NCBI RefSeq assembly: GCF_001447155.2
Contig: NZ_CP014754.1
Coordinates: 930,001 to 994,000, forward strand
From: Marinobacter sp. LQ44
GTDB lineage: Bacteria > Pseudomonadota > Gammaproteobacteria > Pseudomonadales > Oleiphilaceae
Direction of reading: 5' to 3'
DNA: 64,000 nt
Notes under the pieces: generated by a model
What the model was told of the DNA's origin: nothing
What the model saw: the letters and a program-made list of their open reading frames with translations, nothing else
Database searches by the model: none
Translations under genes and position numbers: made by a program
In this document: one piece after another, positions 1 to 64,000 of the stretch
How positions within the stretch are numbered: the stretch's first letter is position 1
Layout of the letters: every line of letters starts with the position of its first letter

Positions 1-603
1 ATCCGTGAATAGACGCCCTGTTTCTCGCAGGGTCTTTTCAGCGGTGACGTAAACTGCACCATTCAAACGATATTCTTTTCGGTAATCCTGCGAACGTTTA
101 CCGGTCAAATCCACGCCTTTCAAATGACCACTATCGCTGATCGTGCCAATCCAGGCTGTTGGGTGGTCCACCTCGCACACACTTACTACTGTGTCACCAC
201 TCCCACTGTGCTCATAGGTCTCTACCGCAGCTCGAATGTCTTCAGCCGACCTGAGTGGGGATGTGGGCTGGAGTAGAATCAGTGTTTTTGCGGAATACCC
301 GGCTTGCTGGTCAGCATCAAGCGCCTCTTTTAGCACATCGGCGGTCGTGGCGTGGTCGGTTGCCAGCTCGGCGGGACGTTTATGGGCGATCAGGCCCCTG
401 TCAGCATAGCGCCTGGCAATGGACAATATTTCCTCATCATCGCTGGTCACCATTATGCGAGCGGTCAACCCAGTTTCTAGCGCCGCCTCAATCGTCCAAC
501 AAATCAGCGGCTTTCCCGCGAGCGGCAGAACATTCTTGCGCGGTAATCGCTTGCTACCGCCCCGCGCGGGAATAACGATGAGTCTCTCGCTGGGCTCAGT
601 CAT
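1..603 (-). CDS. legF: CMP-legionaminic acid synthetase (CMP-nonulosonate cytidylyltransferase), 3' part outside window
   Basis: It activates a nonulosonic acid with CTP to give the CMP-sugar donor, the last cytoplasmic step before transfer. The 201 visible codons begin MTEPSERLIVIPARGGSKR; the IPARGGSKRLPRKN nucleotide-binding motif at residues 10-23, LQPTSPLR and the SVCEVDHP stretch are typical of the NeuA/LegF/PseF family. The start codon overlaps the ptmE stop by 8 bases, so the two are translationally coupled. The C-terminal part lies beyond base 1. Sequence alone cannot separate NeuA from LegF; the complete legionaminic gene set beside it makes LegF the better call. Confidence 0.85.
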   Translation of the reverse strand, partial: MTEPSERLIVIPARGGSKRLPRKNVLPLAGKPLICWTIEAALETGLTARIMVTSDDEEILSIARRYADRGLIAHKRPAELATDHATTADVLKEALDADQQAGYSAKTLILLQPTSPLRSAEDIRAAVETYEHSGSGDTVVSVCEVDHPTAWIGTISDSGHLKGVDLTGKRSQDYRKEYRLNGAVYVTAEKTLRETGRLFTD

Positions 604-1651
604 TCAGCAAACCCTTCACCTCAGCTTGGGCCTTGTGGAAATCATCCATCCGCCCTATGTCCAGCCAATACTCATGAATCGGAAACATATTCACGGCGTT
701 ACCGCCGTCAATCTGCTGTTCCAACAACGTTGGCATGTCTATCCGGGTACCAGGTTCCACACTTTTCACCAGTGCAGGGTCCAGCAAATAAATGCCTGCG
801 TTGACAAAGAACCGATGCACCGGCTTTTCGACCATGGATTTAATCTGGGTGCCTTCGCTGGTGATTACGCCGTAAGGCACTTGATGCTCATACTCCCGCA
901 CACACATGGTGGCTACGCCATTGTGGGTTTGATGGAACTCCAGAAAGCTGTGGAGGTTCAGGGAGGTCAGCAGGTCGCCGTTCATCATGAACAACGGTTG
1001 ATCAATCTCGTCGTGAGGCAGCAAGCCCAGAGCGCCGCCGGTGCCGAGAGGTTCTTCCTCGTGCACATACTGAATACTAATGCCCCATTTCTCGCCGTTA
1101 CCGAAGTAATCGCGGATCACTTCCGGCATATAGTGGGTCGAGATGTAGAAACGATGAAAACCGGCCTCCACAAAGTTCAGCAGAATCTGTTCAAGGATTG
1201 GCTTGTCACCCACTTTGAGCATGGGCTTGGGGCAATTGTTGGTAAGTGGCCGCAGGCGGGTACCGAAACCACCCGCCATCAGGAAGACCGGGTTATCGTG
1301 GCGGTGTTTGTTCAGAATGTCGTGCAGGTTAGCCAGCCCTACAACGCGCTTTTCAGCATCAACCAAGGGGAGCTGCAGTAATTCGTGCTGCTCCATCACC
1401 GCCAGAATGCGGCTTTCCGTCCAGGACTGATCCGCTGTCTTGGGCTGGGCGTTCATCACCTGGTTAACCGGCGTTTCCAGCGGTAAGTGTTTCAGGAGCG
1501 CTCTGCGCACGTCACCGTCGGTCAGGGTACCCAGCAACGTGTCGCTGGCATCGACCACCAGGGCGATCCGAAGTGCGGCCTTGTCCAGAACTTCAATGGC
1601 CTGTTCCAAGGTAGCGTCGCTGTTTACGAGGGCTTTACGCCAGGGCTTCAT
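596..1651 (-). CDS. ptmE: CBS-domain sugar-1-phosphate guanylyltransferase (PtmE-like)
   Basis: 351 aa. Two CBS repeats (about residues 8-55 and 64-115) precede a nucleotidyltransferase domain whose signature MAGGFGTRLRPLTNNCPKPM starts at residue 125. In Campylobacter legionaminic acid synthesis PtmE has this CBS plus nucleotidyltransferase layout and makes GDP-glucosamine, giving a GDP-linked route. Its position between the NeuC-like epimerase and the CMP-sugar synthetase fits that role. Fifteen bases separate it from the legG stop. The function is inferred from architecture and context; a mannose- or glucose-1-phosphate nucleotidyltransferase cannot be excluded. Confidence 0.8.
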   Translation of the reverse strand: MKPWRKALVNSDATLEQAIEVLDKAALRIALVVDASDTLLGTLTDGDVRRALLKHLPLETPVNQVMNAQPKTADQSWTESRILAVMEQHELLQLPLVDAEKRVVGLANLHDILNKHRHDNPVFLMAGGFGTRLRPLTNNCPKPMLKVGDKPILEQILLNFVEAGFHRFYISTHYMPEVIRDYFGNGEKWGISIQYVHEEEPLGTGGALGLLPHDEIDQPLFMMNGDLLTSLNLHSFLEFHQTHNGVATMCVREYEHQVPYGVITSEGTQIKSMVEKPVHRFFVNAGIYLLDPALVKSVEPGTRIDMPTLLEQQIDGGNAVNMFPIHEYWLDIGRMDDFHKAQAEVKGLLND

Positions 1652-1666
1652 GGATTGCTCCGCAGG

Positions 1667-2842
1667 TCAGGAAAAGTCATTAGCTGACAGATTGTAAAAC
1701 TGCTTCTTGCGAATATTTTCCAGTGGGTATTCCGCAAGTACTTTGACGATCGCTTCGCTGGCACCGCCGTTTCCGTAGGGATTGGAAACAGCAGCAAGGC
1801 TGGCCTGGAATTCGGCCGAGTAGAGAGTTTTCAGCGCTGCCTGAATAGCCTCGCGGTTCGGCTCGCAATCGATCACGCTGGTCGCTTTCAGCCGGCCTTT
1901 CTGGCGATCGCCAATATTCACGGTGCCAATTTTGAAGGATGGCGCCTCTGCTAAGCCACTGGAGGAGTTACCGACCACGCCATCTATCTGCGCCAGGCAG
2001 GAGAAGTAACGGAGCTGGCCAAGCGACGTATACACCTTCGCATTGGGGTGCCCTTGGGCGAACTCCCGAACCATGGCACTAAGCTCCCGGCCTCCGGTGT
2101 CGGCGTTCGGCATGGTAAAGATCAGTGTGGTATCGTCGAGGCCATCCAAGGCGGCCAGCAGTTCACCCATCTGGGCGGCCGAGCTGGCCCCGCCTTCCAG
2201 GGTCACCGGATGGAATGTCACCAGCAGGCTTTTTTCACCAAGACTCAGTTCTAACGAACGCTCCAGCTCATCCCGGCTAAGCAGCTTGATGCGTATGATG
2301 GCATCAATCCCCATGCCGCCAAAGTTGAACACCCTGTCCGGGTGCTCTCCAAGCTGAATCACGCGTTGGCGATATTCCTCTGCTCCTACAAAGTGCAGGT
2401 GAGACATTTTGGTGATGGAATGGCGAATGGCTTCATCAAACGCCCCTTCTGTTGTCTCTCCCCCGTGCAAATGTGCAACAGGCAAGCCCGAAATCATCGC
2501 AGCAGACGTCGCGGCGAAGATCTCGAAACGGTCCCCCAGCACCACTACGATATCCGGCGCCAGGCGCTCGTAGGCATCAGCAAAACCAATCACACCCAAG
2601 CCCATGGATTTGGTCACCGCCGTGTTGGTGTCCGAACTCAGAAGCATTTCCACTCGAGCATCGATCGCAAAGCCCGCTTCTTCGATTTCACGGTAGGTCG
2701 AACCAAACTCAGGGGACAAATGCATGCCTGTCGCAATCACCTGGAGCTCCAGCTGCGGGTGGCTTTGGATCTCGCCCATCAGCCAGCGCAACAACCCGAA
2801 CTCGGCTCTGGTACCAGTAACCACACAAATCTTACGAGTCAT
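1667..2842 (-). CDS. legG: Hydrolysing GDP/UDP-sugar 2-epimerase (NeuC/LegG family)
   Basis: 391 aa. The start MTRKICVVTGTRAEFGLL, the AHLHGGETTEGAFDEAIRHS segment and the GNSSSGLAEAP segment are hallmarks of hydrolysing NDP-N-acetylhexosamine 2-epimerases. In this pathway the enzyme removes the nucleotide and inverts C2 to give the 2,4-diacetamido-trideoxymannose precursor. The start codon overlaps the legI stop by four bases (ATGA). NeuC (sialic acid) and LegG (legionaminic acid) belong to the same family; the neighbouring legB, legC and legH indicate a dideoxy-diamino sugar substrate. Confidence 0.85.
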   Translation of the reverse strand: MTRKICVVTGTRAEFGLLRWLMGEIQSHPQLELQVIATGMHLSPEFGSTYREIEEAGFAIDARVEMLLSSDTNTAVTKSMGLGVIGFADAYERLAPDIVVVLGDRFEIFAATSAAMISGLPVAHLHGGETTEGAFDEAIRHSITKMSHLHFVGAEEYRQRVIQLGEHPDRVFNFGGMGIDAIIRIKLLSRDELERSLELSLGEKSLLVTFHPVTLEGGASSAAQMGELLAALDGLDDTTLIFTMPNADTGGRELSAMVREFAQGHPNAKVYTSLGQLRYFSCLAQIDGVVGNSSSGLAEAPSFKIGTVNIGDRQKGRLKATSVIDCEPNREAIQAALKTLYSAEFQASLAAVSNPYGNGGASEAIVKVLAEYPLENIRKKQFYNLSANDFS

Positions 2843-3843
2843 AGTTCGATCAACTCGTCTTCACTGAAATCACGGGGCGCCGTGCGGCCGATCACGTCAT
2901 CCCACTGCATGGGCGAAATGCCCGTGCCCGGGCGCTTGGCTATCAGGTTATCTTCAGTGAACGCCTCCCCTGCCTTGATGGGACGAGCGGCCACCAGCGA
3001 CTTGCGGGCAATAGGCTTGTTCTTGAGTTCGCTGGGGCTGGGTCGTTTGATGCCATCCCCCAGCGCCTTTTCAATATTACGGATGCCCTGCACCATGGCT
3101 TTCAACTCATCCGGTTCCAGGCTGGCCCGGTGGTCTGGCCCCGGCAGGCTGCGATCCAAAGTGAAGTGTTTTTCGATCACGGTCGCACCCAGAGCAACCG
3201 CAGCGATCGGCACTTCAATGCCCGGCGTATGGTCTGAGTAACCCACGGATACACCGAACGCCTTGCCGATATTGATCATAGCGCGAAGATTCACATCTTC
3301 CATGGGTGTAGGGTATTCAGTGGTGCAATGCAGAACGGTGATTTTATCTCTGGGGGTTCCCACCTGTTCCACCACATTAATCGCGGCTTCGATCTCCCCC
3401 AGATTTGCCATGCCGGTTGATAGCAGCACGTGCTTTCCGTGGCGGGTCAGGTAGCGCAGATATGGGAGGTTGGTTAATTCGCCGGAAGGTACTTTAACGA
3501 CATCAGCACCCCCCAACTCTTCAAGCAAATCGATGCTGTCTTTATCAAAGGCGGTGGAGAAAAAACCGATTCCCTGCTTTTCGCATTCAGCGATCAGCTC
3601 CAGATGGTTCTCCCGAGTTAGCTCGAGCTTGCGAACCATTTCCTGCTGAGACTCCTGAGGGTCTGTGGTGCCTTTCTGATACTCGGCCTTGGGCGCGTTT
3701 CGGGAGATAATATTTGCAGCTATGAACGTCTGAAACTTTACCAAGTCTGCCCCGGCCGCGGCGGCGGCCGCAATCAGTTCTTTGGCCAGCGCCATATCAC
3801 CGTTATGGTTAACGCCGGCTTCAGCAATAATGAGCGTATTCAT
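2839..3843 (-). CDS. legI: N,N'-diacetyllegionaminate synthase (NeuB family)
   Basis: 334 aa, normal for the family. It condenses phosphoenolpyruvate with the six-carbon precursor to make the nonulosonic acid. The N-terminal NeuB barrel carries IAEAGVNHNGD and LVKFQTF, GYSDHTPGIEVPIAAVALGA in the middle and EKHFTLDRSLPGPDH later. The C-terminal 60 residues (ARKSLVAARPIKAGEAFTED) form the antifreeze-like SAF domain. The start and the stop both overlap neighbours by four bases, which indicates translational coupling with legH and legG. Confidence 0.9.
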   Translation of the reverse strand: MNTLIIAEAGVNHNGDMALAKELIAAAAAAGADLVKFQTFIAANIISRNAPKAEYQKGTTDPQESQQEMVRKLELTRENHLELIAECEKQGIGFFSTAFDKDSIDLLEELGGADVVKVPSGELTNLPYLRYLTRHGKHVLLSTGMANLGEIEAAINVVEQVGTPRDKITVLHCTTEYPTPMEDVNLRAMINIGKAFGVSVGYSDHTPGIEVPIAAVALGATVIEKHFTLDRSLPGPDHRASLEPDELKAMVQGIRNIEKALGDGIKRPSPSELKNKPIARKSLVAARPIKAGEAFTEDNLIAKRPGTGISPMQWDDVIGRTAPRDFSEDELIEL

Positions 3844-4484
3844 TTAATCCTCTTTGCAGGGACACCTGCATAAACGGCGTGAGCTTCGCAATCGTTAATG
3901 ACCACTGCTCCGGAGCCCACCGTGGTATTTTCGCCGACCACCCGTTTTTCGGTATTGCTGCCCTGATTGATCACAGCACCCGCGCCTACCCAGCAGCCTT
4001 GCTTTAAATGGACATTGCCAGAAAGATTAGCGCCCGGGGCCACGTGGACATAACTCTCCACCCTGCAATCATGGGCAATCGTGGTGTTCTGGTTGAAGAT
4101 GCAGAAATCCCCAACAATGATACCGCTGGTGAAACGAGCGCCGGCTGCAACAATCGTGCCTTTGCAATGTTCAAGCACTTCCCGCTGACTACACCCAAAG
4201 GTCGCGCTTGGATGAATCAGGTTGGTGAACGTAAGCGAATCTTTAAAGCGTTCAGCAACTGCTCTGCGGATGTTGTTTTCACCAATTCCGATCACAAACG
4301 GCATGCCTGCGTATTGATCAACATCCTGTTCCAGAATTACCTTTGCCGAAGAACACCAGGCCCGCAATTCGGCCTCATCACGGGCAACATAAATAGGTTC
4401 AAGACCCATTGCCCATGCAATATCACCGGCCTCTCTCGCCATGCCTGATGTCCCGAAAATGCCTATCCGGTTCATTACCATCAT
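3840..4484 (-). CDS. legH: Sugar N-acetyltransferase of the NeuD/PglD/LegH type
   Basis: 214 aa. An N-terminal Rossmann-like segment (IGIFGTSGMAREAGDIAW) is followed by a left-handed beta-helix of hexapeptide repeats (about residues 95-205; FNQNTTIAHDCRVESYVHVAPG), ending in VYAGVPAKRIK. This architecture is shared by PglD, NeuD and LegH acyltransferases; LegH acetylates the 4-amino group of the sugar. The first ATG is directly coupled to the legC stop; an ATG three codons later (MNRIGIFG) is also possible. Confidence 0.85.
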   Translation of the reverse strand: MMVMNRIGIFGTSGMAREAGDIAWAMGLEPIYVARDEAELRAWCSSAKVILEQDVDQYAGMPFVIGIGENNIRRAVAERFKDSLTFTNLIHPSATFGCSQREVLEHCKGTIVAAGARFTSGIIVGDFCIFNQNTTIAHDCRVESYVHVAPGANLSGNVHLKQGCWVGAGAVINQGSNTEKRVVGENTTVGSGAVVINDCEAHAVYAGVPAKRIK

Positions 4485-5623
4485 TAGCTCACAACACTGC
4501 TAGGCAAATTCACCACCCGGGCTTCCAGCCACTCCGCATTGGGCAGATGGCCACGACAACAGCCTTTGTACATAGTCAGATGGTTCATCAACGCCCAGAT
4601 GGGCCGCGTCATCACGCCTTGCTGATTGGTGGTTTCAAGCAGCTCATCTCTGTGGAGTTTGTCCTCACAGATAACGGCGTTTAACCAATAGTTCGAGCGG
4701 CAGTCTGAAGGCTCCGTCACGAACTCCAGGCCGGTGCCTGCGAAGAACCCTTCATAGGCGGCAGCTAATGCCCGCTTTGCCTCGATGAAGGTTTCCAACT
4801 GCTCCAGCTGAGCACAGCCCAGTGCAGCGTTCAGGTTGGGTAACCGGTAGTTGTAGCCCAGTTCGTCGTGAATGTACTCAAACGGATGTGGCTTCTTGGC
4901 GGTGGTGGTCAGGTGCTTGGCGCGAGTGGCCAACGCTTCACCGGCCAGGATCATGCCCCCGCCACCGGTGGTCATGATTTTATTGCCATTGAAGCTGAGT
5001 GTACCCAGCGCGCCGAAGGTGCCGGTGTGTTTGCCCTTGTAATAGCTCCCCAGCGATTCGGCGGCGTCTTCTACCAGCGCGATATTCCAGCGGCGAGTGA
5101 CAGACATCAGCCCGTCCAGGTCCGCAGGATGTCCGAAAGTATGCATGGGCACGCAAGCCCGAATCACTTTGTGATCTGCGCGGGTGCGGCACACGCCTTC
5201 TGAGTCCAGTATGGCATGCTCGTCCAGCCAGGCTTCCATCGCTGTTGCAGACAACCCTAAGGTGTCCCGGTCTACATCGATAAACACCGGTTCGGCGTTG
5301 CAGTAGGCGATGGCATTGCAGGTAGCCACAAAGGTAAGTGGTTGGGTTATGACCAGATCACCCGCCTCTACGCCCGCAAGCTTCAACGCAATGTGCAGGG
5401 CGGCCGTTCCGTTGACTGTGGCAACCGCCTTGGGCGAACCGGTGTAGCTGGCCATATCCTGCTCAAACCGGTCCACATAAGCGCCTACGCTGGATACAAA
5501 GGTAGACTCGATGGTGTCGGCCACATATTCCTTTTCACGGCCAGGAAATACCGGCGCATGGAGCGGAATAAATTCATTGGTTCCGAAATAGTCTCTGACA
5601 AACCGAATCAGTTGGTCGCTCAA
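4484..5623 (-). CDS. legC: DegT/DnrJ/EryC1-family sugar aminotransferase
   Basis: 379 aa PLP enzyme that aminates the 4-keto sugar made by LegB. The cofactor lysine is in SFNGNKIMTTGGGG (K215) and the pyridine-binding aspartate in LVEDAAESLGS (D186), as in the DegT family. NGTAALHIALKLAGV marks the phosphate-binding region. It sits between the dehydratase (7-base gap) and the acetyltransferase (1-base overlap), which is the pathway order dehydratase, aminotransferase, acetyltransferase. Confidence 0.88.
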   Translation of the reverse strand: MSDQLIRFVRDYFGTNEFIPLHAPVFPGREKEYVADTIESTFVSSVGAYVDRFEQDMASYTGSPKAVATVNGTAALHIALKLAGVEAGDLVITQPLTFVATCNAIAYCNAEPVFIDVDRDTLGLSATAMEAWLDEHAILDSEGVCRTRADHKVIRACVPMHTFGHPADLDGLMSVTRRWNIALVEDAAESLGSYYKGKHTGTFGALGTLSFNGNKIMTTGGGGMILAGEALATRAKHLTTTAKKPHPFEYIHDELGYNYRLPNLNAALGCAQLEQLETFIEAKRALAAAYEGFFAGTGLEFVTEPSDCRSNYWLNAVICEDKLHRDELLETTNQQGVMTRPIWALMNHLTMYKGCCRGHLPNAEWLEARVVNLPSSVVS

Positions 5624-5630
5624 AGCTGCC

Positions 5631-6821
5631 TCACATTTTGCTGTCGAGATATTTGCCGGTTTCTTTATGGCCGAAATCTGGAATCATGCCATGGAACAGG
5701 TCCACGAGGTCCTGCTTGCTCCAGGCCATCTCCCGCTTCATTTCCGCAATCCGCCCTTCAAACTCGGCCAGCATTTGCTCGTCGAAGTCGGCTTCATTTT
5801 TGATGATGCCCAGGTTCTCAAAGCGCTCCATATCCAGCGTTTCGTTATCAGTGAAGAATTCTTCAAAATCTTTTTCGCCAGTGGTGTCACTAGAGGTGAA
5901 CAGGCATGGCCACTTGCCTTGTTCCGGGAGTGTTTTCGCCAGCTCCCGAGCTTCGTCTTCATCACTGCACAGCACCGGCTCTAAGCCCTTCTCCGCCAGG
6001 TATTTCACAGCAATGTCAGCAAACGAGATCAGGTGAAGTTCTTCACTGAGTTTCGGGAAGAAGATGTCCCGATTGTCACCAAAAATACAGGACATCAGGC
6101 ACAGCTCGCCAGACTCTTTTGGGGTGACGAAGTAACGGCGAACATCATTCGGGGCCACAATCGGCTGGCGTTTTTCCAGGCGCTGGTTAAAACCATGCAG
6201 CAGGGAACCATCAGAGAAAGCCACGTTGGCAAAGCGTGCGGTGGAAATGTCCATCTGCAGGCTTCTTCGCATCAGGAACATTTCCATGATGCGCTTGGAG
6301 GCGCCCATCATATTGACCGGGTTTGCCGCCTTATCGGTGGACACACAGAAGTATTTCCTGGCGCCAGCGTCAATCGCCTGTTGTAGCGTTTTGTCGGTGT
6401 TGAAGACATTCACATCCACCATACGCATGAGTGTGTACGGGTCTTTTTCACTGCGCACATGTTTGAGGGCAGAGAGGTTCAGAATGTAATCGTAGCCGCC
6501 ATCTGCTTTAAAGAAGGCATCGTATTCAATCGAACCAATGTCCAGTGCAAAAGTGCGGAAATCTCCGGGGATGTATCCGAAGCTACTGCGGATATCACGC
6601 ACCAATTCCACCAGGTTGTTTTCGCTGATGTCCACTACGTGTAGCTTGGCTGGATTACGCTTGAATATTTCTTTGGTTACTGCCTGACCGATTGATCCCG
6701 CCCCGCCAAGGACCAGAAAACGCGAGGATCGGATGATTTCACCTAGTTGAGCCTCTTGGGCCTCAACGTCTTTTATGAAGAGTTCCCTATCCCTTCCGAT
6801 CAGACTTAGAACTGACGCCAT
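5631..6821 (-). CDS. legB: NDP-N-acetylglucosamine 4,6-dehydratase (CapD/PglF-type SDR)
   Basis: 396 aa extended short-chain dehydrogenase. The NAD-binding motif VLGGAGSIGQ is at residues 37-46 and the catalytic segment STDKAANPVNMMGASK at 161-176. The residue that is Tyr in PseB/FlaA1 is Met here, as in the retaining PglF/WbpM/LegB group, which argues for the legionaminic rather than the pseudaminic route. It is the first gene of the seven-gene sugar operon; 74 bp separate it from the upstream Wzz-like gene. Confidence 0.88.
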   Translation of the reverse strand: MASVLSLIGRDRELFIKDVEAQEAQLGEIIRSSRFLVLGGAGSIGQAVTKEIFKRNPAKLHVVDISENNLVELVRDIRSSFGYIPGDFRTFALDIGSIEYDAFFKADGGYDYILNLSALKHVRSEKDPYTLMRMVDVNVFNTDKTLQQAIDAGARKYFCVSTDKAANPVNMMGASKRIMEMFLMRRSLQMDISTARFANVAFSDGSLLHGFNQRLEKRQPIVAPNDVRRYFVTPKESGELCLMSCIFGDNRDIFFPKLSEELHLISFADIAVKYLAEKGLEPVLCSDEDEARELAKTLPEQGKWPCLFTSSDTTGEKDFEEFFTDNETLDMERFENLGIIKNEADFDEQMLAEFEGRIAEMKREMAWSKQDLVDLFHGMIPDFGHKETGKYLDSKM

Positions 6822-6895
6822 GCTTGTATCCAGATACTGATTCTATGAATTTATGATTGAGAAACCTGGGACCACTACAATATGTTCAACAATAT

Positions 6896-7651
6896 CTATT
6901 CTGACTCTTCGTTCATTGCTGACCTAACCGCACTTATAAATTCAGCAATGAAGGCCACGAAAACGCCACCCATTAGCCCCAAAAGCGCAGCAAGTACTAC
7001 AATCAGTTTTCTCGCCGGCCCGGTTTTCTCAGTGCCCTGCCTTGCAAGAACCAATGTTTCGGCTGCCTTCAAAGCCTCCAGGTCACTTTCAAGCCTGGTT
7101 TTTCTGTCAAACGCCTCAGCCAGCACCTGGCCGGAATCCTGGCCACTTTTAAGCACATCGATTGATTGATCGATTGACCGCATACGGCTTTCCAGGCTTC
7201 TCTTCTCACGCTCGAGAAGTGCGTTGTGCCGCTGCTGAACCTGCTCAATAAGATATTGGTGAACCGTTTTCACGCCCTCAGCGTATTTGTACGGTGATTC
7301 AGAGATTAACCTGATCAACCCAGTGTTTTCAGGGTTCGCAAAGCTTGTAGAGAATGGCAGTTTCTCGCCGTTCTCTGATTGGTAAAGGACTTCCTGTTCT
7401 GGCAGCCAGCGGCTCTCCAAGGTCGCAATGGTGGTTGCCGGTGGTTCCAGGAATTTTTCTGACCCTTTCTCCGCGATCTGAATCAGGCTGGTGTATTGAT
7501 ACGTGTCTTCTGTCACAAAGGCGTAAGCAATGCCTGCCAAGATGCATGCGAGGAAGACCGCATAGAAGATTCGACGGCGTTTAACGAAAGTGGCAGCAAG
7601 GTCAATCAGGCTGATCTCATCGTCGTACCGTTGGTTTTGCGTGGCGCTCAT
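6896..7651 (-). CDS. Wzz-family polysaccharide chain-length/co-polymerase protein
   Basis: 251 aa inner-membrane protein. An N-terminal Wzz segment (DDEISLIDLAATFVKRRR) leads into TM1 at about 30-47, then a periplasmic region with a coiled-coil-prone stretch around residues 130-190 (ALLEREKRSLESRMRSIDQ), and TM2 at about 216-237. No tyrosine-kinase domain follows, so it is a short PCP-type protein. It lies directly upstream of the leg operon in the same direction, and an exact ops element sits 36 bases before its start. Confidence 0.8.
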   Translation of the reverse strand: MSATQNQRYDDEISLIDLAATFVKRRRIFYAVFLACILAGIAYAFVTEDTYQYTSLIQIAEKGSEKFLEPPATTIATLESRWLPEQEVLYQSENGEKLPFSTSFANPENTGLIRLISESPYKYAEGVKTVHQYLIEQVQQRHNALLEREKRSLESRMRSIDQSIDVLKSGQDSGQVLAEAFDRKTRLESDLEALKAAETLVLARQGTEKTGPARKLIVVLAALLGLMGGVFVAFIAEFISAVRSAMNEESE

Positions 7652-7686
7652 CAGGTGGTTCCGAGTTCTTTGTCATGTTTGTCAGG

Positions 7687-7698
7687 CACGCTACCGCC
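7687..7698 (-). promoter_or_regulatory. ops element (RfaH recruitment site) in the leader of the Wzz/leg operon
   Basis: The minus strand reads GGCGGTAGCGTG, an exact match to the ops element that pauses RNA polymerase and recruits RfaH. It lies in the 151-bp gap between the two wzz genes, where a JUMPStart-type leader would be expected. The surrounding 21 bases are identical to those around the site at 13600-13611. RfaH itself is encoded at 54524-55003. Confidence 0.75.
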
Positions 7699-7802
7699 CC
7701 ACAGGCCGTGTCTTGTGCTTCAGGCTTTGACGGCCTTGTGAGATTTAGCGTGCACACCGAAAAATAGGCGCGAAGTCTACGCCAACCCGCCCTACTTTTC
7801 AG

Positions 7803-8741
7803 TTACGCCTTGTTAGGCTTCCGGCTGTTCTGGACAAACGCTCCTCCAAAAACACCTAGTACACCCAGCATTCCACCTAACATAACAGCAAGTATGACGA
7901 TCAGCGCCCGTTTCGGTTCGCTTTTTTCCTGGGGAATGACGGCGGGGTCCACTGTTTTAAACACGTATTCGCGCTGGGCATTAGCCAGCATCACGGTTCG
8001 GGTCTCGTTTTCGATCAGTTGATAGAACACCTGCTGCATGCCGGAAATGTTGGTTTCACGGAGCTTACCCTCCAGATAGGCAATGCTGGCCTCTGCCTCA
8101 CGTACATCCTGCTGGCGCATATGTTCATTGATGTCTTTGATCAATAACTCCAGCCACTGTTTCGCCGCGACGGGGGACTCACTGGCGATGGTAACCGTCA
8201 CCAAACCGGTGTCTTTGTTATCTCTCACGCTCAGCAGCTCCCGGAAGCGCTTTACCATATCCCAGTTTGTTGGTTTAAGGGATTTACCGGCTTTGTCTTG
8301 TTGCCACTCGCCGGTTTGTTGGTTGTAGATTGATGGGTCTATCACCCATTCCCGCGCGCTCATGCTCCAGCTTTTCGATGCCATTAACGGCACACTCAGG
8401 TTATGGCGATGGATGAAGTCAGTAAGGAAGGCCCGGGATTGCAGGGTCTCTTTTGCGATAACGGTTTTGTTGGAGCTTCCGCCGCCTATGTTAATGCCGG
8501 CGAGGCTGGCCAGGCCGCCGAGTTGGCCCGGTAGGCCGCTGGCTTTGCTGTCGTCTTGGGCAGGAGCCAGGAGAACGCTGGCTTGGTAGATGTTGGGTTT
8601 GTATAGAGCGTAGGCCACACCGATTGCGGCGGAGATGATGGTACAGGCGATGATTAGCCATTTGCCTCGCCATAGGGTGGCGAAGAGTTCTCTTAGGTCT
8701 ATTTCGTCGTCTGGGTAATGTGTTGTGGTTTGTTCGGCCAC
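7803..8741 (-). CDS. Wzz-family polysaccharide co-polymerase, second copy
   Basis: 312 aa. It starts MAEQTTTHYPDDEIDLRELFATLWRGKW; the Wzz domain spans TM1 at about 29-49 and the family motif YQASVLLAP follows. A long periplasmic region contains helical stretches, and TM2 lies at about 284-306 with the proline-containing PQEKSEPKRALIVILAV preceding it, as in Wzz proteins. It differs clearly in sequence and length from the 251-aa copy downstream, so it is not a recent duplication. It probably acts with the OPX export protein upstream. Confidence 0.8.
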   Translation of the reverse strand: MAEQTTTHYPDDEIDLRELFATLWRGKWLIIACTIISAAIGVAYALYKPNIYQASVLLAPAQDDSKASGLPGQLGGLASLAGINIGGGSSNKTVIAKETLQSRAFLTDFIHRHNLSVPLMASKSWSMSAREWVIDPSIYNQQTGEWQQDKAGKSLKPTNWDMVKRFRELLSVRDNKDTGLVTVTIASESPVAAKQWLELLIKDINEHMRQQDVREAEASIAYLEGKLRETNISGMQQVFYQLIENETRTVMLANAQREYVFKTVDPAVIPQEKSEPKRALIVILAVMLGGMLGVLGVFGGAFVQNSRKPNKA

Positions 8742-8776
8742 GGATAATGTTCCTTGGTTTAGCTTGGGTGCCTGGT

Positions 8777-8887
8777 GGGTCAGACCTCGTGGGGTCAGAC
8801 CCTGGCCGCGTGTTTGTTCGGCCGCGTTGCTTGTGCCTTTGTCTGATGGGGTGCCTGGTGGGTCAGACCCCGTTCGGGGTCAGACCC
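8777..8887. repeat. Family-B palindromic repeats, two copies
   Basis: Two units in the 168-bp gap between the OPX and Wzz genes, at 8777-8802 and 8860-8887, both preceded by GTGCCTGGTG. The second reads GGGTCAGACC, CCGTTCGGGG, TCAGACCC, close to the units at 13.9 and 58.2 kb. Apart from these repeats I see no gene in the gap. Confidence 0.75.
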
Positions 8888-8909
8888 TTGGCCGTCGATC
8901 TTGGCGGCT

Positions 8910-11465
8910 TTACAGGTTGCCTACTGCGGCGGCGCCCAGGGCCATTTGGTAGACGATCTGGCTTACGTTGGTCCAGAGTTCGAGTTGGTTCAGGCGGTCT
9001 ACGTCGATCGGCATGATGATGGTGTCGCCGGGTTCGAGTTGTTGGCTTCTTCCGCCGAACCAGCGGCTGCGTTGGGGGAGCGTTACGGAGCCGTCGGCTT
9101 TTACTACGTAGACTCGGCTTTCGTCTGCCTGGCGGGTTGGGCCCCCGGAGCGTTCTAAATAGTCATCCACGGTCAGGCCTGTCTGGTGCAGGTGGCTGGT
9201 GGGGAATTGTACTTCGCCGAATACGGAGACGGACTGCGGGATGGTGGGTATGGTTAGCTGGTCACCATCTTGCAGGCGAATGGCCTGGTAGTTTTCGTTT
9301 TCCAGGACTGCAGCCAGGTCTATGACCATTCGGCCGATTGGGCGGCTGTTTTGTACTTCTTCCAGAAGGTCTTGTACTTGCTGTACCCGCTCCGCATTCT
9401 GGCCGCCGAAGCTGTCGCCTTGCAGCTGTACGCCAAGCAAGTCACCTTGCAGGCGTTCTTCGGCTTCGCGCAGGCGCTGGGCTTCCAGTTGGCGGAGTTT
9501 TTCACGGGTGAATACGGCGCCGCGGGGGAAGGCGTTGCTAGTTACGCCCCCTGCCCTTTGCAGCACGTCTTTCAGGGTTTCGCCATCGCGGAAGGTGTAT
9601 TCGCCGGGGTAGCGCACTTCACCAGCCAGGGTGATGGTGCGGGTTTTGGCGAAGTCTGGGATGGATTTGATCAGGATGGTGTCGCGGCTTTGCAGGCTGA
9701 GGTCTGCGTTGCCAGCCATGGCGTCTGCCAGGTTCACGTTGAGAATATTGGTCTGGCCGATGCCATCGTCATCGGTGGTGTAACGGGCCACTTCGGCTTG
9801 ATATAGAGAGGCGGAGTCTTTCAGGCCGCCGGCCACAAATACGGCATCCGCCAGGCTGCGGGTGGCGGGCATGGGGTATTCGCCGGGGTAGCGCACGGGG
9901 CCGCTGATGCGGACGGTTTGTTCGGGGCTGCCGGGCCGGGCCTGGGCTTTCAGGCGCTGGATAACCGGTGCGAACAGGCGTTCCCGGGTGAAGGTCTCCG
10001 GGCCCTGTTCTGACACGCCTTTCTCAGCGGTAGCTAAAGCCCCGTTCTCGCGCTCATTTTCTGGTTTCTGCTGCAGATCTACTTTGCCTGCATCTGAAAA
10101 CAGGAACAGGCGGTCTCGCTCTTCCAGTACCAGGTCGTGCTCGCCGCCTGGGCTTCGCACCGCTTCTCTGAGACGGAGGTTTAGCACGGAAATGGTGTCG
10201 TCTTTGGGGTTGGTACGAACCACAGCGGCGTATTGCTTGTCTGCAACCGGGAGCAGATCGGCATCCAGGTTGCGGATTATGGAACTCACGCGCATACCCG
10301 GCATCCAGGCGAATTTACCAGCACGGGTGGCTGCGCCTTTCACTTCCACATATTGGCCGGTGATGTCTGAGATAGACGGTATGCGAACACGGTCGCCGGC
10401 CTGCACGCGGGCGTTCTGGCCCTGCTGGGCGGTGTAGTCTGCCTCTGCGATGATGCGCAGGAAGTCCTGATTGGTGCGTTCGATGTTAATGCGCTGGGGA
10501 TAGGCCTGCGGGGTGAGGCCGCCAGCCATGCGCACCAGGTCGGCCAGGGTGTTGTCGCCTTTGAGTTCGTACAGGGCCGGGCGGTATACCTCGCCTTCTA
10601 TGCCGGCGCGTTTGCCTACGGGCGGGATGAAGATGACATCGCCCGGTTGCAGGCGGTTGTCTGCGCTGCTGTCGCCTTTCAGGAGCAGGTCGTACAGGTC
10701 CAGGGTGCCTACGAGTTTGCCGTTGCGTTTGTGTTGCACGTTACGCAGGGAGCCGTTCTGCTTTACCCCGCCGGAGACATACAGGGCGTTGGTAATGGTA
10801 GACAGGGAGCTGACGGTGTAGGAGCCGGGGTTGCGGGCTTCACCCAGAACGAACACCCGCATGCTGCGCAGTTCGCCCAGGGTAATGGAGGCTTCTACGC
10901 CGATGTACTGTTCGGATACCCGCTTGCGGATTTGTTGGCGGGCTTCGTCGAAGCTCAGGCCTGCCACGGTGACCGGGCCGGAATCCGGGAAGCTGATGGT
11001 GCCATCGCGGCTGATGGGCAGTTCCAGGTTCTGGTTCTGGTTGCCCCACATTTGTATGCGCAGCACGTCGCCCGGGCCCAGGGTGTAATCGGAGGGTACG
11101 GGGATTTCCGTTACCGGCGCAAAGGTGGTGGGGCTGCCAGCGAAGAGCTCGTAGCCGTAGGGCTTGAGGCCACCGTTTTTGGTGGTTTGTTTGTCTTCCT
11201 GTTCGCTTTGCTCGCGAGCCCGATCACGTTCTTCATCAGTGATGGTGGTGACTGGCTCAACTACGTTGACCTGTTCCGGGCGCTGGGTGGTGCGTTGGCT
11301 GCCGGTGATGTTGTTGAGGTCTATGCCGTATTGGCTGGCCAGGGCTTCCTGCTGGGCCCTTGGGAGTTGCTTGAACTGGTCAAGCTGGGCCTGGCTGATG
11401 GATTGGGCTTGGGTGGCCAGGGGGAATAGCAACGCTAGAGGGAGAAACAGGGTTTTCAGGTTCAC
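8910..11465 (-). CDS. Outer-membrane polysaccharide export protein (OPX) with multiple SLBB domains
   Basis: 851 aa with a cleavable signal peptide (MNLKTLFLPLALLFPLATQAQ). A polysaccharide-export (PES) domain begins near YTLGPGDVLRIQMWG (about residue 126), followed by several SLBB-type modules recognisable from repeated GEVRYPGEY, GPVRYPGEY and VFGEVQFPTS strands and GDTI(I/L) turns. The protein is about twice the length of E. coli Wza, as in other marine gammaproteobacterial OPX proteins with repeated SLBB domains. It probably forms the outer-membrane exit for the surface polysaccharide. Wzz genes lie downstream and wzi upstream on the same strand. Confidence 0.85.
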   Translation of the reverse strand: MNLKTLFLPLALLFPLATQAQSISQAQLDQFKQLPRAQQEALASQYGIDLNNITGSQRTTQRPEQVNVVEPVTTITDEERDRAREQSEQEDKQTTKNGGLKPYGYELFAGSPTTFAPVTEIPVPSDYTLGPGDVLRIQMWGNQNQNLELPISRDGTISFPDSGPVTVAGLSFDEARQQIRKRVSEQYIGVEASITLGELRSMRVFVLGEARNPGSYTVSSLSTITNALYVSGGVKQNGSLRNVQHKRNGKLVGTLDLYDLLLKGDSSADNRLQPGDVIFIPPVGKRAGIEGEVYRPALYELKGDNTLADLVRMAGGLTPQAYPQRINIERTNQDFLRIIAEADYTAQQGQNARVQAGDRVRIPSISDITGQYVEVKGAATRAGKFAWMPGMRVSSIIRNLDADLLPVADKQYAAVVRTNPKDDTISVLNLRLREAVRSPGGEHDLVLEERDRLFLFSDAGKVDLQQKPENERENGALATAEKGVSEQGPETFTRERLFAPVIQRLKAQARPGSPEQTVRISGPVRYPGEYPMPATRSLADAVFVAGGLKDSASLYQAEVARYTTDDDGIGQTNILNVNLADAMAGNADLSLQSRDTILIKSIPDFAKTRTITLAGEVRYPGEYTFRDGETLKDVLQRAGGVTSNAFPRGAVFTREKLRQLEAQRLREAEERLQGDLLGVQLQGDSFGGQNAERVQQVQDLLEEVQNSRPIGRMVIDLAAVLENENYQAIRLQDGDQLTIPTIPQSVSVFGEVQFPTSHLHQTGLTVDDYLERSGGPTRQADESRVYVVKADGSVTLPQRSRWFGGRSQQLEPGDTIIMPIDVDRLNQLELWTNVSQIVYQMALGAAAVGNL

Positions 11466-11519
11466 GGGGCTTGTGTTCCGGTTCTGGTATTGAATTTTGG
11501 GGGACTAATGAGTTTTTTT

Positions 11520-11612
11520 GCCACGGACGGCTCGGACGAGCACGGACAAAAGACAAAAGACAAAAAGATTAGAACTGTTTTTATGTCCGTGTGAGTCCGT
11601 GTCGTCCGTGGC
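11520..11612. repeat. Family-C inverted repeat pair, 3' flank of the GxxExxY gene
   Basis: 11520-11547 reads GCCACGGACG followed by GCTCGGACGAGCACGGAC; 11585-11612 is its imperfect inverted partner, ending GTCGTCCGTGGC. About 37 bases (AAAAGAC repeats) lie between the arms. The same sequences recur on the other side of the small gene at 11997-12152. Confidence 0.8.
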
Positions 11613-11625
11613 TAATCCCTTGGCT

Positions 11626-11991
11626 CTAAAGAACGAGCCGCTTGATAGTAGCTCTCGGAGCTGTGAAATTTATCAGCATGCCAAGCGGGATGCGCGAGGC
11701 TTTCATGTAGTTCAGAAGCTGCGCTTCAGCACCCAGGTTCAAGCGGGATTGGGCTTTAAGCTCCAGAATTACTTTACTTTCTACAACGAGATCAAGGCGG
11801 TGCTCGCCTACTGACTCACCTTTGTACAGAACGGAGACTGGCTTTTCCGTTTCAACCGCCAACCCTGCAGATCGCAATTCATGGAGCATCGCGTTGTGAT
11901 AAACGCTCTCCAGGAACCCATGACCAAGGTGTTTATTAACTTCAAATACACACCCCTGAATTCGATAAGTCAGCTCTTCCTCAAGTAACAT
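11626..11991 (-). CDS. GxxExxY family protein (PD-(D/E)XK-like)
   Basis: 121 aa. The family motif is GFLESVY (G-x-x-E-x-x-Y) at about residues 25-31, and HRLDLVVESKVILELKA looks like the D...E-x-K core of a PD-(D/E)XK nuclease fold. The family is common in environmental bacteria but has no established function. The start codon lies five bases from repeat 11997-12025, so the 5' untranslated region is repeat-derived (GGACGAAAAA before ATG). The gene sits inside the polysaccharide export cluster but inside its own repeat cassette, suggesting insertion as a unit. Confidence 0.8.
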   Translation of the reverse strand: MLLEEELTYRIQGCVFEVNKHLGHGFLESVYHNAMLHELRSAGLAVETEKPVSVLYKGESVGEHRLDLVVESKVILELKAQSRLNLGAEAQLLNYMKASRIPLGMLINFTAPRATIKRLVL

Positions 11992-11996
11992 TTTTT

Positions 11997-12152
11997 CGTC
12001 CGTGTTCGTCCGTGCCGTCCGTGGCTATGCCTTGCTTCTTAACCGATGGTTCGGAGGTTACTATTTTTTTGCCACGGACGACGCGGACGAACACGGACGA
12101 AATACAACGCTTTTTGAATCTTTTGTCCGTGCTTGTCCGCGTCGTCCGTGGC
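11997..12152. repeat. Family-C repeats, 5' flank of the GxxExxY gene
   Basis: Three units: 11997-12025 and 12125-12152 end GTCCGTGGC, and 12071-12098 begins GCCACGGACG. The last two form an inverted pair with about 26 bases between them. All closely resemble the pair at 11520-11612. Confidence 0.8.
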
Positions 12153-12161
12153 TAAAAGTCT

Positions 12162-13643
12162 CTAAAACCGATAAGTCCAGCTGGCTGAGGCGGCGAATTG
12201 GTCTTTTTTGCCGCTGATGTATTCGACTTTTTTGTCGGTGGCCTGGAGGTTCAGGTCTAGCCAGCCGTTGAGTACCTGGGTGCCGTAGCCTAGCTGTATT
12301 ATTGCTATGTCCTGGCTGTTTGCCGGGGCGGTGTAGAACACTTTGTCGTTAGGGGCGACAACCCTGGTGCTGCCGTCTTTATTGAGTTCGGCGTAGCTGG
12401 CTTTGGCGGTGATGTTGCTGCCGCTGGGCAGGAAGTGGTAGGCGCCCAGGGTGACGGCTACGGCGTCGCCTTCGAAGCTGGTGGCCATGTTACGGCCGTA
12501 GTGGCGGTAGCCGGTGCGGTAGCGGCTGTGTTCGAAAGCGACGTTTGGCACGGCGCTGCCCATGAAGTCGTCGGCCAGGGTGTTTACGTATTCCAGGAAC
12601 CATTGTTGATCGGCATTGAATAGCTGGCTGGTCCAGTCTGCACCCATTAACCAGGATTTCTTTCCGGGGAAGGCGCCGGCTTCGTCTTCGCCCATCATCT
12701 CCATGTAAAGGCCCATGCTTTGCTGGCCGATGCTGAAGCCGTAGCGGATATCGATGCTGCCCAACTGATCGCCGGGGTCATCTTCTTCCAACTGGCCATT
12801 GTCGCGGCCGATCAGTGCGTTCCAGATGGTGGAAGCGCCCTCTGGCCGCCCTTCCCCACCGAAGATAATGGCGCGGGACAAGCCGATGTCCAGGCCGTTT
12901 ACGGGGCGGAAGCTGAAGCGCATGCCGATGAGTTTGGCCTCAGGTACCGCGCGGTCTTTTTCAAACTGGCCGGTTAGCAGGGTGGCGTTCCATGGGCCGA
13001 GCCAGCTTAGCCAGGGTGTTTCGAAGGCGGCGGGGTCGTTCCTGGTAACCCAAACTGAGGGTACTGGCCGGGCGTTGTTTGAGAGAATCAGGCTGGATTG
13101 CCAACCCGGCCCCCACCAGCGGTCGATGGCACCGGCGCCGAACACCCAGTTGCTTGCGGTGGCGGCCAGGTAGCTGCCGTCCAGGCGGAATTCTTCGTCG
13201 TCGTCCGGATCATGAGCGTAGGCGGGTTTGAGGCCTGCGGCCCAGGCGTTGCCTTGCCACTGCAGATTGAAGGAGGTACCGGCTTTGGCCAGGGCGTTGT
13301 TCTGAAATCCGGTGAAAGCCGGGATGTCTGACTGGGCGTTTACGTTGAATTCTGCCCGGAACCCCGGCTGGGCTTGTTGTTCCTGCTCAAACCTCAAATA
13401 GGCGCTGGCCATGCCGACGGATGACAGGTCGGCGCTGGTGCTGGTTTGGGTGCCGTTTTCCAGTGCTGCCCAGCTGATGGGCCAGGTGGTTACGGAGCGG
13501 TCCAGGTGGCCACGGTCTGCGAGTTTCTGAACGGCAAAACGGGCCCGGGGGTCGCCAGGTTCCAGCCAGGGGGCCGCCGCAATGGAAAAGCTGCTCAGGC
13601 ACGCTACCGCCCCACCGACCAGGGCCCAGTGTTTTGAGGTCAT
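12162..13643 (-). CDS. wzi: Capsule assembly Wzi family outer-membrane protein
   Basis: 493 aa with a signal peptide ending near AAA at residue 24, then PWLEPGDPRARFAVQKLADRGHL, a common N-terminal region in Wzi-family proteins. The rest is a beta-barrel-like alternation ending in F (SWTYRF), the usual outer-membrane C terminus. Wzi proteins anchor or organise capsular polysaccharide on the cell surface. The gene begins a minus-strand transcription block that includes the OPX and Wzz genes. An exact ops element is embedded in its signal-peptide codons, suggesting RfaH-dependent elongation. Confidence 0.8.
   Translation of the reverse strand: MTSKHWALVGGAVACLSSFSIAAAPWLEPGDPRARFAVQKLADRGHLDRSVTTWPISWAALENGTQTSTSADLSSVGMASAYLRFEQEQQAQPGFRAEFNVNAQSDIPAFTGFQNNALAKAGTSFNLQWQGNAWAAGLKPAYAHDPDDDEEFRLDGSYLAATASNWVFGAGAIDRWWGPGWQSSLILSNNARPVPSVWVTRNDPAAFETPWLSWLGPWNATLLTGQFEKDRAVPEAKLIGMRFSFRPVNGLDIGLSRAIIFGGEGRPEGASTIWNALIGRDNGQLEEDDPGDQLGSIDIRYGFSIGQQSMGLYMEMMGEDEAGAFPGKKSWLMGADWTSQLFNADQQWFLEYVNTLADDFMGSAVPNVAFEHSRYRTGYRHYGRNMATSFEGDAVAVTLGAYHFLPSGSNITAKASYAELNKDGSTRVVAPNDKVFYTAPANSQDIAIIQLGYGTQVLNGWLDLNLQATDKKVEYISGKKDQFAASASWTYRF
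13600..13611 (-). promoter_or_regulatory. ops element (RfaH recruitment site) inside the wzi signal-peptide codons
   Basis: The minus strand reads GGCGGTAGCGTG, covering codons 11-15 of wzi. The identity with the site at 7687-7698 extends over 21 bases (plus-strand 13596-13616), which random coding sequence would rarely give. It would pause polymerase roughly 130 bases after the predicted wzi promoter. Confidence 0.65.
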
Positions 13644-13747
13644 AGGATTTTGTTTTCTTGAGACAAGGATATAACGAAATAAGCGGGAGGAGAGTTCCTA
13701 ACGCGATCCTTGTCAGGTTGTTTATGGTGCGTTTCAGAAGTGTGACG

Positions 13748-13775
13748 ATTCTAAGGGATTCTGGATTACACGCAA
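13748..13775 (-). promoter_or_regulatory. Candidate sigma-70 promoter of wzi
   Basis: On the minus strand TTGCGT (13770-13775) and TAGAAT (13748-13753) are separated by 16 bases. This would give a leader of about 95 nt before the wzi ATG. It is a sequence match only. Confidence 0.4.
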
Positions 13776-13885
13776 GTGACAAACAGGCTGACTGAGTATT
13801 TTGCGGACAGATTTGGGGGTTAAAGTTTGTGAAATATTCCGGAATGCAAGTAACTTGGTCACATTTTGGACAAGTGTTTGCCCTA

Positions 13886-14032
13886 GGGGTCTGTCCCCGA
13901 ATGGGGACTGACCCTTTTTGGAGCCATGGGGTCTGTCCCCGAACGGGGACTGACCCTTTTTGGAGCCATGGGCTCTAGTTTGGGGGGCAAGGACGGGCAA
14001 ATGGGGGTCAGTCCCCGTTCGGGGACAGACCC
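13886..14032. repeat. Family-B palindromic repeats, three copies
   Basis: 13886-13914 and 13928-13956 are near-identical direct copies (GGGGTCTGTCCCCGA, then A or AC and GGGGACTGACCC) with a 42-bp period; 14005-14032 is an inverted copy. They fill the gap between wzi and the nuclease gene, and the stretch CCTTGGCAGA is repeated immediately after. With the promoter above they account for 13644-14055, where I see no coding gene. Confidence 0.85.
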
Positions 14033-14055
14033 TTGGCAGACCCTTGGCAGACACC

Positions 14056-14556
14056 TTAGAACCAGTCGCGCAGGTCAGGAATTTTGTTGCTGGGTTCTGA
14101 TTGCAATACTGCGCTTACTCTGATGCCGTGGGCGTTTTCTAGTTTTTCTATTTCCGGCTTTGGTAGCATGCCATTGGTTACGATAAATGCTTTCTCGAGG
14201 AGACGGCCTGGCGCGGATTTTTCCAAAGCTGCCTTCAACAACTGATATTCTGGTCGACGTTTTCGGGTATATGCGAGTTGCTCAAAAGCATGGCGGATGT
14301 CGCCGGCACCTTTGAGCTCCACCAGCGCAGCGACTTTCTTTCCGCTGCCACTGAACAGGTACAGTGCATCACATTTCATGTTGTTGTCGGTGAGCACACA
14401 CCCATCAAGCACGATGGCTTTGGCCTCTTCGCCGCGCCTGGGGGTTAGCGTCACTTTCTTGCCCTTTTCTTCAAGACTGAGCTCTGATTTGCAAACCGCA
14501 AACTGGTTGCCCATGCGCATGCATTCGCAATGCTGGTAGGGGCTGGTATCAATCAT
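14056..14556 (-). CDS. Small PD-(D/E)XK-like protein, putative nuclease partner of the upstream ATPase
   Basis: 166 aa from the ATG at 14556, which overlaps the ATPase stop by eight bases (ATGATTGA); an in-frame ATG at 14592 would lie inside the ATPase gene. The core K-C-D63-A-L-Y-L-F, then V-A-A-L-V-E80-L-K82-G, then AFEQLAYT resembles the D...E-x-K...Q-x-x-Y pattern of PD-(D/E)XK nucleases. No close family is recognised. Coupling to an SMC/OLD-like ATPase suggests the effector of a two-gene defence unit, by analogy with ATPase-nuclease pairs such as Septu or Gabija. The role is inferred. Confidence 0.6.
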   Translation of the reverse strand: MIDTSPYQHCECMRMGNQFAVCKSELSLEEKGKKVTLTPRRGEEAKAIVLDGCVLTDNNMKCDALYLFSGSGKKVAALVELKGAGDIRHAFEQLAYTRKRRPEYQLLKAALEKSAPGRLLEKAFIVTNGMLPKPEIEKLENAHGIRVSAVLQSEPSNKIPDLRDWF

Positions 14557-15769
14557 CCTTTTGATTCCACTCCAAGTCTCGCATTCTGTCATACAACCTA
14601 TTTATCTGGTTGAAATGTGGCAACAGAGTGTTATCCACCAACCCTGTTTCGTCATCAATCAGCGGGTATTTTTCACTATTTTCCATGCGGTAGGCCCGCA
14701 CATCGCTCAATGAGAGCGGAAGCAGGCCGTCAATGTCTTTATCGCCGGTGGAGTCTGGCCCAAGTTTATGCCGCTTTAGATGGTTGTTCAGGGTTTCCAC
14801 TACGAACGGGCTGTGAGTGGTCATGATGAACTGAGTATTGGGGAAAGTTCTCAACAAGTCGGCCAAGACCCTTTGCTGCCAGGACGGATGAAGGTGAAGA
14901 TCTACTTCATCGATCATCACGATGGCTTCCGCGGTTAGCGGGTTATCCAGATGCGGATTGGCCAGCCCCATTCGCATACTGAGATCAATCACCAGTCCCA
15001 GCAGGGTTTTGTAACCATCGCTGAGCTGCATCAGATCCAGCGTTTCACCGTTGATGGTCACTGCCAGCCTAAGCGGGTTTACTTGGATGTGAGGGTGACT
15101 AATGTCCGGAAAAACAGAGCCTATTGCGGTTCTGACCGCATCGAGTTCTTTCAGGGTTACATCAAAACTGCGCTTCTCCCGCTGCAGCCGGTTCTCTTCG
15201 TTTTCTTTGTTGTAGAACCAGATGAAAGCTGACTTGAAGCTGCTTTGAGCTTCAAGCGCCTGTTTTAGTGCCTCTAAACGGGTATGCGACTTGGGGAAAC
15301 CCTTGCGCCTGAGAGGTACCTGCAAGACGGCGCGGCTAACACCGTAATAGGCCATCATAGGGAGCTGATATTGCTCACCTGCGTTCATCTTATCTATGAC
15401 CGCCTCATCGAGATACGCTTCGAGACTCTTTAGCCCTAAGGGGGAAGGCGTCGCCTTTGCGGTCGCTTTGCTTTTATCTCGACGTTTTATTCGGTCCCAG
15501 GTTAACCCTTCGGCGGTTGTTAGTGCCACACGTACGTATGGGGCTGCCACGTTGTTGAATTGGCGTATGTCGCCATTTTCCTTGAACGTGATTCCGGAAA
15601 CTGAGGGCAAGTGCGTTAAGACCGCCCCCAAGCCGATGGCGATGCCGTCCAGCACCGAGGTTTTACCGCTTCCGTTGTTGCCCAATAATACAGTGAGGCG
15701 ACTGCCTATCTCGAGATCGAGATGATCACAGGCACGGAAGTTTTCCAAGGTCAGGTGCTTGAGTTTCAT
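14549..15769 (-). CDS. RecF/OLD-like AAA family ATPase, putative defence ATPase
   Basis: 406 aa from the ATG at 15769 (MKLKHLTLENFRACDHLDLE, the usual start of RecF/SMC-like ATPases); the frame stays open 25 codons further upstream. Walker A is GNNGSGKTS at 30-38, the ABC-signature-like LSDGYKTLLGL lies in the C-terminal half, and Walker B with a switch histidine is IVMIDEVDLHLHPSWQQ...MTTHSPFVV. No TOPRIM domain follows, unlike OLD nucleases, so nuclease activity would come from the coupled downstream gene. It resembles the family of predicted ATP-binding proteins (COG3950) often found with defence or virulence genes. The substrate is unknown. Confidence 0.7.
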   Translation of the reverse strand: MKLKHLTLENFRACDHLDLEIGSRLTVLLGNNGSGKTSVLDGIAIGLGAVLTHLPSVSGITFKENGDIRQFNNVAAPYVRVALTTAEGLTWDRIKRRDKSKATAKATPSPLGLKSLEAYLDEAVIDKMNAGEQYQLPMMAYYGVSRAVLQVPLRRKGFPKSHTRLEALKQALEAQSSFKSAFIWFYNKENEENRLQREKRSFDVTLKELDAVRTAIGSVFPDISHPHIQVNPLRLAVTINGETLDLMQLSDGYKTLLGLVIDLSMRMGLANPHLDNPLTAEAIVMIDEVDLHLHPSWQQRVLADLLRTFPNTQFIMTTHSPFVVETLNNHLKRHKLGPDSTGDKDIDGLLPLSLSDVRAYRMENSEKYPLIDDETGLVDNTLLPHFNQINRLYDRMRDLEWNQKDD

Positions 15770-15844
15770 ACTGTTAGCAATGTCGGTTGTTGATTGGCAA
15801 TCTTGAACTAAATGGGGTGTATTTCCAAGCGGTGTGGGAGCCAA

Positions 15845-15873
15845 GGGGTTTGTTCCAGGAGGGGGACTGACCC
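15845..15873. repeat. Degenerate family-B palindrome
   Basis: GGGGTTTGTTCCAGGAGGGGGACTGACCC aligns with the intact units at 13.9 kb but several bases of the left arm have decayed. It lies between the ATPase gene and the sRNA terminator. Confidence 0.55.
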
Positions 15874-15880
15874 TTAAACC

Positions 15881-15907
15881 AAAAAAAAGCCCGCGGCAGT
15901 GGCGGGC
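15881..15907 (-). terminator. Rho-independent terminator
   Basis: On the minus strand GCCCGC, a 7-base loop and GCGGGC are followed by eight T residues (15881-15888). The polarity fits a minus-strand transcript that starts upstream at about 16050 and contains no gene. Confidence 0.75.
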
Positions 15908-16050
15908 AAACAGAACAAGCGACTTCAGTCTCGGTCAGGTCGGCAACACGCTTTACGGAGTACAGCTTTGCAGCGTTCCGAGACTGAGCGAACCAAAGCG
16001 TTCGGAGGAGGACTACGATTGGGGCCGGAAACCCCGCTTTAGTTCGCATT
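15881..16050 (-). ncRNA. Candidate structured small RNA
   Basis: Non-coding minus-strand segment ending in the terminator above. It holds a 10-bp stem (15925-15934 with 15978-15987) around an inner hairpin, a 5-bp stem (15989-15993 with 16000-16004) and a 4-bp GC stem (16021-16024 with 16032-16035). Between the last two is a single-stranded GTCCTCCTCC on the minus strand, an anti-Shine-Dalgarno-like motif seen in several trans-acting sRNAs. The 5' end is not fixed; a weak TATAGC box lies near 16055. It could also be the terminated leader of a lost gene. Confidence 0.45.
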
Positions 16051-16246
16051 TGTTATGCTATACGATGCTTTTGCGTTTTTCATCCTTTTCTGTGGATTTT
16101 TATGGAATAACGTCAGCGGTTTCTATTTCAGTCGAGCGATTGGCCAAGCCGCCCACTGTCGTGTGCCATTTACGCCATAACCCTGGCCTGTTCTGCACCT
16201 GTATAGTCAGAATACGCAACCTCATTCGATAACAAGAAGGTGTGTC

Positions 16247-17134
16247 ATGCCGGAATGCGCGGTTTCTGAGCTCGGTAAGATTGATTCTGCAACACGGATT
16301 CGGGATGTCATCCGGTCTGTGGGGTTTGACCTGGTATTTCAGCCCAAGGTGGCGTTCAGCCATGGCAAGCTGGGCGGTATTGAGGTGCTGGTGCGGTGGC
16401 CAGAGGTGGTGTCTGGCCGGCAGGCGCCGGATCAGTTTGTGCCCCTGGCGGAGCAGCATGGGCTGGCCCCGATGCTGGACCTTCACGTTCTGGAGCGAAC
16501 GCTTCGAACCTGGCGTTCCTGGTCTGCCCTTACCCGCCTTTGCTGGAGCCCTTTCCCTATTTCGGTGAATGTCTCTGCCATGAGCGTTCAGGATGAAGAC
16601 TTCCTGCGCTCGGTTACCTGGCTGCTGGCCGAATCACCCCGGCCCAAGCTGATGTTCGAGCTGACCGAAACCGCGCCTTTCCATAACCCGTTGGCAGCGG
16701 CACAAACCCTGGAAGCGCTCTCAGGCCACGGTATTCAGGTATCGCTGGATGATTTCTGCACCGGCTTCAACAACCACGAACGCCTGGACACGTTGCCGGT
16801 GGCGGAACTGAAGATCGACCGGGAAGATACCGCCAAACTCGACACGGTTGCCGGCATTCGCCATGTGGGCCAGATGATTGAGCAGGCCAAGGCCGCAGGG
16901 CTGACGGTAACGGCGGAAGGTATCGAATGCCGGGACCAATGGAAGACGCTGCGCACCCTGGGTTGCGATTACGGCCAGGGCTACTGGCTGTGCCCGCCCC
17001 TGAGTGCTTCAGATGCGGTGGAGTTCGTGCAGGGCTACACCCCCAGCCGGTTGCTGACGGCCACCAACGAGGAACACAGCGCCTTCGAGGCCGTTGATCT
17101 TGCCCCGGGACTTGTCCATAATTTGCCAAAATGA
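16247..17134 (+). CDS. EAL-domain cyclic-di-GMP phosphodiesterase (stand-alone)
   Basis: 295 aa consisting essentially of one EAL domain, without a GGDEF or sensor domain. The signature reads E-V-L (GIEVLVRW, residues 44-51). Other catalytic positions are present: N in SVNVSA, E in FELTE, D-D in SLDDFCTGF (Cys where Gly is usual), K in ELKID, E in AEGIE and Q in QGYW. It is therefore probably active and hydrolyses c-di-GMP to pGpG in the cytoplasm. The start has an AGAAGG ribosome site about 7 bases upstream. A diguanylate cyclase is encoded at 53069 in the same window. Confidence 0.85.
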   Translation: MPECAVSELGKIDSATRIRDVIRSVGFDLVFQPKVAFSHGKLGGIEVLVRWPEVVSGRQAPDQFVPLAEQHGLAPMLDLHVLERTLRTWRSWSALTRLCWSPFPISVNVSAMSVQDEDFLRSVTWLLAESPRPKLMFELTETAPFHNPLAAAQTLEALSGHGIQVSLDDFCTGFNNHERLDTLPVAELKIDREDTAKLDTVAGIRHVGQMIEQAKAAGLTVTAEGIECRDQWKTLRTLGCDYGQGYWLCPPLSASDAVEFVQGYTPSRLLTATNEEHSAFEAVDLAPGLVHNLPK

Positions 17135-17224
17135 ATTAAGCATGAATTAGTCCATTCGATTAGTTTAATGTAAGAAAACCGATAACAGACCAACACATCC
17201 AACAATTACAACAAGAGGCAGCCC

Positions 17225-18310
17225 ATGACAAAGGCCTTGATCCATCGCTTACGTGAACGTAGCGCCCAGGCGCTGGGTGCATTCTCCGCTGGCAAAACGG
17301 TTCTGCTTGCCGGCGCCGCCCTTACCCTGGCCGGCTGCTCGGCCAACCCGGTATACACCACCACGGGCATTGTGCTCTCCAATTACGCGGAGGGCGAAGC
17401 CACTCCCTATGTGCTGGAAATGAAAGACCCGGAGATGGCCTGTGCACTGGGGTTGTCACTGGACCCGCTGGTGTATTCCTTCTCCCGCGTGACTTCCCCA
17501 CCCGACACCACCGGCTCTTTGCTGATGCTGCTGGCGGCGAACTGTTCTGAATACAACGCCATGGAGGCGGAGATCACGTACCTTCGCGCTAACCACGAGG
17601 GCAATGTGAACGAAGCGCGGGATGCCCGGGAGCGGGTCAAGCGGCTGAACGCGGAAATTGCCCACCGCCGCCTGCTGGCGTTTGAACGTGCCATGGCGGC
17701 CTATAAGTTTGACCCGGGTGCCGAGCCCCTGGAGTGCCCGTTCCTGTTTGATGATCAGGATGAACTGACCTTCCTGATGGGCCTGGTCACCGGGCTGCAA
17801 GCCATCGTGAACGATGCCAACTCCGGCGCCATGGCGGGCATTCCGCGCAACATTGCCCCACAAGCCGAGCGGGCCGTGCGCTGTGTCGAGAATGACAAGT
17901 GGGGCGGCGTGCCCAATGCGGTGCGGGCCCTCGTTTGGCTGTTGCTGCCGGATACCCGCCCACCGATGTCCCCAGACCCATGGCAGGTACTGGAACACAG
18001 TCGGGAGCTGGGCTTTGATCGCGGCTTCCGGGTAGCCAGTGCATTGGAAGTGGTGGCAGCGGAAACCTTTGGCCGGCCGGATGTGCTGGAAGAAGCCATC
18101 CGGGCAGCCGCCGATGCGGAATCGGATATGGAGGTGTCTTCAGCCTACCAGTTGCTGGACAGCGTCGCGCACCGGGTGTTGCTGCATTCTTCGGATAAGC
18201 ACTGGGCTGCCAACTATGGCTACCGAACACCGTCCAACTCATTTGGTAGCCTATCGCCGGTATCGTCCAACCGGTCAACCCAAACAATGGATCTGGACGA
18301 CCTCCTATAA
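17225..18310 (+). CDS. Lipoprotein, possibly a TatT-like helical TRAP-associated protein
   Basis: 361 aa. An unusually long n-region precedes the hydrophobic segment and lipobox LAGC (Cys38), so it is probably exported and lipidated. The mature part is almost wholly helical, with no enzymatic motif. It is followed after 49 bp by a periplasmic solute-binding-like protein. This pairing, a helical lipoprotein with a substrate-binding protein, recalls the TatT/TatP partners of some TRAP transporters, but no TRAP membrane subunit is in the window. Ribosome site AAGAGG before ATG. The function is tentative. Confidence 0.55.
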   Translation: MTKALIHRLRERSAQALGAFSAGKTVLLAGAALTLAGCSANPVYTTTGIVLSNYAEGEATPYVLEMKDPEMACALGLSLDPLVYSFSRVTSPPDTTGSLLMLLAANCSEYNAMEAEITYLRANHEGNVNEARDARERVKRLNAEIAHRRLLAFERAMAAYKFDPGAEPLECPFLFDDQDELTFLMGLVTGLQAIVNDANSGAMAGIPRNIAPQAERAVRCVENDKWGGVPNAVRALVWLLLPDTRPPMSPDPWQVLEHSRELGFDRGFRVASALEVVAAETFGRPDVLEEAIRAAADAESDMEVSSAYQLLDSVAHRVLLHSSDKHWAANYGYRTPSNSFGSLSPVSSNRSTQTMDLDDLL

Positions 18311-18359
18311 GGTCGCCCCTGACTGAAAACAAAGACAATGTCTGACGGGAGTAATAACC

Positions 18360-19367
18360 ATGCGTAAGTTTATCGGAGCCCTGGCACTCACTTGTGCCGC
18401 CCCGCTGGCCTCGGCCAACACCATGTCTGTTTGCGTGTTCGATGTCATCGGTGCCAACGGCGATGTGTTCAACGTGATGAAGGATTATGCCCTGGAGATG
18501 CGTTCTCTGGGGGTTAACCTGCAACTGAAGCCCTATACCGATGAAGGCGTGGCGGTGGGCGATTTCAACGCCGGCCAGTGTGATGCGGTGGCCGCCACAG
18601 ACCTGCGAACCCGGCCGTTCAACAAGTTTACCGGCTCGATCAGTGCCGTGGGTGCCCTGCCCACCTACGACAACCTGGAAACCCTGCTGGCTACCCTGGC
18701 TCAGCCCCGGGCAGCAGATTTGATGAAGAGCGACGGCTACGAGGTGCTGGGTATTTTCCCGGTGGGTGCCGGTTACCTGTTTGTGAATGACCGCTCCATC
18801 AACACCGCTGGCGCCCTGGCGGGCAAGCGGATGGCCACCCTGGACTACCAGAAAGACGCCATCCACATGGTGAACTACGTGAAGGCCACCGTGGTGCCAT
18901 CCGACATCACCAATTTTGCCGGTAAGTTCAACAACGGCTCCGTAGACACCGCCTACGCGCCGGCCTTCGCCTATGAAGCACTGGAACTGTACAAAGGTAT
19001 TGAGCCAGATGGCGGCGTGGTGGACTATCCGCTGGCGCAGTTGACGGTACAACTGATTGCCCGTGAGGGCGTGGTAGATGGCGACACCGCCCAGAAGGCC
19101 CGGGAAGCGGCCTGGGACATGTACCCGCAGGTGATGAACCTGATCAAAAGCCAGGAAGCGGCCATTCCGGATGAAAAATGGATCAAGATCCCCGATCAGG
19201 ACATTGTGGGTTATCAGGAAATGTTCCGGGAGAACCGCCTGGAGATGCGGGATGGCGTAAACCGTGCCCCATCTGTCTACGACCCGCGCATGCTTAAACT
19301 GATGGCGAACATTCGCTGCTCAAGCAATCCGGGTGCGGCTGAGTGTACGGCGGATAATCGGGAATAA
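18360..19367 (+). CDS. Periplasmic putative solute-binding protein (DUF6091-like)
   Basis: 335 aa with a clear signal peptide (MRKFIGALALTCAAPLASA). The mature protein shows a type II periplasmic-binding layout: CVFDVIGANGDVFNVMKDYALEM, then GQCDAVAATDLRTRPFN, and GALAGKRMATLDYQKDA near the middle. It resembles proteins annotated as putative solute-binding (DUF6091), whose ligand is unknown. It pairs with the preceding lipoprotein. A family-A palindrome begins five bases after its stop. Confidence 0.65.
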   Translation: MRKFIGALALTCAAPLASANTMSVCVFDVIGANGDVFNVMKDYALEMRSLGVNLQLKPYTDEGVAVGDFNAGQCDAVAATDLRTRPFNKFTGSISAVGALPTYDNLETLLATLAQPRAADLMKSDGYEVLGIFPVGAGYLFVNDRSINTAGALAGKRMATLDYQKDAIHMVNYVKATVVPSDITNFAGKFNNGSVDTAYAPAFAYEALELYKGIEPDGGVVDYPLAQLTVQLIAREGVVDGDTAQKAREAAWDMYPQVMNLIKSQEAAIPDEKWIKIPDQDIVGYQEMFRENRLEMRDGVNRAPSVYDPRMLKLMANIRCSSNPGAAECTADNRE

Positions 19368-19371
19368 ACTT

Positions 19372-19428
19372 TTGGGGTCAGACCCCAGGACATTTGATGA
19401 GGTGAAATGTCCGGGGGTCTGACCCCAA
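19372..19428. repeat. Family-A palindrome, copy 1
   Basis: 57 bp beginning TTGGGGTCAGACCCC and ending GGGGTCTGACCCCAA, with ACATTTGA / GAAATGT inner arms. It lies between convergent gene ends and could act as a bidirectional terminator. Confidence 0.9.
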
Positions 19429-19434
19429 TTTGGT

Positions 19435-19719
19435 TTACGAGGTGGTTTTGGCGCGTTGGCTGGTGGTGGCGGTTTTGGTTTCGCCCTGATCGCGTTTGAT
19501 CAATTGCTCTGCGCTGATATCTGACAAGGCCAGGGAGCCGTGGCATACCGCGGCTACCTGGCGGCTGAATTCCTGGGTCATGTAACGTTCAGACGTTTGC
19601 GCCTCGGCTTCACCAGAGCGTGCCCTGAGTTCACGACCACTGAGTAGCTGTACGGTCATTCCGCTCTCTGCCATGGCTCGGACGGCGTTTAGATAGGCGT
19701 TCTGGTATTCCTGGCGCAT
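19435..19719 (-). CDS. Small protein of unknown function
   Basis: 94 aa from the ATG at 19719, chosen for the GGAG 8 bases upstream; a GTG at 19731 is in frame. MRQEYQNAYLNAVRAMAESGM is amphipathic-helical and the tail (KTATTSQRAKTTS) is disordered and basic. There is no signal peptide or membrane segment. RNA or nucleoid binding is conceivable from composition, but nothing specific is recognised. It lies downstream of the 132-aa hypothetical gene on the same strand, about 90 bp away. Confidence 0.55.
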   Translation of the reverse strand: MRQEYQNAYLNAVRAMAESGMTVQLLSGRELRARSGEAEAQTSERYMTQEFSRQVAAVCHGSLALSDISAEQLIKRDQGETKTATTSQRAKTTS

Positions 19720-19810
19720 GATGTTCTCCACTGTCTCAAACTGACCATTTGAGTTGCGTTGATTCTTTCAATAAATACATACGTCCTTTCTGTATTATCA
19801 GCTTAGTATA

Positions 19811-20209
19811 TTAGCCTACTTTGGCTAATTCGCTGACCATTGTCACATAATCCTCATAATACTTTACAGGAGTAATCCACTCCCGCCGTATCAGACCTTG
19901 GTCTGAGGCCACGTCGTCCCGCAGGCAGGAGATGAGGATGTAGCCGTAGGTTTTGTAGAAGGCTTTGATTTCATGGCCCTGATGCACATCCGAAGACGAC
20001 TGCCAGTCGGCATAGACCACGTACTCTTCGCCATCCAGCTCGAACGAAACCATCTGCGGCGAGGCCTTGCCAAAGGATTCGTTCAGGAATACGGCATTAT
20101 TGGGCGCACCGCCGGAAGCCGGCAGGCCATAGAGGAACCAGATCACGTTGGCGACGTCACCACTCTGGTCTCTCTGGATTGCGACTGTTCCGTCCAGAAC
20201 AATAGCCAT
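19811..20209 (-). CDS. Conserved hypothetical protein at the end of the partner-switch operon
   Basis: 132 aa with a strong ribosome site (AAGGAG, 6 bases before ATG). It reads as an alternating beta/alpha protein (MVSFELDGEEYVVYADWQSSS, IKAFYKTYGYILIS). There is no signal peptide and no membrane segment. It is 14 bases downstream of the STAS gene, so probably co-transcribed with the SpoIIE/HATPase/STAS module, and may act in that regulatory pathway. No family is recognised. Confidence 0.65.
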   Translation of the reverse strand: MAIVLDGTVAIQRDQSGDVANVIWFLYGLPASGGAPNNAVFLNESFGKASPQMVSFELDGEEYVVYADWQSSSDVHQGHEIKAFYKTYGYILISCLRDDVASDQGLIRREWITPVKYYEDYVTMVSELAKVG

Positions 20210-20223
20210 AGCGTCTCCTTGTA

Positions 20224-20592
20224 TTACAACTCTTCGCGCCGTTGAATAGCTTCCAGGTACTCGTCCATCTCAGCCTGATCACCAAACACGGTGAGGTCGG
20301 GCATGATTTTGACGATTTCGAACACTTTTTTCACCCCTTTGCTCATCTGGCTGACACTTACCTGCCCCTTTCGGGCTTTCATCAGTTTCAGGGTTTTGAA
20401 GATGACCCGCAAACCGGCGGAGCTGATAAAGCTGACACCGGCCATGTTGAAGGCCACCAGCCGGGTGGTTGGGGTAATGGCTTCCGCCAGGCGTTCGTCC
20501 AGCTGCGGTGCGGTGTCGCTGTCCAGTGAGCCTTGAAGCTCAAAGCTCAACGCCTCATCCGAGGTGTACTGCTCGATAATGGTCAAAGGCAT
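20224..20592 (-). CDS. STAS-domain anti-anti-sigma factor
   Basis: 122 aa, a single STAS domain. The phosphorylatable serine region is FNMAGVSFISSAGLRVI, matching the (D/N)xSGVxFIDSSGL pattern of SpoIIAA/RsbV proteins. In partner switching the unphosphorylated form binds the HATPase protein and frees its target. The gene overlaps the HATPase gene by ten bases and lies downstream of the SpoIIE phosphatase, which would dephosphorylate it. Confidence 0.85.
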   Translation of the reverse strand: MPLTIIEQYTSDEALSFELQGSLDSDTAPQLDERLAEAITPTTRLVAFNMAGVSFISSAGLRVIFKTLKLMKARKGQVSVSQMSKGVKKVFEIVKIMPDLTVFGDQAEMDEYLEAIQRREEL

Positions 20593-21008
20593 GGGTTGTC
20601 TTCCCTGGGCAATGTGGTGTCGAGTGCTACCGTGAGCTTGTTGGTGCCATTCTCGTAGCGATAGTTCATCTCGTCGCTCAGTTGCGACATGATGGCCAAC
20701 CCCAAACCACCGATGGGGCGGGCCTCCACAGGCTGTTCGCCAGGAGGGCTCGATTGCGTTGGGTCGAACCCCGGGCCAGCGTATTCAAATTCCAGTTGTA
20801 CCTTGCCATCATCACACACTACCTCAAGAAACCACTGACAGCTGTCAATTTTTGTAGCGACATGCTCTTTGATGTTGGCATGAAATTCATCAATGATGGT
20901 GTAGCAGTCACTCACCCTGTCGTTATCCAGGCAGTGTTCGCCGTAGCGATCACGAACTTTTTGCAGGATGCTTGCTATCGTCTCTGTGGACTGGATGGAT
21001 AGTGCCAT
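20583..21008 (-). CDS. RsbW/SpoIIAB-like HATPase (serine kinase / anti-sigma type)
   Basis: 141 aa. The N-box helix is TIIDEFHANIKEHV, with the Glu and Asn of the family; FDPT and ARPIGGLGLAIMSQL form the G-box. The 59-base overlap with the end of the phosphatase gene is long, but no later start codon preserves the domain. It would phosphorylate the STAS protein and sequester a partner that could be a sigma factor or another target not visible here. Confidence 0.8.
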   Translation of the reverse strand: MALSIQSTETIASILQKVRDRYGEHCLDNDRVSDCYTIIDEFHANIKEHVATKIDSCQWFLEVVCDDGKVQLEFEYAGPGFDPTQSSPPGEQPVEARPIGGLGLAIMSQLSDEMNYRYENGTNKLTVALDTTLPREDNPCL

Positions 21009-23361
21009 GGTGTTGTATTGTCAGTAAGGTTATGTCATCGGATTGTGGTGCACCACTGGCAAAGGATAGCAGCTGTTCGCGCATGTAGCCGAGCAGCCCC
21101 TCGGGCTGGTTAAACGCCCGGTAGCCCAGGTTCAGTAACCGCTCTTCACCAAACTCCTGCCCTTCCCTGTCAAACGCTTCGGTTACGCCATCACTGTACA
21201 GGGTAATACTCTGGTCTGGCCGGATGCTGGCATTCTCTACGTCGTAGTCCACATCCTCATACACGCCGAAAGGCGCGGCAGGGTTCCCTTGCCACAGTTT
21301 CGGGCTGGTTTTGCCATCCACAAACATGGGCTCGTTGTGGCCGGCATTGAGCCATTGGATTTCACCTGAGCCAAGCTCCAGCACGCCCATGATCATGGTC
21401 ACGAACATGCAGGCTTCGTTGGAGCGACACAGTTCGTTGTTCAGGGCCCGGGCGATGGCGGCCAGATCACCATCCAGCGAGCGGGCCAGGTAGTTGAGCA
21501 GGCTGACGGTTCTGGCCATGAACAACGCCGCCGGGGCGCCTTTGTCTGAGACATCACCCACGGCAATCAGCAGCTTGCCGCTGGGCAGGCGGATTAACTC
21601 GTACAAGTCTCCGCCCACCGCCCGGGCCGGTTGCAGCCAGGCTTCGATGGTCCAGTTGCGGTAGGTTTCCCGGAAATGCCCGGCCCCGGGCACCATGGAC
21701 ATCTGGATGGAGCGGGCCACCGACAGCTCCACTTCCAGCTTCTTGCGCTCCCGCTGTTCGTTTTCCATGTCGCTGGCCAGGGAATGCACCAGGCGACGGT
21801 TCAACAATACGGTGCGCACCATGGAGCCAATCACTTGCAGGTGATCGATGGTAGCCTGGGCGATGTACATGTAGCGGGACTGAACCGTAAGGAAGCCGAT
21901 AAAGCTGTCCTCACCCTGTTCATCATTCAGCGCTGTGAGCAGTATGGGCTTGGGTTCCACGCCTAACCGGATGCGATCGTAAATGGCATCCTGCGGGGTG
22001 ATGTATTCTGCCGCGGTGTCTGCCAGCATGTTGGCAACCACACCTCCAGCAATGGGCTGAATGTTGGCGCTGATGTTATCAGCGTGGCTGGTGTCTGGGG
22101 TGTTGTGATGGATGGTGGCCAGGCAGGCAAAGGTTTCGTCATCTCCGGAACGTTCCCATAATGCCAGGGCACCGAGTTCGTAGTGGCTGACAATGCGGTG
22201 CATCAGGTAACGGAGCTTTGGTTCAAACTCGTCGCCACTGGGCAGGTTGACCAGATCAACCCCCAGCTGCCGGATAAAGCGTTCGCTGGCGGCGGCCGCT
22301 TCCATCGCTTTTTGCCACTGTTTTCGTTCAATGGCCAGGCCGGTGAGCGAGACAATGGAGGCCAGGTCTTCCAGTTGCTGTTCATCCGGATTGCGGGGGT
22401 GATGGCTGAATACGGTGACAACGCCCAGCAATTCGTCCCGCTGGCTGACAATGGGCTCAGACCAGGACGCCAGCAGGCCGAGATCTGCCACCACACGGGT
22501 GTAACCCTGCCAACGGTGGTCGTCCACAACCGACTCACACAGGGTTCGGTGGCGGGTGTAGGCGGCGGTACCGATGGAGGTGCCGCCGTAACGGGCGGGT
22601 ATCACGGGTAACTGCTCCCGGAAGTCTTTGGCCAACCCCCCCTTGCCGAGCGGTGTGAGAGAGTCCCGTTGCTGGTCGTACCGGGTGATCAGGCAGCGGG
22701 TGTCTTGCAGGCGAATCTCGGCCAGTTTGCACAGGCTGTCGGCCAGGTTTTCCATGGGCGCACTGCTGTTGATGCCGGTGAGAATGCTATTGCGGAGTTT
22801 GTCCGCTGCCTGGTTCATTTTGTAGGCGTGAATGTTGTTGGCGCTGAGGGTGCGTGCCGGGCGGCCTTCGAAGACGGTATTGCTGATGTAGCAGTCCATC
22901 CAGATATTCTGACGGGCAGCGGTACTGAACAGCCACTCCCGGCGCAGAAACCCGGAGGCCTTGAGCTGGCTGATCCAGCTTTCAAAATCGAGCAGCGAGT
23001 AGGGGCTGGGCTGCCAGGCATCCGGGCGCATAAGCACGGTGTCTGAAAGCTCCTCGACGGAATCACAGCCAAACAGATCAAGGGCCTGGCGGTTGGCAAA
23101 CAACAGGGTAAGTGTGATGCGATCAAACACCAGGATGGCGGCTGAGCCCTGGTCCAGCATGGCCCGGGTGTCAGACATCGACGACCGCAGGCGGCGCTGG
23201 GCATCATCGTTCGCCCGGGCCAGTGTCTGCTCCCGCTGCCTGCTTTGCTTACGGGTGCGTTGGTGCCATAAGGCGACGGCACCAAGTGCAACGGCCAGTA
23301 CAACAACCAGCAGCAGCTCTGGTTGCAGTAATCGTTCCGGCAACGCTGTCCCGTCAAACAT
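20950..23361 (-). CDS. Membrane-anchored SpoIIE-type PP2C phosphatase with PAS and GAF regions
   Basis: 803 aa. One N-terminal membrane helix (about 16-33), a PAS-like region (about 65-180, DTRAMLDQGSAAILVFDRITL...FANRQALDLFG), GAF-like regions (about 200-350 and 370-530), then a SpoIIE domain (about 560-785). Metal-binding residues are in AVGDVSDKGAPAALFMARTV, LNAGHNEPM and SDDITLL. It should dephosphorylate the STAS protein in response to a signal sensed by PAS/GAF. It follows tadG by 26 bases, tying the regulatory module to the pilus operon. Confidence 0.85.
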   Translation of the reverse strand: MFDGTALPERLLQPELLLVVVLAVALGAVALWHQRTRKQSRQREQTLARANDDAQRRLRSSMSDTRAMLDQGSAAILVFDRITLTLLFANRQALDLFGCDSVEELSDTVLMRPDAWQPSPYSLLDFESWISQLKASGFLRREWLFSTAARQNIWMDCYISNTVFEGRPARTLSANNIHAYKMNQAADKLRNSILTGINSSAPMENLADSLCKLAEIRLQDTRCLITRYDQQRDSLTPLGKGGLAKDFREQLPVIPARYGGTSIGTAAYTRHRTLCESVVDDHRWQGYTRVVADLGLLASWSEPIVSQRDELLGVVTVFSHHPRNPDEQQLEDLASIVSLTGLAIERKQWQKAMEAAAASERFIRQLGVDLVNLPSGDEFEPKLRYLMHRIVSHYELGALALWERSGDDETFACLATIHHNTPDTSHADNISANIQPIAGGVVANMLADTAAEYITPQDAIYDRIRLGVEPKPILLTALNDEQGEDSFIGFLTVQSRYMYIAQATIDHLQVIGSMVRTVLLNRRLVHSLASDMENEQRERKKLEVELSVARSIQMSMVPGAGHFRETYRNWTIEAWLQPARAVGGDLYELIRLPSGKLLIAVGDVSDKGAPAALFMARTVSLLNYLARSLDGDLAAIARALNNELCRSNEACMFVTMIMGVLELGSGEIQWLNAGHNEPMFVDGKTSPKLWQGNPAAPFGVYEDVDYDVENASIRPDQSITLYSDGVTEAFDREGQEFGEERLLNLGYRAFNQPEGLLGYMREQLLSFASGAPQSDDITLLTIQHHGTIHPVHRDDSKHPAKSS

Positions 23362-23387
23362 CTTTACAGCTCTTTGATTGCACAGGT

Positions 23388-25247
23388 TTATTCGTCAAAG
23401 ACTACATTCTCTACCAGTTGCGAGCCAGTTTGTTCCGCGCCCAGTACCCGCAGTTGCATGCCGCCGAGGTCTGCGCCCAGGGCGGAGAGCAGTGGAGAGA
23501 CCAGGCTGGTGACAACGCCTTCAGAAACGGTCGAGAGCACGTTGGTGAACGGGGTCAGAAGAGCGCCGCTCAGCTCATCAAGAATGTCCTGTTCGCCACT
23601 GGACGCAGAACCGGTGCAGTTGAGCAATGAGAGGTTATTCACCGCAACATCTACGTTATTGATACCGCCAGTGGACGATAAGCCCGCGGTTTCACACACA
23701 CCTCCCGGGCAATACAGGTTATAGCTTTCCAGGCTTTCATAAGACGCGCTGGAACCGATATCCACATCTGCTTCTGCGCTCAGGCAGACATCCATATCCA
23801 CGACCGTGACCAGGCCAAGAAACTTGGCTTCCACATCCAGTATGGGGGCGTAGATGGGCTCTGGCACAAATTGCTGGGTTACCGGGTCTATCGCCCCGGA
23901 TTCGGCGTTCGCAACCCCACCCTGCATTCGGAAGTCAAAGCTGGTGGCGTTGCTGTTACCCTTGGCGCACTCCGCACCCTCGAACACCGCTTCGCCACCG
24001 CCAACGCGCACGGCGAGCGGGATCTGGATAGCGTCGTCGCCGCCGCCCAGAAGTTTTACGTCCAGCGAACCCAGTGACATCAGATTGAGCCAGTAGGTCA
24101 CGGTGTTGACCAGCGATGAGCTCAGATCCACTGCAATTCGTGCATCCAGGGCAATATCGGCTGCCGCTACACGGGTCATCCATTGTCCGTTACTGTCTTG
24201 CCGGGCCGGCCCGATGACAATTTTCGGCGGTTCATCCACCCATAAACCCAGCGATACGTCCAGACCAGCCAGCAGGCTTTCGGAACCAACAAGGCTGTTC
24301 AGCAACGCTGAATCGGAGGTATCCAGGTCCAGTGACAGCAAACCATTTCCCGCCTGATTTGAAGCGCGAACGCTGTTCATAACCAGGCTGATCACGAAAT
24401 CGTAGACCGGAACAGTAGTCTGCCGCGGAGGTGGGGGCTCCGCCAATACTTCAAAGATTGCAGACGCGTCCAGGCCGCCAAGGCCAACAGCAGACGTGAG
24501 ATCATCAATCACCCGGCCAGCCGGAGTAACCGTTCCACCGGCAAGCGTTACCACGGCATCCAGCACATCCAGAAGCGGCTCGTCGACCAGATCGGTCAGT
24601 TCGTCGATACCAAGAGCTGCCAGCAGGTCCCCGAGGCCGATCAAGGTATTCTCAAGGCTGTTGAGGGCGGTGGCATCCAAGCTGTAACCGGGCATACCCA
24701 GCACGCTGCCAATCAATGCCCCCAGCAGACCATCCTCCACCGTGGCGGTTGAGCCGGCGGCACTCAGGGTGGCGTAGACCTCTTTGCGGGCAACGGCATC
24801 GGCGGAAATGGTGATGGGCGGGAACAGTTTCTGTGGCAGCAGGAAAGAAACGGGCTCGGTGCGGGTATAACGCACCAGGGTGGCGTTGGTCTGGGCCATT
24901 TCCGTACCCGGGTTGCGGCTGGCGAACCGCATGGGGCTGGTGGCGGTTTCACCGGGGCGCAGCACGCCGGGGAGGATTTCCAGATCGCTCGCCTCGCCGT
25001 CAAAGCCTGCTGCTTCGGCCGCTAGCAGGGCGCGTTGCTGCATGGAAGCCCAGGTGGCATCTGTGCCGCCACAGGCCTGGGCTTCATCAGCCGCGGCGGT
25101 GGCAGCGGAGTTCACAATAGACTGCATTTGGGACCGCATCATCAGCAGTCGTGAGCCGTCGATCAGCAGGGTCACGAAGATGAACACCAATGCCAGTAGC
25201 AACGGTGTTGCAAAAATCAGAACGCCCTGCTGCCGGCTCTTATTCAT
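23388..25247 (-). CDS. tadG: TadG-like pilus assembly protein
   Basis: 619 aa from the ATG at 25247 (MNKSRQQGVLIFATPLLLAL), which overlaps the tadD stop by 8 bases; a start five codons upstream is possible. The N-terminal Gln-Gln-Gly segment and TM helix followed by RSQMQSIVNSAATAAADEA are the TadE/TadG-like N-terminus. The remainder is a large periplasmic domain of low complexity in places, with several Cys residues. TadG proteins are minor pilin-like parts of Tad/Flp pili. It is longer than most TadG proteins. Confidence 0.75.
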   Translation of the reverse strand: MNKSRQQGVLIFATPLLLALVFIFVTLLIDGSRLLMMRSQMQSIVNSAATAAADEAQACGGTDATWASMQQRALLAAEAAGFDGEASDLEILPGVLRPGETATSPMRFASRNPGTEMAQTNATLVRYTRTEPVSFLLPQKLFPPITISADAVARKEVYATLSAAGSTATVEDGLLGALIGSVLGMPGYSLDATALNSLENTLIGLGDLLAALGIDELTDLVDEPLLDVLDAVVTLAGGTVTPAGRVIDDLTSAVGLGGLDASAIFEVLAEPPPPRQTTVPVYDFVISLVMNSVRASNQAGNGLLSLDLDTSDSALLNSLVGSESLLAGLDVSLGLWVDEPPKIVIGPARQDSNGQWMTRVAAADIALDARIAVDLSSSLVNTVTYWLNLMSLGSLDVKLLGGGDDAIQIPLAVRVGGGEAVFEGAECAKGNSNATSFDFRMQGGVANAESGAIDPVTQQFVPEPIYAPILDVEAKFLGLVTVVDMDVCLSAEADVDIGSSASYESLESYNLYCPGGVCETAGLSSTGGINNVDVAVNNLSLLNCTGSASSGEQDILDELSGALLTPFTNVLSTVSEGVVTSLVSPLLSALGADLGGMQLRVLGAEQTGSQLVENVVFDE

Positions 25248-26148
25248 CGCGGGTAGACTCACCTATGCGTTGCGGTATCGGTTGCTGGAAAGACTCTTTC
25301 AGTCGCTCCAGGGTCTGTATAACCACCGGCTCGCTCAGCTCACCGCCCCTGGCAGGCTGTTCAGATTGGGTTTCCAGAATCCGGGAAACCGTTGAGTCCG
25401 ATTGTTGCTCAAAAGAGAGGCCGGCCAATTGGCTGGCCTGACGTTTGCCTGCGGCAATGTGTTCTTCGGTCAGGCCGATCTGCTGCTGCAACTGCTTGAT
25501 CGCCGCATCGCCACCGTTCAGGTAATAGGCGGCAATCAGGTTCTGCCGGGTGGATGCCCTGCCCCGCGACAGTTCGTAGGCGGTGCGTAATTCAAACGCC
25601 GCGCGGTCATAGCGGCCGGCGCGCATCAGGGCGTAGCCGAGGTCGTTGCGGATGTCAGCATTGGCCGGTGCCTGGGCTTTGGCCTTGGTCAGCAGCTCGA
25701 TGGCTTCGAGGGTGTTGTCCTTTTTCACCTGCACCACGCCCAGCCCATGCAAAGCCTGGTAGGAATTGCATTCGTCCACGATGGCCCGGAACACTTCCTC
25801 GGAATACTCCAGTTGGTCTACCTGCCCCAGTAGCTGAGCCCAGCGTAGCCAATGGGCCTGGGTGTCGAACGACAGCCCCTCCAGCCGGGCCAGTGCAGCG
25901 TAGTACTGGCGGTCTTCCATGGCGGCGTCGATGGCGTCCAGCTCTACCCGGTGCTCGGGCTGCGCCACCTCGGAGCAGTTGATCAGGTAAACCCCGTTAT
26001 CCAGCGAACCGCTCGTTTTGGCTGTCCCGGTGCTGCCTGTGCCCGTGGCGGCCATGGAGGAACAACCCGCCAGCGCCAGGCCCAAGCTTATAACGCCTAG
26101 CTTCGCTGCCATTCCTTGCCATTTGCCTGATGTGTTTGCTACCCGCAT
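25240..26148 (-). CDS. tadD: TadD-like TPR lipoprotein
   Basis: 302 aa. A lipobox ALAGC (Cys29) follows a hydrophobic stretch. Tetratricopeptide-like helices run from about residue 75 to 230; AQAPANADIRNDLGYALMRAGRYDRAAFELRTAY is a canonical TPR. TadD is the lipoprotein that helps secretin assembly in Tad pilus systems. It lies between tadC and tadG in the usual order. Confidence 0.8.
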   Translation of the reverse strand: MRVANTSGKWQGMAAKLGVISLGLALAGCSSMAATGTGSTGTAKTSGSLDNGVYLINCSEVAQPEHRVELDAIDAAMEDRQYYAALARLEGLSFDTQAHWLRWAQLLGQVDQLEYSEEVFRAIVDECNSYQALHGLGVVQVKKDNTLEAIELLTKAKAQAPANADIRNDLGYALMRAGRYDRAAFELRTAYELSRGRASTRQNLIAAYYLNGGDAAIKQLQQQIGLTEEHIAAGKRQASQLAGLSFEQQSDSTVSRILETQSEQPARGGELSEPVVIQTLERLKESFQQPIPQRIGESTRDE

Positions 26149-26183
26149 GGTCAGAGTTCACCTTTTGTTGTCACGGTTATGCG

Positions 26184-27056
26184 CTATCGCTGGAATGCAT
26201 CAAGTATCGACAATACCGCCGGCCCGCCGATTAACATGAACAGAGACGGCAGCATGAAGATCATCATGATGATGGTCATTCGGGCGCCAATCTTGTTGGT
26301 TTCTTCTTTCAGTTTGCTGCGTTCTTCGTGCTGGGCTTCTTCCACTATCTGGTCCAGCCCGCCGGCTACCTTGGAGCCCAGGGTGCCGGACTGTTTCATC
26401 AGGGCCACGTAATGCCGCAACACGGTGAGATTTCGGTTTCGGCCCAGCTCGTCCAGGGCGGCGGTGCGGTCTGCCCCGCTTTCCATAACGCGGTTGAACC
26501 GGTCAATGCGGTGAATCAGTCGGGGCATGAGATCCCGAGCCTGATGGGAGATCAGCTTCAGGGAGCGCTCTGGGCTCAGGCCGGCCTCCAGCAGCATTCG
26601 GGTCATGTGGCAGAGTTCGATGGCTTCGCGGTTCTGCAGTTTTTCGGCGTCTTCACCGGCACTGCGGGCAAAGCGCCTGGGTAGGTAGAAGGCTGCCAGC
26701 AGTACCAGGGCGGCCATGACGAACTCCAGCCACCAGAAGGCGGCAGCGGCAACACCGAATGGCACCAACCAGCACCAGAACAGATAATGTTGACGGGCCT
26801 GGAGGGGCGTTTTGCCGGTGGCGTCCAGGGCCGGTTCCAGTTCCCGGAAATCCGACGCGAAGAGCTTCCTGTCTACCAGCCACATCAGAAATTCGCTGTA
26901 GGGGGATTCCGCCTGCCCGGTGTCCATGGCAATTCGCTCACGGCGCAAACGGGCGCTCACCCGGGCTTTGAGAGCCCAGCGCGGTGCCCCGTAAACACCG
27001 GCAATCACCGCTAATACCGCCAGCATGGCGGCCAGAATCAGGGCAAGATCAGCCAC
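26184..27056 (-). CDS. tadC: TadC inner-membrane platform protein
   Basis: 290 aa, GTG start overlapping tadB by 8 bases. A T2SF-type domain (LCHMTRMLLEAGLSPERSLKLIS...LRHYVALMKQSGTLGSKVAGGLDQI) sits between an N-terminal TM pair (about 3-22 and 90-120) and a C-terminal TM (about 258-280). TadB and TadC together form the inner-membrane base of the Tad machine. Confidence 0.88.
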   Translation of the reverse strand: MADLALILAAMLAVLAVIAGVYGAPRWALKARVSARLRRERIAMDTGQAESPYSEFLMWLVDRKLFASDFRELEPALDATGKTPLQARQHYLFWCWLVPFGVAAAAFWWLEFVMAALVLLAAFYLPRRFARSAGEDAEKLQNREAIELCHMTRMLLEAGLSPERSLKLISHQARDLMPRLIHRIDRFNRVMESGADRTAALDELGRNRNLTVLRHYVALMKQSGTLGSKVAGGLDQIVEEAQHEERSKLKEETNKIGARMTIIMMIFMLPSLFMLIGGPAVLSILDAFQR

Positions 27057-27963
27057 GGCCTACCCCCCTGATCAGGTTCCAGATCATCACTATGCCCAAC
27101 AGTTGCAGGCCGCCAGACACCATTAACAGGGTATGCCCCACCTCCGAGTGCAGCAGTTTCTCGGAGAACTGTTCGTTCAGCACCACCATGTAAACCGCCA
27201 GGCCCGGGGGCATGATGGCAAAGACAATGGCGGTGAACCGGGTTTCCGCTGTGGCAGCCATGAACTCCCGGCGCAGCTCCTGCTGGGAACGAATGGCCTT
27301 GGCGACTTCAAACAGCACGGGCTTGACCGAAGAACCAAAACGGGAGGAGGTTCTCAGAGCAATGGCGATCTGGGTAAATGCAGGAACCTGGTAGAAACGG
27401 GCGAAGGCATCCAGCACCAGGGTGTAATCCCTACCCTGGCTGACGGCGTTTTTAAGCCGGAACACCATGGGATCAAACACCGGGGAGGCATCGCTGAAGG
27501 CGTTGACGATGCTTTGTTCCACGGAGCGACCAACGGAAATGGAGCGCAGCATGCCATCGAGAATGCCGGGCAGTTCCTCGAAAATCTGCCGTCGCTGGCG
27601 CTCGAATTTTACCCGCCAGGTGGTCACCAGGGCAGTGATCACAAAAAACAGGGATACCAGCACTTCGACAAGCCCCTGCAAGATAAATACGGCTAACAGT
27701 GTTGCCAGTAGAATGATCGCCTGCAGCAGGATTCTGGCACCGGATACCCGAAAACCCGCTCGTAGCAGCACGCTTTGCAGTGGCCCGAGGTCAATCACCG
27801 ATGGCTTTTGCTCCACTCTTACTTCCGGAGCCAGGCGCCGGGCCGTGCGTTTTTTGATGTCATCGGCGGCCAGCAGGCGGCTCAGGGTGAGCTGCAGCAT
27901 GATCACCAGCACCGCAGCTACGCCGGCCATCAGGCACAGCAGCCAGATCAGCTGGGTATTCAC
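27049..27963 (-). CDS. tadB: TadB inner-membrane platform protein
   Basis: 304 aa with TM helices at about 5-25, 82-115 and 275-297, and the T2SF domain between (FEELPGILDGMLRSISVGRSVEQSIVNAF...ALRTSSRFGSSVKPVL). It pairs with TadC. The start codon overlaps the tadA stop by four bases. Confidence 0.88.
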   Translation of the reverse strand: MNTQLIWLLCLMAGVAAVLVIMLQLTLSRLLAADDIKKRTARRLAPEVRVEQKPSVIDLGPLQSVLLRAGFRVSGARILLQAIILLATLLAVFILQGLVEVLVSLFFVITALVTTWRVKFERQRRQIFEELPGILDGMLRSISVGRSVEQSIVNAFSDASPVFDPMVFRLKNAVSQGRDYTLVLDAFARFYQVPAFTQIAIALRTSSRFGSSVKPVLFEVAKAIRSQQELRREFMAATAETRFTAIVFAIMPPGLAVYMVVLNEQFSEKLLHSEVGHTLLMVSGGLQLLGIVMIWNLIRGVGRG

Positions 27964-29159
27964 GGGGCAACCCCGGTATCTTCCGGCGCCAGCCAGTCCA
28001 GTTCGCTGGAGCGGTACAGGGTTTCCATGCGGTAGGGGTCGTCGTTGGTGGGGCGCAGAGCCACCACTTCACTCACCAGCCGGCGGCCATTGGGCAGACG
28101 GGTGAGCTGAACCACCACATCCAGGGAGGAACCAATCAACCGGGCGATGGCCCGTTCGCCGGCGTCGTAGCCGTTCACCGCCAGCAGAGTTTCAATACGA
28201 ATCAGCGCATCTTTCGCTGAGTTGGAGTGGATGGTGCTCATAGAGCCTTCGTGGCCGGTGTTCATGGCCTGCAACAGCTCGATGATTTCACCGGAGCGTA
28301 CCTCGCCCACAATTACCCGGTCTGGCCGCATCCGCAGGGCATTGACAATCAAATCCCGGGCGGTGACCCGGCCGGTGCCTTCGGTGTTGGCTGGGCGAGT
28401 TTCCAGGCGCACGATGTGCAGGTGGTTCAGCTGCAGCTCGGCGGAATCTTCGATGGTGACGATGCGCTCGTCTTGGGGAATAAACTCACTGAGCAGGTTC
28501 AGGATGGTGGTTTTACCGGTGCCGGTACCGCCGCTGACCAGCAGGTTGCGCCGGGATTCCACAATACCCGCCAGCAGGTCCAGGCACTCCCGGGTCATGG
28601 AACCCATGTTAACCAGCTGGTTGGCGGTCAGGTGTTTGCTGGAGAATTTACGGATGGACATAGACGGCCCATCCAGCGCGATGGGCGGGATGATGGCATT
28701 CACCCGGGAGCCGTCCGGCAGGCGGGCATCCACCATGGGGCTGCTTTCGTCCAGCCGGCGCCCGAGGGGGGCCAGGATGCGGCGAATGATGCGCAACACG
28801 TGGTCGTCGTCGATAAACCGCACCTGCACTTTCTGGAGCACGCCGGCGATTTCCACGAATACGCTGCGGGCGCCGTTGATCAGGATGTCGTTCACCTGGT
28901 CATCCGCCAGCAAGGGCTCCAGCGGGCCAAAGCCGACGACTTCATCCACCATTTCCCGCACCAGCATGGTGTGGTCGGCCATGGCCAGGGGGATGCGGTT
29001 AACGGAGACATACTGGTCCACCGTGGACTGGATGAACCGGTGCAACTGCTGGGCGTCTACCCGTTCAACTTCGATGCCCCCTTCGTCCAGGCGCTCCACC
29101 ACATGGGTATGCACGTTCTTTTTCAGGTTCTGGTAATCGTCGTCAATACGGGTTGCCAT
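27960..29159 (-). CDS. tadA: TadA/CpaF pilus assembly ATPase
   Basis: 399 aa secretion ATPase. Walker A is SGGTGTGKTTI (about 218-228), Asp box/Walker B VTIEDSAELQL, and the basic RPDRVIVGEVR and MNTGHEGSMSTIHSNS motifs follow, all characteristic of CpaF/TadA. It energises assembly and possibly retraction of Flp pili from the cytoplasmic face. Confidence 0.92.
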   Translation of the reverse strand: MATRIDDDYQNLKKNVHTHVVERLDEGGIEVERVDAQQLHRFIQSTVDQYVSVNRIPLAMADHTMLVREMVDEVVGFGPLEPLLADDQVNDILINGARSVFVEIAGVLQKVQVRFIDDDHVLRIIRRILAPLGRRLDESSPMVDARLPDGSRVNAIIPPIALDGPSMSIRKFSSKHLTANQLVNMGSMTRECLDLLAGIVESRRNLLVSGGTGTGKTTILNLLSEFIPQDERIVTIEDSAELQLNHLHIVRLETRPANTEGTGRVTARDLIVNALRMRPDRVIVGEVRSGEIIELLQAMNTGHEGSMSTIHSNSAKDALIRIETLLAVNGYDAGERAIARLIGSSLDVVVQLTRLPNGRRLVSEVVALRPTNDDPYRMETLYRSSELDWLAPEDTGVAP

Positions 29160-29170
29160 AATCCGCCCCC

Positions 29171-30346
29171 TTAAACCGCTGCGCGTTTAAAGGTGAATTT
29201 GCGGCGGGTTTCCCCTGTTGCACAGCAGGTGCGTATGAAGCCCCCCATGTTCCTGTGGTAAGTGCTCTTGTGCAGCATGTTGGCCATTGGCAGCCCGGCA
29301 TTCATGGCGTCCAGGCGGAAGCGCCATTCCATCGGCAGCACTAGGTCGCATTTCTGATCGAGTGTTTTCTCAATGTCGGAAAGCGATAGGCTGGCTCTTC
29401 TGTGGTATCCGTCGACTGCAATACACCGGGAACATTCCGGGGCAACCCACTCCTTGATCTCCTGCAGCAATGTTTCTGTCGCCTGTACCTGATCAACCAC
29501 CTGATGGGTAACCACGATGATGCGGTTAACGTTGGCGCCGATGGCCCGGAGCCACTCCCCTGTATGGGCCGGGTCAACACGGATTACCATATGATCGAAC
29601 AAGGTAGCCAGCTGGCTGATGGTGATGTACAGGTCTGCGGCAGCGTCGCCTTTGAGCAGGTCGCTGCTGATATTGCCAGACAAAAGCCGCAGGCCTTCGC
29701 GGTATTCCTCCAGGGCGGTTTCTACCAGCGAACGGTCGATGCTGTCGCCACGGCTTATCAGTTCGTCCAGGGTCAGGCGGCTGAGGTTGTCAAAGTAGAA
29801 GGTGCGGTTGGCCTCGGAATTGGAGTCTATGGCCAGGATGCTTTTGCCAGTCTGGTATTCGTTCAGTTCCGCCACGAAGTTCTGGCTGAAGAAGCGTGTA
29901 TCTACAATGCCGGACGCTGAGACCACCAGAGTGATATCGCCCCGGCCGGCACTGGGCGTAGCCGTTGGCGCCTGGGCGGCGGAATCGGCTATGCGCCGAA
30001 CGCGATCGCGGGCGGTATCGGCATCCACTCCTGTGACCAGGCAATCCCGGGCCCCGGCACGCATGATGCTGAGCAGCAGGTCCTGGGACAGCCGGTGGGC
30101 AACCCCAATCAGCTGAGAGTTCGGGCAGGCTTTCTGGATGGCGGCAAACACCTTCAGGGCGCGGTTGGCATCGTTCTCATCGATGGCCACCAGCACCACG
30201 GGCGCGCCGGTTGCCTGAACCAGACGACTGACCCGAGACAGATCCGTAGAACTGAGGCATTCCAGGTTCCACTCGGATTCCAGCACTCGCTCAAGCCAGA
30301 CGCGGGCACCTACATCATCGGCTACGCAGATTATGGATTCGCTCAT
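29171..30346 (-). CDS. tadZ: TadZ/CpaE-like pilus localisation protein with degenerate MinD domain
   Basis: 391 aa. An N-terminal receiver-like domain (about 1-120, IICVADDVGARVWLERVL) precedes a MinD/ParA-like domain (about 133-370). The position of the deviant Walker A is VSASGIVDTRF, lacking the KGGxGKT residues, so ATP binding at the usual site looks lost. TadZ/CpaE proteins place the machinery, often at a pole. It lies between the ATPase and the secretin, as in standard tad loci. Confidence 0.8.
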   Translation of the reverse strand: MSESIICVADDVGARVWLERVLESEWNLECLSSTDLSRVSRLVQATGAPVVLVAIDENDANRALKVFAAIQKACPNSQLIGVAHRLSQDLLLSIMRAGARDCLVTGVDADTARDRVRRIADSAAQAPTATPSAGRGDITLVVSASGIVDTRFFSQNFVAELNEYQTGKSILAIDSNSEANRTFYFDNLSRLTLDELISRGDSIDRSLVETALEEYREGLRLLSGNISSDLLKGDAAADLYITISQLATLFDHMVIRVDPAHTGEWLRAIGANVNRIIVVTHQVVDQVQATETLLQEIKEWVAPECSRCIAVDGYHRRASLSLSDIEKTLDQKCDLVLPMEWRFRLDAMNAGLPMANMLHKSTYHRNMGGFIRTCCATGETRRKFTFKRAAV

Positions 30347-30359
30347 GGGTACCCTTCCC

Positions 30360-31556
30360 TTACCAGCTCAGGCCGCTTTCGATCGGCTCGCCTGCACTGC
30401 GACTGTTGATCACCATGTCCAGCCAGCCGGTGCTGCTGTACTCATACTCTTTACCGAAGTTGCGAACATCCGCCGGCAGCTTTCGCTGCGGGCTGACCAG
30501 CCTGGGGGTGACCACCATGATCAGCTCCTTGTCCTCGGAGGCGATGCGGTCTGACCGGAAGAACGCGCCAAGAATCGGAATGTTGCCCAAGCCCGGCAGG
30601 CGGTCGCTGGTATTGGTGGTGGAGCGGCTGACCAGGCCACTGATGATGAAGCTCTCGCCTGAGGCCATGGACACCATGGTTTCGGTGCGGCGAATGCGCA
30701 AACCGGGCACGGCAACACCGCCGGTGGCAACGCCGGATGAGAAATCCAGCTCACTGACTTCCGGTGCCACTTTCAGGATGATCTGGTCTTCACTGACCAC
30801 GGTGGGTGTGAGCGCCAGGCTGACACCGAACTCCTTGAATTCGATCTGGATATCGCCATCCCGGGAGGACACGGGGATGGGAAACTCGCCGCCGGAGAGG
30901 AAAGTGGCGGTCTGGCCACTGAGGCTGACCAGCGAGGGCTCCGCCAGGGTGTAGGCAAAACCGCCGGATTCCAGGGCGTTGATGATGCTGAGGGAGCTTG
31001 AACCAAAGCTGAACAGGTTGAAGCCTTCGGCGCCCACGCCCGGAACACCGGCTGCTGAAGCGCCGGGGAAGCCCCGGGTGGCACCGCTGCCCGGTGGGGC
31101 AATGGTGACGCTGTTGTTGCCACCGTTGAACAGTCGCGAATAATAAACGCCCAGTGTATTGAGCTCGGAGCGGTTCACTTCCACCACGCGAATGTCGGTT
31201 TGCACCTGCATGGGCAACGGGTTTTTGGCCCCCAGAAGGTCAGACACCTGAAAATTGGTCTGGCGCGGGCTGGTTTCGCCTTTCAGCCAGGCGCGGACAA
31301 TGGCGGAACCCTGGGCTTCTGCTGTCACCAGCACTTCCTGTTTGCCGGTGGCGGTGACCGACACCACATCCGGATTGGACACTGAGAGCTTTTCCAGCGG
31401 TTTCATAAAGGTCAGCACGTGTTGCTCGCCCGGGGCCACGGATACCCGGTCGGCCTCTGCCGCTGCCGAGGTCGCAGGAAATGAGCACAGCCCTACCAGG
31501 GTGATGGCCAGGGCCCGGCACAGGTCTTTCAGGTGTGAAGAGGCATTAGCGTACAT
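30360..31556 (-). CDS. rcpA: RcpA/CpaC secretin of the Tad pilus
   Basis: 398 aa from the ATG at 31556, preceded by AAGGAG; the open frame extends further upstream, but that start would lie within rcpC. A signal peptide (LAITLVGLCSFPATSAAA) is followed by an N-domain (VSVAPGEQHVLTFMKPLEKLSV) and the secretin domain with VPGLRIRRTETMVSM and NIPILGAFFRSDR. It forms the outer-membrane channel through which the pilus emerges. Confidence 0.9.
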   Translation of the reverse strand: MYANASSHLKDLCRALAITLVGLCSFPATSAAAEADRVSVAPGEQHVLTFMKPLEKLSVSNPDVVSVTATGKQEVLVTAEAQGSAIVRAWLKGETSPRQTNFQVSDLLGAKNPLPMQVQTDIRVVEVNRSELNTLGVYYSRLFNGGNNSVTIAPPGSGATRGFPGASAAGVPGVGAEGFNLFSFGSSSLSIINALESGGFAYTLAEPSLVSLSGQTATFLSGGEFPIPVSSRDGDIQIEFKEFGVSLALTPTVVSEDQIILKVAPEVSELDFSSGVATGGVAVPGLRIRRTETMVSMASGESFIISGLVSRSTTNTSDRLPGLGNIPILGAFFRSDRIASEDKELIMVVTPRLVSPQRKLPADVRNFGKEYEYSSTGWLDMVINSRSAGEPIESGLSW

Positions 31557-32442
31557 AGACACTCCTTGCGCCGGAACCTTCATAGATCTTGACCTCCTGG
31601 CCGGGGTTTCTGGCCGGGGCTTGCCGGGTTTGCTGTGCGGGCACAGGCTTGGGCCTGGCACTGGGGCGGATGTCTGTTAGCAGGCTGATTTGCTGTTCTT
31701 CCGCCGCTTTGCCGGCGATGTCATCTGGTGCTTCTTCGCCAGTGGCTTTCAGCTCTGGCCTGGCGGCAACAAAACTCAGTCGCGATTCCGAAGCGGCGAG
31801 GACCAGCCGGGCTACATCTGCCTGCGGTACCGACAGCACCATGGTCTGGTTTCGGCGTTGGGCGTCATCACTGGCGTCAGTGCCGGGCTCCAGGGCACCG
31901 CGCACTGCCAGCACCTCGACATTGCGCATCAGGCGGGTGGTGCCGGTATCGGTTCCGCCAGAACCCTTGAAGGTCGCGTAGATATCCACTTGGTCGCCCG
32001 GCTGGATCAACCCGCCGATGCTGGACAGAGAGTTCAGTTCAAAGGCCATGGCGCGAGCGCCGTCGGCCAGGGACGATTGCAGCGGCGTGCCCGAATCAAT
32101 ACTGGATTGCGACAGCACCATGCCCGCTTTAAGTGGTCTGTTGAGGGCCGTTCCAAACGGGGCTTGATCGGGGGAGAGAGCGCTTTCCAGGGCCGCCGGC
32201 AGTTCAAACTCCTGGAACTGTTCCTGCGCGAGCACGGTGCCGGCTTCCAGGTCCTCAATGGCGACCAGATAGCGGAAAACCGGTGCCGCCTCTTTCTCCT
32301 CTACCGCCTGGGCCGGCGCCTGTTCCGCTGACGGGGTGGCTACGGGTATTTCAGGAGATTGCATCAGCCCGTAGAGGGCAAGGCCAATGGCGGCCAGTGC
32401 CAGTACCAGGGAGGGCGCTGCGTATACGAACTTTGACCTCAT
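31546..32442 (-). CDS. rcpC: RcpC/CpaB Flp pilus assembly protein
   Basis: 298 aa. An N-terminal TM (about 8-28) and a SAF-like domain (about 55-120, YLVAIEDLEAGTVLAQEQFQE) identify CpaB. A GDQVDIYATFKGS segment follows, and the last 60 residues are a proline/arginine-rich linker. It links the inner membrane to the secretin. The end overlaps the secretin start by 11 bases. Confidence 0.88.
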   Translation of the reverse strand: MRSKFVYAAPSLVLALAAIGLALYGLMQSPEIPVATPSAEQAPAQAVEEKEAAPVFRYLVAIEDLEAGTVLAQEQFQEFELPAALESALSPDQAPFGTALNRPLKAGMVLSQSSIDSGTPLQSSLADGARAMAFELNSLSSIGGLIQPGDQVDIYATFKGSGGTDTGTTRLMRNVEVLAVRGALEPGTDASDDAQRRNQTMVLSVPQADVARLVLAASESRLSFVAARPELKATGEEAPDDIAGKAAEEQQISLLTDIRPSARPKPVPAQQTRQAPARNPGQEVKIYEGSGARSVYVR

Positions 32443-32500
32443 TCAGCCTGTCCTTATTGTTCGCAATGAGAGTTGCCGCGCAGGGGCAAGGTTTTTCACT

Positions 32501-32941
32501 TCAAAACGCGATGGCTGAGCGGGCGGTGAGCTGGCTCGGCATGGGCGGGAACGCACCAATGCCGGCAAACCGCACCTGGGGCATAAAGGAAGAATCGCCC
32601 GCATCTGCCACCAACACACATTCCAGCAGCTGCACACCACCGTGATTAACGACACCACATTCGCGGGTAGCAAGGTGGTCTGCGGCGGCCGCCGGCAACC
32701 GGCCACTGAGCGCTGTAAGCACCTCGCTGCTATAGGCTACGGCGTTGTCTGCAAAGGTGCTGTGCTCCCGCCGGTCGAGCGAGAATACGGCCGATGCGGC
32801 GCGATCGACGGCTACCTGCATCTGGTACTTGTTATAGAAGAGCACCCCGTATCCCGCCGCCCCATAGATGATTGCAAGAATCATCGGGAAGACCAGCAGA
32901 AACTCCAGAGCAATAACGCCTTTTTCTTTTTTTATGATCAT
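32501..32941 (-). CDS. tadE: TadE-like minor pilin
   Basis: 146 aa from the ATG at 32941 (MIIKKEKGVIALEFLLVFPM); a TTG five codons upstream is in frame but less likely. The Gly-Val-Ile-Ala-Leu-Glu motif resembles the prepilin-peptidase site of TadE-like pseudopilins, followed by a TM helix and AVDRAASAVFSLDRRE. Only this TadE-like protein and TadG are present; no TadF was found between them. Confidence 0.75.
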   Translation of the reverse strand: MIIKKEKGVIALEFLLVFPMILAIIYGAAGYGVLFYNKYQMQVAVDRAASAVFSLDRREHSTFADNAVAYSSEVLTALSGRLPAAAADHLATRECGVVNHGGVQLLECVLVADAGDSSFMPQVRFAGIGAFPPMPSQLTARSAIAF

Positions 32942-32988
32942 AAGGCACCCGTGCAAATCAATACCTGTAAAACAAAAACAAGCCTTGA

Positions 32989-33210
32989 TCAGTTGGTGTC
33001 TACTTGATCCTGAGCGTTACCAAGCAGTGAATTGAAGGTATCCACGATCTTGCTGCCAATGCCACCTTCGTCACCGGCGGTGGCAATGACCACGCCCAAA
33101 ATAATCACGATGACCGCCCCAAGCATCAGGTATTCGAGGGATGAGGCGCCCTTCTGTTGGGAGCCTGCGAATGATTTGGAGAGTGCGTTTCTAATATTGT
33201 ATTTATTCAT
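32989..33210 (-). CDS. flp: Flp-type major pilin
   Basis: 73 aa. The processing motif is KGASSLEYLM: cleavage after Gly21 leaves Ala22, with Glu26 and Tyr27 as the conserved Glu-Tyr pair of Flp pilins. A hydrophobic helix follows (about 28-45) and a short soluble tail. It is the first gene of the tad locus and has its own promoter region (33211-33414). No TadV/CpaA prepilin peptidase gene is visible in the window, so processing must come from elsewhere. Confidence 0.9.
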   Translation of the reverse strand: MNKYNIRNALSKSFAGSQQKGASSLEYLMLGAVIVIILGVVIATAGDEGGIGSKIVDTFNSLLGNAQDQVDTN

Positions 33211-33231
33211 GGTAAGACCTCTTTATATAAC

Positions 33232-33248
33232 AGAATAATCATTATTCT
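33232..33248. promoter_or_regulatory. Perfect 17-bp palindrome in the flp leader
   Basis: AGAATAATCATTATTCT is fully symmetric about its central base and ends 22 bases before the flp start codon. A similar imperfect palindrome, AATAACTGCATTATT, lies at 33333-33347. The pair looks like operator sites for a regulator of pilin expression; which one is unknown. The rest of 33211-33414 holds no convincing gene. Confidence 0.5.
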
Positions 33249-33414
33249 TCGCACGAATGAATCCAGTTCTTGTTTTATGCGTACAGAATAACTGGGCGCA
33301 TCCGATCCTTCATTCCATGAACACACTTTCATAATAACTGCATTATTCGCACTTGACACCTTTATAACTGAAAAGGTTTGTAAAGTTATTTGCCCGAAAT
33401 GCCAAGTTTCGAGG

Positions 33415-34782
33415 CTATTTGTGCCAACGACCATCCCGCCAGAACTGCCCGAGGTCCAAACCACGGGCGATAACTTCCTCTTCTACACACTCACGCAGGG
33501 CCCGGTAGATTGGTTCCGCTTTCTGTTTCTGCTGCCAGAAAACCGTGGCAAGGCGGCGGGCGAAGAATGGGCAAGCGGCCTCTGGCTCCGCAAATTCATA
33601 GCTCATAACCCGGGATGCCCCGAATAAGGGCGCCAGCTGGCTCAGCTTGAAGCCCGGATCTTCCTGCTGGATGGCATCGAAGATGTCTCGGCCAGAGGCC
33701 GGTACCGGCATGAACAGGTCGATATCGTCCGGGTAGCGGAACAGGTAACGCAGGAGAATGGCCGTGGGAGCATCGATACGCTGATTCGCCCGTTGGCGAA
33801 ACCGATAGAAGGCTTTTACCTGAATACCAAATACCCAGTATGCCTCGGCACTGGTGAGGCCAAAGCTTTCCCGGAACAGTGAGAAAGGGCTGTCACTGCG
33901 GCCCAGAATCGGGCGCTGAGCGCGGCTGTAGGAGGCCAGTTTCGTATCAGACACCTCTTCGGTATTGGTCCATTTACCTTTCTCGATGGCCTGCCCCGGA
34001 CTGGTATCCCGTGAGGCTGCCTCGTCTTTCAGAATGCCAAGGTAATGATCATTGAACCAAGCCTGAAAGCGCTGATTCACGTCGTTTTCGAAGTTCAGCA
34101 GCAGTTCGTCATTCATCCAGTCCGTTAGTGAATCCCGCTCGCGGAGCAGGGCCCAGCCGCTCAGATTCCTGGCGGTGGCAAGGACATCCGGGGGCACTTC
34201 AGGGGTTTTGCTGGCCAAGGATGCGAGCGCGTCTGCGAATGCACCGGCATACTTTGCCACCACCAGTCGCTGCAGGCGAATAATGGGCAAACCGGCCCCC
34301 TGCGAGCCGTCAGCGCTCTCTGACAGCAGCTTGTAGGAAGAAATATACGAACGGCCAAACAAGGGCGCAAAGCCTGCTTTGTTGGGTGTTCGGCCATCCG
34401 CCCCTGGCATGAACGGCTGCAACAGGGAAAACACTTCCGGGTGGGAGGGACGCAACGGAATGGGCACCCACTCCGGGTGTTTCAGCAGCAATCGCACCAA
34501 AATGGCCTGGCTTGGCCGTAATCCGGGAAGCTCGGCCACCGTTTCGTCGTCATCGGCAAGGCCCAGGGTTTCATCGGGCGTTACGTCGCGCCCGACCGTT
34601 TCGATAGAGCTTTTCGCTCGTTTAAGCTGGCTCAACCTGTTCAACGGCACGTTCATCAGCATGGCCAGATCAAGGTCACGGACTTCGCCGCCCCCAAGGT
34701 AGCTCTCCAGCACCGCTTTGAGGCTCATCAGGGATTGGCCGTTGATCGGTTTTGACGGGTGAGTGAGTTCGCTTCTTGCCAT
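33415..34782 (-). CDS. Protein of unknown function with a duplicated HTH-like module
   Basis: 455 aa, no signal peptide or membrane segment. Two related parts are visible: residues about 22-180 (LDLAMLMNVPLNRLSQLKRA...SQAILVRLLLKHPEW...FAPLFGRSYISSY) and the C-terminal part (TSAEAYWVFGIQVKAFYRFR...TAILLRYLFRYPDDI...LAPLFGASRVMSY). Each begins with a segment compatible with a helix-turn-helix. A DNA-binding regulator is a reasonable guess; it lies between flp and a divergent hypothetical gene, so it may control either. No family is recognised. Confidence 0.65.
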   Translation of the reverse strand: MARSELTHPSKPINGQSLMSLKAVLESYLGGGEVRDLDLAMLMNVPLNRLSQLKRAKSSIETVGRDVTPDETLGLADDDETVAELPGLRPSQAILVRLLLKHPEWVPIPLRPSHPEVFSLLQPFMPGADGRTPNKAGFAPLFGRSYISSYKLLSESADGSQGAGLPIIRLQRLVVAKYAGAFADALASLASKTPEVPPDVLATARNLSGWALLRERDSLTDWMNDELLLNFENDVNQRFQAWFNDHYLGILKDEAASRDTSPGQAIEKGKWTNTEEVSDTKLASYSRAQRPILGRSDSPFSLFRESFGLTSAEAYWVFGIQVKAFYRFRQRANQRIDAPTAILLRYLFRYPDDIDLFMPVPASGRDIFDAIQQEDPGFKLSQLAPLFGASRVMSYEFAEPEAACPFFARRLATVFWQQKQKAEPIYRALRECVEEEVIARGLDLGQFWRDGRWHK

Positions 34783-35003
34783 GCTTTGTATTTATCCTTT
34801 CATACACATTGATAATATCCACACTGAATCACAAACGGCATGCTTTCATTTTTGTATAATAATTTTCAATGTTACCATACGAAGCTGAACAGTCTGGGGT
34901 CGCGACAGCGTATTGAGCGATGGTTCCCGATAGCGGGCATCTCCCGCCCTCGCCGCCGGCAACCAGACTGCTATCAACCTGATTTCCGGAGTGTAAAGCC
35001 ACC

Positions 35004-35600
35004 GTGTCTGCCATTGGTACCAAAACGTTCTTCTTCTACGAGGGCGAACAGCAACCTGCAGAATACACGATCTGCCAACCCGACTATTTTCAGGGGTCGG
35101 ATTTTCAGCTCCCCCGTAAAGGCATTACCCTCCTCTATGGCAACAAGGGCCCTGGCAGCCTGATCGGCGCTGCCGTTCGCGAAAGCGCATCGACAGGCCT
35201 CGGCGTCTGCTTTGCCGACATTAAGGTGGATATCGGCGATTGGGACAGCAATAAACAGAAGCTGTCCACCTTCAACTCTTGCCGCTTCCTCAACTTACCC
35301 CTGCGGGCCAACCGGGAAGTGCTGGACGACGTTAACCGGTTGTGGAACCAGTGGCTGGACGCAGAATGCGCTCCGCGGGAGGATTTCCCTCGCAAGCCCT
35401 CCAACCGGATGGACCTACTCGATAAACTGGTGGAGCTGGACCCGTACCGGGAGTTAACAGCCATTGCCTATGACGCCGTTACCCGTTTCGGTACCGCCAA
35501 GTTCGTCACCATTTATAACCTGGACGCCATTCTGGACGACCAGATTACCGTAATCCCACCGCAGACAACGCTTCGCTTCGCCCTGCCCGAAAACGCCTGA
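35004..35600 (+). CDS. Hypothetical protein divergent from the duplicated-module gene
   Basis: 198 aa with a GTG start (GGAG about 12 bases upstream). No signal peptide, TM segment or known motif. YGNKGPGSLIGAAVRES looks superficially like a nucleotide-binding loop but lacks a Walker lysine-threonine pair. It is transcribed divergently from the 455-aa gene across a 221-bp spacer, which suggests shared regulation. Codon use resembles its neighbours. Confidence 0.6.
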   Translation: MSAIGTKTFFFYEGEQQPAEYTICQPDYFQGSDFQLPRKGITLLYGNKGPGSLIGAAVRESASTGLGVCFADIKVDIGDWDSNKQKLSTFNSCRFLNLPLRANREVLDDVNRLWNQWLDAECAPREDFPRKPSNRMDLLDKLVELDPYRELTAIAYDAVTRFGTAKFVTIYNLDAILDDQITVIPPQTTLRFALPENA

Positions 35601-35713
35601 CCCCTTCCCTGCTGCAACGATGCTTTAGAGGCCATTAAGCCGCCCCCTACCCCTGCGCGAGGCAAATCGCACGCGCCAGAATGTCAATTAACGTGAAATT
35701 GTGTAATCTTTTG

Positions 35714-35742
35714 TTTGCGTATCGCATAATACAACTTATACT
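35714..35742 (+). promoter_or_regulatory. Sigma-70-like promoter of the OmpA-family gene
   Basis: TTTGCG (35714-35719) and TATACT (35737-35742) are 17 bases apart. The spacer is filled by the motif TCGCATAATACAACT, which also occurs inverted between the predicted -35 and -10 boxes upstream of the VolA-type lipase. Confidence 0.55.
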
Positions 35743-35774
35743 GATTTTGGATTGAGATCACAAGGAGATAATCC

Positions 35775-36866
35775 ATGCAACGACGCATTCTGGCTCTGGC
35801 AGCACTGTTTGGCGCAGCCCTTGCTCCCGGCTTGGCCGCAGCTTCTGAGAACTTTCCGATCAGTTACACCACTGTGGGCGTGGAGGGCAGCTATGTTGAC
35901 TCCGGCAACTCCCGCAATAAATCCGCAGTAGACGATAACCTGGCCAATTACTGGGAGGGCGGCCTTAACGTTACCCACCAGTTCAATCCCAATTTCAGCC
36001 TGTTCGGCCAGGCCAGCTATGCCGAGCCGGAAACCCGCGTAAACAAAGTAGATTTGGAGCTATGGCGTTTTTCACTGGGCGGCCGGATGCATCCCGGGAA
36101 GTTCCGCCTGGGTGGCTGGCGACCTTTTGCCGGCGGCGGGTACAGCAACACCAACCTGGATATTGACGGTGGTGGCAGCAAGAACGAAGACAGCCTCTAT
36201 CTGGAGGGTGGCCTTCAGCGCATGCTGGCGCCCCGCTTCATGTTCGAGGCTGGCGTGCGTGCCCGCACCGAGCTGGAAGACGGCTACGTGGACGGCCAGT
36301 ACTTTGCCGGCATTCACTACCTGTTCAACCGTAAGTTCCCTGCAGCACCCAGCGCTGAGATTGCGCCCCGGCGCGAGCCAGTGATTGCTCCGCCCAAAGA
36401 CTCTGACGGCGACGGCGTAATCGACGAACTGGACAAGTGCCCCAACACCCCGCAAGGCGCCCTGGTGGATGCCGACGGCTGCCCGAAAGAGCTGACCCGT
36501 GAAATTCGGGAGACCCTCTATGTTGAGTTCGAGCTGGACAAAACCGAAGTGCGCGAAGCCTTCTACCCAGACATCGAAAAGCTGGCCAAGGTGATGAAGC
36601 AATACCCCACCTCCACAATCCTGCTGGAAGGCCACACCGACAGCACCGGTTCCGCCAGCTACAACCAGCGGCTGTCCAAGAGCCGTGCCGATGCTGTGAT
36701 GAAGGTGCTGATCAACGAATTCGGCATTATGCGCAACCGGATTACCACATCGGGTATGGGCGAATCCCAACCGGTTGCTTCGAACGACACACCGGAAGGT
36801 CGTGCACAGAACCGCCGAGTGGAGGCCGTTGTCTCCGGCGAGCACACCGAAATCATGAAGAAGTAA
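35775..36866 (+). CDS. OmpA-family outer-membrane protein with beta-barrel and peptidoglycan-binding domain
   Basis: 363 aa. Signal peptide to about residue 23; an eight-strand-type barrel (about 30-180, ending YFAGIHYLF); a calcium-binding TSP3-like linker (DSDGDGVIDELDKCPNTPQG); and a C-terminal OmpA domain (about 240-355) with LEGHTDSTGSASYNQRLSKSRA, the peptidoglycan-binding signature. It tethers the outer membrane to the wall. Ribosome site AAGGAG 8 bases before ATG. Confidence 0.9.
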   Translation: MQRRILALAALFGAALAPGLAAASENFPISYTTVGVEGSYVDSGNSRNKSAVDDNLANYWEGGLNVTHQFNPNFSLFGQASYAEPETRVNKVDLELWRFSLGGRMHPGKFRLGGWRPFAGGGYSNTNLDIDGGGSKNEDSLYLEGGLQRMLAPRFMFEAGVRARTELEDGYVDGQYFAGIHYLFNRKFPAAPSAEIAPRREPVIAPPKDSDGDGVIDELDKCPNTPQGALVDADGCPKELTREIRETLYVEFELDKTEVREAFYPDIEKLAKVMKQYPTSTILLEGHTDSTGSASYNQRLSKSRADAVMKVLINEFGIMRNRITTSGMGESQPVASNDTPEGRAQNRRVEAVVSGEHTEIMKK

Positions 36867-36881
36867 GCAGAGGACGCGATC

Positions 36882-38732
36882 ATGACGATTACAAAACGCA
36901 CTTTGACAGCACTGGGTATTGCCTCATCTCTGGCCCTGGCGGGCTGCGGTGGCAGTGGTGAAGGCCCGGGTGACCCGAGAGTCTCCGTACCGCAGGACCC
37001 GACGCGGGACCAGACTGAGCAGGCGCAGTTCTGCGCATCCTCCAGCACCACCTTTGCCGTGACGGAATTCGTACCGGCAGATGGCGCCAGCGATGTGGCG
37101 CTGAACAGCAACGTGCGAATCACCTTTAACGCCAATGTTGACCCAGCCAGCGTGGCGGCCCACGTTCGCTTGCTGAATGGCGTCAATCAGGTGGCGCTGG
37201 AAGAGGGCAGCCCCCGGGTGATGGGCAAGTCTGTAGTGCTTAACCCACAGGGCAACCTGAGCGCTAATACTGAACACACCATTGAGGCGTTGTCTGGCCT
37301 GCAAGCCGATTGTCCGGATAACGACACCGCCAAAACCCTGGGCACCAGGAATGCCGCCAGCTTTACCACTGGCGACGTCACTCAAGAAGACACCACCGGC
37401 CCGACCATGGCGGCTTCCAGCCCACAGAATGGCGAAACCATGGCTTCGCCTGATACTCGCATTTTCATGGAGTTCAGTGAGCCGGTTGACCCGACTACTG
37501 TCGATTCAGACTCCTTCACCGTTCAGGAGCTGGACGACAATGGCAATGTCGTGGGTGTGGTTTCCGGCGCCATAGGTGTGGTTGGTAACTCCGTTGAGTT
37601 CACACCTGATCAGTCGCTCAAGGGCCAGACTTACTACAGGGTTGTTGCCAACGAGGGTGTGACTGACCTTGCAGGGAACAGTCTGGAGCCGTCGGACCCA
37701 GTGGTCTTCCGCACCGGCGGACTGGTACTGGCGCTGAATGGAGGCGTAATCAACCAGATTCCTTTGCTGGGTGAGGCCCTTAATGAACTCGGCGGTACCT
37801 TACTGGACCCACTGGCGTTCGGCGATTCGGAGGATGGCCTTAACAGTCTGGATAACGCACTGATCCTGAAACTGCCCCTGATTGATGGCCTTGCCGATAT
37901 CTTGAATGGGAGCACGCAAATTGGTGGCATGTCGACCACAAACGTGGATGGCGTAGAGTTCCTGAACTTCCTGACTGGCGTGGTAGCGGTTTGTGATCCG
38001 AAATCCGTCAACAACGCAGAGCCAGGCGTAAACTGCACCCTGGCATTGGATCTTGGCCTGGGCCAAAGCCAGATCACCGCCCTGGCGGATGCCTTCACTG
38101 GCGGCAACCCGGAGCAGGTTCCTGACTTGCTGCTGGGGCTGGTCGAGGGCTTGTCCTCCGGCGACCTGAGCGCCGTTCCGCCCGAGCTTGCTGACCTGTT
38201 CGAGGAAAACGACCGCGGCTTGCTGCAGCTTCGCCTGGTGGATGACAATGGCTTGCCACTGCCCTCTCCCCTCGAAGATGGCCTGCTCACCGTGCTGGAT
38301 GCCGTTGCACAGATTCCGGTACTGGGTGAGCTGACCAACCAGCAGGACGCCAAGGCGCTGGCCGATGTTGGTCTGCTGCAGGGCTCCCTGGTGCGCGTTG
38401 ACCTCGGCGGCCTGGCCTCTATCTCCGTTCTGGACGGTTTCGAAACCTTCGTTGGCCCCAACGGTGTTCTGAATCTGGGCGGCGCCCTGTTCGACACCCT
38501 GCTGGCGCTGGCCCCGGAAGATGGCGGAAGCGGCGGCATGCCCAACCCCGAAGACCTGCCTCTGATTGGCGAACTGATTAGCCTGTTGGATGCTGGTGGC
38601 TTCCCGGATGGCGGAGAATTCGGACTGGCGGATGAGTTCATCGAACGACTGCAGAATCTGCTAGACCCAGCCAATCTGGCCGAGCTGCCCGAAAGCCTCG
38701 CAGGCCTGTTCGGCAACCTCTTCAACTTCTAA
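36882..38732 (+). CDS. Lipoprotein with Big_5-type (Ig-like) domains
   Basis: 616 aa. Lipobox LAGC (Cys22). Two Ig-like Big_5 modules follow: about 58-165 (FVPADGASDVALNSNVRITFNANVDP) and about 175-285 (ASSPQNGETMASPDTRIFMEFSEPVDP...GQTYYRVVANEGVTDLAGN). The C-terminal half is rich in Leu, Asp and Gly and has no recognised domain. It is 15 bases downstream of the OmpA-family gene, so likely co-transcribed and surface-associated. Confidence 0.8.
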   Translation: MTITKRTLTALGIASSLALAGCGGSGEGPGDPRVSVPQDPTRDQTEQAQFCASSSTTFAVTEFVPADGASDVALNSNVRITFNANVDPASVAAHVRLLNGVNQVALEEGSPRVMGKSVVLNPQGNLSANTEHTIEALSGLQADCPDNDTAKTLGTRNAASFTTGDVTQEDTTGPTMAASSPQNGETMASPDTRIFMEFSEPVDPTTVDSDSFTVQELDDNGNVVGVVSGAIGVVGNSVEFTPDQSLKGQTYYRVVANEGVTDLAGNSLEPSDPVVFRTGGLVLALNGGVINQIPLLGEALNELGGTLLDPLAFGDSEDGLNSLDNALILKLPLIDGLADILNGSTQIGGMSTTNVDGVEFLNFLTGVVAVCDPKSVNNAEPGVNCTLALDLGLGQSQITALADAFTGGNPEQVPDLLLGLVEGLSSGDLSAVPPELADLFEENDRGLLQLRLVDDNGLPLPSPLEDGLLTVLDAVAQIPVLGELTNQQDAKALADVGLLQGSLVRVDLGGLASISVLDGFETFVGPNGVLNLGGALFDTLLALAPEDGGSGGMPNPEDLPLIGELISLLDAGGFPDGGEFGLADEFIERLQNLLDPANLAELPESLAGLFGNLFNF

Positions 38733-38740
38733 TCCCACCT

Positions 38741-38797
38741 TTGGGGTCAGACCCCCGGACATTTGGAACCGTCAAATGTCCGGGGGTCTGACCCCGT
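38741..38797. repeat. Family-A palindrome, copy 2
   Basis: About 57 bp, TTGGGGTCAGACCCC to GGGGTCTGACCCC with GGACATTTG / CAAATGTCC inner arms. It lies between the lipoprotein gene and the chemoreceptor gene, both on the plus strand. Confidence 0.9.
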
Positions 38798-38945
38798 TGT
38801 TTATTTTTTGATCACACTAATTGATCTCCGTCTATTACGGTCGCTGCACAATTTCCTACAATTAAACCGTGCGGAAGACTTAAGCAGTGCCGTTATCGTT
38901 ACTGGGGAATTATCTAATAACTTGAGTACGCTTCACGGAGTGCTT

Positions 38946-40502
38946 ATGAGAAAAAACCTGCCCGTCACCAACAATGAACGTACTTTCTCGCCCAGCCAAA
39001 AGTTGATTTCTTCTACCGACCTGAAAGGCAAGATCCGGCATTGCAACAAGGCATTTGTCGACGTCAGTGGCTTCAACCGTGAAGAGTTGATTGGCCAGCC
39101 CCACAATATTGTTCGCCACCCGGATATGCCGCCCGAGGCCTATGCAGAAATGTGGGGGTGTCTGAAAGGCGGCAAACCCTGGATGGGGCTGGTGAAGAAC
39201 CGGTGCAAGAACGGTGATTTTTACTGGGTGAGCGCCTATGTGACACCGGTGACGGAGAATGGCGAGATCATCGGGTATGAGTCCGTCCGCTCCTGTCCTG
39301 CCCGGGAAGACGTGGCGCGGGCCGAAAAACTGTATGCCGGCATTCGGGCGGGTAAGCATCGAAGCAGGCTTCTTTCACTCGTACCGTCTATCCCTCATGT
39401 TCTTGTCGTGCTGGCCGTTGCGGCAGCTGCACTGCTGTATGGCATCGGACAGGTTGACGGGGCAGCGGGACTGCTGGCGTTGGCATTTGTGGGCCGGCAC
39501 GTATCAGCCTCCGGGTCGCGCTCGAAGCTTATTCACTCTGTGATGGATCAGATGGGCCGCACCTTTACCAGTGATCTCGCAGCCCGGAGTTATACCGATG
39601 ACGGGCTGAGTCTGGGCAGGCTAAAAGTCGCCGTGATGGCACAGAAGGCGCACCTGGACGCAGTGCTAACCCGGCTTGAGGATTCATCTTCGGCGATGAG
39701 GTCGCACACCACGAGGGATCTCGAGATTGCCTACGACACTCAGCAGACCATGCAGAAACAGCAGCAGGAAACCGAACAAGTGGCGGCCGCCATCCATGAA
39801 ATGTCGGTGACCATCGGTGAGGTTTCACAGAACGTGCAGCTGACGGCCGATAAGGCGGACAACGCGCGCCAGGCCTCTGATCAGGGGGTTGCCACGATCA
39901 ACTCTACCCGGGCCGCCATTGAGGACTTGAAACAGACCGTACACCACATCGGCCAATCGGTGAACGATCTGGCCCAGCAAACACACCGGATTGCCTCTGC
40001 CGCGAAAATGATTGAGGACATCGCCGAGCAAACCAACCTGCTTGCCCTGAATGCCGCCATTGAAGCCGCACGGGCCGGCGAGCATGGCCGGGGCTTTGCG
40101 GTGGTGGCAGACGAAGTTCGCAACCTGGCTCGAAGAACCCGGGAATCGACCAAGGAGATTCATGGTGTGGTGTCCGAACTCATTGGCAAATCCGAGCAAT
40201 CGGTGCAGGTCGCTGAAACCGGCGTAACCGCCGCTGATAACGGTTTGGAAAAGATGCTCGAAGCCCAGGCGAGCCTGTCAGACATTGCCGAGTATGTGGT
40301 CACGATCGCTGAAATGGCTCTGCAGATGGCCACCGCCGTTGAAGAGCAGGCTCAGGTGTCTGATCAGATCAACGAACAGGTGGAACGCATCTCCAATATG
40401 GCGGAACAGAACCTGGTCAAGGGCGAGGAATCCACCCAAAGCGTGCGCGAGATGGGCGACATCGCCAAAGATCTGCACGAGCTGGTCGTCCGCTTCAAAT
40501 AA
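38946..40502 (+). CDS. PAS-containing methyl-accepting chemoreceptor (Aer-like)
   Basis: 518 aa from the ATG at 38946, preceded by GGAG; the open frame extends 61 codons upstream into the family-A palindrome, which argues against the earlier start. An Aer-type PAS domain (about 15-115: [30 protein letters not shown]) is followed by one hydrophobic hairpin (about 155-190) and a MCP signalling domain with the hairpin tip [21 protein letters not shown]. It probably mediates energy or oxygen taxis through a PAS-bound cofactor. Confidence 0.88.
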
Positions 40503-40505
40503 AAG

Positions 40506-40562
40506 TTGGGGTCAGACCCCAGGACATTTGAGGGTGCGAAATGTCCGGGGGTCTGACCCCAA
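40506..40562. repeat. Family-A palindrome, copy 3
   Basis: 57 bp with the same arms as copy 1 (GGACATTTGA / GAAATGTCC). It lies between the convergent ends of the chemoreceptor and the fusion lipoprotein and fills almost the whole gap. Confidence 0.9.
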
Positions 40563-40564
40563 TT

Positions 40565-43537
40565 TCAGGGGGTGATGGACTGGAAGATGCCGGAGCCGCC
40601 GCAGGCTTCGGCGTTGTCGTAGCCGGAATCGACGACCTGGCCAATCCAGTAGTTCAACAGTTCGACGGCCTCGGTGTGGCTGACGCTCTTGGCGATGGGC
40701 GGCATTTTGCGTTGGGGGTCGCTGGCGTCTTCCACTCGGCAGGAGACAATGGAGCGCCCTGGATCACCTGGCACGACGACATGTTGCCGGCCGCAGGAGC
40801 CGCCGCCGGTGGCGGTGGGTTTCTTGCAGATGCCATAGCCGGCGTCGATCTTGCGGTAGTGGTCCAGGTAATAGCCGGTATTGGAGGCCGCGCCTTTGTC
40901 GTTGTGGCAATGCTGGCAGTTCACTTCCAGGTAGGCCCGCAGGCGCGCTTCCACATCTTCATCTGAACCACTGGCCGCGCCGCTGTCGCCCGGTATGTTC
41001 CAATGGGGCAGGCGTTCGATGTTGGTAGCCACGCCACGGCCATCAATCTGTAGCGCCGGTGCGTTCGCCAGCAAGCCCTGGTCCTTCCAGTACTGCAACT
41101 GGTTCACCCGGGGGAAGCCGCCCTGCCCTGCGGTGCCCATGAATTCCGATTCCGGCCGGTAAGCCCGGTTCAGGTTACGGGGTTTGGGGCCGATGGGCGC
41201 TGCGCCCGCTTCCAGGTCGTCGTTGGAATGGCAAGTGATGCACTGATTCTGGTTGGGAATGGCGTAGCTGTCGGTGGAGCCAGCCAGCAGTTTGCCGGTG
41301 TGCTGGTCTTGATAGTGCCAGCTCACGCTGCGGGTTTCGCCACCGGGGACCAGCTTCGCTACTTTCTGGCCATTGACGTCGGTGCTCCAGCTGTAGGTGG
41401 GTCCACTCCAGACGGCTTTGCCACTCTGGGAGGTGCGCTTGATCAGCAGGCGAGTTTCCACCAATTCCTCGGCACCCTTGCTTTCGTCCGTAAAGGCGAA
41501 CGTTTTGGCGATCACAGTGCCAGTTGGGAAGTGAATGGTGCCGTTGAGGTTACCGCCGTTCTGGCCATCCACATACAACGCTTTGGTGCCGGGTGGGATG
41601 AATGCAACCCGGTACTTGGTGGCGTAGTCTGAGAACAGCTTGGAGTTCAGTACAAAGGGTACGCCGCCTTCGTGGGGCATGCTGCGGGGATCCTGCGCGC
41701 CTGCAAACAGGTTGTACTGGTCCAGTGTGGGGCAATCCACGGCCAGGGCATCGCGGTTGATCTGGCCGCTGGCCACCGGCGCTTCACACAGCTGATTGAT
41801 GAATTCTTCAGAAGGTGCCGGATCGATGCCTCCGCTGCGCTCAAACGGCGGAATGGTCACCCGGGGCAGGCTGGCCAGGGTGCGGCCAAAGCGGGCCTGG
41901 CAGTCGTGTTCGCTCATATCCGAATCGGCAAAGAATTCAGTCGGGCCGGTGAGGATGTCGCTCAGGCTCTGCCAGGAAAGCAGGGATGGGTTCGGATCCA
42001 TTGCCGCAAACAACAGCTCAAGGCCACGGGTGCCATGGAAGTTCATGTAGGCCAGGCTGTCGCTGGACATCTCGTTGCTATGAATACAGGCGCCCCATTC
42101 CGGCAGTTTTCGGTTGCCCTGATTATCAAACTTATAGGCGTTGTACAGACACTCGGGGTTCGGGTGCTCGTTGGTATGAATGGGCTTGCCGTTGGCTTTT
42201 TTCGGCACTGGCTGGCCATTGGCATCCACCGGGTAGGGGCAATCTGCGTTCAGGTCATCCAGCAGGCCATCCCAGACAATGTGGGCGCCTTTACCCGGCC
42301 GATTGAGGTTCTTGATGCCAATCAGTGTCGGCAGCACGGTTTCCACCTCGCCATCCACCAGCACCTTTTCCAGGTTGGGCGGTGGCAGGTCGTAGCCGGA
42401 GTTCTTCATCACGTTGTTGTGGATATGCAGGCCTTCGGTGTAAGGGTCCAGCTTTTTGTCGGACGTTTTGCCCTTGCCGTCGATCAGCTCGTAGCTGGTG
42501 TAGATGATGGCTGCGGTGCTGTTGTCTTCGAAGACGTTGTTGTATATCTCGATGTTGTCGTAACCCAGAGTGATGAACCCGGTACCCCGGGGCACGGCAG
42601 ACACAATGCCGCTGGGGGCAAAGTTGTAGGTGTTGTTGTTACGGGAGATATTATTGAGCATCACCGAGGTGTCGCCGTACTGGGTGATATTTTCCAGATC
42701 GTAGATCAGGAAGCCGCCGGTGTTGCATTCCGCCAGGTTGCTGTCGTATTCCCCGCCCTGCACGTTTTCAATCTCGAAACCCATGACGTTATAGGCGGCG
42801 CGGCTGTTGCGGATGATGGCGTTATTGGTCTGGCCAACATAGATACCGGCATCCGAGGCGCCGATGGATTCGGAGTTATCCACCAGAATGTTTTCCGACT
42901 CCACGGGGTAGATACCGTAACGGCCGCTGGAGGCACTGGGTACGTAATCCGGCGTCGGGTCGCCCTCGTTGAATGGCGGGCTGGTACATTCCACGTGCAG
43001 CCGGCTGGCGACGTTATCCCTGGTGATGGGTTCACCGCCACCGGACCAGATAGCGCGGACGTTCAACAGAGTGCCCCATTTGACGCCCTTCAGCTTGAAG
43101 GCATCGCCCGGGGAATCCAGGATGGTGAGATCCTTGACGGTAATGCCCCGTACGTTCAACGCTTCCAGACCAGTGACGTTATCGCTGTTGCGGAAGTTCA
43201 GCACGGTGTCATCCTTGCCGCAGCCGCGAATCTCCACGTCTTCCGTGGCCTGAATCAGCAGGCCGTGGTACAGGTCAAAATAGCCACAACCAAACTCCAG
43301 GCTATCGCCGGGTCGCAGCTGGATCATCGCCGCGACCATCTCTTCAGTGGCCTGTTCGCCGGGCTCCACCCTGAATACCCGGCCTTCGCTAAACCTCGGC
43401 GGCTGCTCCCCCTCCTGACCCGGCCGGTTGGCATCGGCCCGGTCAGTGCCCGATGACCCACCAAAACAACCGGACAACAGCAGCACTGCACTGATCCCCA
43501 GCACCGCAAAACCTGACGTTCTCAGTCTCTGTATCAT
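40565..43537 (-). CDS. Lipoprotein fusing a parallel beta-helix with an SO2930-type dihaem cytochrome
   Basis: 990 aa from the ATG at 43537, which has a better-placed AGAAGG than the ATG at 43546. Lipobox LLSGC (Cys24). The N-terminal part (about 50-360) is a right-handed parallel beta-helix (GITVKDLTILDSPGDAFKL, NNAIIRNSRAAYNVMGFEIE). The C-terminal part (about 560-985) has two c-type haem motifs, CITCH (about 765) and CQHCH (about 875), within an SO2930-family layout. These two families usually occur as adjacent genes; here they are one chain. The substrate is unknown. Confidence 0.85.
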   Translation of the reverse strand: MIQRLRTSGFAVLGISAVLLLSGCFGGSSGTDRADANRPGQEGEQPPRFSEGRVFRVEPGEQATEEMVAAMIQLRPGDSLEFGCGYFDLYHGLLIQATEDVEIRGCGKDDTVLNFRNSDNVTGLEALNVRGITVKDLTILDSPGDAFKLKGVKWGTLLNVRAIWSGGGEPITRDNVASRLHVECTSPPFNEGDPTPDYVPSASSGRYGIYPVESENILVDNSESIGASDAGIYVGQTNNAIIRNSRAAYNVMGFEIENVQGGEYDSNLAECNTGGFLIYDLENITQYGDTSVMLNNISRNNNTYNFAPSGIVSAVPRGTGFITLGYDNIEIYNNVFEDNSTAAIIYTSYELIDGKGKTSDKKLDPYTEGLHIHNNVMKNSGYDLPPPNLEKVLVDGEVETVLPTLIGIKNLNRPGKGAHIVWDGLLDDLNADCPYPVDANGQPVPKKANGKPIHTNEHPNPECLYNAYKFDNQGNRKLPEWGACIHSNEMSSDSLAYMNFHGTRGLELLFAAMDPNPSLLSWQSLSDILTGPTEFFADSDMSEHDCQARFGRTLASLPRVTIPPFERSGGIDPAPSEEFINQLCEAPVASGQINRDALAVDCPTLDQYNLFAGAQDPRSMPHEGGVPFVLNSKLFSDYATKYRVAFIPPGTKALYVDGQNGGNLNGTIHFPTGTVIAKTFAFTDESKGAEELVETRLLIKRTSQSGKAVWSGPTYSWSTDVNGQKVAKLVPGGETRSVSWHYQDQHTGKLLAGSTDSYAIPNQNQCITCHSNDDLEAGAAPIGPKPRNLNRAYRPESEFMGTAGQGGFPRVNQLQYWKDQGLLANAPALQIDGRGVATNIERLPHWNIPGDSGAASGSDEDVEARLRAYLEVNCQHCHNDKGAASNTGYYLDHYRKIDAGYGICKKPTATGGGSCGRQHVVVPGDPGRSIVSCRVEDASDPQRKMPPIAKSVSHTEAVELLNYWIGQVVDSGYDNAEACGGSGIFQSITP

Positions 43538-43562
43538 GACAATCATCCTTCTTCTTATATTT

Positions 43563-43619
43563 TTGGGGTCAGACCCCGAGACATTTGGTGGTGCGAAATG
43601 TCCGGGGGTCTGACCCCAA
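43563..43619. repeat. Family-A palindrome, copy 4
   Basis: 57 bp, with GAGACATTTG / CGAAATGTCC inner arms (one base differs from copy 3). It lies between the M19-like gene end and the fusion lipoprotein start, both minus strand. Confidence 0.9.
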
Positions 43620-43621
43620 TT

Positions 43622-46102
43622 TCATAGCGGGGCGTTTTCGATGCGTTCCCACATGCGCAAGTAGGCTTCGGCCGAGGTGAAGAGTTGGTTGACGGCGTCG
43701 TCGATCAGCTCTTGCGGGCGGTCGGAGTGGAGCATCATGTCGGCGATCTGGTCCGGGTAGAGGCCGTAGTGGGCCACGCCGCGGCCGTCGTAGAGGCCGA
43801 ATTCACGGTCGCCGGTTTTCTGTTTGTGGAAGATCACGCGGCCATCCACGGAGGTGAACGGGTACAGCCTGGCCTCGTCTTCAGCGCTGCCGGGGTTATT
43901 GGCGAGCTGGGCGATGCCGTTAACGTCGGAGGCGAAGCCGGCGCCGCCGAAGGGCCCGACCTTCTGGTCATCCGGGCGGGGGCGGTTGCCATCCCGTACC
44001 AGCTTGTCTACCCAGTTTTCGCGCACGCCACCGAAGGAGGCGGTGATGCCACCCTGGGCGGCGATGCGGTCGCGCAGGGCTTCGGTGCCGCCCCAGCCGC
44101 CGTGGCTGTTGATGACGGGGTATCCCAGTTTCTGAGTGATGTCGAGGATACGGGCAGCGGCTTTTCGGCTGATATGGTCCGTTTCGATCATCATCTTGCG
44201 GCGCACCAGTTCCTGGATCAGGAAGTCGCCCAGATCGGTCAGCCCGCGGCGGTTGCACAGGTGCCCGGTGCCCTGGCGTGGGTCCAGGGCTTTGAGCTCT
44301 TCCGGTGTTTCCGGGAAACGGTCGCCCAGGTAGTCGATTTGGAACAGGAGCTGATCCAGGATGCCAAAGGCCTGCATGTCGGCATTCTGATCGGTTTCGT
44401 CACCGACGTATTCGGTACCTTCCGGGCACTCTTCAAACTCTATGGGGTGGCCGGTTTCCAGCAAGTTGCCTCCATAGAGTACGGCGCCAATACCAATCCC
44501 GGAGGAAAGGTCTGGCAGATGGCCACCGAAGGCGTTGTCGAATTTGTGCACGGGGAACATGTTGCGAACCCCCAGTTGGTGGAGCTGGTCCAGCCGCTCG
44601 ACGATGTCTTGCGCGGAGCATTCGGGCACGCCCATAAACTCGCCGCAACGCATGACTTTCGACATTTCGATGCCCAGCACCACGGCCATCTTGCCCTCGC
44701 CAATTACTTCCCTGGCCTGGGCCGGGCTGGTGACGATCTGGAACCAACCTTCACCGGGGCCACCGTGCTGCGCGTCTATGTAGTTCTGCATTTCATACAT
44801 GCGCTGGATTTGCAGCAAGATGGCTTCCATGGGGTCGCAGTCGTTCTGTTTCTGGGGGTTAATCCCGCAGAGCACTTCGTTGTGCACCAGGTGATTCACC
44901 AGGATTTTCATGCCGGAATAATGGGCACGCTCCAGCCAGCGGTAGTAACTCTGGTGGTGTTGCAGGGAGTTGTAACGGGGCCAGTCGTTGAAGGTGGGCC
45001 ATCCCTGGGTGTCGTGTGGGCCGCTGCCACTGGTGACCAACTCCACAAAGCCGGTGGTGCCCCAGGGGCCATGGGCCACTTCGCAGTTCTCGAGGGCATG
45101 GGTAACGCCAAACTTGTGGAACGGCGCGCCGTAGTTCACCCGGCCGCCGATGAATTCATAGGCCGATATGTGGGAGTGAGTGTCCACGTACCCGAAGATA
45201 TCGTCGTTATCGATGCCTTTGATGTTTTTGAAGCGATCGACCTCTTTCAGATACACCGCCGGGCCACGATCGTCCGCCACTTCCAGGCTGAGGTCTGCTT
45301 CCGGGTAATCAGCACAACCCTGGGCTGGCTCAAACGTGAAGGCATTGCTGGTATCACGCAACGACGGTGAAGCCAGGGTTAAACCATCTTCCGAGGCGCC
45401 CAGCATCAGGCCCGTGATGGCGGAGGTGAGCGTATACTCACTGTCTTGCAGCTTGTTGACTTTCCACACCGCCAGATCGTTCGGGCTATCGACCGTTGCC
45501 AGTGCCGGGCGTACGTCTGTATTGGCCAACTGGTCGCCGGCGAATTCCAGGCTTTCACCCAGTTCCCGCTGCAATCCGCCCAAGGGTGCGATCGGATCCA
45601 GCAGCAGGTTGGTGGTATCTCCCAGCCCCGCTACCAGGTAGCTCAGCTCACCGATAAACATACCGGTGGTATCCAGAAATTCGCCACCGGGATCACTGAT
45701 GCCCAGCAGTTCAAACTGCCCCGCCTGGCCGGTTTCGCGCTGGTAATCAGACATCAATAGATAGGCACCGAGTTCCGTCGGCCGCAGATAGAAACGGGCA
45801 GCCTGGCTGGCGTTATTGGTTACGCCGTAGGTCTCGCCGGAGCTTTCCGAGATAAACCGGCCATCTGCCTGCAGGCTGTAACAGCCGTTGGCGAAGGCAA
45901 AGCGGGTATTTTCGTAGGCGTAAGGTTTGCTTGTCTTGCCCGGAGGCGACGGCGGGACGGGGTTACCGGGGCTTGGACGTTGTTCGCTGTTTTGCGCGAT
46001 GTCTGAAGAAGACTCCTCACCGCCACCACAGGCGGACAACAGAAGTATGGAACTTGCACAAACCGCCGAAACCAGCAGGCGCTGGCGCGCTGAAATGGCC
46101 AC
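43622..46102 (-). CDS. M19-type (renal dipeptidase-like) amidohydrolase lipoprotein
   Basis: 826 aa, GTG start with AAAGGAG upstream. Lipobox LLSAC (Cys25). An N-terminal ~300-residue region of unknown fold precedes an amidohydrolase/M19-like barrel: DTHSHISAYEF (first metal ligands), IETDHISRKAA and VINSHGGWGG. These resemble, but differ from, the DGHND, DLSH and SHS motifs of classical membrane dipeptidases, so the exact metal ligands and substrate are unclear. It is the last gene of a minus-strand series with DUF1329, DUF1302 and a VolA-type lipase. Confidence 0.7.
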   Translation of the reverse strand: MAISARQRLLVSAVCASSILLLSACGGGEESSSDIAQNSEQRPSPGNPVPPSPPGKTSKPYAYENTRFAFANGCYSLQADGRFISESSGETYGVTNNASQAARFYLRPTELGAYLLMSDYQRETGQAGQFELLGISDPGGEFLDTTGMFIGELSYLVAGLGDTTNLLLDPIAPLGGLQRELGESLEFAGDQLANTDVRPALATVDSPNDLAVWKVNKLQDSEYTLTSAITGLMLGASEDGLTLASPSLRDTSNAFTFEPAQGCADYPEADLSLEVADDRGPAVYLKEVDRFKNIKGIDNDDIFGYVDTHSHISAYEFIGGRVNYGAPFHKFGVTHALENCEVAHGPWGTTGFVELVTSGSGPHDTQGWPTFNDWPRYNSLQHHQSYYRWLERAHYSGMKILVNHLVHNEVLCGINPQKQNDCDPMEAILLQIQRMYEMQNYIDAQHGGPGEGWFQIVTSPAQAREVIGEGKMAVVLGIEMSKVMRCGEFMGVPECSAQDIVERLDQLHQLGVRNMFPVHKFDNAFGGHLPDLSSGIGIGAVLYGGNLLETGHPIEFEECPEGTEYVGDETDQNADMQAFGILDQLLFQIDYLGDRFPETPEELKALDPRQGTGHLCNRRGLTDLGDFLIQELVRRKMMIETDHISRKAAARILDITQKLGYPVINSHGGWGGTEALRDRIAAQGGITASFGGVRENWVDKLVRDGNRPRPDDQKVGPFGGAGFASDVNGIAQLANNPGSAEDEARLYPFTSVDGRVIFHKQKTGDREFGLYDGRGVAHYGLYPDQIADMMLHSDRPQELIDDAVNQLFTSAEAYLRMWERIENAPL

Positions 46103-46265
46103 GTTACGTCTCCTTTATAGGCTTGAAGCCCTTTTTGTTTTAGTATCGCACTGCATAATTTATGCTTAATTATTGACCAAAAACAACAAGGAGTCACGTA
46201 TTGGAAAGAGGCATTCCGGGCCAATCTTTCAGGCTCAGGACAGGCTGGCAAACAGAAGGGAAAGA

Positions 46266-46287
46266 GCCCGCCCCGGCTGGGGCGGGC
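46266..46287 (-). terminator. GC-rich hairpin after the DUF1329 gene
   Basis: A 9-bp perfect stem GCCCGCCCC / GGGGCGGGC with a GGCT loop, followed on the minus strand by TCTTTCCCTT. It probably ends the DUF1302-DUF1329 transcript. The T tract is weak. Confidence 0.5.
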
Positions 46288-46311
46288 GGAGGTTATCGCA
46301 AGGCGAGGCTT

Positions 46312-47676
46312 TTAACGAACTCCCGCCCGGCGCAGGGCAGCGGGGGTGTAGTCATTGGAGCGAGCGGTAACGCCATAGGTGTAAGGATCGCTCTCTTCGT
46401 TGGTCAAACCCATCACCAGGTAGCGACCAGACATCAGATCGTAGAGGGTTTCGGCAGCGTAGGCCGGTACGTTGATGTCGTAACCCTGGACGTGGTGGGA
46501 CTCGGCAACGCGCCACAGGTCGCCACGGCCGTCATAGTGATCGACCACGGCAATCTGCCAGGAATCTTCGTCTACATAGAAGTCCCGCTTGGCATAGATG
46601 TGACGCTCTCCCTCTTTCAGGGTGGCGCGCACATGCCATACACGGTGCAGTTCGTAGCGGGTGACCGACGGGTTGATGTGACCCGGCTGGATGATGTCGT
46701 TGTAACTCAGATCACGGGACGCCAGGCGGTAGGAGTTGTACGGGATGTACATTTCCTTCTTGCCCACCAGCTCCCAGTTATAGCGATCCGGCGCACCGTT
46801 GAACAGGTCCAGGTTATCGGAAGTACGCTGGCCGTCAGCTGCGGTGCCCGGGCCGTCATAGGCCACCTGCGGTGCTCGGCGAACCCGGCGCTGGCCCGAG
46901 TTGTAGAGCCAGGCGCGGCGCCCTTCTTTTACCTGATCCAGGGTTTCATGTACCAGCAGTACGTTACCCGCCAGGCGAGTTGGTGCCGTGATCACCTGTT
47001 TGAAGTAGAACAGCACGTTGTCGTCCATGCCCGGTTTGTAGTCGGCCAGTTCGACCCGATCAGTCAGGTGCTCAGTGAATTTCACCGGGCTGAAATCGCC
47101 GTTGGCCTGGGGCGTTACCTGAGCCACGTTACGAATGATGGAACCACCACGGTAACGGGTGATGTGGTTAAAGATCACTTCCTGCCCCTTCTGGGGGATC
47201 GGGAACGGCACACCTCGCTCATAGTTCTGCAGGCCGTTGCCATCCGGTGTCAGGGATACCGTGGTGGCGTTTTCCTTCGCCAGGTCCATCAGTTCCGCTG
47301 GATAGGTGGACGTGCGGCGGGTTTCATACACCGGAATTGAGAAAGTACTGTAGGTTTTGATCATCGCCACCTGGCCGGGGGACAGGTTATCTGCGTATTG
47401 GTCCACGTTGCTCTGATCGATCACGAACTTCACTTCGTCATTCGGGAACGGGTCTGGGTAAATACCCTCCTGAGGCTGATTGACGCCAGGGTCGGTCAAA
47501 CCACCATCCCAGGCCGGGATGGCGCCGCCATTACCGGCCTTTTCAGCGCCAATTGGCGTCAGCTCGTTACCCAGCTTGGCCGCTTCGGATTCAGATACCG
47601 CAGCCATCGCTGAGGATGCTCCGAACAGGGACAGCGCAATGGCGCCGGCAATGAGGTGTCTCTTTTGGGTTTTCAT
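46312..47676 (-). CDS. DUF1329 family protein
   Basis: 454 aa from the ATG at 47676 (AGGAG upstream); the frame stays open nine codons further. Signal peptide MKTQKRHLIAGAIALSLFGA with cleavage near AMA. The core has SESEAAKLGNELTPIGAEKAGN, characteristic of DUF1329, and RRAWLYNSGQRRVRRAPQVAYD. To my knowledge the family belongs to the LolA/LolB-like outer-membrane lipid carrier superfamily, which suggests a periplasmic lipid-handling role. It is paired with DUF1302 (26 bp away from this start). Confidence 0.85.
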   Translation of the reverse strand: MKTQKRHLIAGAIALSLFGASSAMAAVSESEAAKLGNELTPIGAEKAGNGGAIPAWDGGLTDPGVNQPQEGIYPDPFPNDEVKFVIDQSNVDQYADNLSPGQVAMIKTYSTFSIPVYETRRTSTYPAELMDLAKENATTVSLTPDGNGLQNYERGVPFPIPQKGQEVIFNHITRYRGGSIIRNVAQVTPQANGDFSPVKFTEHLTDRVELADYKPGMDDNVLFYFKQVITAPTRLAGNVLLVHETLDQVKEGRRAWLYNSGQRRVRRAPQVAYDGPGTAADGQRTSDNLDLFNGAPDRYNWELVGKKEMYIPYNSYRLASRDLSYNDIIQPGHINPSVTRYELHRVWHVRATLKEGERHIYAKRDFYVDEDSWQIAVVDHYDGRGDLWRVAESHHVQGYDINVPAYAAETLYDLMSGRYLVMGLTNEESDPYTYGVTARSNDYTPAALRRAGVR

Positions 47677-47702
47677 GGTTGATACTCCTGTTATTTTAGC
47701 CA

Positions 47703-49610
47703 TCAGAATGAGTAGGAGATGCTGGCCGCGATGAAGTCGCGGTCCGAGATTTCGTTGTATTTGCCACCAAAGAAGTTGGTGTAGCTGATCGAGCCGGAGT
47801 AGCGGTTCTGGTAGTTGGCATCCACACCGATACTCACCGACTTGTTGCCTTCCTTGAAGTTACCGCCTGGGTCTGGCGCGTAGCCCTTTACGTCGTGCGA
47901 CAGAACCAGCTTCGGCAGCAGGTTGATGCCGGCAAAGGCGTTGGAGTAATCCAGGGCAAACAAGGCCCGGTACCCCCACGAGAAGGACGTGGTGAAGCCG
48001 TCACCACCGCAGTTGGTGGGGTTAATGTTCAGGCGGGTGGTTTCATCGCCCGGGCCCTGGCTACAGAAATCACCGGTGAAGGATTCGCCGTCGAGAGGGA
48101 CAGGGCCTACACCAAAAATACCGGAGCGGCCGTAGCGGGCTTCGCTCTTATCGGGCAGGTCGTGCACGTAGGTGGCACCAATCTCTGCAACAGTGATGAA
48201 ACGCCCTGCTCCAAGCACCCGGTCCACGAAGTGGATGAACGTAGCCTGAGCCTGTGACACATCGTAACGGTCAAATCCATCGACCGGCTTACCCGCGTAG
48301 TTAAAGCCCGGATCGCTGGCCTGAACACGTTGCTCCAGTTTGCTAATCACCTGACCATCCGGACCTCTCTGCTGAACTCCGCCGTAGATCAGCTCGAAGG
48401 TATTCCACTGAATCGGCATGTTCGGCCGGAAGCTGTATTCAGCCCCCAACGAGGTACCGGTCGGCAGTGTGGTGTTGATGCTTACGCCAAACAGGTCGAT
48501 GCCTTTTGGGTAGTCGATGTAGTAGCTCGGGAACCGGGAGAACGGCAAATCTGGATCGTTGATCTGGCCAGCCTCCGGTGACTCTGGGTTATTCACAATA
48601 CCGCTGATGTAAGGCAAACGGCTGTGATAACGAATGTAGTAGAAGCCGAGTTCGGAATCCAGGGCCGGCACGAACCAGCGCACGGCAACACCAAACTGGT
48701 CTCTATCACCTGGCTCAACATCGCCCTCCCTTGGGGATACAAACCCCTCTTCCAAGGCCTGTGCGTCTGGCACCTGACCGGCCAGAAGAACCGGTCCGCA
48801 ACCGTCTGCGGCAACGTCTGCAGAGGAGAAGAAGGTACCGCAATCGTCGATTTTAAAAGGTTCCCACTCCAGTTGCAGATAGGCTTCAATGTTGATGTCG
48901 GGTGTGATGCCAACCGAGGTGTAGATCATGTTCACCGGCAGCAGGACGTCCTTCAGCTCGGCACCCGGGCTGCGGAACGCCGGAACATCAATAGGGTTGG
49001 TGGCATTGATACCGCCGAGAATGAATGTACTTTCACCCCAACTAACAACCTGCCGCCCTACCCTAGCCGAGACCGGCACGTTACCTGCGTACCAGTCCGT
49101 AAAGATGTATGCGTCCAGCAGATCGACGCCGGCGGCATTATCTTTGGCTTCGGGGTTGAGCTCTCGGCGCTGACCCACTGGGTCAACCGCGCGCTTATTA
49201 TCCTTCAGTTCGTAGTCGTAATAGTAGGAGCCACGCACCAGCGCACCGACACGCGTCAGGTAATCGCTGTTTGGACGGTAATCCAGAAACAGCTCGGAAC
49301 GACCGCGGAGGATCTGCGAGTACGGGTCGCCCTTTTTAAAGTTCAGGTTGCCGTCATCGAAGTTGTTGGACGACGCACCGGTATTGCTGAAGGCAAACTC
49401 CGGGCCGAGGTTACCCTGGGAAATCAGGTCAGGGTCCTGGTCTTCCAGACGAATACCAATGCCGGCAGTCAGGGTAGTGCTGAATGTTGCATCTATGCCG
49501 TACAGATTAAAGTCGAAGGCCGATGCTGGCGAGGCCAGCATGGCGGCAATGGCGGCCGCCAGGCCCGAGTTTCTCTTCTTGAACCGACTGCATTGTTTTC
49601 TTGTTGTCAT
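47703..49610 (-). CDS. DUF1302 family outer-membrane protein
   Basis: 635 aa with a long signal peptide (AIAAMLASPASAFDF) and many amphipathic beta strands ending AASISYSF, an outer-membrane C-terminal signature. DUF1302 proteins are predicted barrels found with DUF1329, often near lipid or hydrophobic-compound transport genes. A VolA-type lipase lies 99 bp upstream in the same direction, and an M19-like lipoprotein lies downstream. Confidence 0.85.
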   Translation of the reverse strand: MTTRKQCSRFKKRNSGLAAAIAAMLASPASAFDFNLYGIDATFSTTLTAGIGIRLEDQDPDLISQGNLGPEFAFSNTGASSNNFDDGNLNFKKGDPYSQILRGRSELFLDYRPNSDYLTRVGALVRGSYYYDYELKDNKRAVDPVGQRRELNPEAKDNAAGVDLLDAYIFTDWYAGNVPVSARVGRQVVSWGESTFILGGINATNPIDVPAFRSPGAELKDVLLPVNMIYTSVGITPDINIEAYLQLEWEPFKIDDCGTFFSSADVAADGCGPVLLAGQVPDAQALEEGFVSPREGDVEPGDRDQFGVAVRWFVPALDSELGFYYIRYHSRLPYISGIVNNPESPEAGQINDPDLPFSRFPSYYIDYPKGIDLFGVSINTTLPTGTSLGAEYSFRPNMPIQWNTFELIYGGVQQRGPDGQVISKLEQRVQASDPGFNYAGKPVDGFDRYDVSQAQATFIHFVDRVLGAGRFITVAEIGATYVHDLPDKSEARYGRSGIFGVGPVPLDGESFTGDFCSQGPGDETTRLNINPTNCGGDGFTTSFSWGYRALFALDYSNAFAGINLLPKLVLSHDVKGYAPDPGGNFKEGNKSVSIGVDANYQNRYSGSISYTNFFGGKYNEISDRDFIAASISYSF

Positions 49611-49634
49611 GATACTGCTCCCGTGTCTGGGCTG

Positions 49635-49656
49635 CCCCGGCGCCGATCCGCCGGGG
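49635..49656 (-). terminator. GC-rich hairpin between the lipase and DUF1302 genes
   Basis: CCCCGGC and GCCGGGG arms enclose 8 bases. It lacks a T tract on the minus strand, so it may reduce rather than end transcription from the lipase gene into DUF1302, or stabilise an mRNA end. Confidence 0.35.
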
Positions 49657-49709
49657 CTTTGAATCGTTGTTGATACTGATCGTCTGATCTGTCGTTGCTG
49701 TTCAGGGTC

Positions 49710-52700
49710 TTAGCCGCCGAAGAGACCGCCCAAGCCGCCGTCCAGAAGGCCGCCCCCTTCCTCGCCAACATCTTCGGATTCATCAGGCTCCGCGCCGCCA
49801 TCGGTCTGGCCGTCGCACTCCGGGTCACCCGGCGCGTTGCCGACATCCTGGACAACGCAATCATTGGTCACGTTGACGGTAAAGCTCGCCTCTGCGGTGG
49901 TTTTGGAACGGAACAGAGCCACCAGCTGCGCTGCCATTTCATCGAACACCGCGCTGGAACTGAATGGATCAGCGCCTTTCTGGCCGGCCGAGATCGGGTT
50001 GCCGTGGGAGCCTTCGAGGTAGCGAGTGATGATTGGCCGTGTGCCATCGTCACTCGCGCTGTCAATGCTCACCGCACCCATGAACCGGGCCATGGGGTCA
50101 GTACCAGCCAAAGGCGCTGGCAAGCTGTTAATCTGGAAACCGGCATCAGTGACCAGTTCCAGCGGCCCAAGATCGTAAAGCTCGGCATCTGCAGCATTCG
50201 GAATGGTGCCATCGGATGGACGGTCTGCATCGCCATCAATGCCCACGATTGAGGTGACCAAGGTGGCGCTGTTACCTGAGGATTCAAACAACGGGGCGAA
50301 AGCCGTGGGGTCGGTTGAATCCAGCAACGCCTGGAAGACGTTGAAGTAGATATTCAACTCGGTGCGCCCCTGGGCAAGGAGGCCGTCAGAGGCAGCATCC
50401 AGGCCCGGCAGCAGCACCGGCGCGATGGTATTACGGGAGTTTTCCGCTATCCGGGTGAACTGTCCGCCGGTGTTGAAGAACACTGACGCCAGGATCGGAT
50501 TCAGGTCTGGATTGTCTCTGGCCGCAAGGTTGTTGATGACCGGGTACGGCACGCCACCCATGCCGCTGAGGGAATGGCTGATGAAGTACACACGATCTGT
50601 GTTGATATTCACACCATTCGAGCAGTCACCCGCAGTGGCACAGGCATCAATGGCACTTTCAATGGCGGGTAACAAGGCATTGATATGCAGCAGGTCAAGA
50701 GCGCCCTGGCGCATGTTGTCACGGGTATTGGCGTAGTTGGTGAAATTCAGGAACAGGCTGCCGGACTCCGGATCTGTTACCTGATCTGCCGGCACTGCCT
50801 GCATAGCCTCGTTCGCGGTGAACCCGAAGTGACGTTCGGTGGCATCCGGCGAGGCATTTGGCTGCATGCCAATTTCGACCATACCCGGGGTTTGTTCCGG
50901 GTTGTCTTCATCCCGGGCACTGGTGGCAGCCTCACCAAACACACCGTTCAGCGGCATGTCGATGCCAACGGTCACGAAGCAATCCCCACTGTTGCTCGGC
51001 GCACCACCGCTGTCCGCCAGGCACAGCAAACCCGCTGCGGTTGCCATCGGAAGGATGGCTGAGCGATCCTGAGTGGCCGCGTGCTGGTAGATGATGACCG
51101 GATAACCGGCTGCGGGCCCCGCCCCGAAGGCAGGATCAGGCGTTCCTACAATGATCGGAATTTTGGTATCGGCCTGCTTCTGCGCAAACGGGAAGCGGTA
51201 GCTGACTCGGTTGGATTTAGCCTGGGGGAGCTCAGGGTTGTCAGTAAAATCTGCCGGCAGCCAGGAACCAGTCTGCAACGGTGAACCGTCAGCGCCGTCA
51301 GGGAGCTGCTGGTAGTACGGCAAGGTGATTTCACCTTCGTAAACCTGCAGGTTCACGTTGATTTCGGTAAGGAACAGGTCTGCAGCCGTTTGCTCAAGGG
51401 CCGGATTGACCTCACCACCGTCTTTTTGGCTGAAGAAACGAACCGGGGAGGGTTCTTCCGCTCCGGGGGCCCTGGGGATGGGAGTGATAGCGGCAATCTG
51501 TTCTGCCAATTCCGCAGCTCTTTGGGAGAAGTCCACCACTTCTTCAACGGCTTGGGTTGCGGCCGCCTGCAGAGTAAAGGCCAGTTGCCGGTCAGCAGCT
51601 TCATCGGCGACCAGATCGGTGTATCGGAGTTGGATGCCATTTTCATTGGCAATGGTCAGGATCTCCGCCAGCTCCTCGTCGTACAAACGGAAACTGGTAT
51701 CCGTCAGCAAGCTGAACATACGTTGATTGATCTGCTGATGCTGTTCATCCGCGCCCGCAAGCTCCTGACCGGAGAAATTAAAGCCGCCCGCGAAGACCTG
51801 GCTGAGAACGGATTTCTTGCGCTCGGTCATCAAGTTCTGCCTCAACCACGCTGCCGGTGCTGCATTGGCCAGAAGCACATCTTCAACAGCGGTTGTGGTG
51901 AAGCTGATCGCAAAGGTCACATCACTGAAGGTGGAAGCTTCTGCGCCGCCACCTCCGAGCTCACGCTTGAAATTAAAGAAATCGCTACCCCATGCCCTGG
52001 CGGGCAACATGGAATCCCGGAATGGCTGAAGGGCCGGGTTGCTAAGAACAAATTCCGGATTGGATGCGGTCTCGAAGCGACTTTCTCTCACCAGCGGGTC
52101 GCCGTCCTTGTCCACAATCTTGTTGCCCAGAACCACCGCATACTTGGTTTTCGGCTTCAGTGGCTTGATGGGCAGCAGGCGAATGGCGTTATTCTGGGAT
52201 CCGCCAGCAGCGCCGGCCGGGCCGTTCGCATCCACGGTAATGATTTCAACGCGGAAGCGCTCTTCCAGCAGGCTTTGGTAGATCTCATCTGCCGCCTCTG
52301 TGTTGCCCTCCGCTTCCAGACGTTTGGCCAGGCGATAGCGATCGGCGGCAACAATGCCGCCCACTTCGCGGGACTGCTGGAACACACTGTCGCCAGACGG
52401 GAATTCGATTTCCAGGACGTAGATGTTCTGATTCGGGTTAGGCACCACTTCGCCATCGATCTCGACGAAGTTTCGGGCGTCCAATATCTGGTTAGGGTCC
52501 AGGCTGTCGCTGATCTTGATATCGAACGGTGCGAGGATGGAGTTGCCGTCCACAAAACCCAAACCGGTGGTAACCGGGTTGGCAGGATCGCTGCCGTTGA
52601 GCATGGTTCCGTCCAGCTCGGGGTTCAGGAAGAACAGCGGATCGCTGGGTAGCGGGAACGCCGTCTCCAGTGGCCTGAAAATGGGCCGGGTACCGTCAGC

Positions 52701-52835
52701 AATGCTGTTCGGGTTGCTGATGTTATACGTCGGGTTAGCGTTTGTGTTGGTTTTGCCTCCGCTTTCCAGACACCCGGTGAGTGCAGTGCTGGCGGCGAGG
52801 GCGGTGATGAGTGCTCTGTGTTTAAATCTAGCCAT
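49710..52835 (-). CDS. VolA/Pla-1-type surface lipoprotein (phospho)lipase
   Basis: 1041 aa from the ATG at 52835, whose spacing to AGGAG is better than that of the ATG at 52844. Lipobox LTGC (Cys22). The N-terminal region (DPLFFLNPELDGTMLNG, NPDIPLTGL-type segments) resembles the bacterial virulence-factor lipase N-terminal domain. The nucleophile elbow is FISHSLSGMGG near residue 750, where the first Gly of GxSxG is replaced by Ser. VolA proteins release fatty acids from exogenous phospholipids. The C terminus is Gly/Asp-rich. Confidence 0.8.
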   Translation of the reverse strand: MARFKHRALITALAASTALTGCLESGGKTNTNANPTYNISNPNSIADGTRPIFRPLETAFPLPSDPLFFLNPELDGTMLNGSDPANPVTTGLGFVDGNSILAPFDIKISDSLDPNQILDARNFVEIDGEVVPNPNQNIYVLEIEFPSGDSVFQQSREVGGIVAADRYRLAKRLEAEGNTEAADEIYQSLLEERFRVEIITVDANGPAGAAGGSQNNAIRLLPIKPLKPKTKYAVVLGNKIVDKDGDPLVRESRFETASNPEFVLSNPALQPFRDSMLPARAWGSDFFNFKRELGGGGAEASTFSDVTFAISFTTTAVEDVLLANAAPAAWLRQNLMTERKKSVLSQVFAGGFNFSGQELAGADEQHQQINQRMFSLLTDTSFRLYDEELAEILTIANENGIQLRYTDLVADEAADRQLAFTLQAAATQAVEEVVDFSQRAAELAEQIAAITPIPRAPGAEEPSPVRFFSQKDGGEVNPALEQTAADLFLTEINVNLQVYEGEITLPYYQQLPDGADGSPLQTGSWLPADFTDNPELPQAKSNRVSYRFPFAQKQADTKIPIIVGTPDPAFGAGPAAGYPVIIYQHAATQDRSAILPMATAAGLLCLADSGGAPSNSGDCFVTVGIDMPLNGVFGEAATSARDEDNPEQTPGMVEIGMQPNASPDATERHFGFTANEAMQAVPADQVTDPESGSLFLNFTNYANTRDNMRQGALDLLHINALLPAIESAIDACATAGDCSNGVNINTDRVYFISHSLSGMGGVPYPVINNLAARDNPDLNPILASVFFNTGGQFTRIAENSRNTIAPVLLPGLDAASDGLLAQGRTELNIYFNVFQALLDSTDPTAFAPLFESSGNSATLVTSIVGIDGDADRPSDGTIPNAADAELYDLGPLELVTDAGFQINSLPAPLAGTDPMARFMGAVSIDSASDDGTRPIITRYLEGSHGNPISAGQKGADPFSSSAVFDEMAAQLVALFRSKTTAEASFTVNVTNDCVVQDVGNAPGDPECDGQTDGGAEPDESEDVGEEGGGLLDGGLGGLFGG

Positions 52836-52906
52836 TGTGACCATCTCTCCTGCTTATTTTTGTCTTTATGGCAAGACAGACTCCTTTCTACCAAGCCTTT
52901 ACAGAA

Positions 52907-52935
52907 AAAGTCTATCGCATAATATAACTCATTCC
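52907..52935 (-). promoter_or_regulatory. Candidate promoter of the VolA-type lipase with a shared operator-like spacer
   Basis: On the minus strand TTGGAA (52930-52935) and TAGACT (52907-52912) are 17 bases apart, and the spacer TGAGTTATATTATGCGA is the inverted form of the spacer motif upstream of the OmpA-family gene. A related string, CCTATAATACAATTTATGC, lies at 52981-52999. The rest of 52845-53068 shows nothing else. Confidence 0.45.
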
Positions 52936-53068
52936 AACCTTTTTGATGCAAATATGAGCCGTTCATAGCGACACATCTACCCTATAATACAATTTATGCT
53001 TTATTTTCAGACGATTAAGAAGAAAGAGTGAACAGATATTCAATTCTTAGCGGATGCAGATTGCCTGG

Positions 53069-54340
53069 TCAGGCGACTTTGGACTGTGCCAACACCCGAT
53101 TTCGGCCTGCTTGCTTGGCTTTGTACAAAGCCTCATCGGCGCGCTTAACCAGGCTTTGAGCAGTATCACGGGGGGTGAATTCGGCAACACCCAAACTGAT
53201 GGTGACAGAACGGCACACCTCAAAATGGGCGGTTTCCACTGCTTTTCGAACGTTTTCGGCAACCACCATGGCGTTGTCCAGGGTGGTTTCTGACAGGATC
53301 ACAAGAAATTCTTCTCCGCCCCAACGGCCTAATACATCGGTGGCCCGTATCGCCCCGGCTGATAGCCGGGCCACTTCCTGCAGCACCACATCACCCACGT
53401 CGTGGCCGTAGGTATCGTTGAAAGACTTGAAATGATCGATATCGAATAGCACGACGGACAGAGGGTTGCGGTAGCGCTGGGAACGCTCAATTTCCTTTAC
53501 CAGAGACTCTTCGGCAAAGCCCCGATTGGTCAGGCCGGTCAGCTTATCGGTTCTGGCCTGGCTGAGAATACCGTTCAGATAACTGTGGCGCTCCAGAATG
53601 ATGGAGGTGACAAACAGGTAGTTTGCAATTCTGTTGCTATCCGGCAGAGGAAAGCCGTCATTGAAGCTCAGGATATCAAAGGTGCCCAGCACACTACCGT
53701 CTATCTTTTTGATGGGAAAGGAATGCCAGGTCTGCACGGCTTCCGGTAATCGGGCAGCCGGGGGCTGATCCCGATGCTTTTGTGCAGTGGACTCCCGCCT
53801 GACAACCACTTGTTCGCCCAGCAAAGCGGATGTGGCGTGGGGGGCACTTCCATGCACCAGCCTCGCTTCGCTGAACTGCCGGGCAACCGCCTCTTTGATG
53901 CCTTGGTGCCAGGCCAGCTTGAGTGTTTTGGTGTTCTGGTCCAGCACGGAGATGCCAAAGGCCATCCAGAGGGTCGACTCCGGGCTCGGGTGAAGCAGTT
54001 CGAAGGCTTTTTCGAGCCCCTTTGACAGATCCCCCTCGTTGAGGATCGATTTGATGATGCGGTTTTCCTGCTCGGCAGGGGTCACTGCAAGTGAGGAATC
54101 CGGGTCGCAAGCGATCGAGGCCGAGCTGCGAAGATCATCCAGTGACGACGCCACTTCACTATGCTCATTGCTCAATTGCGCTACACGGGCATTCAACCGC
54201 TTCAACTGCTGGGTGGAAGTGGTTCTCAGCGATCTGATATCGGCCTTGAGCCTCACCACACTGGCAAGTAGTGCTGCGGCGAGCACCAGCACAGACAGAC
54301 CGATCAACATTGCAAACGGCTGATCCAGATATTCGGCCAA
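53069..54340 (-). CDS. Membrane-bound diguanylate cyclase (GGDEF)
   Basis: 423 aa; a TTG start at 54340 is the best in-frame candidate, since the nearby ATG and GTG codons are out of frame. One N-terminal TM (about 10-30), a coiled-coil region (about 40-68), a GAF-like region (about 85-240) and a GGDEF domain (about 265-423) with RWGGEEFLVIL. The inhibitory I-site RATD is exactly five residues before GGEEF, so feedback control is likely. It would make c-di-GMP; the window also encodes an EAL phosphodiesterase. Confidence 0.88.
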   Translation of the reverse strand: MAEYLDQPFAMLIGLSVLVLAAALLASVVRLKADIRSLRTTSTQQLKRLNARVAQLSNEHSEVASSLDDLRSSASIACDPDSSLAVTPAEQENRIIKSILNEGDLSKGLEKAFELLHPSPESTLWMAFGISVLDQNTKTLKLAWHQGIKEAVARQFSEARLVHGSAPHATSALLGEQVVVRRESTAQKHRDQPPAARLPEAVQTWHSFPIKKIDGSVLGTFDILSFNDGFPLPDSNRIANYLFVTSIILERHSYLNGILSQARTDKLTGLTNRGFAEESLVKEIERSQRYRNPLSVVLFDIDHFKSFNDTYGHDVGDVVLQEVARLSAGAIRATDVLGRWGGEEFLVILSETTLDNAMVVAENVRKAVETAHFEVCRSVTISLGVAEFTPRDTAQSLVKRADEALYKAKQAGRNRVLAQSKVA

Positions 54341-54523
54341 GCGTGATCACCATCCTTAGATTACGTCTTACCCCGAGTGCCTTTCATAACGCATCGCGGT
54401 TGCCGACAACACATCGACTAATCAACATGCTGCCTTTAGCCCACTGCCGGATTCAGTATGGTTTGTGTAATGATAGAAAGAGAAATGTGAATTCGCGTAA
54501 TAGCTCACACTTTACCTTCGTTG

Positions 54524-55003
54524 CTAGCGACGGATAACGGAAACCGGCACCTTTACCTGCTGCTGCTTCTGCATAAAGGTGATCAGAACGATGGCTCGCT
54601 CCTCACCATCGTAGGCCTGAAAGATAGCGCTGATACCCTTAAACGGCCCTTCGTCCAACTCGACCGGCTGGCCCGGCTTGATACCGCCCTGCTCCGCGAC
54701 TTTATCCAGGCTGATTTTGATGTGCTCAATCACCTCATCGGCAATGGCGGCCGGCTTGTTGGCAAATCCCACGATACGAGCAACCCCTCGGGTGGAGCGA
54801 AGCTTCGACCACATGGGATCGGTCTGCTCCAGGTTCACAAACAGGTAACCGGGAAACAGCGGCTCCAGCTTCCTGGTCCGCTTGCCGGCCCGAATCTTCT
54901 CCACCTCAATCTTCGGGTAGAAGCAGGAAACCTCTTGATTCTGCAAATGCTGCAGTGCCCGATCTCCTTGCGCCGGTTTGTGTTGCAAAGCATACCAAGT
55001 CAT
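54524..55003 (-). CDS. rfaH: RfaH transcription antitermination factor
   Basis: 159 aa. The NGN domain opens MTWYALQHKPAQGDRALQHL and includes EPLFPGYLFVNLE; the KOW-like C-terminal domain contains PVELDEGPFKGISAIFQAY. Length and the absence of a long linker fit RfaH rather than NusG. RfaH is recruited by ops elements to long envelope-polysaccharide operons, and two exact ops 12-mers occur in this window (7687-7698 and 13600-13611). It is encoded about 40 kb from them, on the same strand. Confidence 0.9.
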   Translation of the reverse strand: MTWYALQHKPAQGDRALQHLQNQEVSCFYPKIEVEKIRAGKRTRKLEPLFPGYLFVNLEQTDPMWSKLRSTRGVARIVGFANKPAAIADEVIEHIKISLDKVAEQGGIKPGQPVELDEGPFKGISAIFQAYDGEERAIVLITFMQKQQQVKVPVSVIRR

Positions 55004-55016
55004 GAAACATCCATTT

Positions 55017-55073
55017 TTGGGGTCAGACCCCAGAACATTTGATCAGGTGAAATGTCTTGGGGTCTGACCCCAA
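55017..55073. repeat. Family-A palindrome, copy 5
   Basis: 57 bp of the second subtype (inner arms AGAACATTTGA / GAAATGTCTTGG). It occupies the gap between the cysQ stop and the rfaH start, both minus strand. Confidence 0.9.
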
Positions 55074-55075
55074 CT

Positions 55076-55843
55076 TCAAAAATACCAGCTACCCGCCGCA
55101 ATGAAATGCGGATTCAGCACATCTTCCTTACCGTATTTCAGGGGTTCGCCCTGGGGCGTTTGCACGTTGCCGCCAGCGGCCAGGAGGATGGCGTGGGCGG
55201 CGGCGGTGTCCCATTCGCTGGTGGGCCCCATGCGGGGATAGATATCGGCATGGCCCTCCGCTATACGGCAGAACTTCAGGGAGCTGCCCGCCTGCACGGT
55301 TTCGTGGGGGCCGAGGGTATCAATGAAGGCGCGGGTTTCATCGTTCAGGTGGTTTTTGCTCGCCACCACTCGCAATGTTTCCCGGGGTTCCACCACGCGA
55401 ATGCGGTGTATGCGGCCAGTGCGATCACGCATGCTGGCACCCTCGCCTTTAATGCCCCAGAAGGCTTCTTTCAATGCTGGCGCCGTGACCACGCCCATCA
55501 CCGGCTCGCCGTCTTCGATCATGGCGATGTTGACGGTGAACTCCCCGGTGCGCTGGGTGAAATCCTTGGTGCCGTCGATGGGGTCAATTAACCAGAAACG
55601 ACGCCAGTGTTTGCGCTCTTCCCAGGGAATCTCTGCGCCTTCTTCCGACAAGATCGGGATATCCCGCGTGAGGTTACGAAGCCCCTTCATAATGATGTCG
55701 TGGCTGGCCGTGTCAGCAGCGGTGATGGGTGACTGATCTTCCTTGTAATTCACCTTGAAATCGGACTGGTAGATATGCAGCGCCTTCTCGCTGGCTTCAT
55801 CTGCAATTCTGATCACTTCCGGAAGAATAGAGCTGTAATACAT
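55076..55843 (-). CDS. cysQ: 3'(2'),5'-bisphosphate nucleotidase CysQ
   Basis: 255 aa, normal length. It removes the 3'-phosphate from PAP/PAPS-type nucleotides in sulfur metabolism. Metal-binding motifs are PITAADTASH, LSEEGAEIPW, FWLIDPIDGTKDFTQR and EWDTAAAHAILLAAGG, all in order. Family-A palindromes flank it on both sides. Confidence 0.92.
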   Translation of the reverse strand: MYYSSILPEVIRIADEASEKALHIYQSDFKVNYKEDQSPITAADTASHDIIMKGLRNLTRDIPILSEEGAEIPWEERKHWRRFWLIDPIDGTKDFTQRTGEFTVNIAMIEDGEPVMGVVTAPALKEAFWGIKGEGASMRDRTGRIHRIRVVEPRETLRVVASKNHLNDETRAFIDTLGPHETVQAGSSLKFCRIAEGHADIYPRMGPTSEWDTAAAHAILLAAGGNVQTPQGEPLKYGKEDVLNPHFIAAGSWYF

Positions 55844-55886
55844 GTTTGCGTCCTGCTGGCCGTATCTGCCTCAATAATAGCAAATT

Positions 55887-55943
55887 TTGGGGTCAGACCC
55901 CCGGACATTTGATGGGGTAAAATGTCTTGGGGTCTGACCCCAA
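55887..55943. repeat. Family-A palindrome, copy 6
   Basis: 57 bp, a hybrid of the two subtypes (CCGGACATTTGA on the left, AAATGTCTTGG on the right). It is the upstream flank of the REP-associated transposase, 65 bp before its start. Confidence 0.9.
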
Positions 55944-56008
55944 CTTGAATTTTTGGGCGGGTTGCGGCAGATTGTTGTGGTTATAAATCAATTCACAAGG
56001 ACTGTGAG

Positions 56009-56659
56009 ATGCCCCGCCGACCACGGATTTGCCCGGCCGGGATGCCCCAGCATGTTATTCAGCGGGGGAATAACCGGCAGGAATGTTTTCAGGATCTGGC
56101 CGATCACGCCACTTATGCAACCTACCTTTCCCGCTACCAGCGTGAGTTCCAGGTGGATATTCACGCCTGGGTGCTGATGAGCAACCATACCCATCTGTTA
56201 GTGACGCCCAACGCTGAGGGCGCGCTTTCAAGCCTGATGAAGGCGGTTGGTCAACGCTACGCCCAATATTACAACCACAAGTATGACCGCACCGGTACCT
56301 TGTGGGAGGGGCGGTTCAAATCCTGCCTGGTGGATACCGATCAGTACTTTCTGCAATGCCAGCGGTATATCGAGCTGAACCCGGTTAAGGCGGGCATGGT
56401 GGAGTATGCCGGCGACTATCAATGGTCCAGCTATAACTGCCATGCCTATGGGATGCGTTCGGGTATGCATACGCCACACGACTGCTACCTGAACTTTCAG
56501 CCCGATGCCGAAAGGCGTTTCGTCAGCTACCGCGCCTTTATCGCTAGCCCCGCGCCAGAGGGAATGGATGAGCAGATTCACTATGCAGCCATCTCTGGCA
56601 AGCCGTTAGGGTCTGAGGAATTTCGGGAACGTATCAAGGCGAAATTCGGAGAGTTCTAA
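56009..56659 (+). mobile_element. REP-associated tyrosine transposase (RAYT, TnpA_REP family)
   Basis: 216 aa, ribosome site AAGGA before ATG. The Y1/HUH transposase core is intact: the metal-binding HxH is in SNHTHLLV (H60, H62) and the nucleophile is Tyr120 in QRYIELNPVKAGMV. Such stand-alone proteins process single-stranded palindromic repeats and are vertically kept rather than freely mobile. Family-A palindromes end 65 bp upstream and begin one base downstream, and six more copies lie in the window, so this is probably the enzyme that spread them. The C-terminal ~80 residues are an unassigned basic extension. Confidence 0.9.
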
Positions 56660-56660
56660 T

Positions 56661-56717
56661 TTGGGGTCAGACCCCAGGACATTTGATGGAGTGAAATGTC
56701 CGGGGGTCTGACCCCAA
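56661..56717. repeat. Family-A palindrome, copy 7
   Basis: 57 bp of the first subtype (GGACATTTGA / GAAATGTCC). It forms the downstream flank of the transposase and the convergent end of the next gene. Confidence 0.9.
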
Positions 56718-56719
56718 TT

Positions 56720-58081
56720 TTATATTTCGACTTCTTCGAAGAGTTCGGGCACCTCGGCGGGCCAGCCGAATTTCTCGGTGATGCGTTTGCGCATGGTGTC
56801 GCTGGCGACGGGTTCGCCGTGGGTGACGTAGACTTTTTCTGGTTTCAGGGTGCCCTGCTCCAGCCAGGCCAGGATTTCGTTGTAGTCGCCGTGGGCGCTC
56901 ATGGAATCGAGGTTGTGGATTTCCGCTTTCACTGGCCAGTATTCGCCGTGGATTTTGACGGATTCGGCACCGCTCACCAGCGCATCGCCACGGGTACCCG
57001 GCGCCTGGAAGCCGGCGAACACCACGCTGTTGCGGGGATTAGGCAACAGGGTTTTCAGGTGGTGCAGCACGCGGCCGCCGGAGGCCATGCCACTGGCAGA
57101 CACGATCACGCAGGGGTAGCGCACGGCGTCCAGCTCGATGGATTCCTCAACCGTGCGGACAAATTCGGTTTTTTCATCCATCAGCTCGCACTGGGCGCGG
57201 TTTAGTTTGTGTTCTTTGTGATGCTGGCAAAATATTTCTGTGGCTTTGATGGCCATCGGGCTGTTCAGGTACACCGGCAGTTTCGGGATTTTGCCCTGCC
57301 CCATGAGTTTGTGAATCACGTACAGGAGCATCTGGGCGCGGCCCACCGCAAACGCGGGCATTAACACGATGCCTCCCCGGCCGGAGGTTTTGGTGATGAT
57401 CTCGGCCAGGTCGCCTTCGGGGTCTGACTCTCCATGAGTCCGGTCGCCGTAAGTGGATTCGCACACCAGAACGTCCGCATGCTGCAACGGCTCGGGTGGT
57501 CGCATAATGAGATCGTTCTGGCGCCCTACATCACCGCTGAACACCACCGTGCGGGCGGCGCCTTTGTGGTGAACATGCACGCAGGATGAACCCAGGATGT
57601 GCCCCGCCGGAGTGAAGCTCACCTCAAAGCCTTTCACGGGCTCGAACTTCTCGTGGTAGTGCAGAGACTCAAAGTGTTTCAGGGCTTCCCGGGCGTCTTT
57701 TTCGGTGAACAGCGGCTCGGGTTTTTCGTGTTTGGAGAATTTCTTCCGGAACGCGTACTTGGCGTCTTCTTCCTGCAGGAAGCCGGCATCTGGCAGCAGC
57801 ACTTTGCACAACTCGTGGGTGGCTTTGGTGCAGTAGATCCTGCCCTTGAAGCCGTTTTTTACAAGTGCTGGCAGGTAGCCGGAGTGATCAATGTGGGCGT
57901 GAGTGAGCACTACAGCATCGATGGTTGAGGGGTCCACCGGAAACGTCGCCCAGTTTCGCCGCCGCAAGGTTTTTACCCCCTGATACATGCCGCAATCCAC
58001 CAGCAAGCGGTGGTTTTCATCCGAGAGTAAATAGCGTGAACCAGTGACGGTGCCTGTGCCGCCGAGGAAGCGAAGTTTCAT
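56720..58081 (-). CDS. Metallo-beta-lactamase/beta-CASP RNA-processing hydrolase (YSH1-like)
   Basis: 453 aa. Zinc ligands are in LTHAHIDHSGYLPAL, an additional His in FTPAGHILGSS, and the Asp in VFSGDVGR. The beta-CASP insert shows GRGGIVLMPAFAVGRAQMLLYVIHKL and SASGMASGGRVLHHL, and SMSAHGD provides the last ligand. The family (COG1236) includes nucleases acting on RNA. It is complete and of normal length; no partner genes are adjacent. Confidence 0.88.
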   Translation of the reverse strand: MKLRFLGGTGTVTGSRYLLSDENHRLLVDCGMYQGVKTLRRRNWATFPVDPSTIDAVVLTHAHIDHSGYLPALVKNGFKGRIYCTKATHELCKVLLPDAGFLQEEDAKYAFRKKFSKHEKPEPLFTEKDAREALKHFESLHYHEKFEPVKGFEVSFTPAGHILGSSCVHVHHKGAARTVVFSGDVGRQNDLIMRPPEPLQHADVLVCESTYGDRTHGESDPEGDLAEIITKTSGRGGIVLMPAFAVGRAQMLLYVIHKLMGQGKIPKLPVYLNSPMAIKATEIFCQHHKEHKLNRAQCELMDEKTEFVRTVEESIELDAVRYPCVIVSASGMASGGRVLHHLKTLLPNPRNSVVFAGFQAPGTRGDALVSGAESVKIHGEYWPVKAEIHNLDSMSAHGDYNEILAWLEQGTLKPEKVYVTHGEPVASDTMRKRITEKFGWPAEVPELFEEVEI

Positions 58082-58151
58082 AGGCCTGTAAATCCTTGTC
58101 CGGTGGATAATAATTTCAGCTTAGCGCAAAAATACTACCGGGTCTGTCCCT

Positions 58152-58309
58152 GGGGTCTGTCCCCGAACGGGGACTGACCCACTTTTGCCCGTCTGTTGCA
58201 CTAAGCCAGAGCCAATGGGTTCCAAAATGGGTCAGTCCCCGTTCGGGGACTGCCCCCTGGGAGACGGGCCGCGGTAAAAGTGGGTCAGTCCCGGTTCGGG
58301 GACAGACCC
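58152..58309. repeat. Family-B palindromic repeats, three copies
   Basis: Units at 58152-58180, 58229-58256 and 58282-58309, the first in one orientation (GGGGTCTGTCCCC, GAACGGGGACTGACCC) and the last two inverted. A half unit GGGTCTGTCCC precedes the first (58140-58150). The last ends one base before the cytochrome stop codon, so it could terminate that gene. Nothing else is seen in 58082-58310. Confidence 0.85.
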
Positions 58310-58310
58310 T

Positions 58311-58949
58311 TTAAAGGCCTTGCAGATAGGCGGCAAGGGCCTGGATATCTGTTTCAGATAACACAGCGGAAATACCAATCATTGGGGACGTATGCTTTGT
58401 TGGGTCCATGCCCTGGAAGCGTTTCAGCGCCAGAGTGACGTATTCCGCAGGCTGGCTGGCCAGGCGAGGCATGTCGCGGAAGCCTTCGGCGGTTTTGCCG
58501 TGGCAGGCGGCGCAGCGCTGATCGTAGAACTGCCCTCCCTTTTCGGCAAGCCTGGGATCGGCGCCTTGGCGGGGCTGGGCTTTCTGTTCGCTGTAAAACA
58601 CGGCGATATTGATGCGCTCTTCGACGGTGAGCGTTTTCGCCAGCTGAGACATTACGTAATCCTCACGGGCACCGCTGCCGAATTTCTCGAACTGCTCAAA
58701 CAGATACAAAGGGTGCTGGCCTGCCAGGTTGGGAATGTAGTCGCGTTTACTGTTGCCGTCGCGGCCATGGCAATAGCCACAGAAGCGGATGCGTTCTTCG
58801 CCGGCATCGTAGCTGGCTTGCCGGCGCTCATCGTCGGCGACAATGTCTTCCAGTTGGGCCAAGGCGCTGTAGACGGAGGAGGCGCCGGCCAAGGGTGTGA
58901 GTGCCAGTAAAGCGATAAAAAGCAGGAATTGAATTGAGCGGTTTTGCAT
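58311..58949 (-). CDS. Dihaem cytochrome c (c4-type)
   Basis: 212 aa with a signal peptide (FIALLALTPLAGAS). Two covalent haem sites, CGYCH (57-61) and CAACH (146-150), and distal Met residues in YVMSQLAK and SPMIGISAVL fit the duplicated c4 fold. It would carry electrons in the periplasm, for example to a terminal oxidase; none is encoded nearby. Confidence 0.85.
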   Translation of the reverse strand: MQNRSIQFLLFIALLALTPLAGASSVYSALAQLEDIVADDERRQASYDAGEERIRFCGYCHGRDGNSKRDYIPNLAGQHPLYLFEQFEKFGSGAREDYVMSQLAKTLTVEERINIAVFYSEQKAQPRQGADPRLAEKGGQFYDQRCAACHGKTAEGFRDMPRLASQPAEYVTLALKRFQGMDPTKHTSPMIGISAVLSETDIQALAAYLQGL

Positions 58950-59003
58950 TCGTATTGCCCAGATGAATTTTGATGGGCAAAGGATAACGACGGGGCTGCG
59001 GTG

Positions 59004-59021
59004 TGATCTTGCGAAAGATCA
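59004..59021. other. Small perfect hairpin
   Basis: TGATCTT, a GCGA loop and AAGATCA form a 7-bp stem between the rlmE stop and the cytochrome start. There is no T tract, so a terminator role is not shown. Confidence 0.35.
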
Positions 59022-59036
59022 ATTAAATGGGAGTTT

Positions 59037-59048
59037 GGGGACAGACCC
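59037..59048. repeat. Half of a family-B palindrome
   Basis: GGGGACAGACCC, the right arm of a family-B unit, directly at the rlmE stop. Probably a decayed copy. Confidence 0.5.
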
Positions 59049-59674
59049 TAAACAGCCCCCTTAAACCCCTTACCCACCAAATAAACCTCCCGCGAGCGGG
59101 CTCTTGAGGAGTCGGGTTTTCTGACGACGACCTTGGTGAAGACATCGCGCATGGCTTTAACGTAGTCGTCGTAACCCTCACCATGGAAGACTTTGGCGAC
59201 GAAGCTGCCTTTGGGCTTGAGGATCTGGCAGGCCATGTCCAGAGCCAGTTCCACCAGGTACATGGAGGCAGCCTGGTCGGCGGCGTTGACGCCGCTGATG
59301 TTGGGGGCCATGTCTGAGATGACCACATCGGCCCTGGCGCCATCCAGAATCGCCATAATCTGGTCAAAAACTTCCTGCTCGGTGAAGTCACCCTGGATGA
59401 ATTCAACGCCGGCGATGGGGTCCATATGCAGGATGTCGGAGGCCACGACCCGGCCTTTGTGGCCAACCAGTTTGGCCGCCACCTGGGACCAGCCGCCGGG
59501 CGCGGAGCCCAGGTCCACCACCAGATTGGTAGGCTGGATTAGCCGGTCTTTTTCGTTGATTTCCAGCAGTTTGTAACTGGCACGGGAACGGTAACCGTCC
59601 TGTTGCGCTTGTTTCACAAAGGGGTCGTTAACGTGCTCTTCGAGCCAGCGGTTACTGCTTTTGGAACGGGCCAT
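59048..59674 (-). CDS. rlmE: 23S rRNA (uridine-2552-2'-O)-methyltransferase RlmE (FtsJ)
   Basis: 208 aa, normal for RlmE. It methylates U2552 in the ribosomal A loop. Motifs: [14 protein letters not shown] (catalytic Lys), [18 protein letters not shown] (SAM binding), [13 protein letters not shown] and [12 protein letters not shown]. The basic N terminus [14 protein letters not shown] is usual for the family. Confidence 0.93.
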
Positions 59675-59844
59675 GGTTTGCTATCTGCGTTAATGCGGAA
59701 AAAGGGCATTGTACGCTGCCACCGGCGTTGCCGCAAAAGCACCGGCGCCTGACAAGTACCCATCTCCAAAGTACAATGGCGGCCATTCTGACTTTCATTC
59801 CAACCCTAATCCGCCGGGCAGTCGCCGGGCGGCCTGGACACACC

Positions 59845-61482
59845 ATGATTCGCGTTACCGAACTGGCTTTACCCCTTGACCACCCCGAGGCTGCCCTGAA
59901 AGCGGCGCTGCTGCATCGCCTGAAACTGAAGAACGATGAGCTGCTGGAGTTCACCGTCTTCAAACGCAGCTACGACGCCCGCAAGAAGAACACCGAAATC
60001 AAGTTTGTTTACATCATTGATCTCGAAGTAAAAGACGAGGCTGCCGTGCTGGCCCGTTTCGCCGACGACACCCACGTTCGCCCGGCGCCGGATACCGCCT
60101 ATTACCCGGTAGCCCAGGCGCCTGCTGGTTTGGAACAGCGGCCGGTTGTGGTCGGGCTTGGCCCCTGCGGTTTGTTTGCGGCTTTGTTGCTGGCGCAGAT
60201 GGGTTTCAAGCCGATTGTGTTGGAGCGGGGCAAAGATGTACGCCGGCGCACCAAAGACACCTGGGCACTTTGGCGTAAAAAGCAGCTGTCGCCGGAATCC
60301 AATGTGCAGTTTGGTGAGGGCGGTGCCGGGCTGTTCTCTGATGGCAAACTGTACAGCCAGATCAAAGATCCCAAGTTTTACGGCCGCAAAGTGATGGCGG
60401 AGTTCGTGAAAGCCGGCGCGCCGGAAGAAATCCTGTACGTGAGCAAGCCCCATATCGGCACCTTCCGGCTGACCGGCGTGGTGTCCAAAATGCGTGAAGA
60501 GATCATTCGCCTGGGTGGCGAGATTCGCTTCGAACAGAAAGTCACCGACCTGCTGGTGGACAATGGCCAGGTAAAAGGAGTGGAACTGGCCAGTGGCGAG
60601 CAGCTGATGAGCCGGCACGTGGTGATGGCCCTCGGCCACAGCGCCCGTGAGACGTTCCGCATGCTGCACCAACGCGGCGTATTTCTGGAAGCCAAGCCGT
60701 TCGCCATCGGGTTTCGGATTGAGCATCCGCAAGGCCTCATCGACCAGGCCCGGCTGGGCAAATACGCCGGCCACCCGGCACTGGGCGCAGCGGATTACAA
60801 GCTGGTGTACCACGCCAGCAACGGTCGTGCGGTGTACAGCTTCTGCATGTGTCCCGGCGGCACCGTGGTAGCGGCCACTTCGGAACCGGGGCGAGTGGTT
60901 ACCAACGGCATGAGCCAGTATTCCCGGAACGAACGTAACGCCAACTCCGGTATTGTGGTGAACATTGACCCAAACAAAGACTTCCCGGGTGGCCCGCTGG
61001 CCGGCGTTGAACTGCAGGAGCAACTGGAAGCCAACGCCTACAAACTGGGCGGCAGCGATTACTGCGCACCTGGGCAACTGGTGGGGGATTTCATCGCGGG
61101 TAAGCCGTCTGAAAAACTCGGCGAGGTGGTTCCGTCCTACAAACCCGGTATTCGATTAGGCGACTTGGCGCCTTCCCTGCCCGCCTATGCCATTGACGCC
61201 ATTCGTGAAGCCCTGCCCGCCTTCGGCCGGCAGATTCGCGGTTTCGACCGGGCCGATGCGGTGTTGACCGGCATTGAAACCCGCACCTCCTCCCCCGTGC
61301 GCATCACCCGCGACCGAGACACCCTGCAAAGCCTGAACACCCGCGGCTTGTACCCGGCCGGAGAAGGCGCAGGTTACGCTGGCGGTATCTTGTCTGCCGG
61401 GGTGGATGGCATCAAAGTGGCCGAAGCGGTGGCCAAAGCCATGATGGCTGAGCTGGACACCGCCGGGAGCAATCCATCGTGA
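59845..61482 (+). CDS. FAD/NAD(P)-dependent oxidoreductase of the COG2509 type
   Basis: 545 aa from the ATG at 59845 (MIRVTELALPLDHPEAAL); the frame extends upstream but the sequence there does not resemble the family. An N-terminal ~95-residue domain precedes the FAD-binding fold VVVGLGPCGLFAALLLAQMG, then QFGEGGAGLFSDGKLYSQI and the C-terminal GEGAGYAGGILSAGVDGIKVAEA typical of this uncharacterised dehydrogenase group. The substrate is unknown. It is coupled to the next gene by a four-base overlap. Confidence 0.85.
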   Translation: MIRVTELALPLDHPEAALKAALLHRLKLKNDELLEFTVFKRSYDARKKNTEIKFVYIIDLEVKDEAAVLARFADDTHVRPAPDTAYYPVAQAPAGLEQRPVVVGLGPCGLFAALLLAQMGFKPIVLERGKDVRRRTKDTWALWRKKQLSPESNVQFGEGGAGLFSDGKLYSQIKDPKFYGRKVMAEFVKAGAPEEILYVSKPHIGTFRLTGVVSKMREEIIRLGGEIRFEQKVTDLLVDNGQVKGVELASGEQLMSRHVVMALGHSARETFRMLHQRGVFLEAKPFAIGFRIEHPQGLIDQARLGKYAGHPALGAADYKLVYHASNGRAVYSFCMCPGGTVVAATSEPGRVVTNGMSQYSRNERNANSGIVVNIDPNKDFPGGPLAGVELQEQLEANAYKLGGSDYCAPGQLVGDFIAGKPSEKLGEVVPSYKPGIRLGDLAPSLPAYAIDAIREALPAFGRQIRGFDRADAVLTGIETRTSSPVRITRDRDTLQSLNTRGLYPAGEGAGYAGGILSAGVDGIKVAEAVAKAMMAELDTAGSNPS

Positions 61483-62249
61483 AGCTGGACGACATCAAGA
61501 AACTGCACCAGAAGAAATACCGCCAGGCCTTCGGACATTTTCTGGTGGAGGGTGAGCATCTGGTGTTGGAGCTGGAGAAGGCTTGTGGACAGGCACCATC
61601 TACCTGGGGGCAAGCGCAGCTCTATGTCACCAGCGCCTACGAACACTGGCGCAGCCCCTGGCCGAAACACCTGATCAGCGACCGGCAGATGGCCCTACTG
61701 GCCGACACCAAAACGCCTCAAGGTATCCTGGCGGTGGTACCAATGCCGCCGGCGTCAACGGAAAGCACCGCCCCCGGCGAAAAAGCCGTTTACCTGCACG
61801 AAGTCCAGGACCCCGGCAACCTGGGCACCATCTTGCGCACCCTGGCCTGGTTCGGGGGCATGCGCTGCCTGCTCAGCCCTGGCAGCGTAGATCCGTTCAA
61901 CCCGAAAGTGGTCCGCGCCAGCATGGGCGCGATTTTTCACGTGCCGATCGAAACCGAGGTGTCATTGGATTCCCTCGCCCGGCGCTATCCCCGCATCGCC
62001 TGCCTGGACATTGGCGGCGAAGCCATCGCCACGCCGGCTTTCGCAGACCACGACTGTTACCTGTTCGGCAACGAAGCCCGAGGTGTGCCGCAGGAAGCTT
62101 TGAATGAACTGGCCGCCCAGCGTTTCACCATTCCCGGAGCGGCGAAGATCGAATCCCTGAATCTGGCGTCTGCGGTAAACATGGCGGTTTATGAGCTGAA
62201 CCGGGGCACCATCGCCAACGTTGCATCCCCCTTCAAGGCAAACCAATGA
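61479..62249 (+). CDS. SpoU/TrmH-family RNA methyltransferase
   Basis: 256 aa with a GTG start overlapping the preceding stop. An N-terminal substrate-binding region (HFLVEGEHLVLELEKA) precedes the SPOUT knot: LHEVQDPGNLGTILRTLAWFGG (motif 1), LFGNEARGVPQE (motif 2) and IPGAAKIESLNLASAVNMAVYEL (motif 3). It 2'-O-methylates an RNA ribose, probably rRNA or tRNA; the exact site cannot be read from the sequence. Confidence 0.88.
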   Translation: MKLDDIKKLHQKKYRQAFGHFLVEGEHLVLELEKACGQAPSTWGQAQLYVTSAYEHWRSPWPKHLISDRQMALLADTKTPQGILAVVPMPPASTESTAPGEKAVYLHEVQDPGNLGTILRTLAWFGGMRCLLSPGSVDPFNPKVVRASMGAIFHVPIETEVSLDSLARRYPRIACLDIGGEAIATPAFADHDCYLFGNEARGVPQEALNELAAQRFTIPGAAKIESLNLASAVNMAVYELNRGTIANVASPFKANQ

Positions 62250-62596
62250 TTCGTAAATACGTGATCGGAACCCTTTCCCTCGGAGTATTCCTCGCCTTCA
62301 TCCTGGCCATGGTGCTGATGGTGCAACTGCACCGCTACGGCATCGCCGTGGACGTCGCCCGCCTCGAAAACCTGCAAACCTGGGCCGGCGACGACGAACA
62401 GCGACAGGCGCAGATGCAGAGATACTTCGAACATTGCATCGACAACCACCGAGACCCGGAAGACAAACGCAGCCCGGAGCATATTCGCTCTTTGTACCAA
62501 TGCGCAGAAGACCATGGCTCCGCCGAGATCGCCCAGGTAGTCCGGCAAGCGCCCAACACCGTAAAGGCCCCGGCACCCCTGCGCTGGTTCTGGTAA
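62246..62596 (+). CDS. Small single-pass membrane protein of unknown function
   Basis: 116 aa. One N-terminal TM helix (about 7-28) with a short cytoplasmic n-region, then a helical, charged domain containing two Cys residues (HCIDNHRD, LYQCAED). It overlaps the methyltransferase stop by four bases (ATGA), so is co-expressed. No family is recognised. Confidence 0.65.
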   Translation: MIRKYVIGTLSLGVFLAFILAMVLMVQLHRYGIAVDVARLENLQTWAGDDEQRQAQMQRYFEHCIDNHRDPEDKRSPEHIRSLYQCAEDHGSAEIAQVVRQAPNTVKAPAPLRWFW

Positions 62597-62602
62597 TCCA
62601 GG

Positions 62603-62658
62603 TTGGGGTCAGACCCCAGAACATTTGATGGGGTGAAATGTCTTGGGGTCTGACCCCA
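62603..62658. repeat. Family-A palindrome, copy 8
   Basis: 56-57 bp of the second subtype (AGAACATTTGA / GAAATGTCTTGG). It lies between convergent gene ends. Confidence 0.9.
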
Positions 62659-62662
62659 TGCT

Positions 62663-62696
62663 ATTCTGACGGGTACGCGAGATAGAGCGTCAGAAT
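62663..62696. other. Inverted repeat with 9-bp perfect arms
   Basis: ATTCTGACG and CGTCAGAAT enclose 16 bases, immediately beside family-A copy 8 and about 65 bp past the DUF2931 gene end. It may be a terminator stem for the DUF2931 pair, but there is no T tract. The remainder of 62597-62762 shows nothing else. Confidence 0.4.
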
Positions 62697-62762
62697 GAGC
62701 GCGCCGGCACACGTTAACTGACTGGTTCGCTCGGCCATGAAGTATCTTAATTTTCAACATTG

Positions 62763-63377
62763 CTACTTGGCCGATGAATCAGCCATACCAGGCGGTAATG
62801 GAATCGAACCTTCTCTGACATGCTGATAGGTTATGTCCTCGTACCACGCAGGATTACCCTCAACAACTTCGGCGACAACGTTTTCTGCCAGAGGTATGTG
62901 AAAGTCGTGGCTGCGGTCGTAATTGCAGGTGTTACAGAACGCCTCCCACCAGGCAAGCGCTTCTCCCTTACCCGAAAACCCAACAATCAGAGTATGACTA
63001 TAGTCCTCAAGCGGGTAGTCCCGATACCACTGGCGTAAATTGCCATCGAGGTCATCGGGTAGCGAGAAAGTGACTTCATAGAACGTTTGGGTTCGGAAAG
63101 AAAACCAGCGGGCCTGCACGGTTCTAGGGGCAGGTTTAGGACTTATCCCCACGACGCCCCCTCCCGGGGGGATATGGTCATAACCACCACGCAGTGACCC
63201 GCCACGAGCGCTCCATATTTCATCGAAGGAAATATCTTCTACCCAAACTGGCCATCCCTGCGGCCCACCCGCAACAGAAACGGCAAAGTCGTACTCGCGG
63301 GGCTCGGAGGAACAGGCCGAAGCAAAGATCGGTAGCAGGATGATGAAGATTGCTCCAACAGCCGGGCCCTTACACAT
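62763..63377 (-). CDS. DUF2931 family lipoprotein, copy 1
   Basis: 204 aa from the ATG at 63377 (AGGAG upstream); the frame stays open to 63416. Lipobox ASAC (Cys22), then SSEPREYDFAVSVAGGPQGWPVWVED, RTVQARWFSFRTQTFYEVTFSLP and GEALAWWEAFC. It shares most of these stretches with the neighbouring gene, from which it is separated by 32 bp. DUF2931 has no established function. Confidence 0.8.
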   Translation of the reverse strand: MCKGPAVGAIFIILLPIFASACSSEPREYDFAVSVAGGPQGWPVWVEDISFDEIWSARGGSLRGGYDHIPPGGGVVGISPKPAPRTVQARWFSFRTQTFYEVTFSLPDDLDGNLRQWYRDYPLEDYSHTLIVGFSGKGEALAWWEAFCNTCNYDRSHDFHIPLAENVVAEVVEGNPAWYEDITYQHVREGSIPLPPGMADSSAK

Positions 63378-63409
63378 GCACCTCTCCTGTCTCCTTGTCC
63401 ATGGAATGG

Positions 63410-64000
63410 CTACCACGGCGACGGCATACTTCCCTCATCAATCAACTCCTGAGTTTGCAATCGATAGCCGCTCGGATCCCCTTCAACCACTTCGGCCTGG
63501 ACGTCTTCGATCAGCGGGGTGTTGAAATCGTGACTGCGATCATAGTTGCAGGCATTACAGAAAGCCTCCCACCAAGCCAGCGCCTCGCCCTTACCGGAAA
63601 ATCCGATAATCAAGGTATGGATATACTCGTCACGTGGGTAGTCCCGAAACCACTTACGCAACTGGTCATCAAGATCCTCCGGCAGCGATAGGGTAACTTC
63701 ATAGAATGTCTGGGTGCGGTAGGAGAACCAACGGGCATGCACGGTGCTGGGGGCAGGCTTGGGGCCCAATATGGCCACACCACCCATTGGAGGGAGTTGA
63801 TCGAAACCATGTTCAATTCCCCCAGCCGGTACCCTCCAAGATTGATCAACTATTACTTCGTCAACCCACACAGGCCACCCTTCGGGGCCTCCCGCCACAG
63901 ACACGGCAAAGTCATATTCCCGAGGTTCCGAGGAGCAAGCTGTTACCAAGACCAGCAATAGAAATGAAAAGGCTACCCTTGCCGTAATGTTATTGCGCAT
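63410..64000 (-). CDS. DUF2931 family lipoprotein, copy 2
   Basis: 196 aa; the ATG is the last codon of the window, and the signal peptide with lipobox VTAC (Cys22) makes it the likely true start. SEPREYDFAVSVAGGPEGW and the GEALAWWEAFCNACNYDRSH segment are almost identical to copy 1, while the C terminus differs (EGSMPSPW against a longer tail). The pair is a tandem duplication that has partly diverged. Confidence 0.8.
   Translation of the reverse strand: MRNNITARVAFSFLLLVLVTACSSEPREYDFAVSVAGGPEGWPVWVDEVIVDQSWRVPAGGIEHGFDQLPPMGGVAILGPKPAPSTVHARWFSYRTQTFYEVTLSLPEDLDDQLRKWFRDYPRDEYIHTLIIGFSGKGEALAWWEAFCNACNYDRSHDFNTPLIEDVQAEVVEGDPSGYRLQTQELIDEGSMPSPW

Follow-up and report, generated by a model that had tools for sequence, protein, structure and literature searches.

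To our knowledge, no benefit to the host has been established for RAYTs, although these transposases are widespread and kept under selection. Several described systems come close to the locus considered here. In TIRtrons, a RAYT-like gene (TIRYT) is situated between long inverted repeats that carry a GGGGWSAS motif (Di Nocera, 2013; PMC3733652). Most TIRYTs are taken in by subclass 2.1 of the TnpA-Y1 transposases, which equals Bertels group 1 (Quentin, 2018; PMC6006769). Repeats that crowd near rayt, in regions of no more than 200 kb, were reported for three marine gammaproteobacteria and for Thauera (Nunvar, 2010; PMC2817692). The window analyzed here is a stretch of 64,000 nucleotides, for which an earlier note had proposed a REPtron; positions are those of the window unless genome coordinates (G000) are given.

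Results and Discussion

The gene at the center of the locus (56009..56659, forward strand) encodes an HUH-Tyr (Y1) transposase of 216 aa. In this Marinobacter-type genome, no other match to PF01797 and no other Y1 transposase was found; several near-identical tnpA copies, as in IS200/IS605, were not encountered genome-wide. The protein had been described as intact, which was borne out by its catalytic residues (H60-T-H62, and Y120 within YIELNP). A structure search with the predicted model returned TnpA-REP as the closest fold (best match 4er8); middling matches to Thg1 and ribosomal protein S6 were set aside, and the score against NF033573 was under the cut-off. The gene is under purifying selection, with a dN/dS of 0.06 for the pair G000 and G080 (the rows for G065, G088, G096, G102, G118, G104, and G032 were left out). 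YIELNP (Y120-P125) and NHxH (N59-H62) are common to this RAYT and to subclass 2.1 (Quentin, 2018; PMC6006769), and four helices from residue 158 onward in the predicted whole-protein model may correspond to the C-terminal helix-turn-helix tail of that subclass. The middle residue of the HUH motif, however, is V, Y, or F there and an atypical Thr here, and whereas REP-like structures near subclass 2.1 genes were not found in that study, a clear hairpin family is present in this case. The site is bordered on the left by a cysQ-like gene (55076..55843, reverse strand), which adjoins RAYT in 15 of 18 carriers and was used to locate RAYT-less sites, and on the right by a gene (56720..58081, reverse strand) named by eye as an MBL-fold hydrolase.

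RAYT is bracketed by what are likely its substrate repeats. The left copy (55887..55943; CGG...CTT combination) lies between the starts of cysQ and rayt, the right copy (56661..56717; AGG...CCG combination) 1 bp past the RAYT stop. The earlier note had listed eight copies of this repeat (57 bp) in the window, and all eight were recovered in place. Beside the flanking pair, these are copies at 19372..19428, at 38741..38797 and 55017..55073, which both touch the end or the first possible start of a called ORF (the latter being 2 bp from the cysQ stop), and three copies at segment boundaries (see below). All eight share a 53-bp core, GGGGTCAGACCCC-NN-RACATTT-N9-AAATGT-NNN-GGGGTCTGACCCC. Half-sites with at most two mismatches numbered 59 in the window, part of them belonging to a second repeat family, compared with 2.48 (sd 1.69) in 100 dinucleotide shuffles. 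As single-stranded DNA, three copies folded far better than shuffles on both strands (z −6.6 to −9.65). By a mechanical ORF call, six of the eight copies lie at most 8 bp from a gene 3′ end and those at 55887 and 62603 do not, which moderates the previous statement that almost all are within 60 bp of a stop codon. An intergenic position, claimed for all, applies to seven if a doubtful antisense ORF of 141 aa, in which copy 62603 sits, is counted as a gene. The CCGGGGG and CTTGGGG subtypes and one hybrid do exist, but the hybrid does not speak for conversion in particular, since mixed arms of this kind are frequent: of 98 distinct copies, drawn from several species, 18 have C-T at positions 13/39.

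For base pairing, 98 distinct cores of 51 bp, taken from the loci retrieved, were analyzed. Since 11 outer and 5 inner pairs had been prescribed by the search pattern, invariance of the outer and inner stem positions is by construction, and only positions 12-16/36-40 are informative. Measured against shuffles, which are not a strict control since the copies are related to each other, pairs 12/40 (Watson-Crick in 96 cores, expected 78.7), 15/37, and 16/36 were complementary above expectation, and pair 13/39 was close to it (50, expected 46.4). Pair 14/38 fell below expectation (just 27, expected 47, sd 4.7), and a non-pairing step is thus kept between the two parts of the stem. This step recalls the bulge of the E. 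coli REP (Corneloup et al, 2021; PMC8266576).

A Y1 gene with two flanking inverted repeats agrees with the REPtron proposed at first; the GT(A/G)G type of REP does not. This tetranucleotide was absent from the hairpin foot in all eight window copies and in the flank consensus of 24 copies, which reads AATTT-GGGG...CCCC-AA(A/T)TT. Instead, the repeat unit contains GGGGTCAG on both sides of RAYT, which fits the GGGGWSAS motif of TIRs. Because the GT(A/G)G foot is missing and the GGGGWSAS motif is present, the unit is better called a TIRtron than a REPtron, and a classical GT(A/G)G REPtron with REPINs is very improbable, despite the RAYT-type protein and the two inverted repeats around it. Both long inverted repeats with GGGGWSAS by the gene and a repeat family elsewhere (29 full copies) were found, and GGGGWSAS-type repeats could also be recognized by eye on the flanks in most of the 18 close homologues. 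Judged by its sequence, the unit is a TIRtron with a single-copy Y1 transposase of TnpA-Y1 subclass 2.1. With the TIRtrons of Di Nocera (2013; PMC3733652) it has the GGGGWSAS inverted repeats and a moderately abundant repeat family in common, but its repeats also bound variable toxin-antitoxin segments, of which the parts of that report drawn on here make no mention. Similarity to TnpA-REP/REP of E. coli (PMC8266576) extends to the HUH/Tyr fold and a likely hairpin substrate; unlike that system, the present one lacks the GTAG motif and belongs to another subclass, and cleavage is ascribed to it only by analogy.

Genome-wide, 29 full copies (at most three mismatches) were detected, and none in a reversed control. 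Within 200 kb of RAYT lie 24 of them, where 2.6 were expected; without the two flanking copies, it is 22 of 27 (p 5e-19). A second cluster, at 4.20-4.24 Mb, is made up of the other five. The longest stretch free of full copies is an arc of 3.2 Mb, which contains six exact 13-bp half-sites. Crowding near RAYT was also observed in G080, where 43 of the 57 half-sites lie no more than 200 kb away, and in G106, with 22 of 31 inside 100 kb. Such a local swarm is not new, because repeats confined to the vicinity of rayt were already reported by Nunvar (2010; PMC2817692); the local accumulation is alike, but cassette-like gene variation is not described in the portion of that work consulted. Since a Y1 gene is lacking from the second cluster, which lies at a distance of 1.2 Mb, the notion that RAYT acts only in cis was weakened and not upheld. 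Ongoing spread, which the earlier note had read from the subtypes, was not borne out: over the 40 fixed positions, no copy in the 280 kb scanned differed at 3 to 9, and similarity among the 29 copies showed no gradient with distance (Mantel r −0.055, a value reached or exceeded in 3670 of 5000 permutations). A somewhat greater likeness was seen only between neighbors less than 3 kb apart, of which there are 16 pairs (370 of 20000 permutations).

A second hairpin family, B (GGGTCWGTCCCCGWWCGGGGACWGACCC), which is independent of RAYT, occurs in the window at 13886-14045 and 58152-58310, among other places. It has 38 copies genome-wide, 18 of them within 200 kb of RAYT, and bounds one 1.8-kb indel; a second Y1 transposase to serve it was not found in the genome.

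Among 124 congeners, 18 carry a RAYT of at least 68% identity. The repeat, counted with a wider pattern that takes in G088 and G018 (one base of the stem differs), is present in 22: in 16 of the 18 carriers, the two without a full repeat being G096 and G049, and in 6 of the 106 others (Fisher p 2e-13). Repeats equally common in genomes lacking this RAYT, which had been named beforehand as speaking against the association, were thus not what was observed. In five of the six RAYT-less genomes with the repeat, traces at the site or derived from it persist: a repeat, what is left of one, or fragments of RAYT. One intact repeat is left there in G020 and in G040, where it is the single matching repeat in total, and a decayed one in G031 and G095; G112 has RAYT fragments. 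G099, with the repeat and without RAYT, is an incomplete assembly with no cysQ match.

At RAYT-less sites, 25 of 30 cysQ loci were read, and the MBL gene was beside cysQ in 21. The gap between the two genes measures 90-104 bp in 14 of these 21, 13 of the 14 being without a repeat, and 3 to 870 bp in the remainder. In G097, RAYT and four toxin-antitoxin-bearing segments occupy the gap: a VapBC-like PIN, a stretch from BrnA to ParD, AbiEi/AbiEii, and an NTase_sub_bind/nucleotidyltransferase pair. A full or half repeat is found at every unit boundary of this array, and PIN_3 and Zeta units are located just outside the gap. That of G068 contains RAYT, ParDE, and a DUF4123/hydrolase/WD40 set. Comparison of G097 with the short RAYT-less gaps points to segment gain at the cysQ-MBL site, and RAYT itself behaves as a repeat-bounded variable segment. 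In G029 (locus L116), a ParDE-like pair, assigned by eye, lies in the gap with neither repeat nor RAYT.

Gene content around the repeats was compared between G000 and G080, G065, and G025, between G065 and G080, and, at their second clusters, again between G000 and G080. A segment enclosed by two repeats in one genome corresponds to a lone repeat in the other at seven sites, the HSPs overlapping by 55-63 bp (G000 coordinates 897979, 900156/900805, 905614, 910354/911524, 970508/973565, 992605/996910, and 4228254/4229969). The 3-kb segment between the repeats at 40506..40562 (genome 970508) and 43563..43619 (genome 973565), filled by a gene for a 993-aa protein (40565..43546, reverse strand), is absent from G025, in which one repeat remains. 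The repeat at 62603..62659 (genome 992605) is the left boundary of a 4.2-kb effector/immunity segment that extends beyond the window end and is absent from G080, where the single remaining repeat is half mutated. Breakpoints, taken as the ends of indels that are 100 bp or longer, fell on repeats of the query genome (half-sites included) in 15/68, 5/44, 11/58, 12/42, and 4/10 cases in the five comparisons in the above order, against an intergenic expectation of 9-12% (p 0.003, 0.64, 0.058, 0.003, and 0.009). The enrichment is uneven, and one genome pair is without it. When repeats of either genome were counted, half-sites again included, the numbers were 17/68, 5/44, 16/58, 14/42, and 4/10, a count biased toward the reading of repeats as seams, its background being from the query genome only.

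At the seam sites or neighboring repeats, Pfam matches included PemK at 900 kb, and HipA with an HTH partner at 910 kb (HipA being short) and 4228 kb. Fic and HipA/HTH were matched at 905-908 kb, and at 992 kb two DUF2931 proteins accompany a PAAR-Tle1 effector. At 895 kb, DUF2281 occurs with PemK, and the same place holds BrnA or BrnT/BrnA in G080 and G065. Further contents of repeat sites were DUF2283/DUF4258 in G065, ParD/ParE in G025, and PIN in G080, where the PIN pair has taken the place of a repeat instead of lying between two. Toxin-antitoxin modules were assigned to 11 of 18 variable segments at repeats and to 2 of 17 elsewhere (p 0.0045), with segments delimited by ourselves, the 17 controls judged by eye from translations, one positive (a zeta-like gene of G025) called by eye, and DUF2283/DUF4258 and nucleotidyltransferase counting as toxin-antitoxin-like only. 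A truncated PemK copy of G080 was dropped before this count, as were three segments, two of G025 that match in part (one flagellin-like, one of 763 bp) and a 304-bp piece of G080; with these three as negatives, the proportion at repeats is 11 of 21 (p 0.015).

Repeats around variable segments are closer to each other than those around conserved ones. Over 27 inner bases, the flanks of 14 variable intervals differed at 0, 0, 0, 1, 2, 2, 3, 4, 5, 5, 7, 8, 8, and 8 positions and those of 29 conserved intervals at a median of 6 (p 0.0024; orthologous intervals were counted per genome, and 8 of 51 that were mixed or had repeats of unequal length were dropped). Such a difference would follow from a recent insertion that duplicates the repeat and equally from deletion that depends on identity. 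G083 also has the PemK segment found at 900 kb, and so does G104, at 79% identity and with the right flank again the same. In G025, the HipAB segment at 910 kb is partly deleted, a HipB gene and part of a HipA gene being left. Several apparent insertions may therefore be losses in relatives, and the interpretation of all clean indels as gains was rejected for this reason; polarity is mixed. Between G083 and G000, whose RAYTs are 83% alike, the PemK segment together with the flank on its left is 97% alike. The truncated PemK segment of G080 lies between two identical copies of the target repeat and itself contains part of an older one.

We consider it somewhat probable that this is a TIRtron whose locally copied terminal repeats act as the seams of a zone of variable segments. 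RAYT, kept at one locus in most carriers, would have had its terminal repeats copied locally, giving rise to a swarm within ~200 kb of the gene and one distant cluster. By analogy with TnpA-REP (PMC8266576) and IS608, the protein would cut single-stranded repeat hairpins at the foot. In the genomes compared, the repeats are seams at which segments, often toxin-antitoxin modules, effector/immunity genes, and rayt, differ between species, an empty site keeping one repeat, and segments would most likely be lost by recombination between the two repeats flanking them. Weighing against this reading are the uneven enrichment of breakpoints, the presence of family B near RAYT, the repeat-free ParDE-like pair of G029, the apparent insertions that may be losses, the unbracketed PIN pair of G080, and the two RAYT carriers with no full repeat (G096 and G049). 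The agent that moves segments may be RAYT or homologous recombination using the repeats, and as this is left open, the explanation overlaps with a purely passive one, in which RAYT makes, or made, the repeats, and loss and swapping of segments, as well as their transfer from strain to strain, result from ordinary RecA-dependent or slippage recombination that uses the 57-bp direct repeats as homology. To the passive version we assign a probability neither above nor below the midpoint. Variable segments lie between the more similar repeats, as expected of identity-dependent deletion, one indel is bounded by family B repeats too, and the contrast between the PemK unit and the RAYTs of G083 and G000 is that of ordinary transfer; however, the passive version leaves unexplained how toxin-antitoxin units first came to lie between repeats and why units are stacked around RAYT in G097. 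RAYT might instead run an integron-like cassette platform as an HUH single-strand transposase: it would nick the palindromic repeat, a toxin-antitoxin or other module would enter, and the repeat would be duplicated, much as a CRISPR repeat is duplicated on spacer entry. Such a platform, which we regard as doubtful, would explain the identical or near-identical repeats around several variable segments (compared with a median of six differences in 27 around conserved ones), and also the piece of older repeat between identical target repeats in G080. Against insertion with repeat duplication stand the PemK segment in G083 and G104 and the repeat-free ParDE-like pair of G029.

That same pair is in keeping with a region that is merely plastic, an accessory zone with little essential content gathering repeats, toxin-antitoxin genes, and insertions independently. 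Family B is enriched near RAYT as well and bounds an indel, and the region may therefore simply be plastic; transposases, an intron-type reverse transcriptase, and sugar-polymer genes (by eye) also vary there, and the breakpoint enrichment is absent in one genome pair. Regional plasticity alone is nevertheless unlikely in view of the exact one-repeat overlaps at seven sites, the toxin-antitoxin excess at repeats (11/18 against 2/17, or p 0.015 with the three added negatives), and a cluster 1.2 Mb away that repeats the pattern with a HipA/HTH pair. Integrons and pdif modules resemble the seams proposed here in having short recombination sites between small units, toxin-antitoxin genes included; the differences are that here no integrase is adjacent, that the 57-bp hairpin is tied to a Y1 transposase, and that catalysis is putative. 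The segments could be attC cassettes of the genome's own IntI, for which an integrase scoring above the cut-off at 667,735 may be cited. This sole IntI above the cut-off, however, has its closest full repeat ~142 kb away and the dense array 227 kb away, the ends of seven segments coincide with the RAYT-associated repeat, and the attC core order, judged by eye against the consensus, is missing in the repeat, all of which makes an integron extremely improbable.

As far as the literature searched goes, it is new that TIRtron repeats delimit a changing set of toxin-antitoxin-rich segments; a link of RAYT or TIRYT with such cassettes was not found in open-license PMC literature. If RAYT repeats do seed a zone of swappable toxin-antitoxin/effector modules, this would give a domesticated transposase a use, and one open to a simple test, and repeat-delimited cassettes would be possible beyond integrons and Xer/dif modules. 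Even with passive recombination, repeats laid down by a transposase would shape the defence-like gene set of the lineage.

A few further elements were observed. RAYTs at ~50% identity (loci L027-L030 and L032-L035) are flanked by hairpins of the GGGGTCAGATGAA or GGGGTCAGAAGAA type, in which the outer word is unchanged and the inner arms are different; these hairpins suggest co-evolution of transposase and repeat. An alternative repeat type, with outer arms GGGGTCAGACCCC and inner arms like TGTGGATAA...TTATCCACA, was seen at G068:C7:42403, G014:C58:169519, and G065:C1:50640. These inner arms resemble DnaA boxes, for which the consensus TT[AT]TNCACA is quoted in PMC6006769. A direct repeat of 290 bp (76% identity) is located in the window at 62851-63140 and 63474-63763. 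Elsewhere in G000:C1, a trio of tyrosine-recombinase-like frames (391, 436, and 439 aa), apparently a recombinase-in-trio element, occurs in nine copies (662-666 kb and at 1275, 1313, 1801, 1940, 2076, 2306, 2871, and 3538 kb), one of which adjoins the integron integrase at 667,735.
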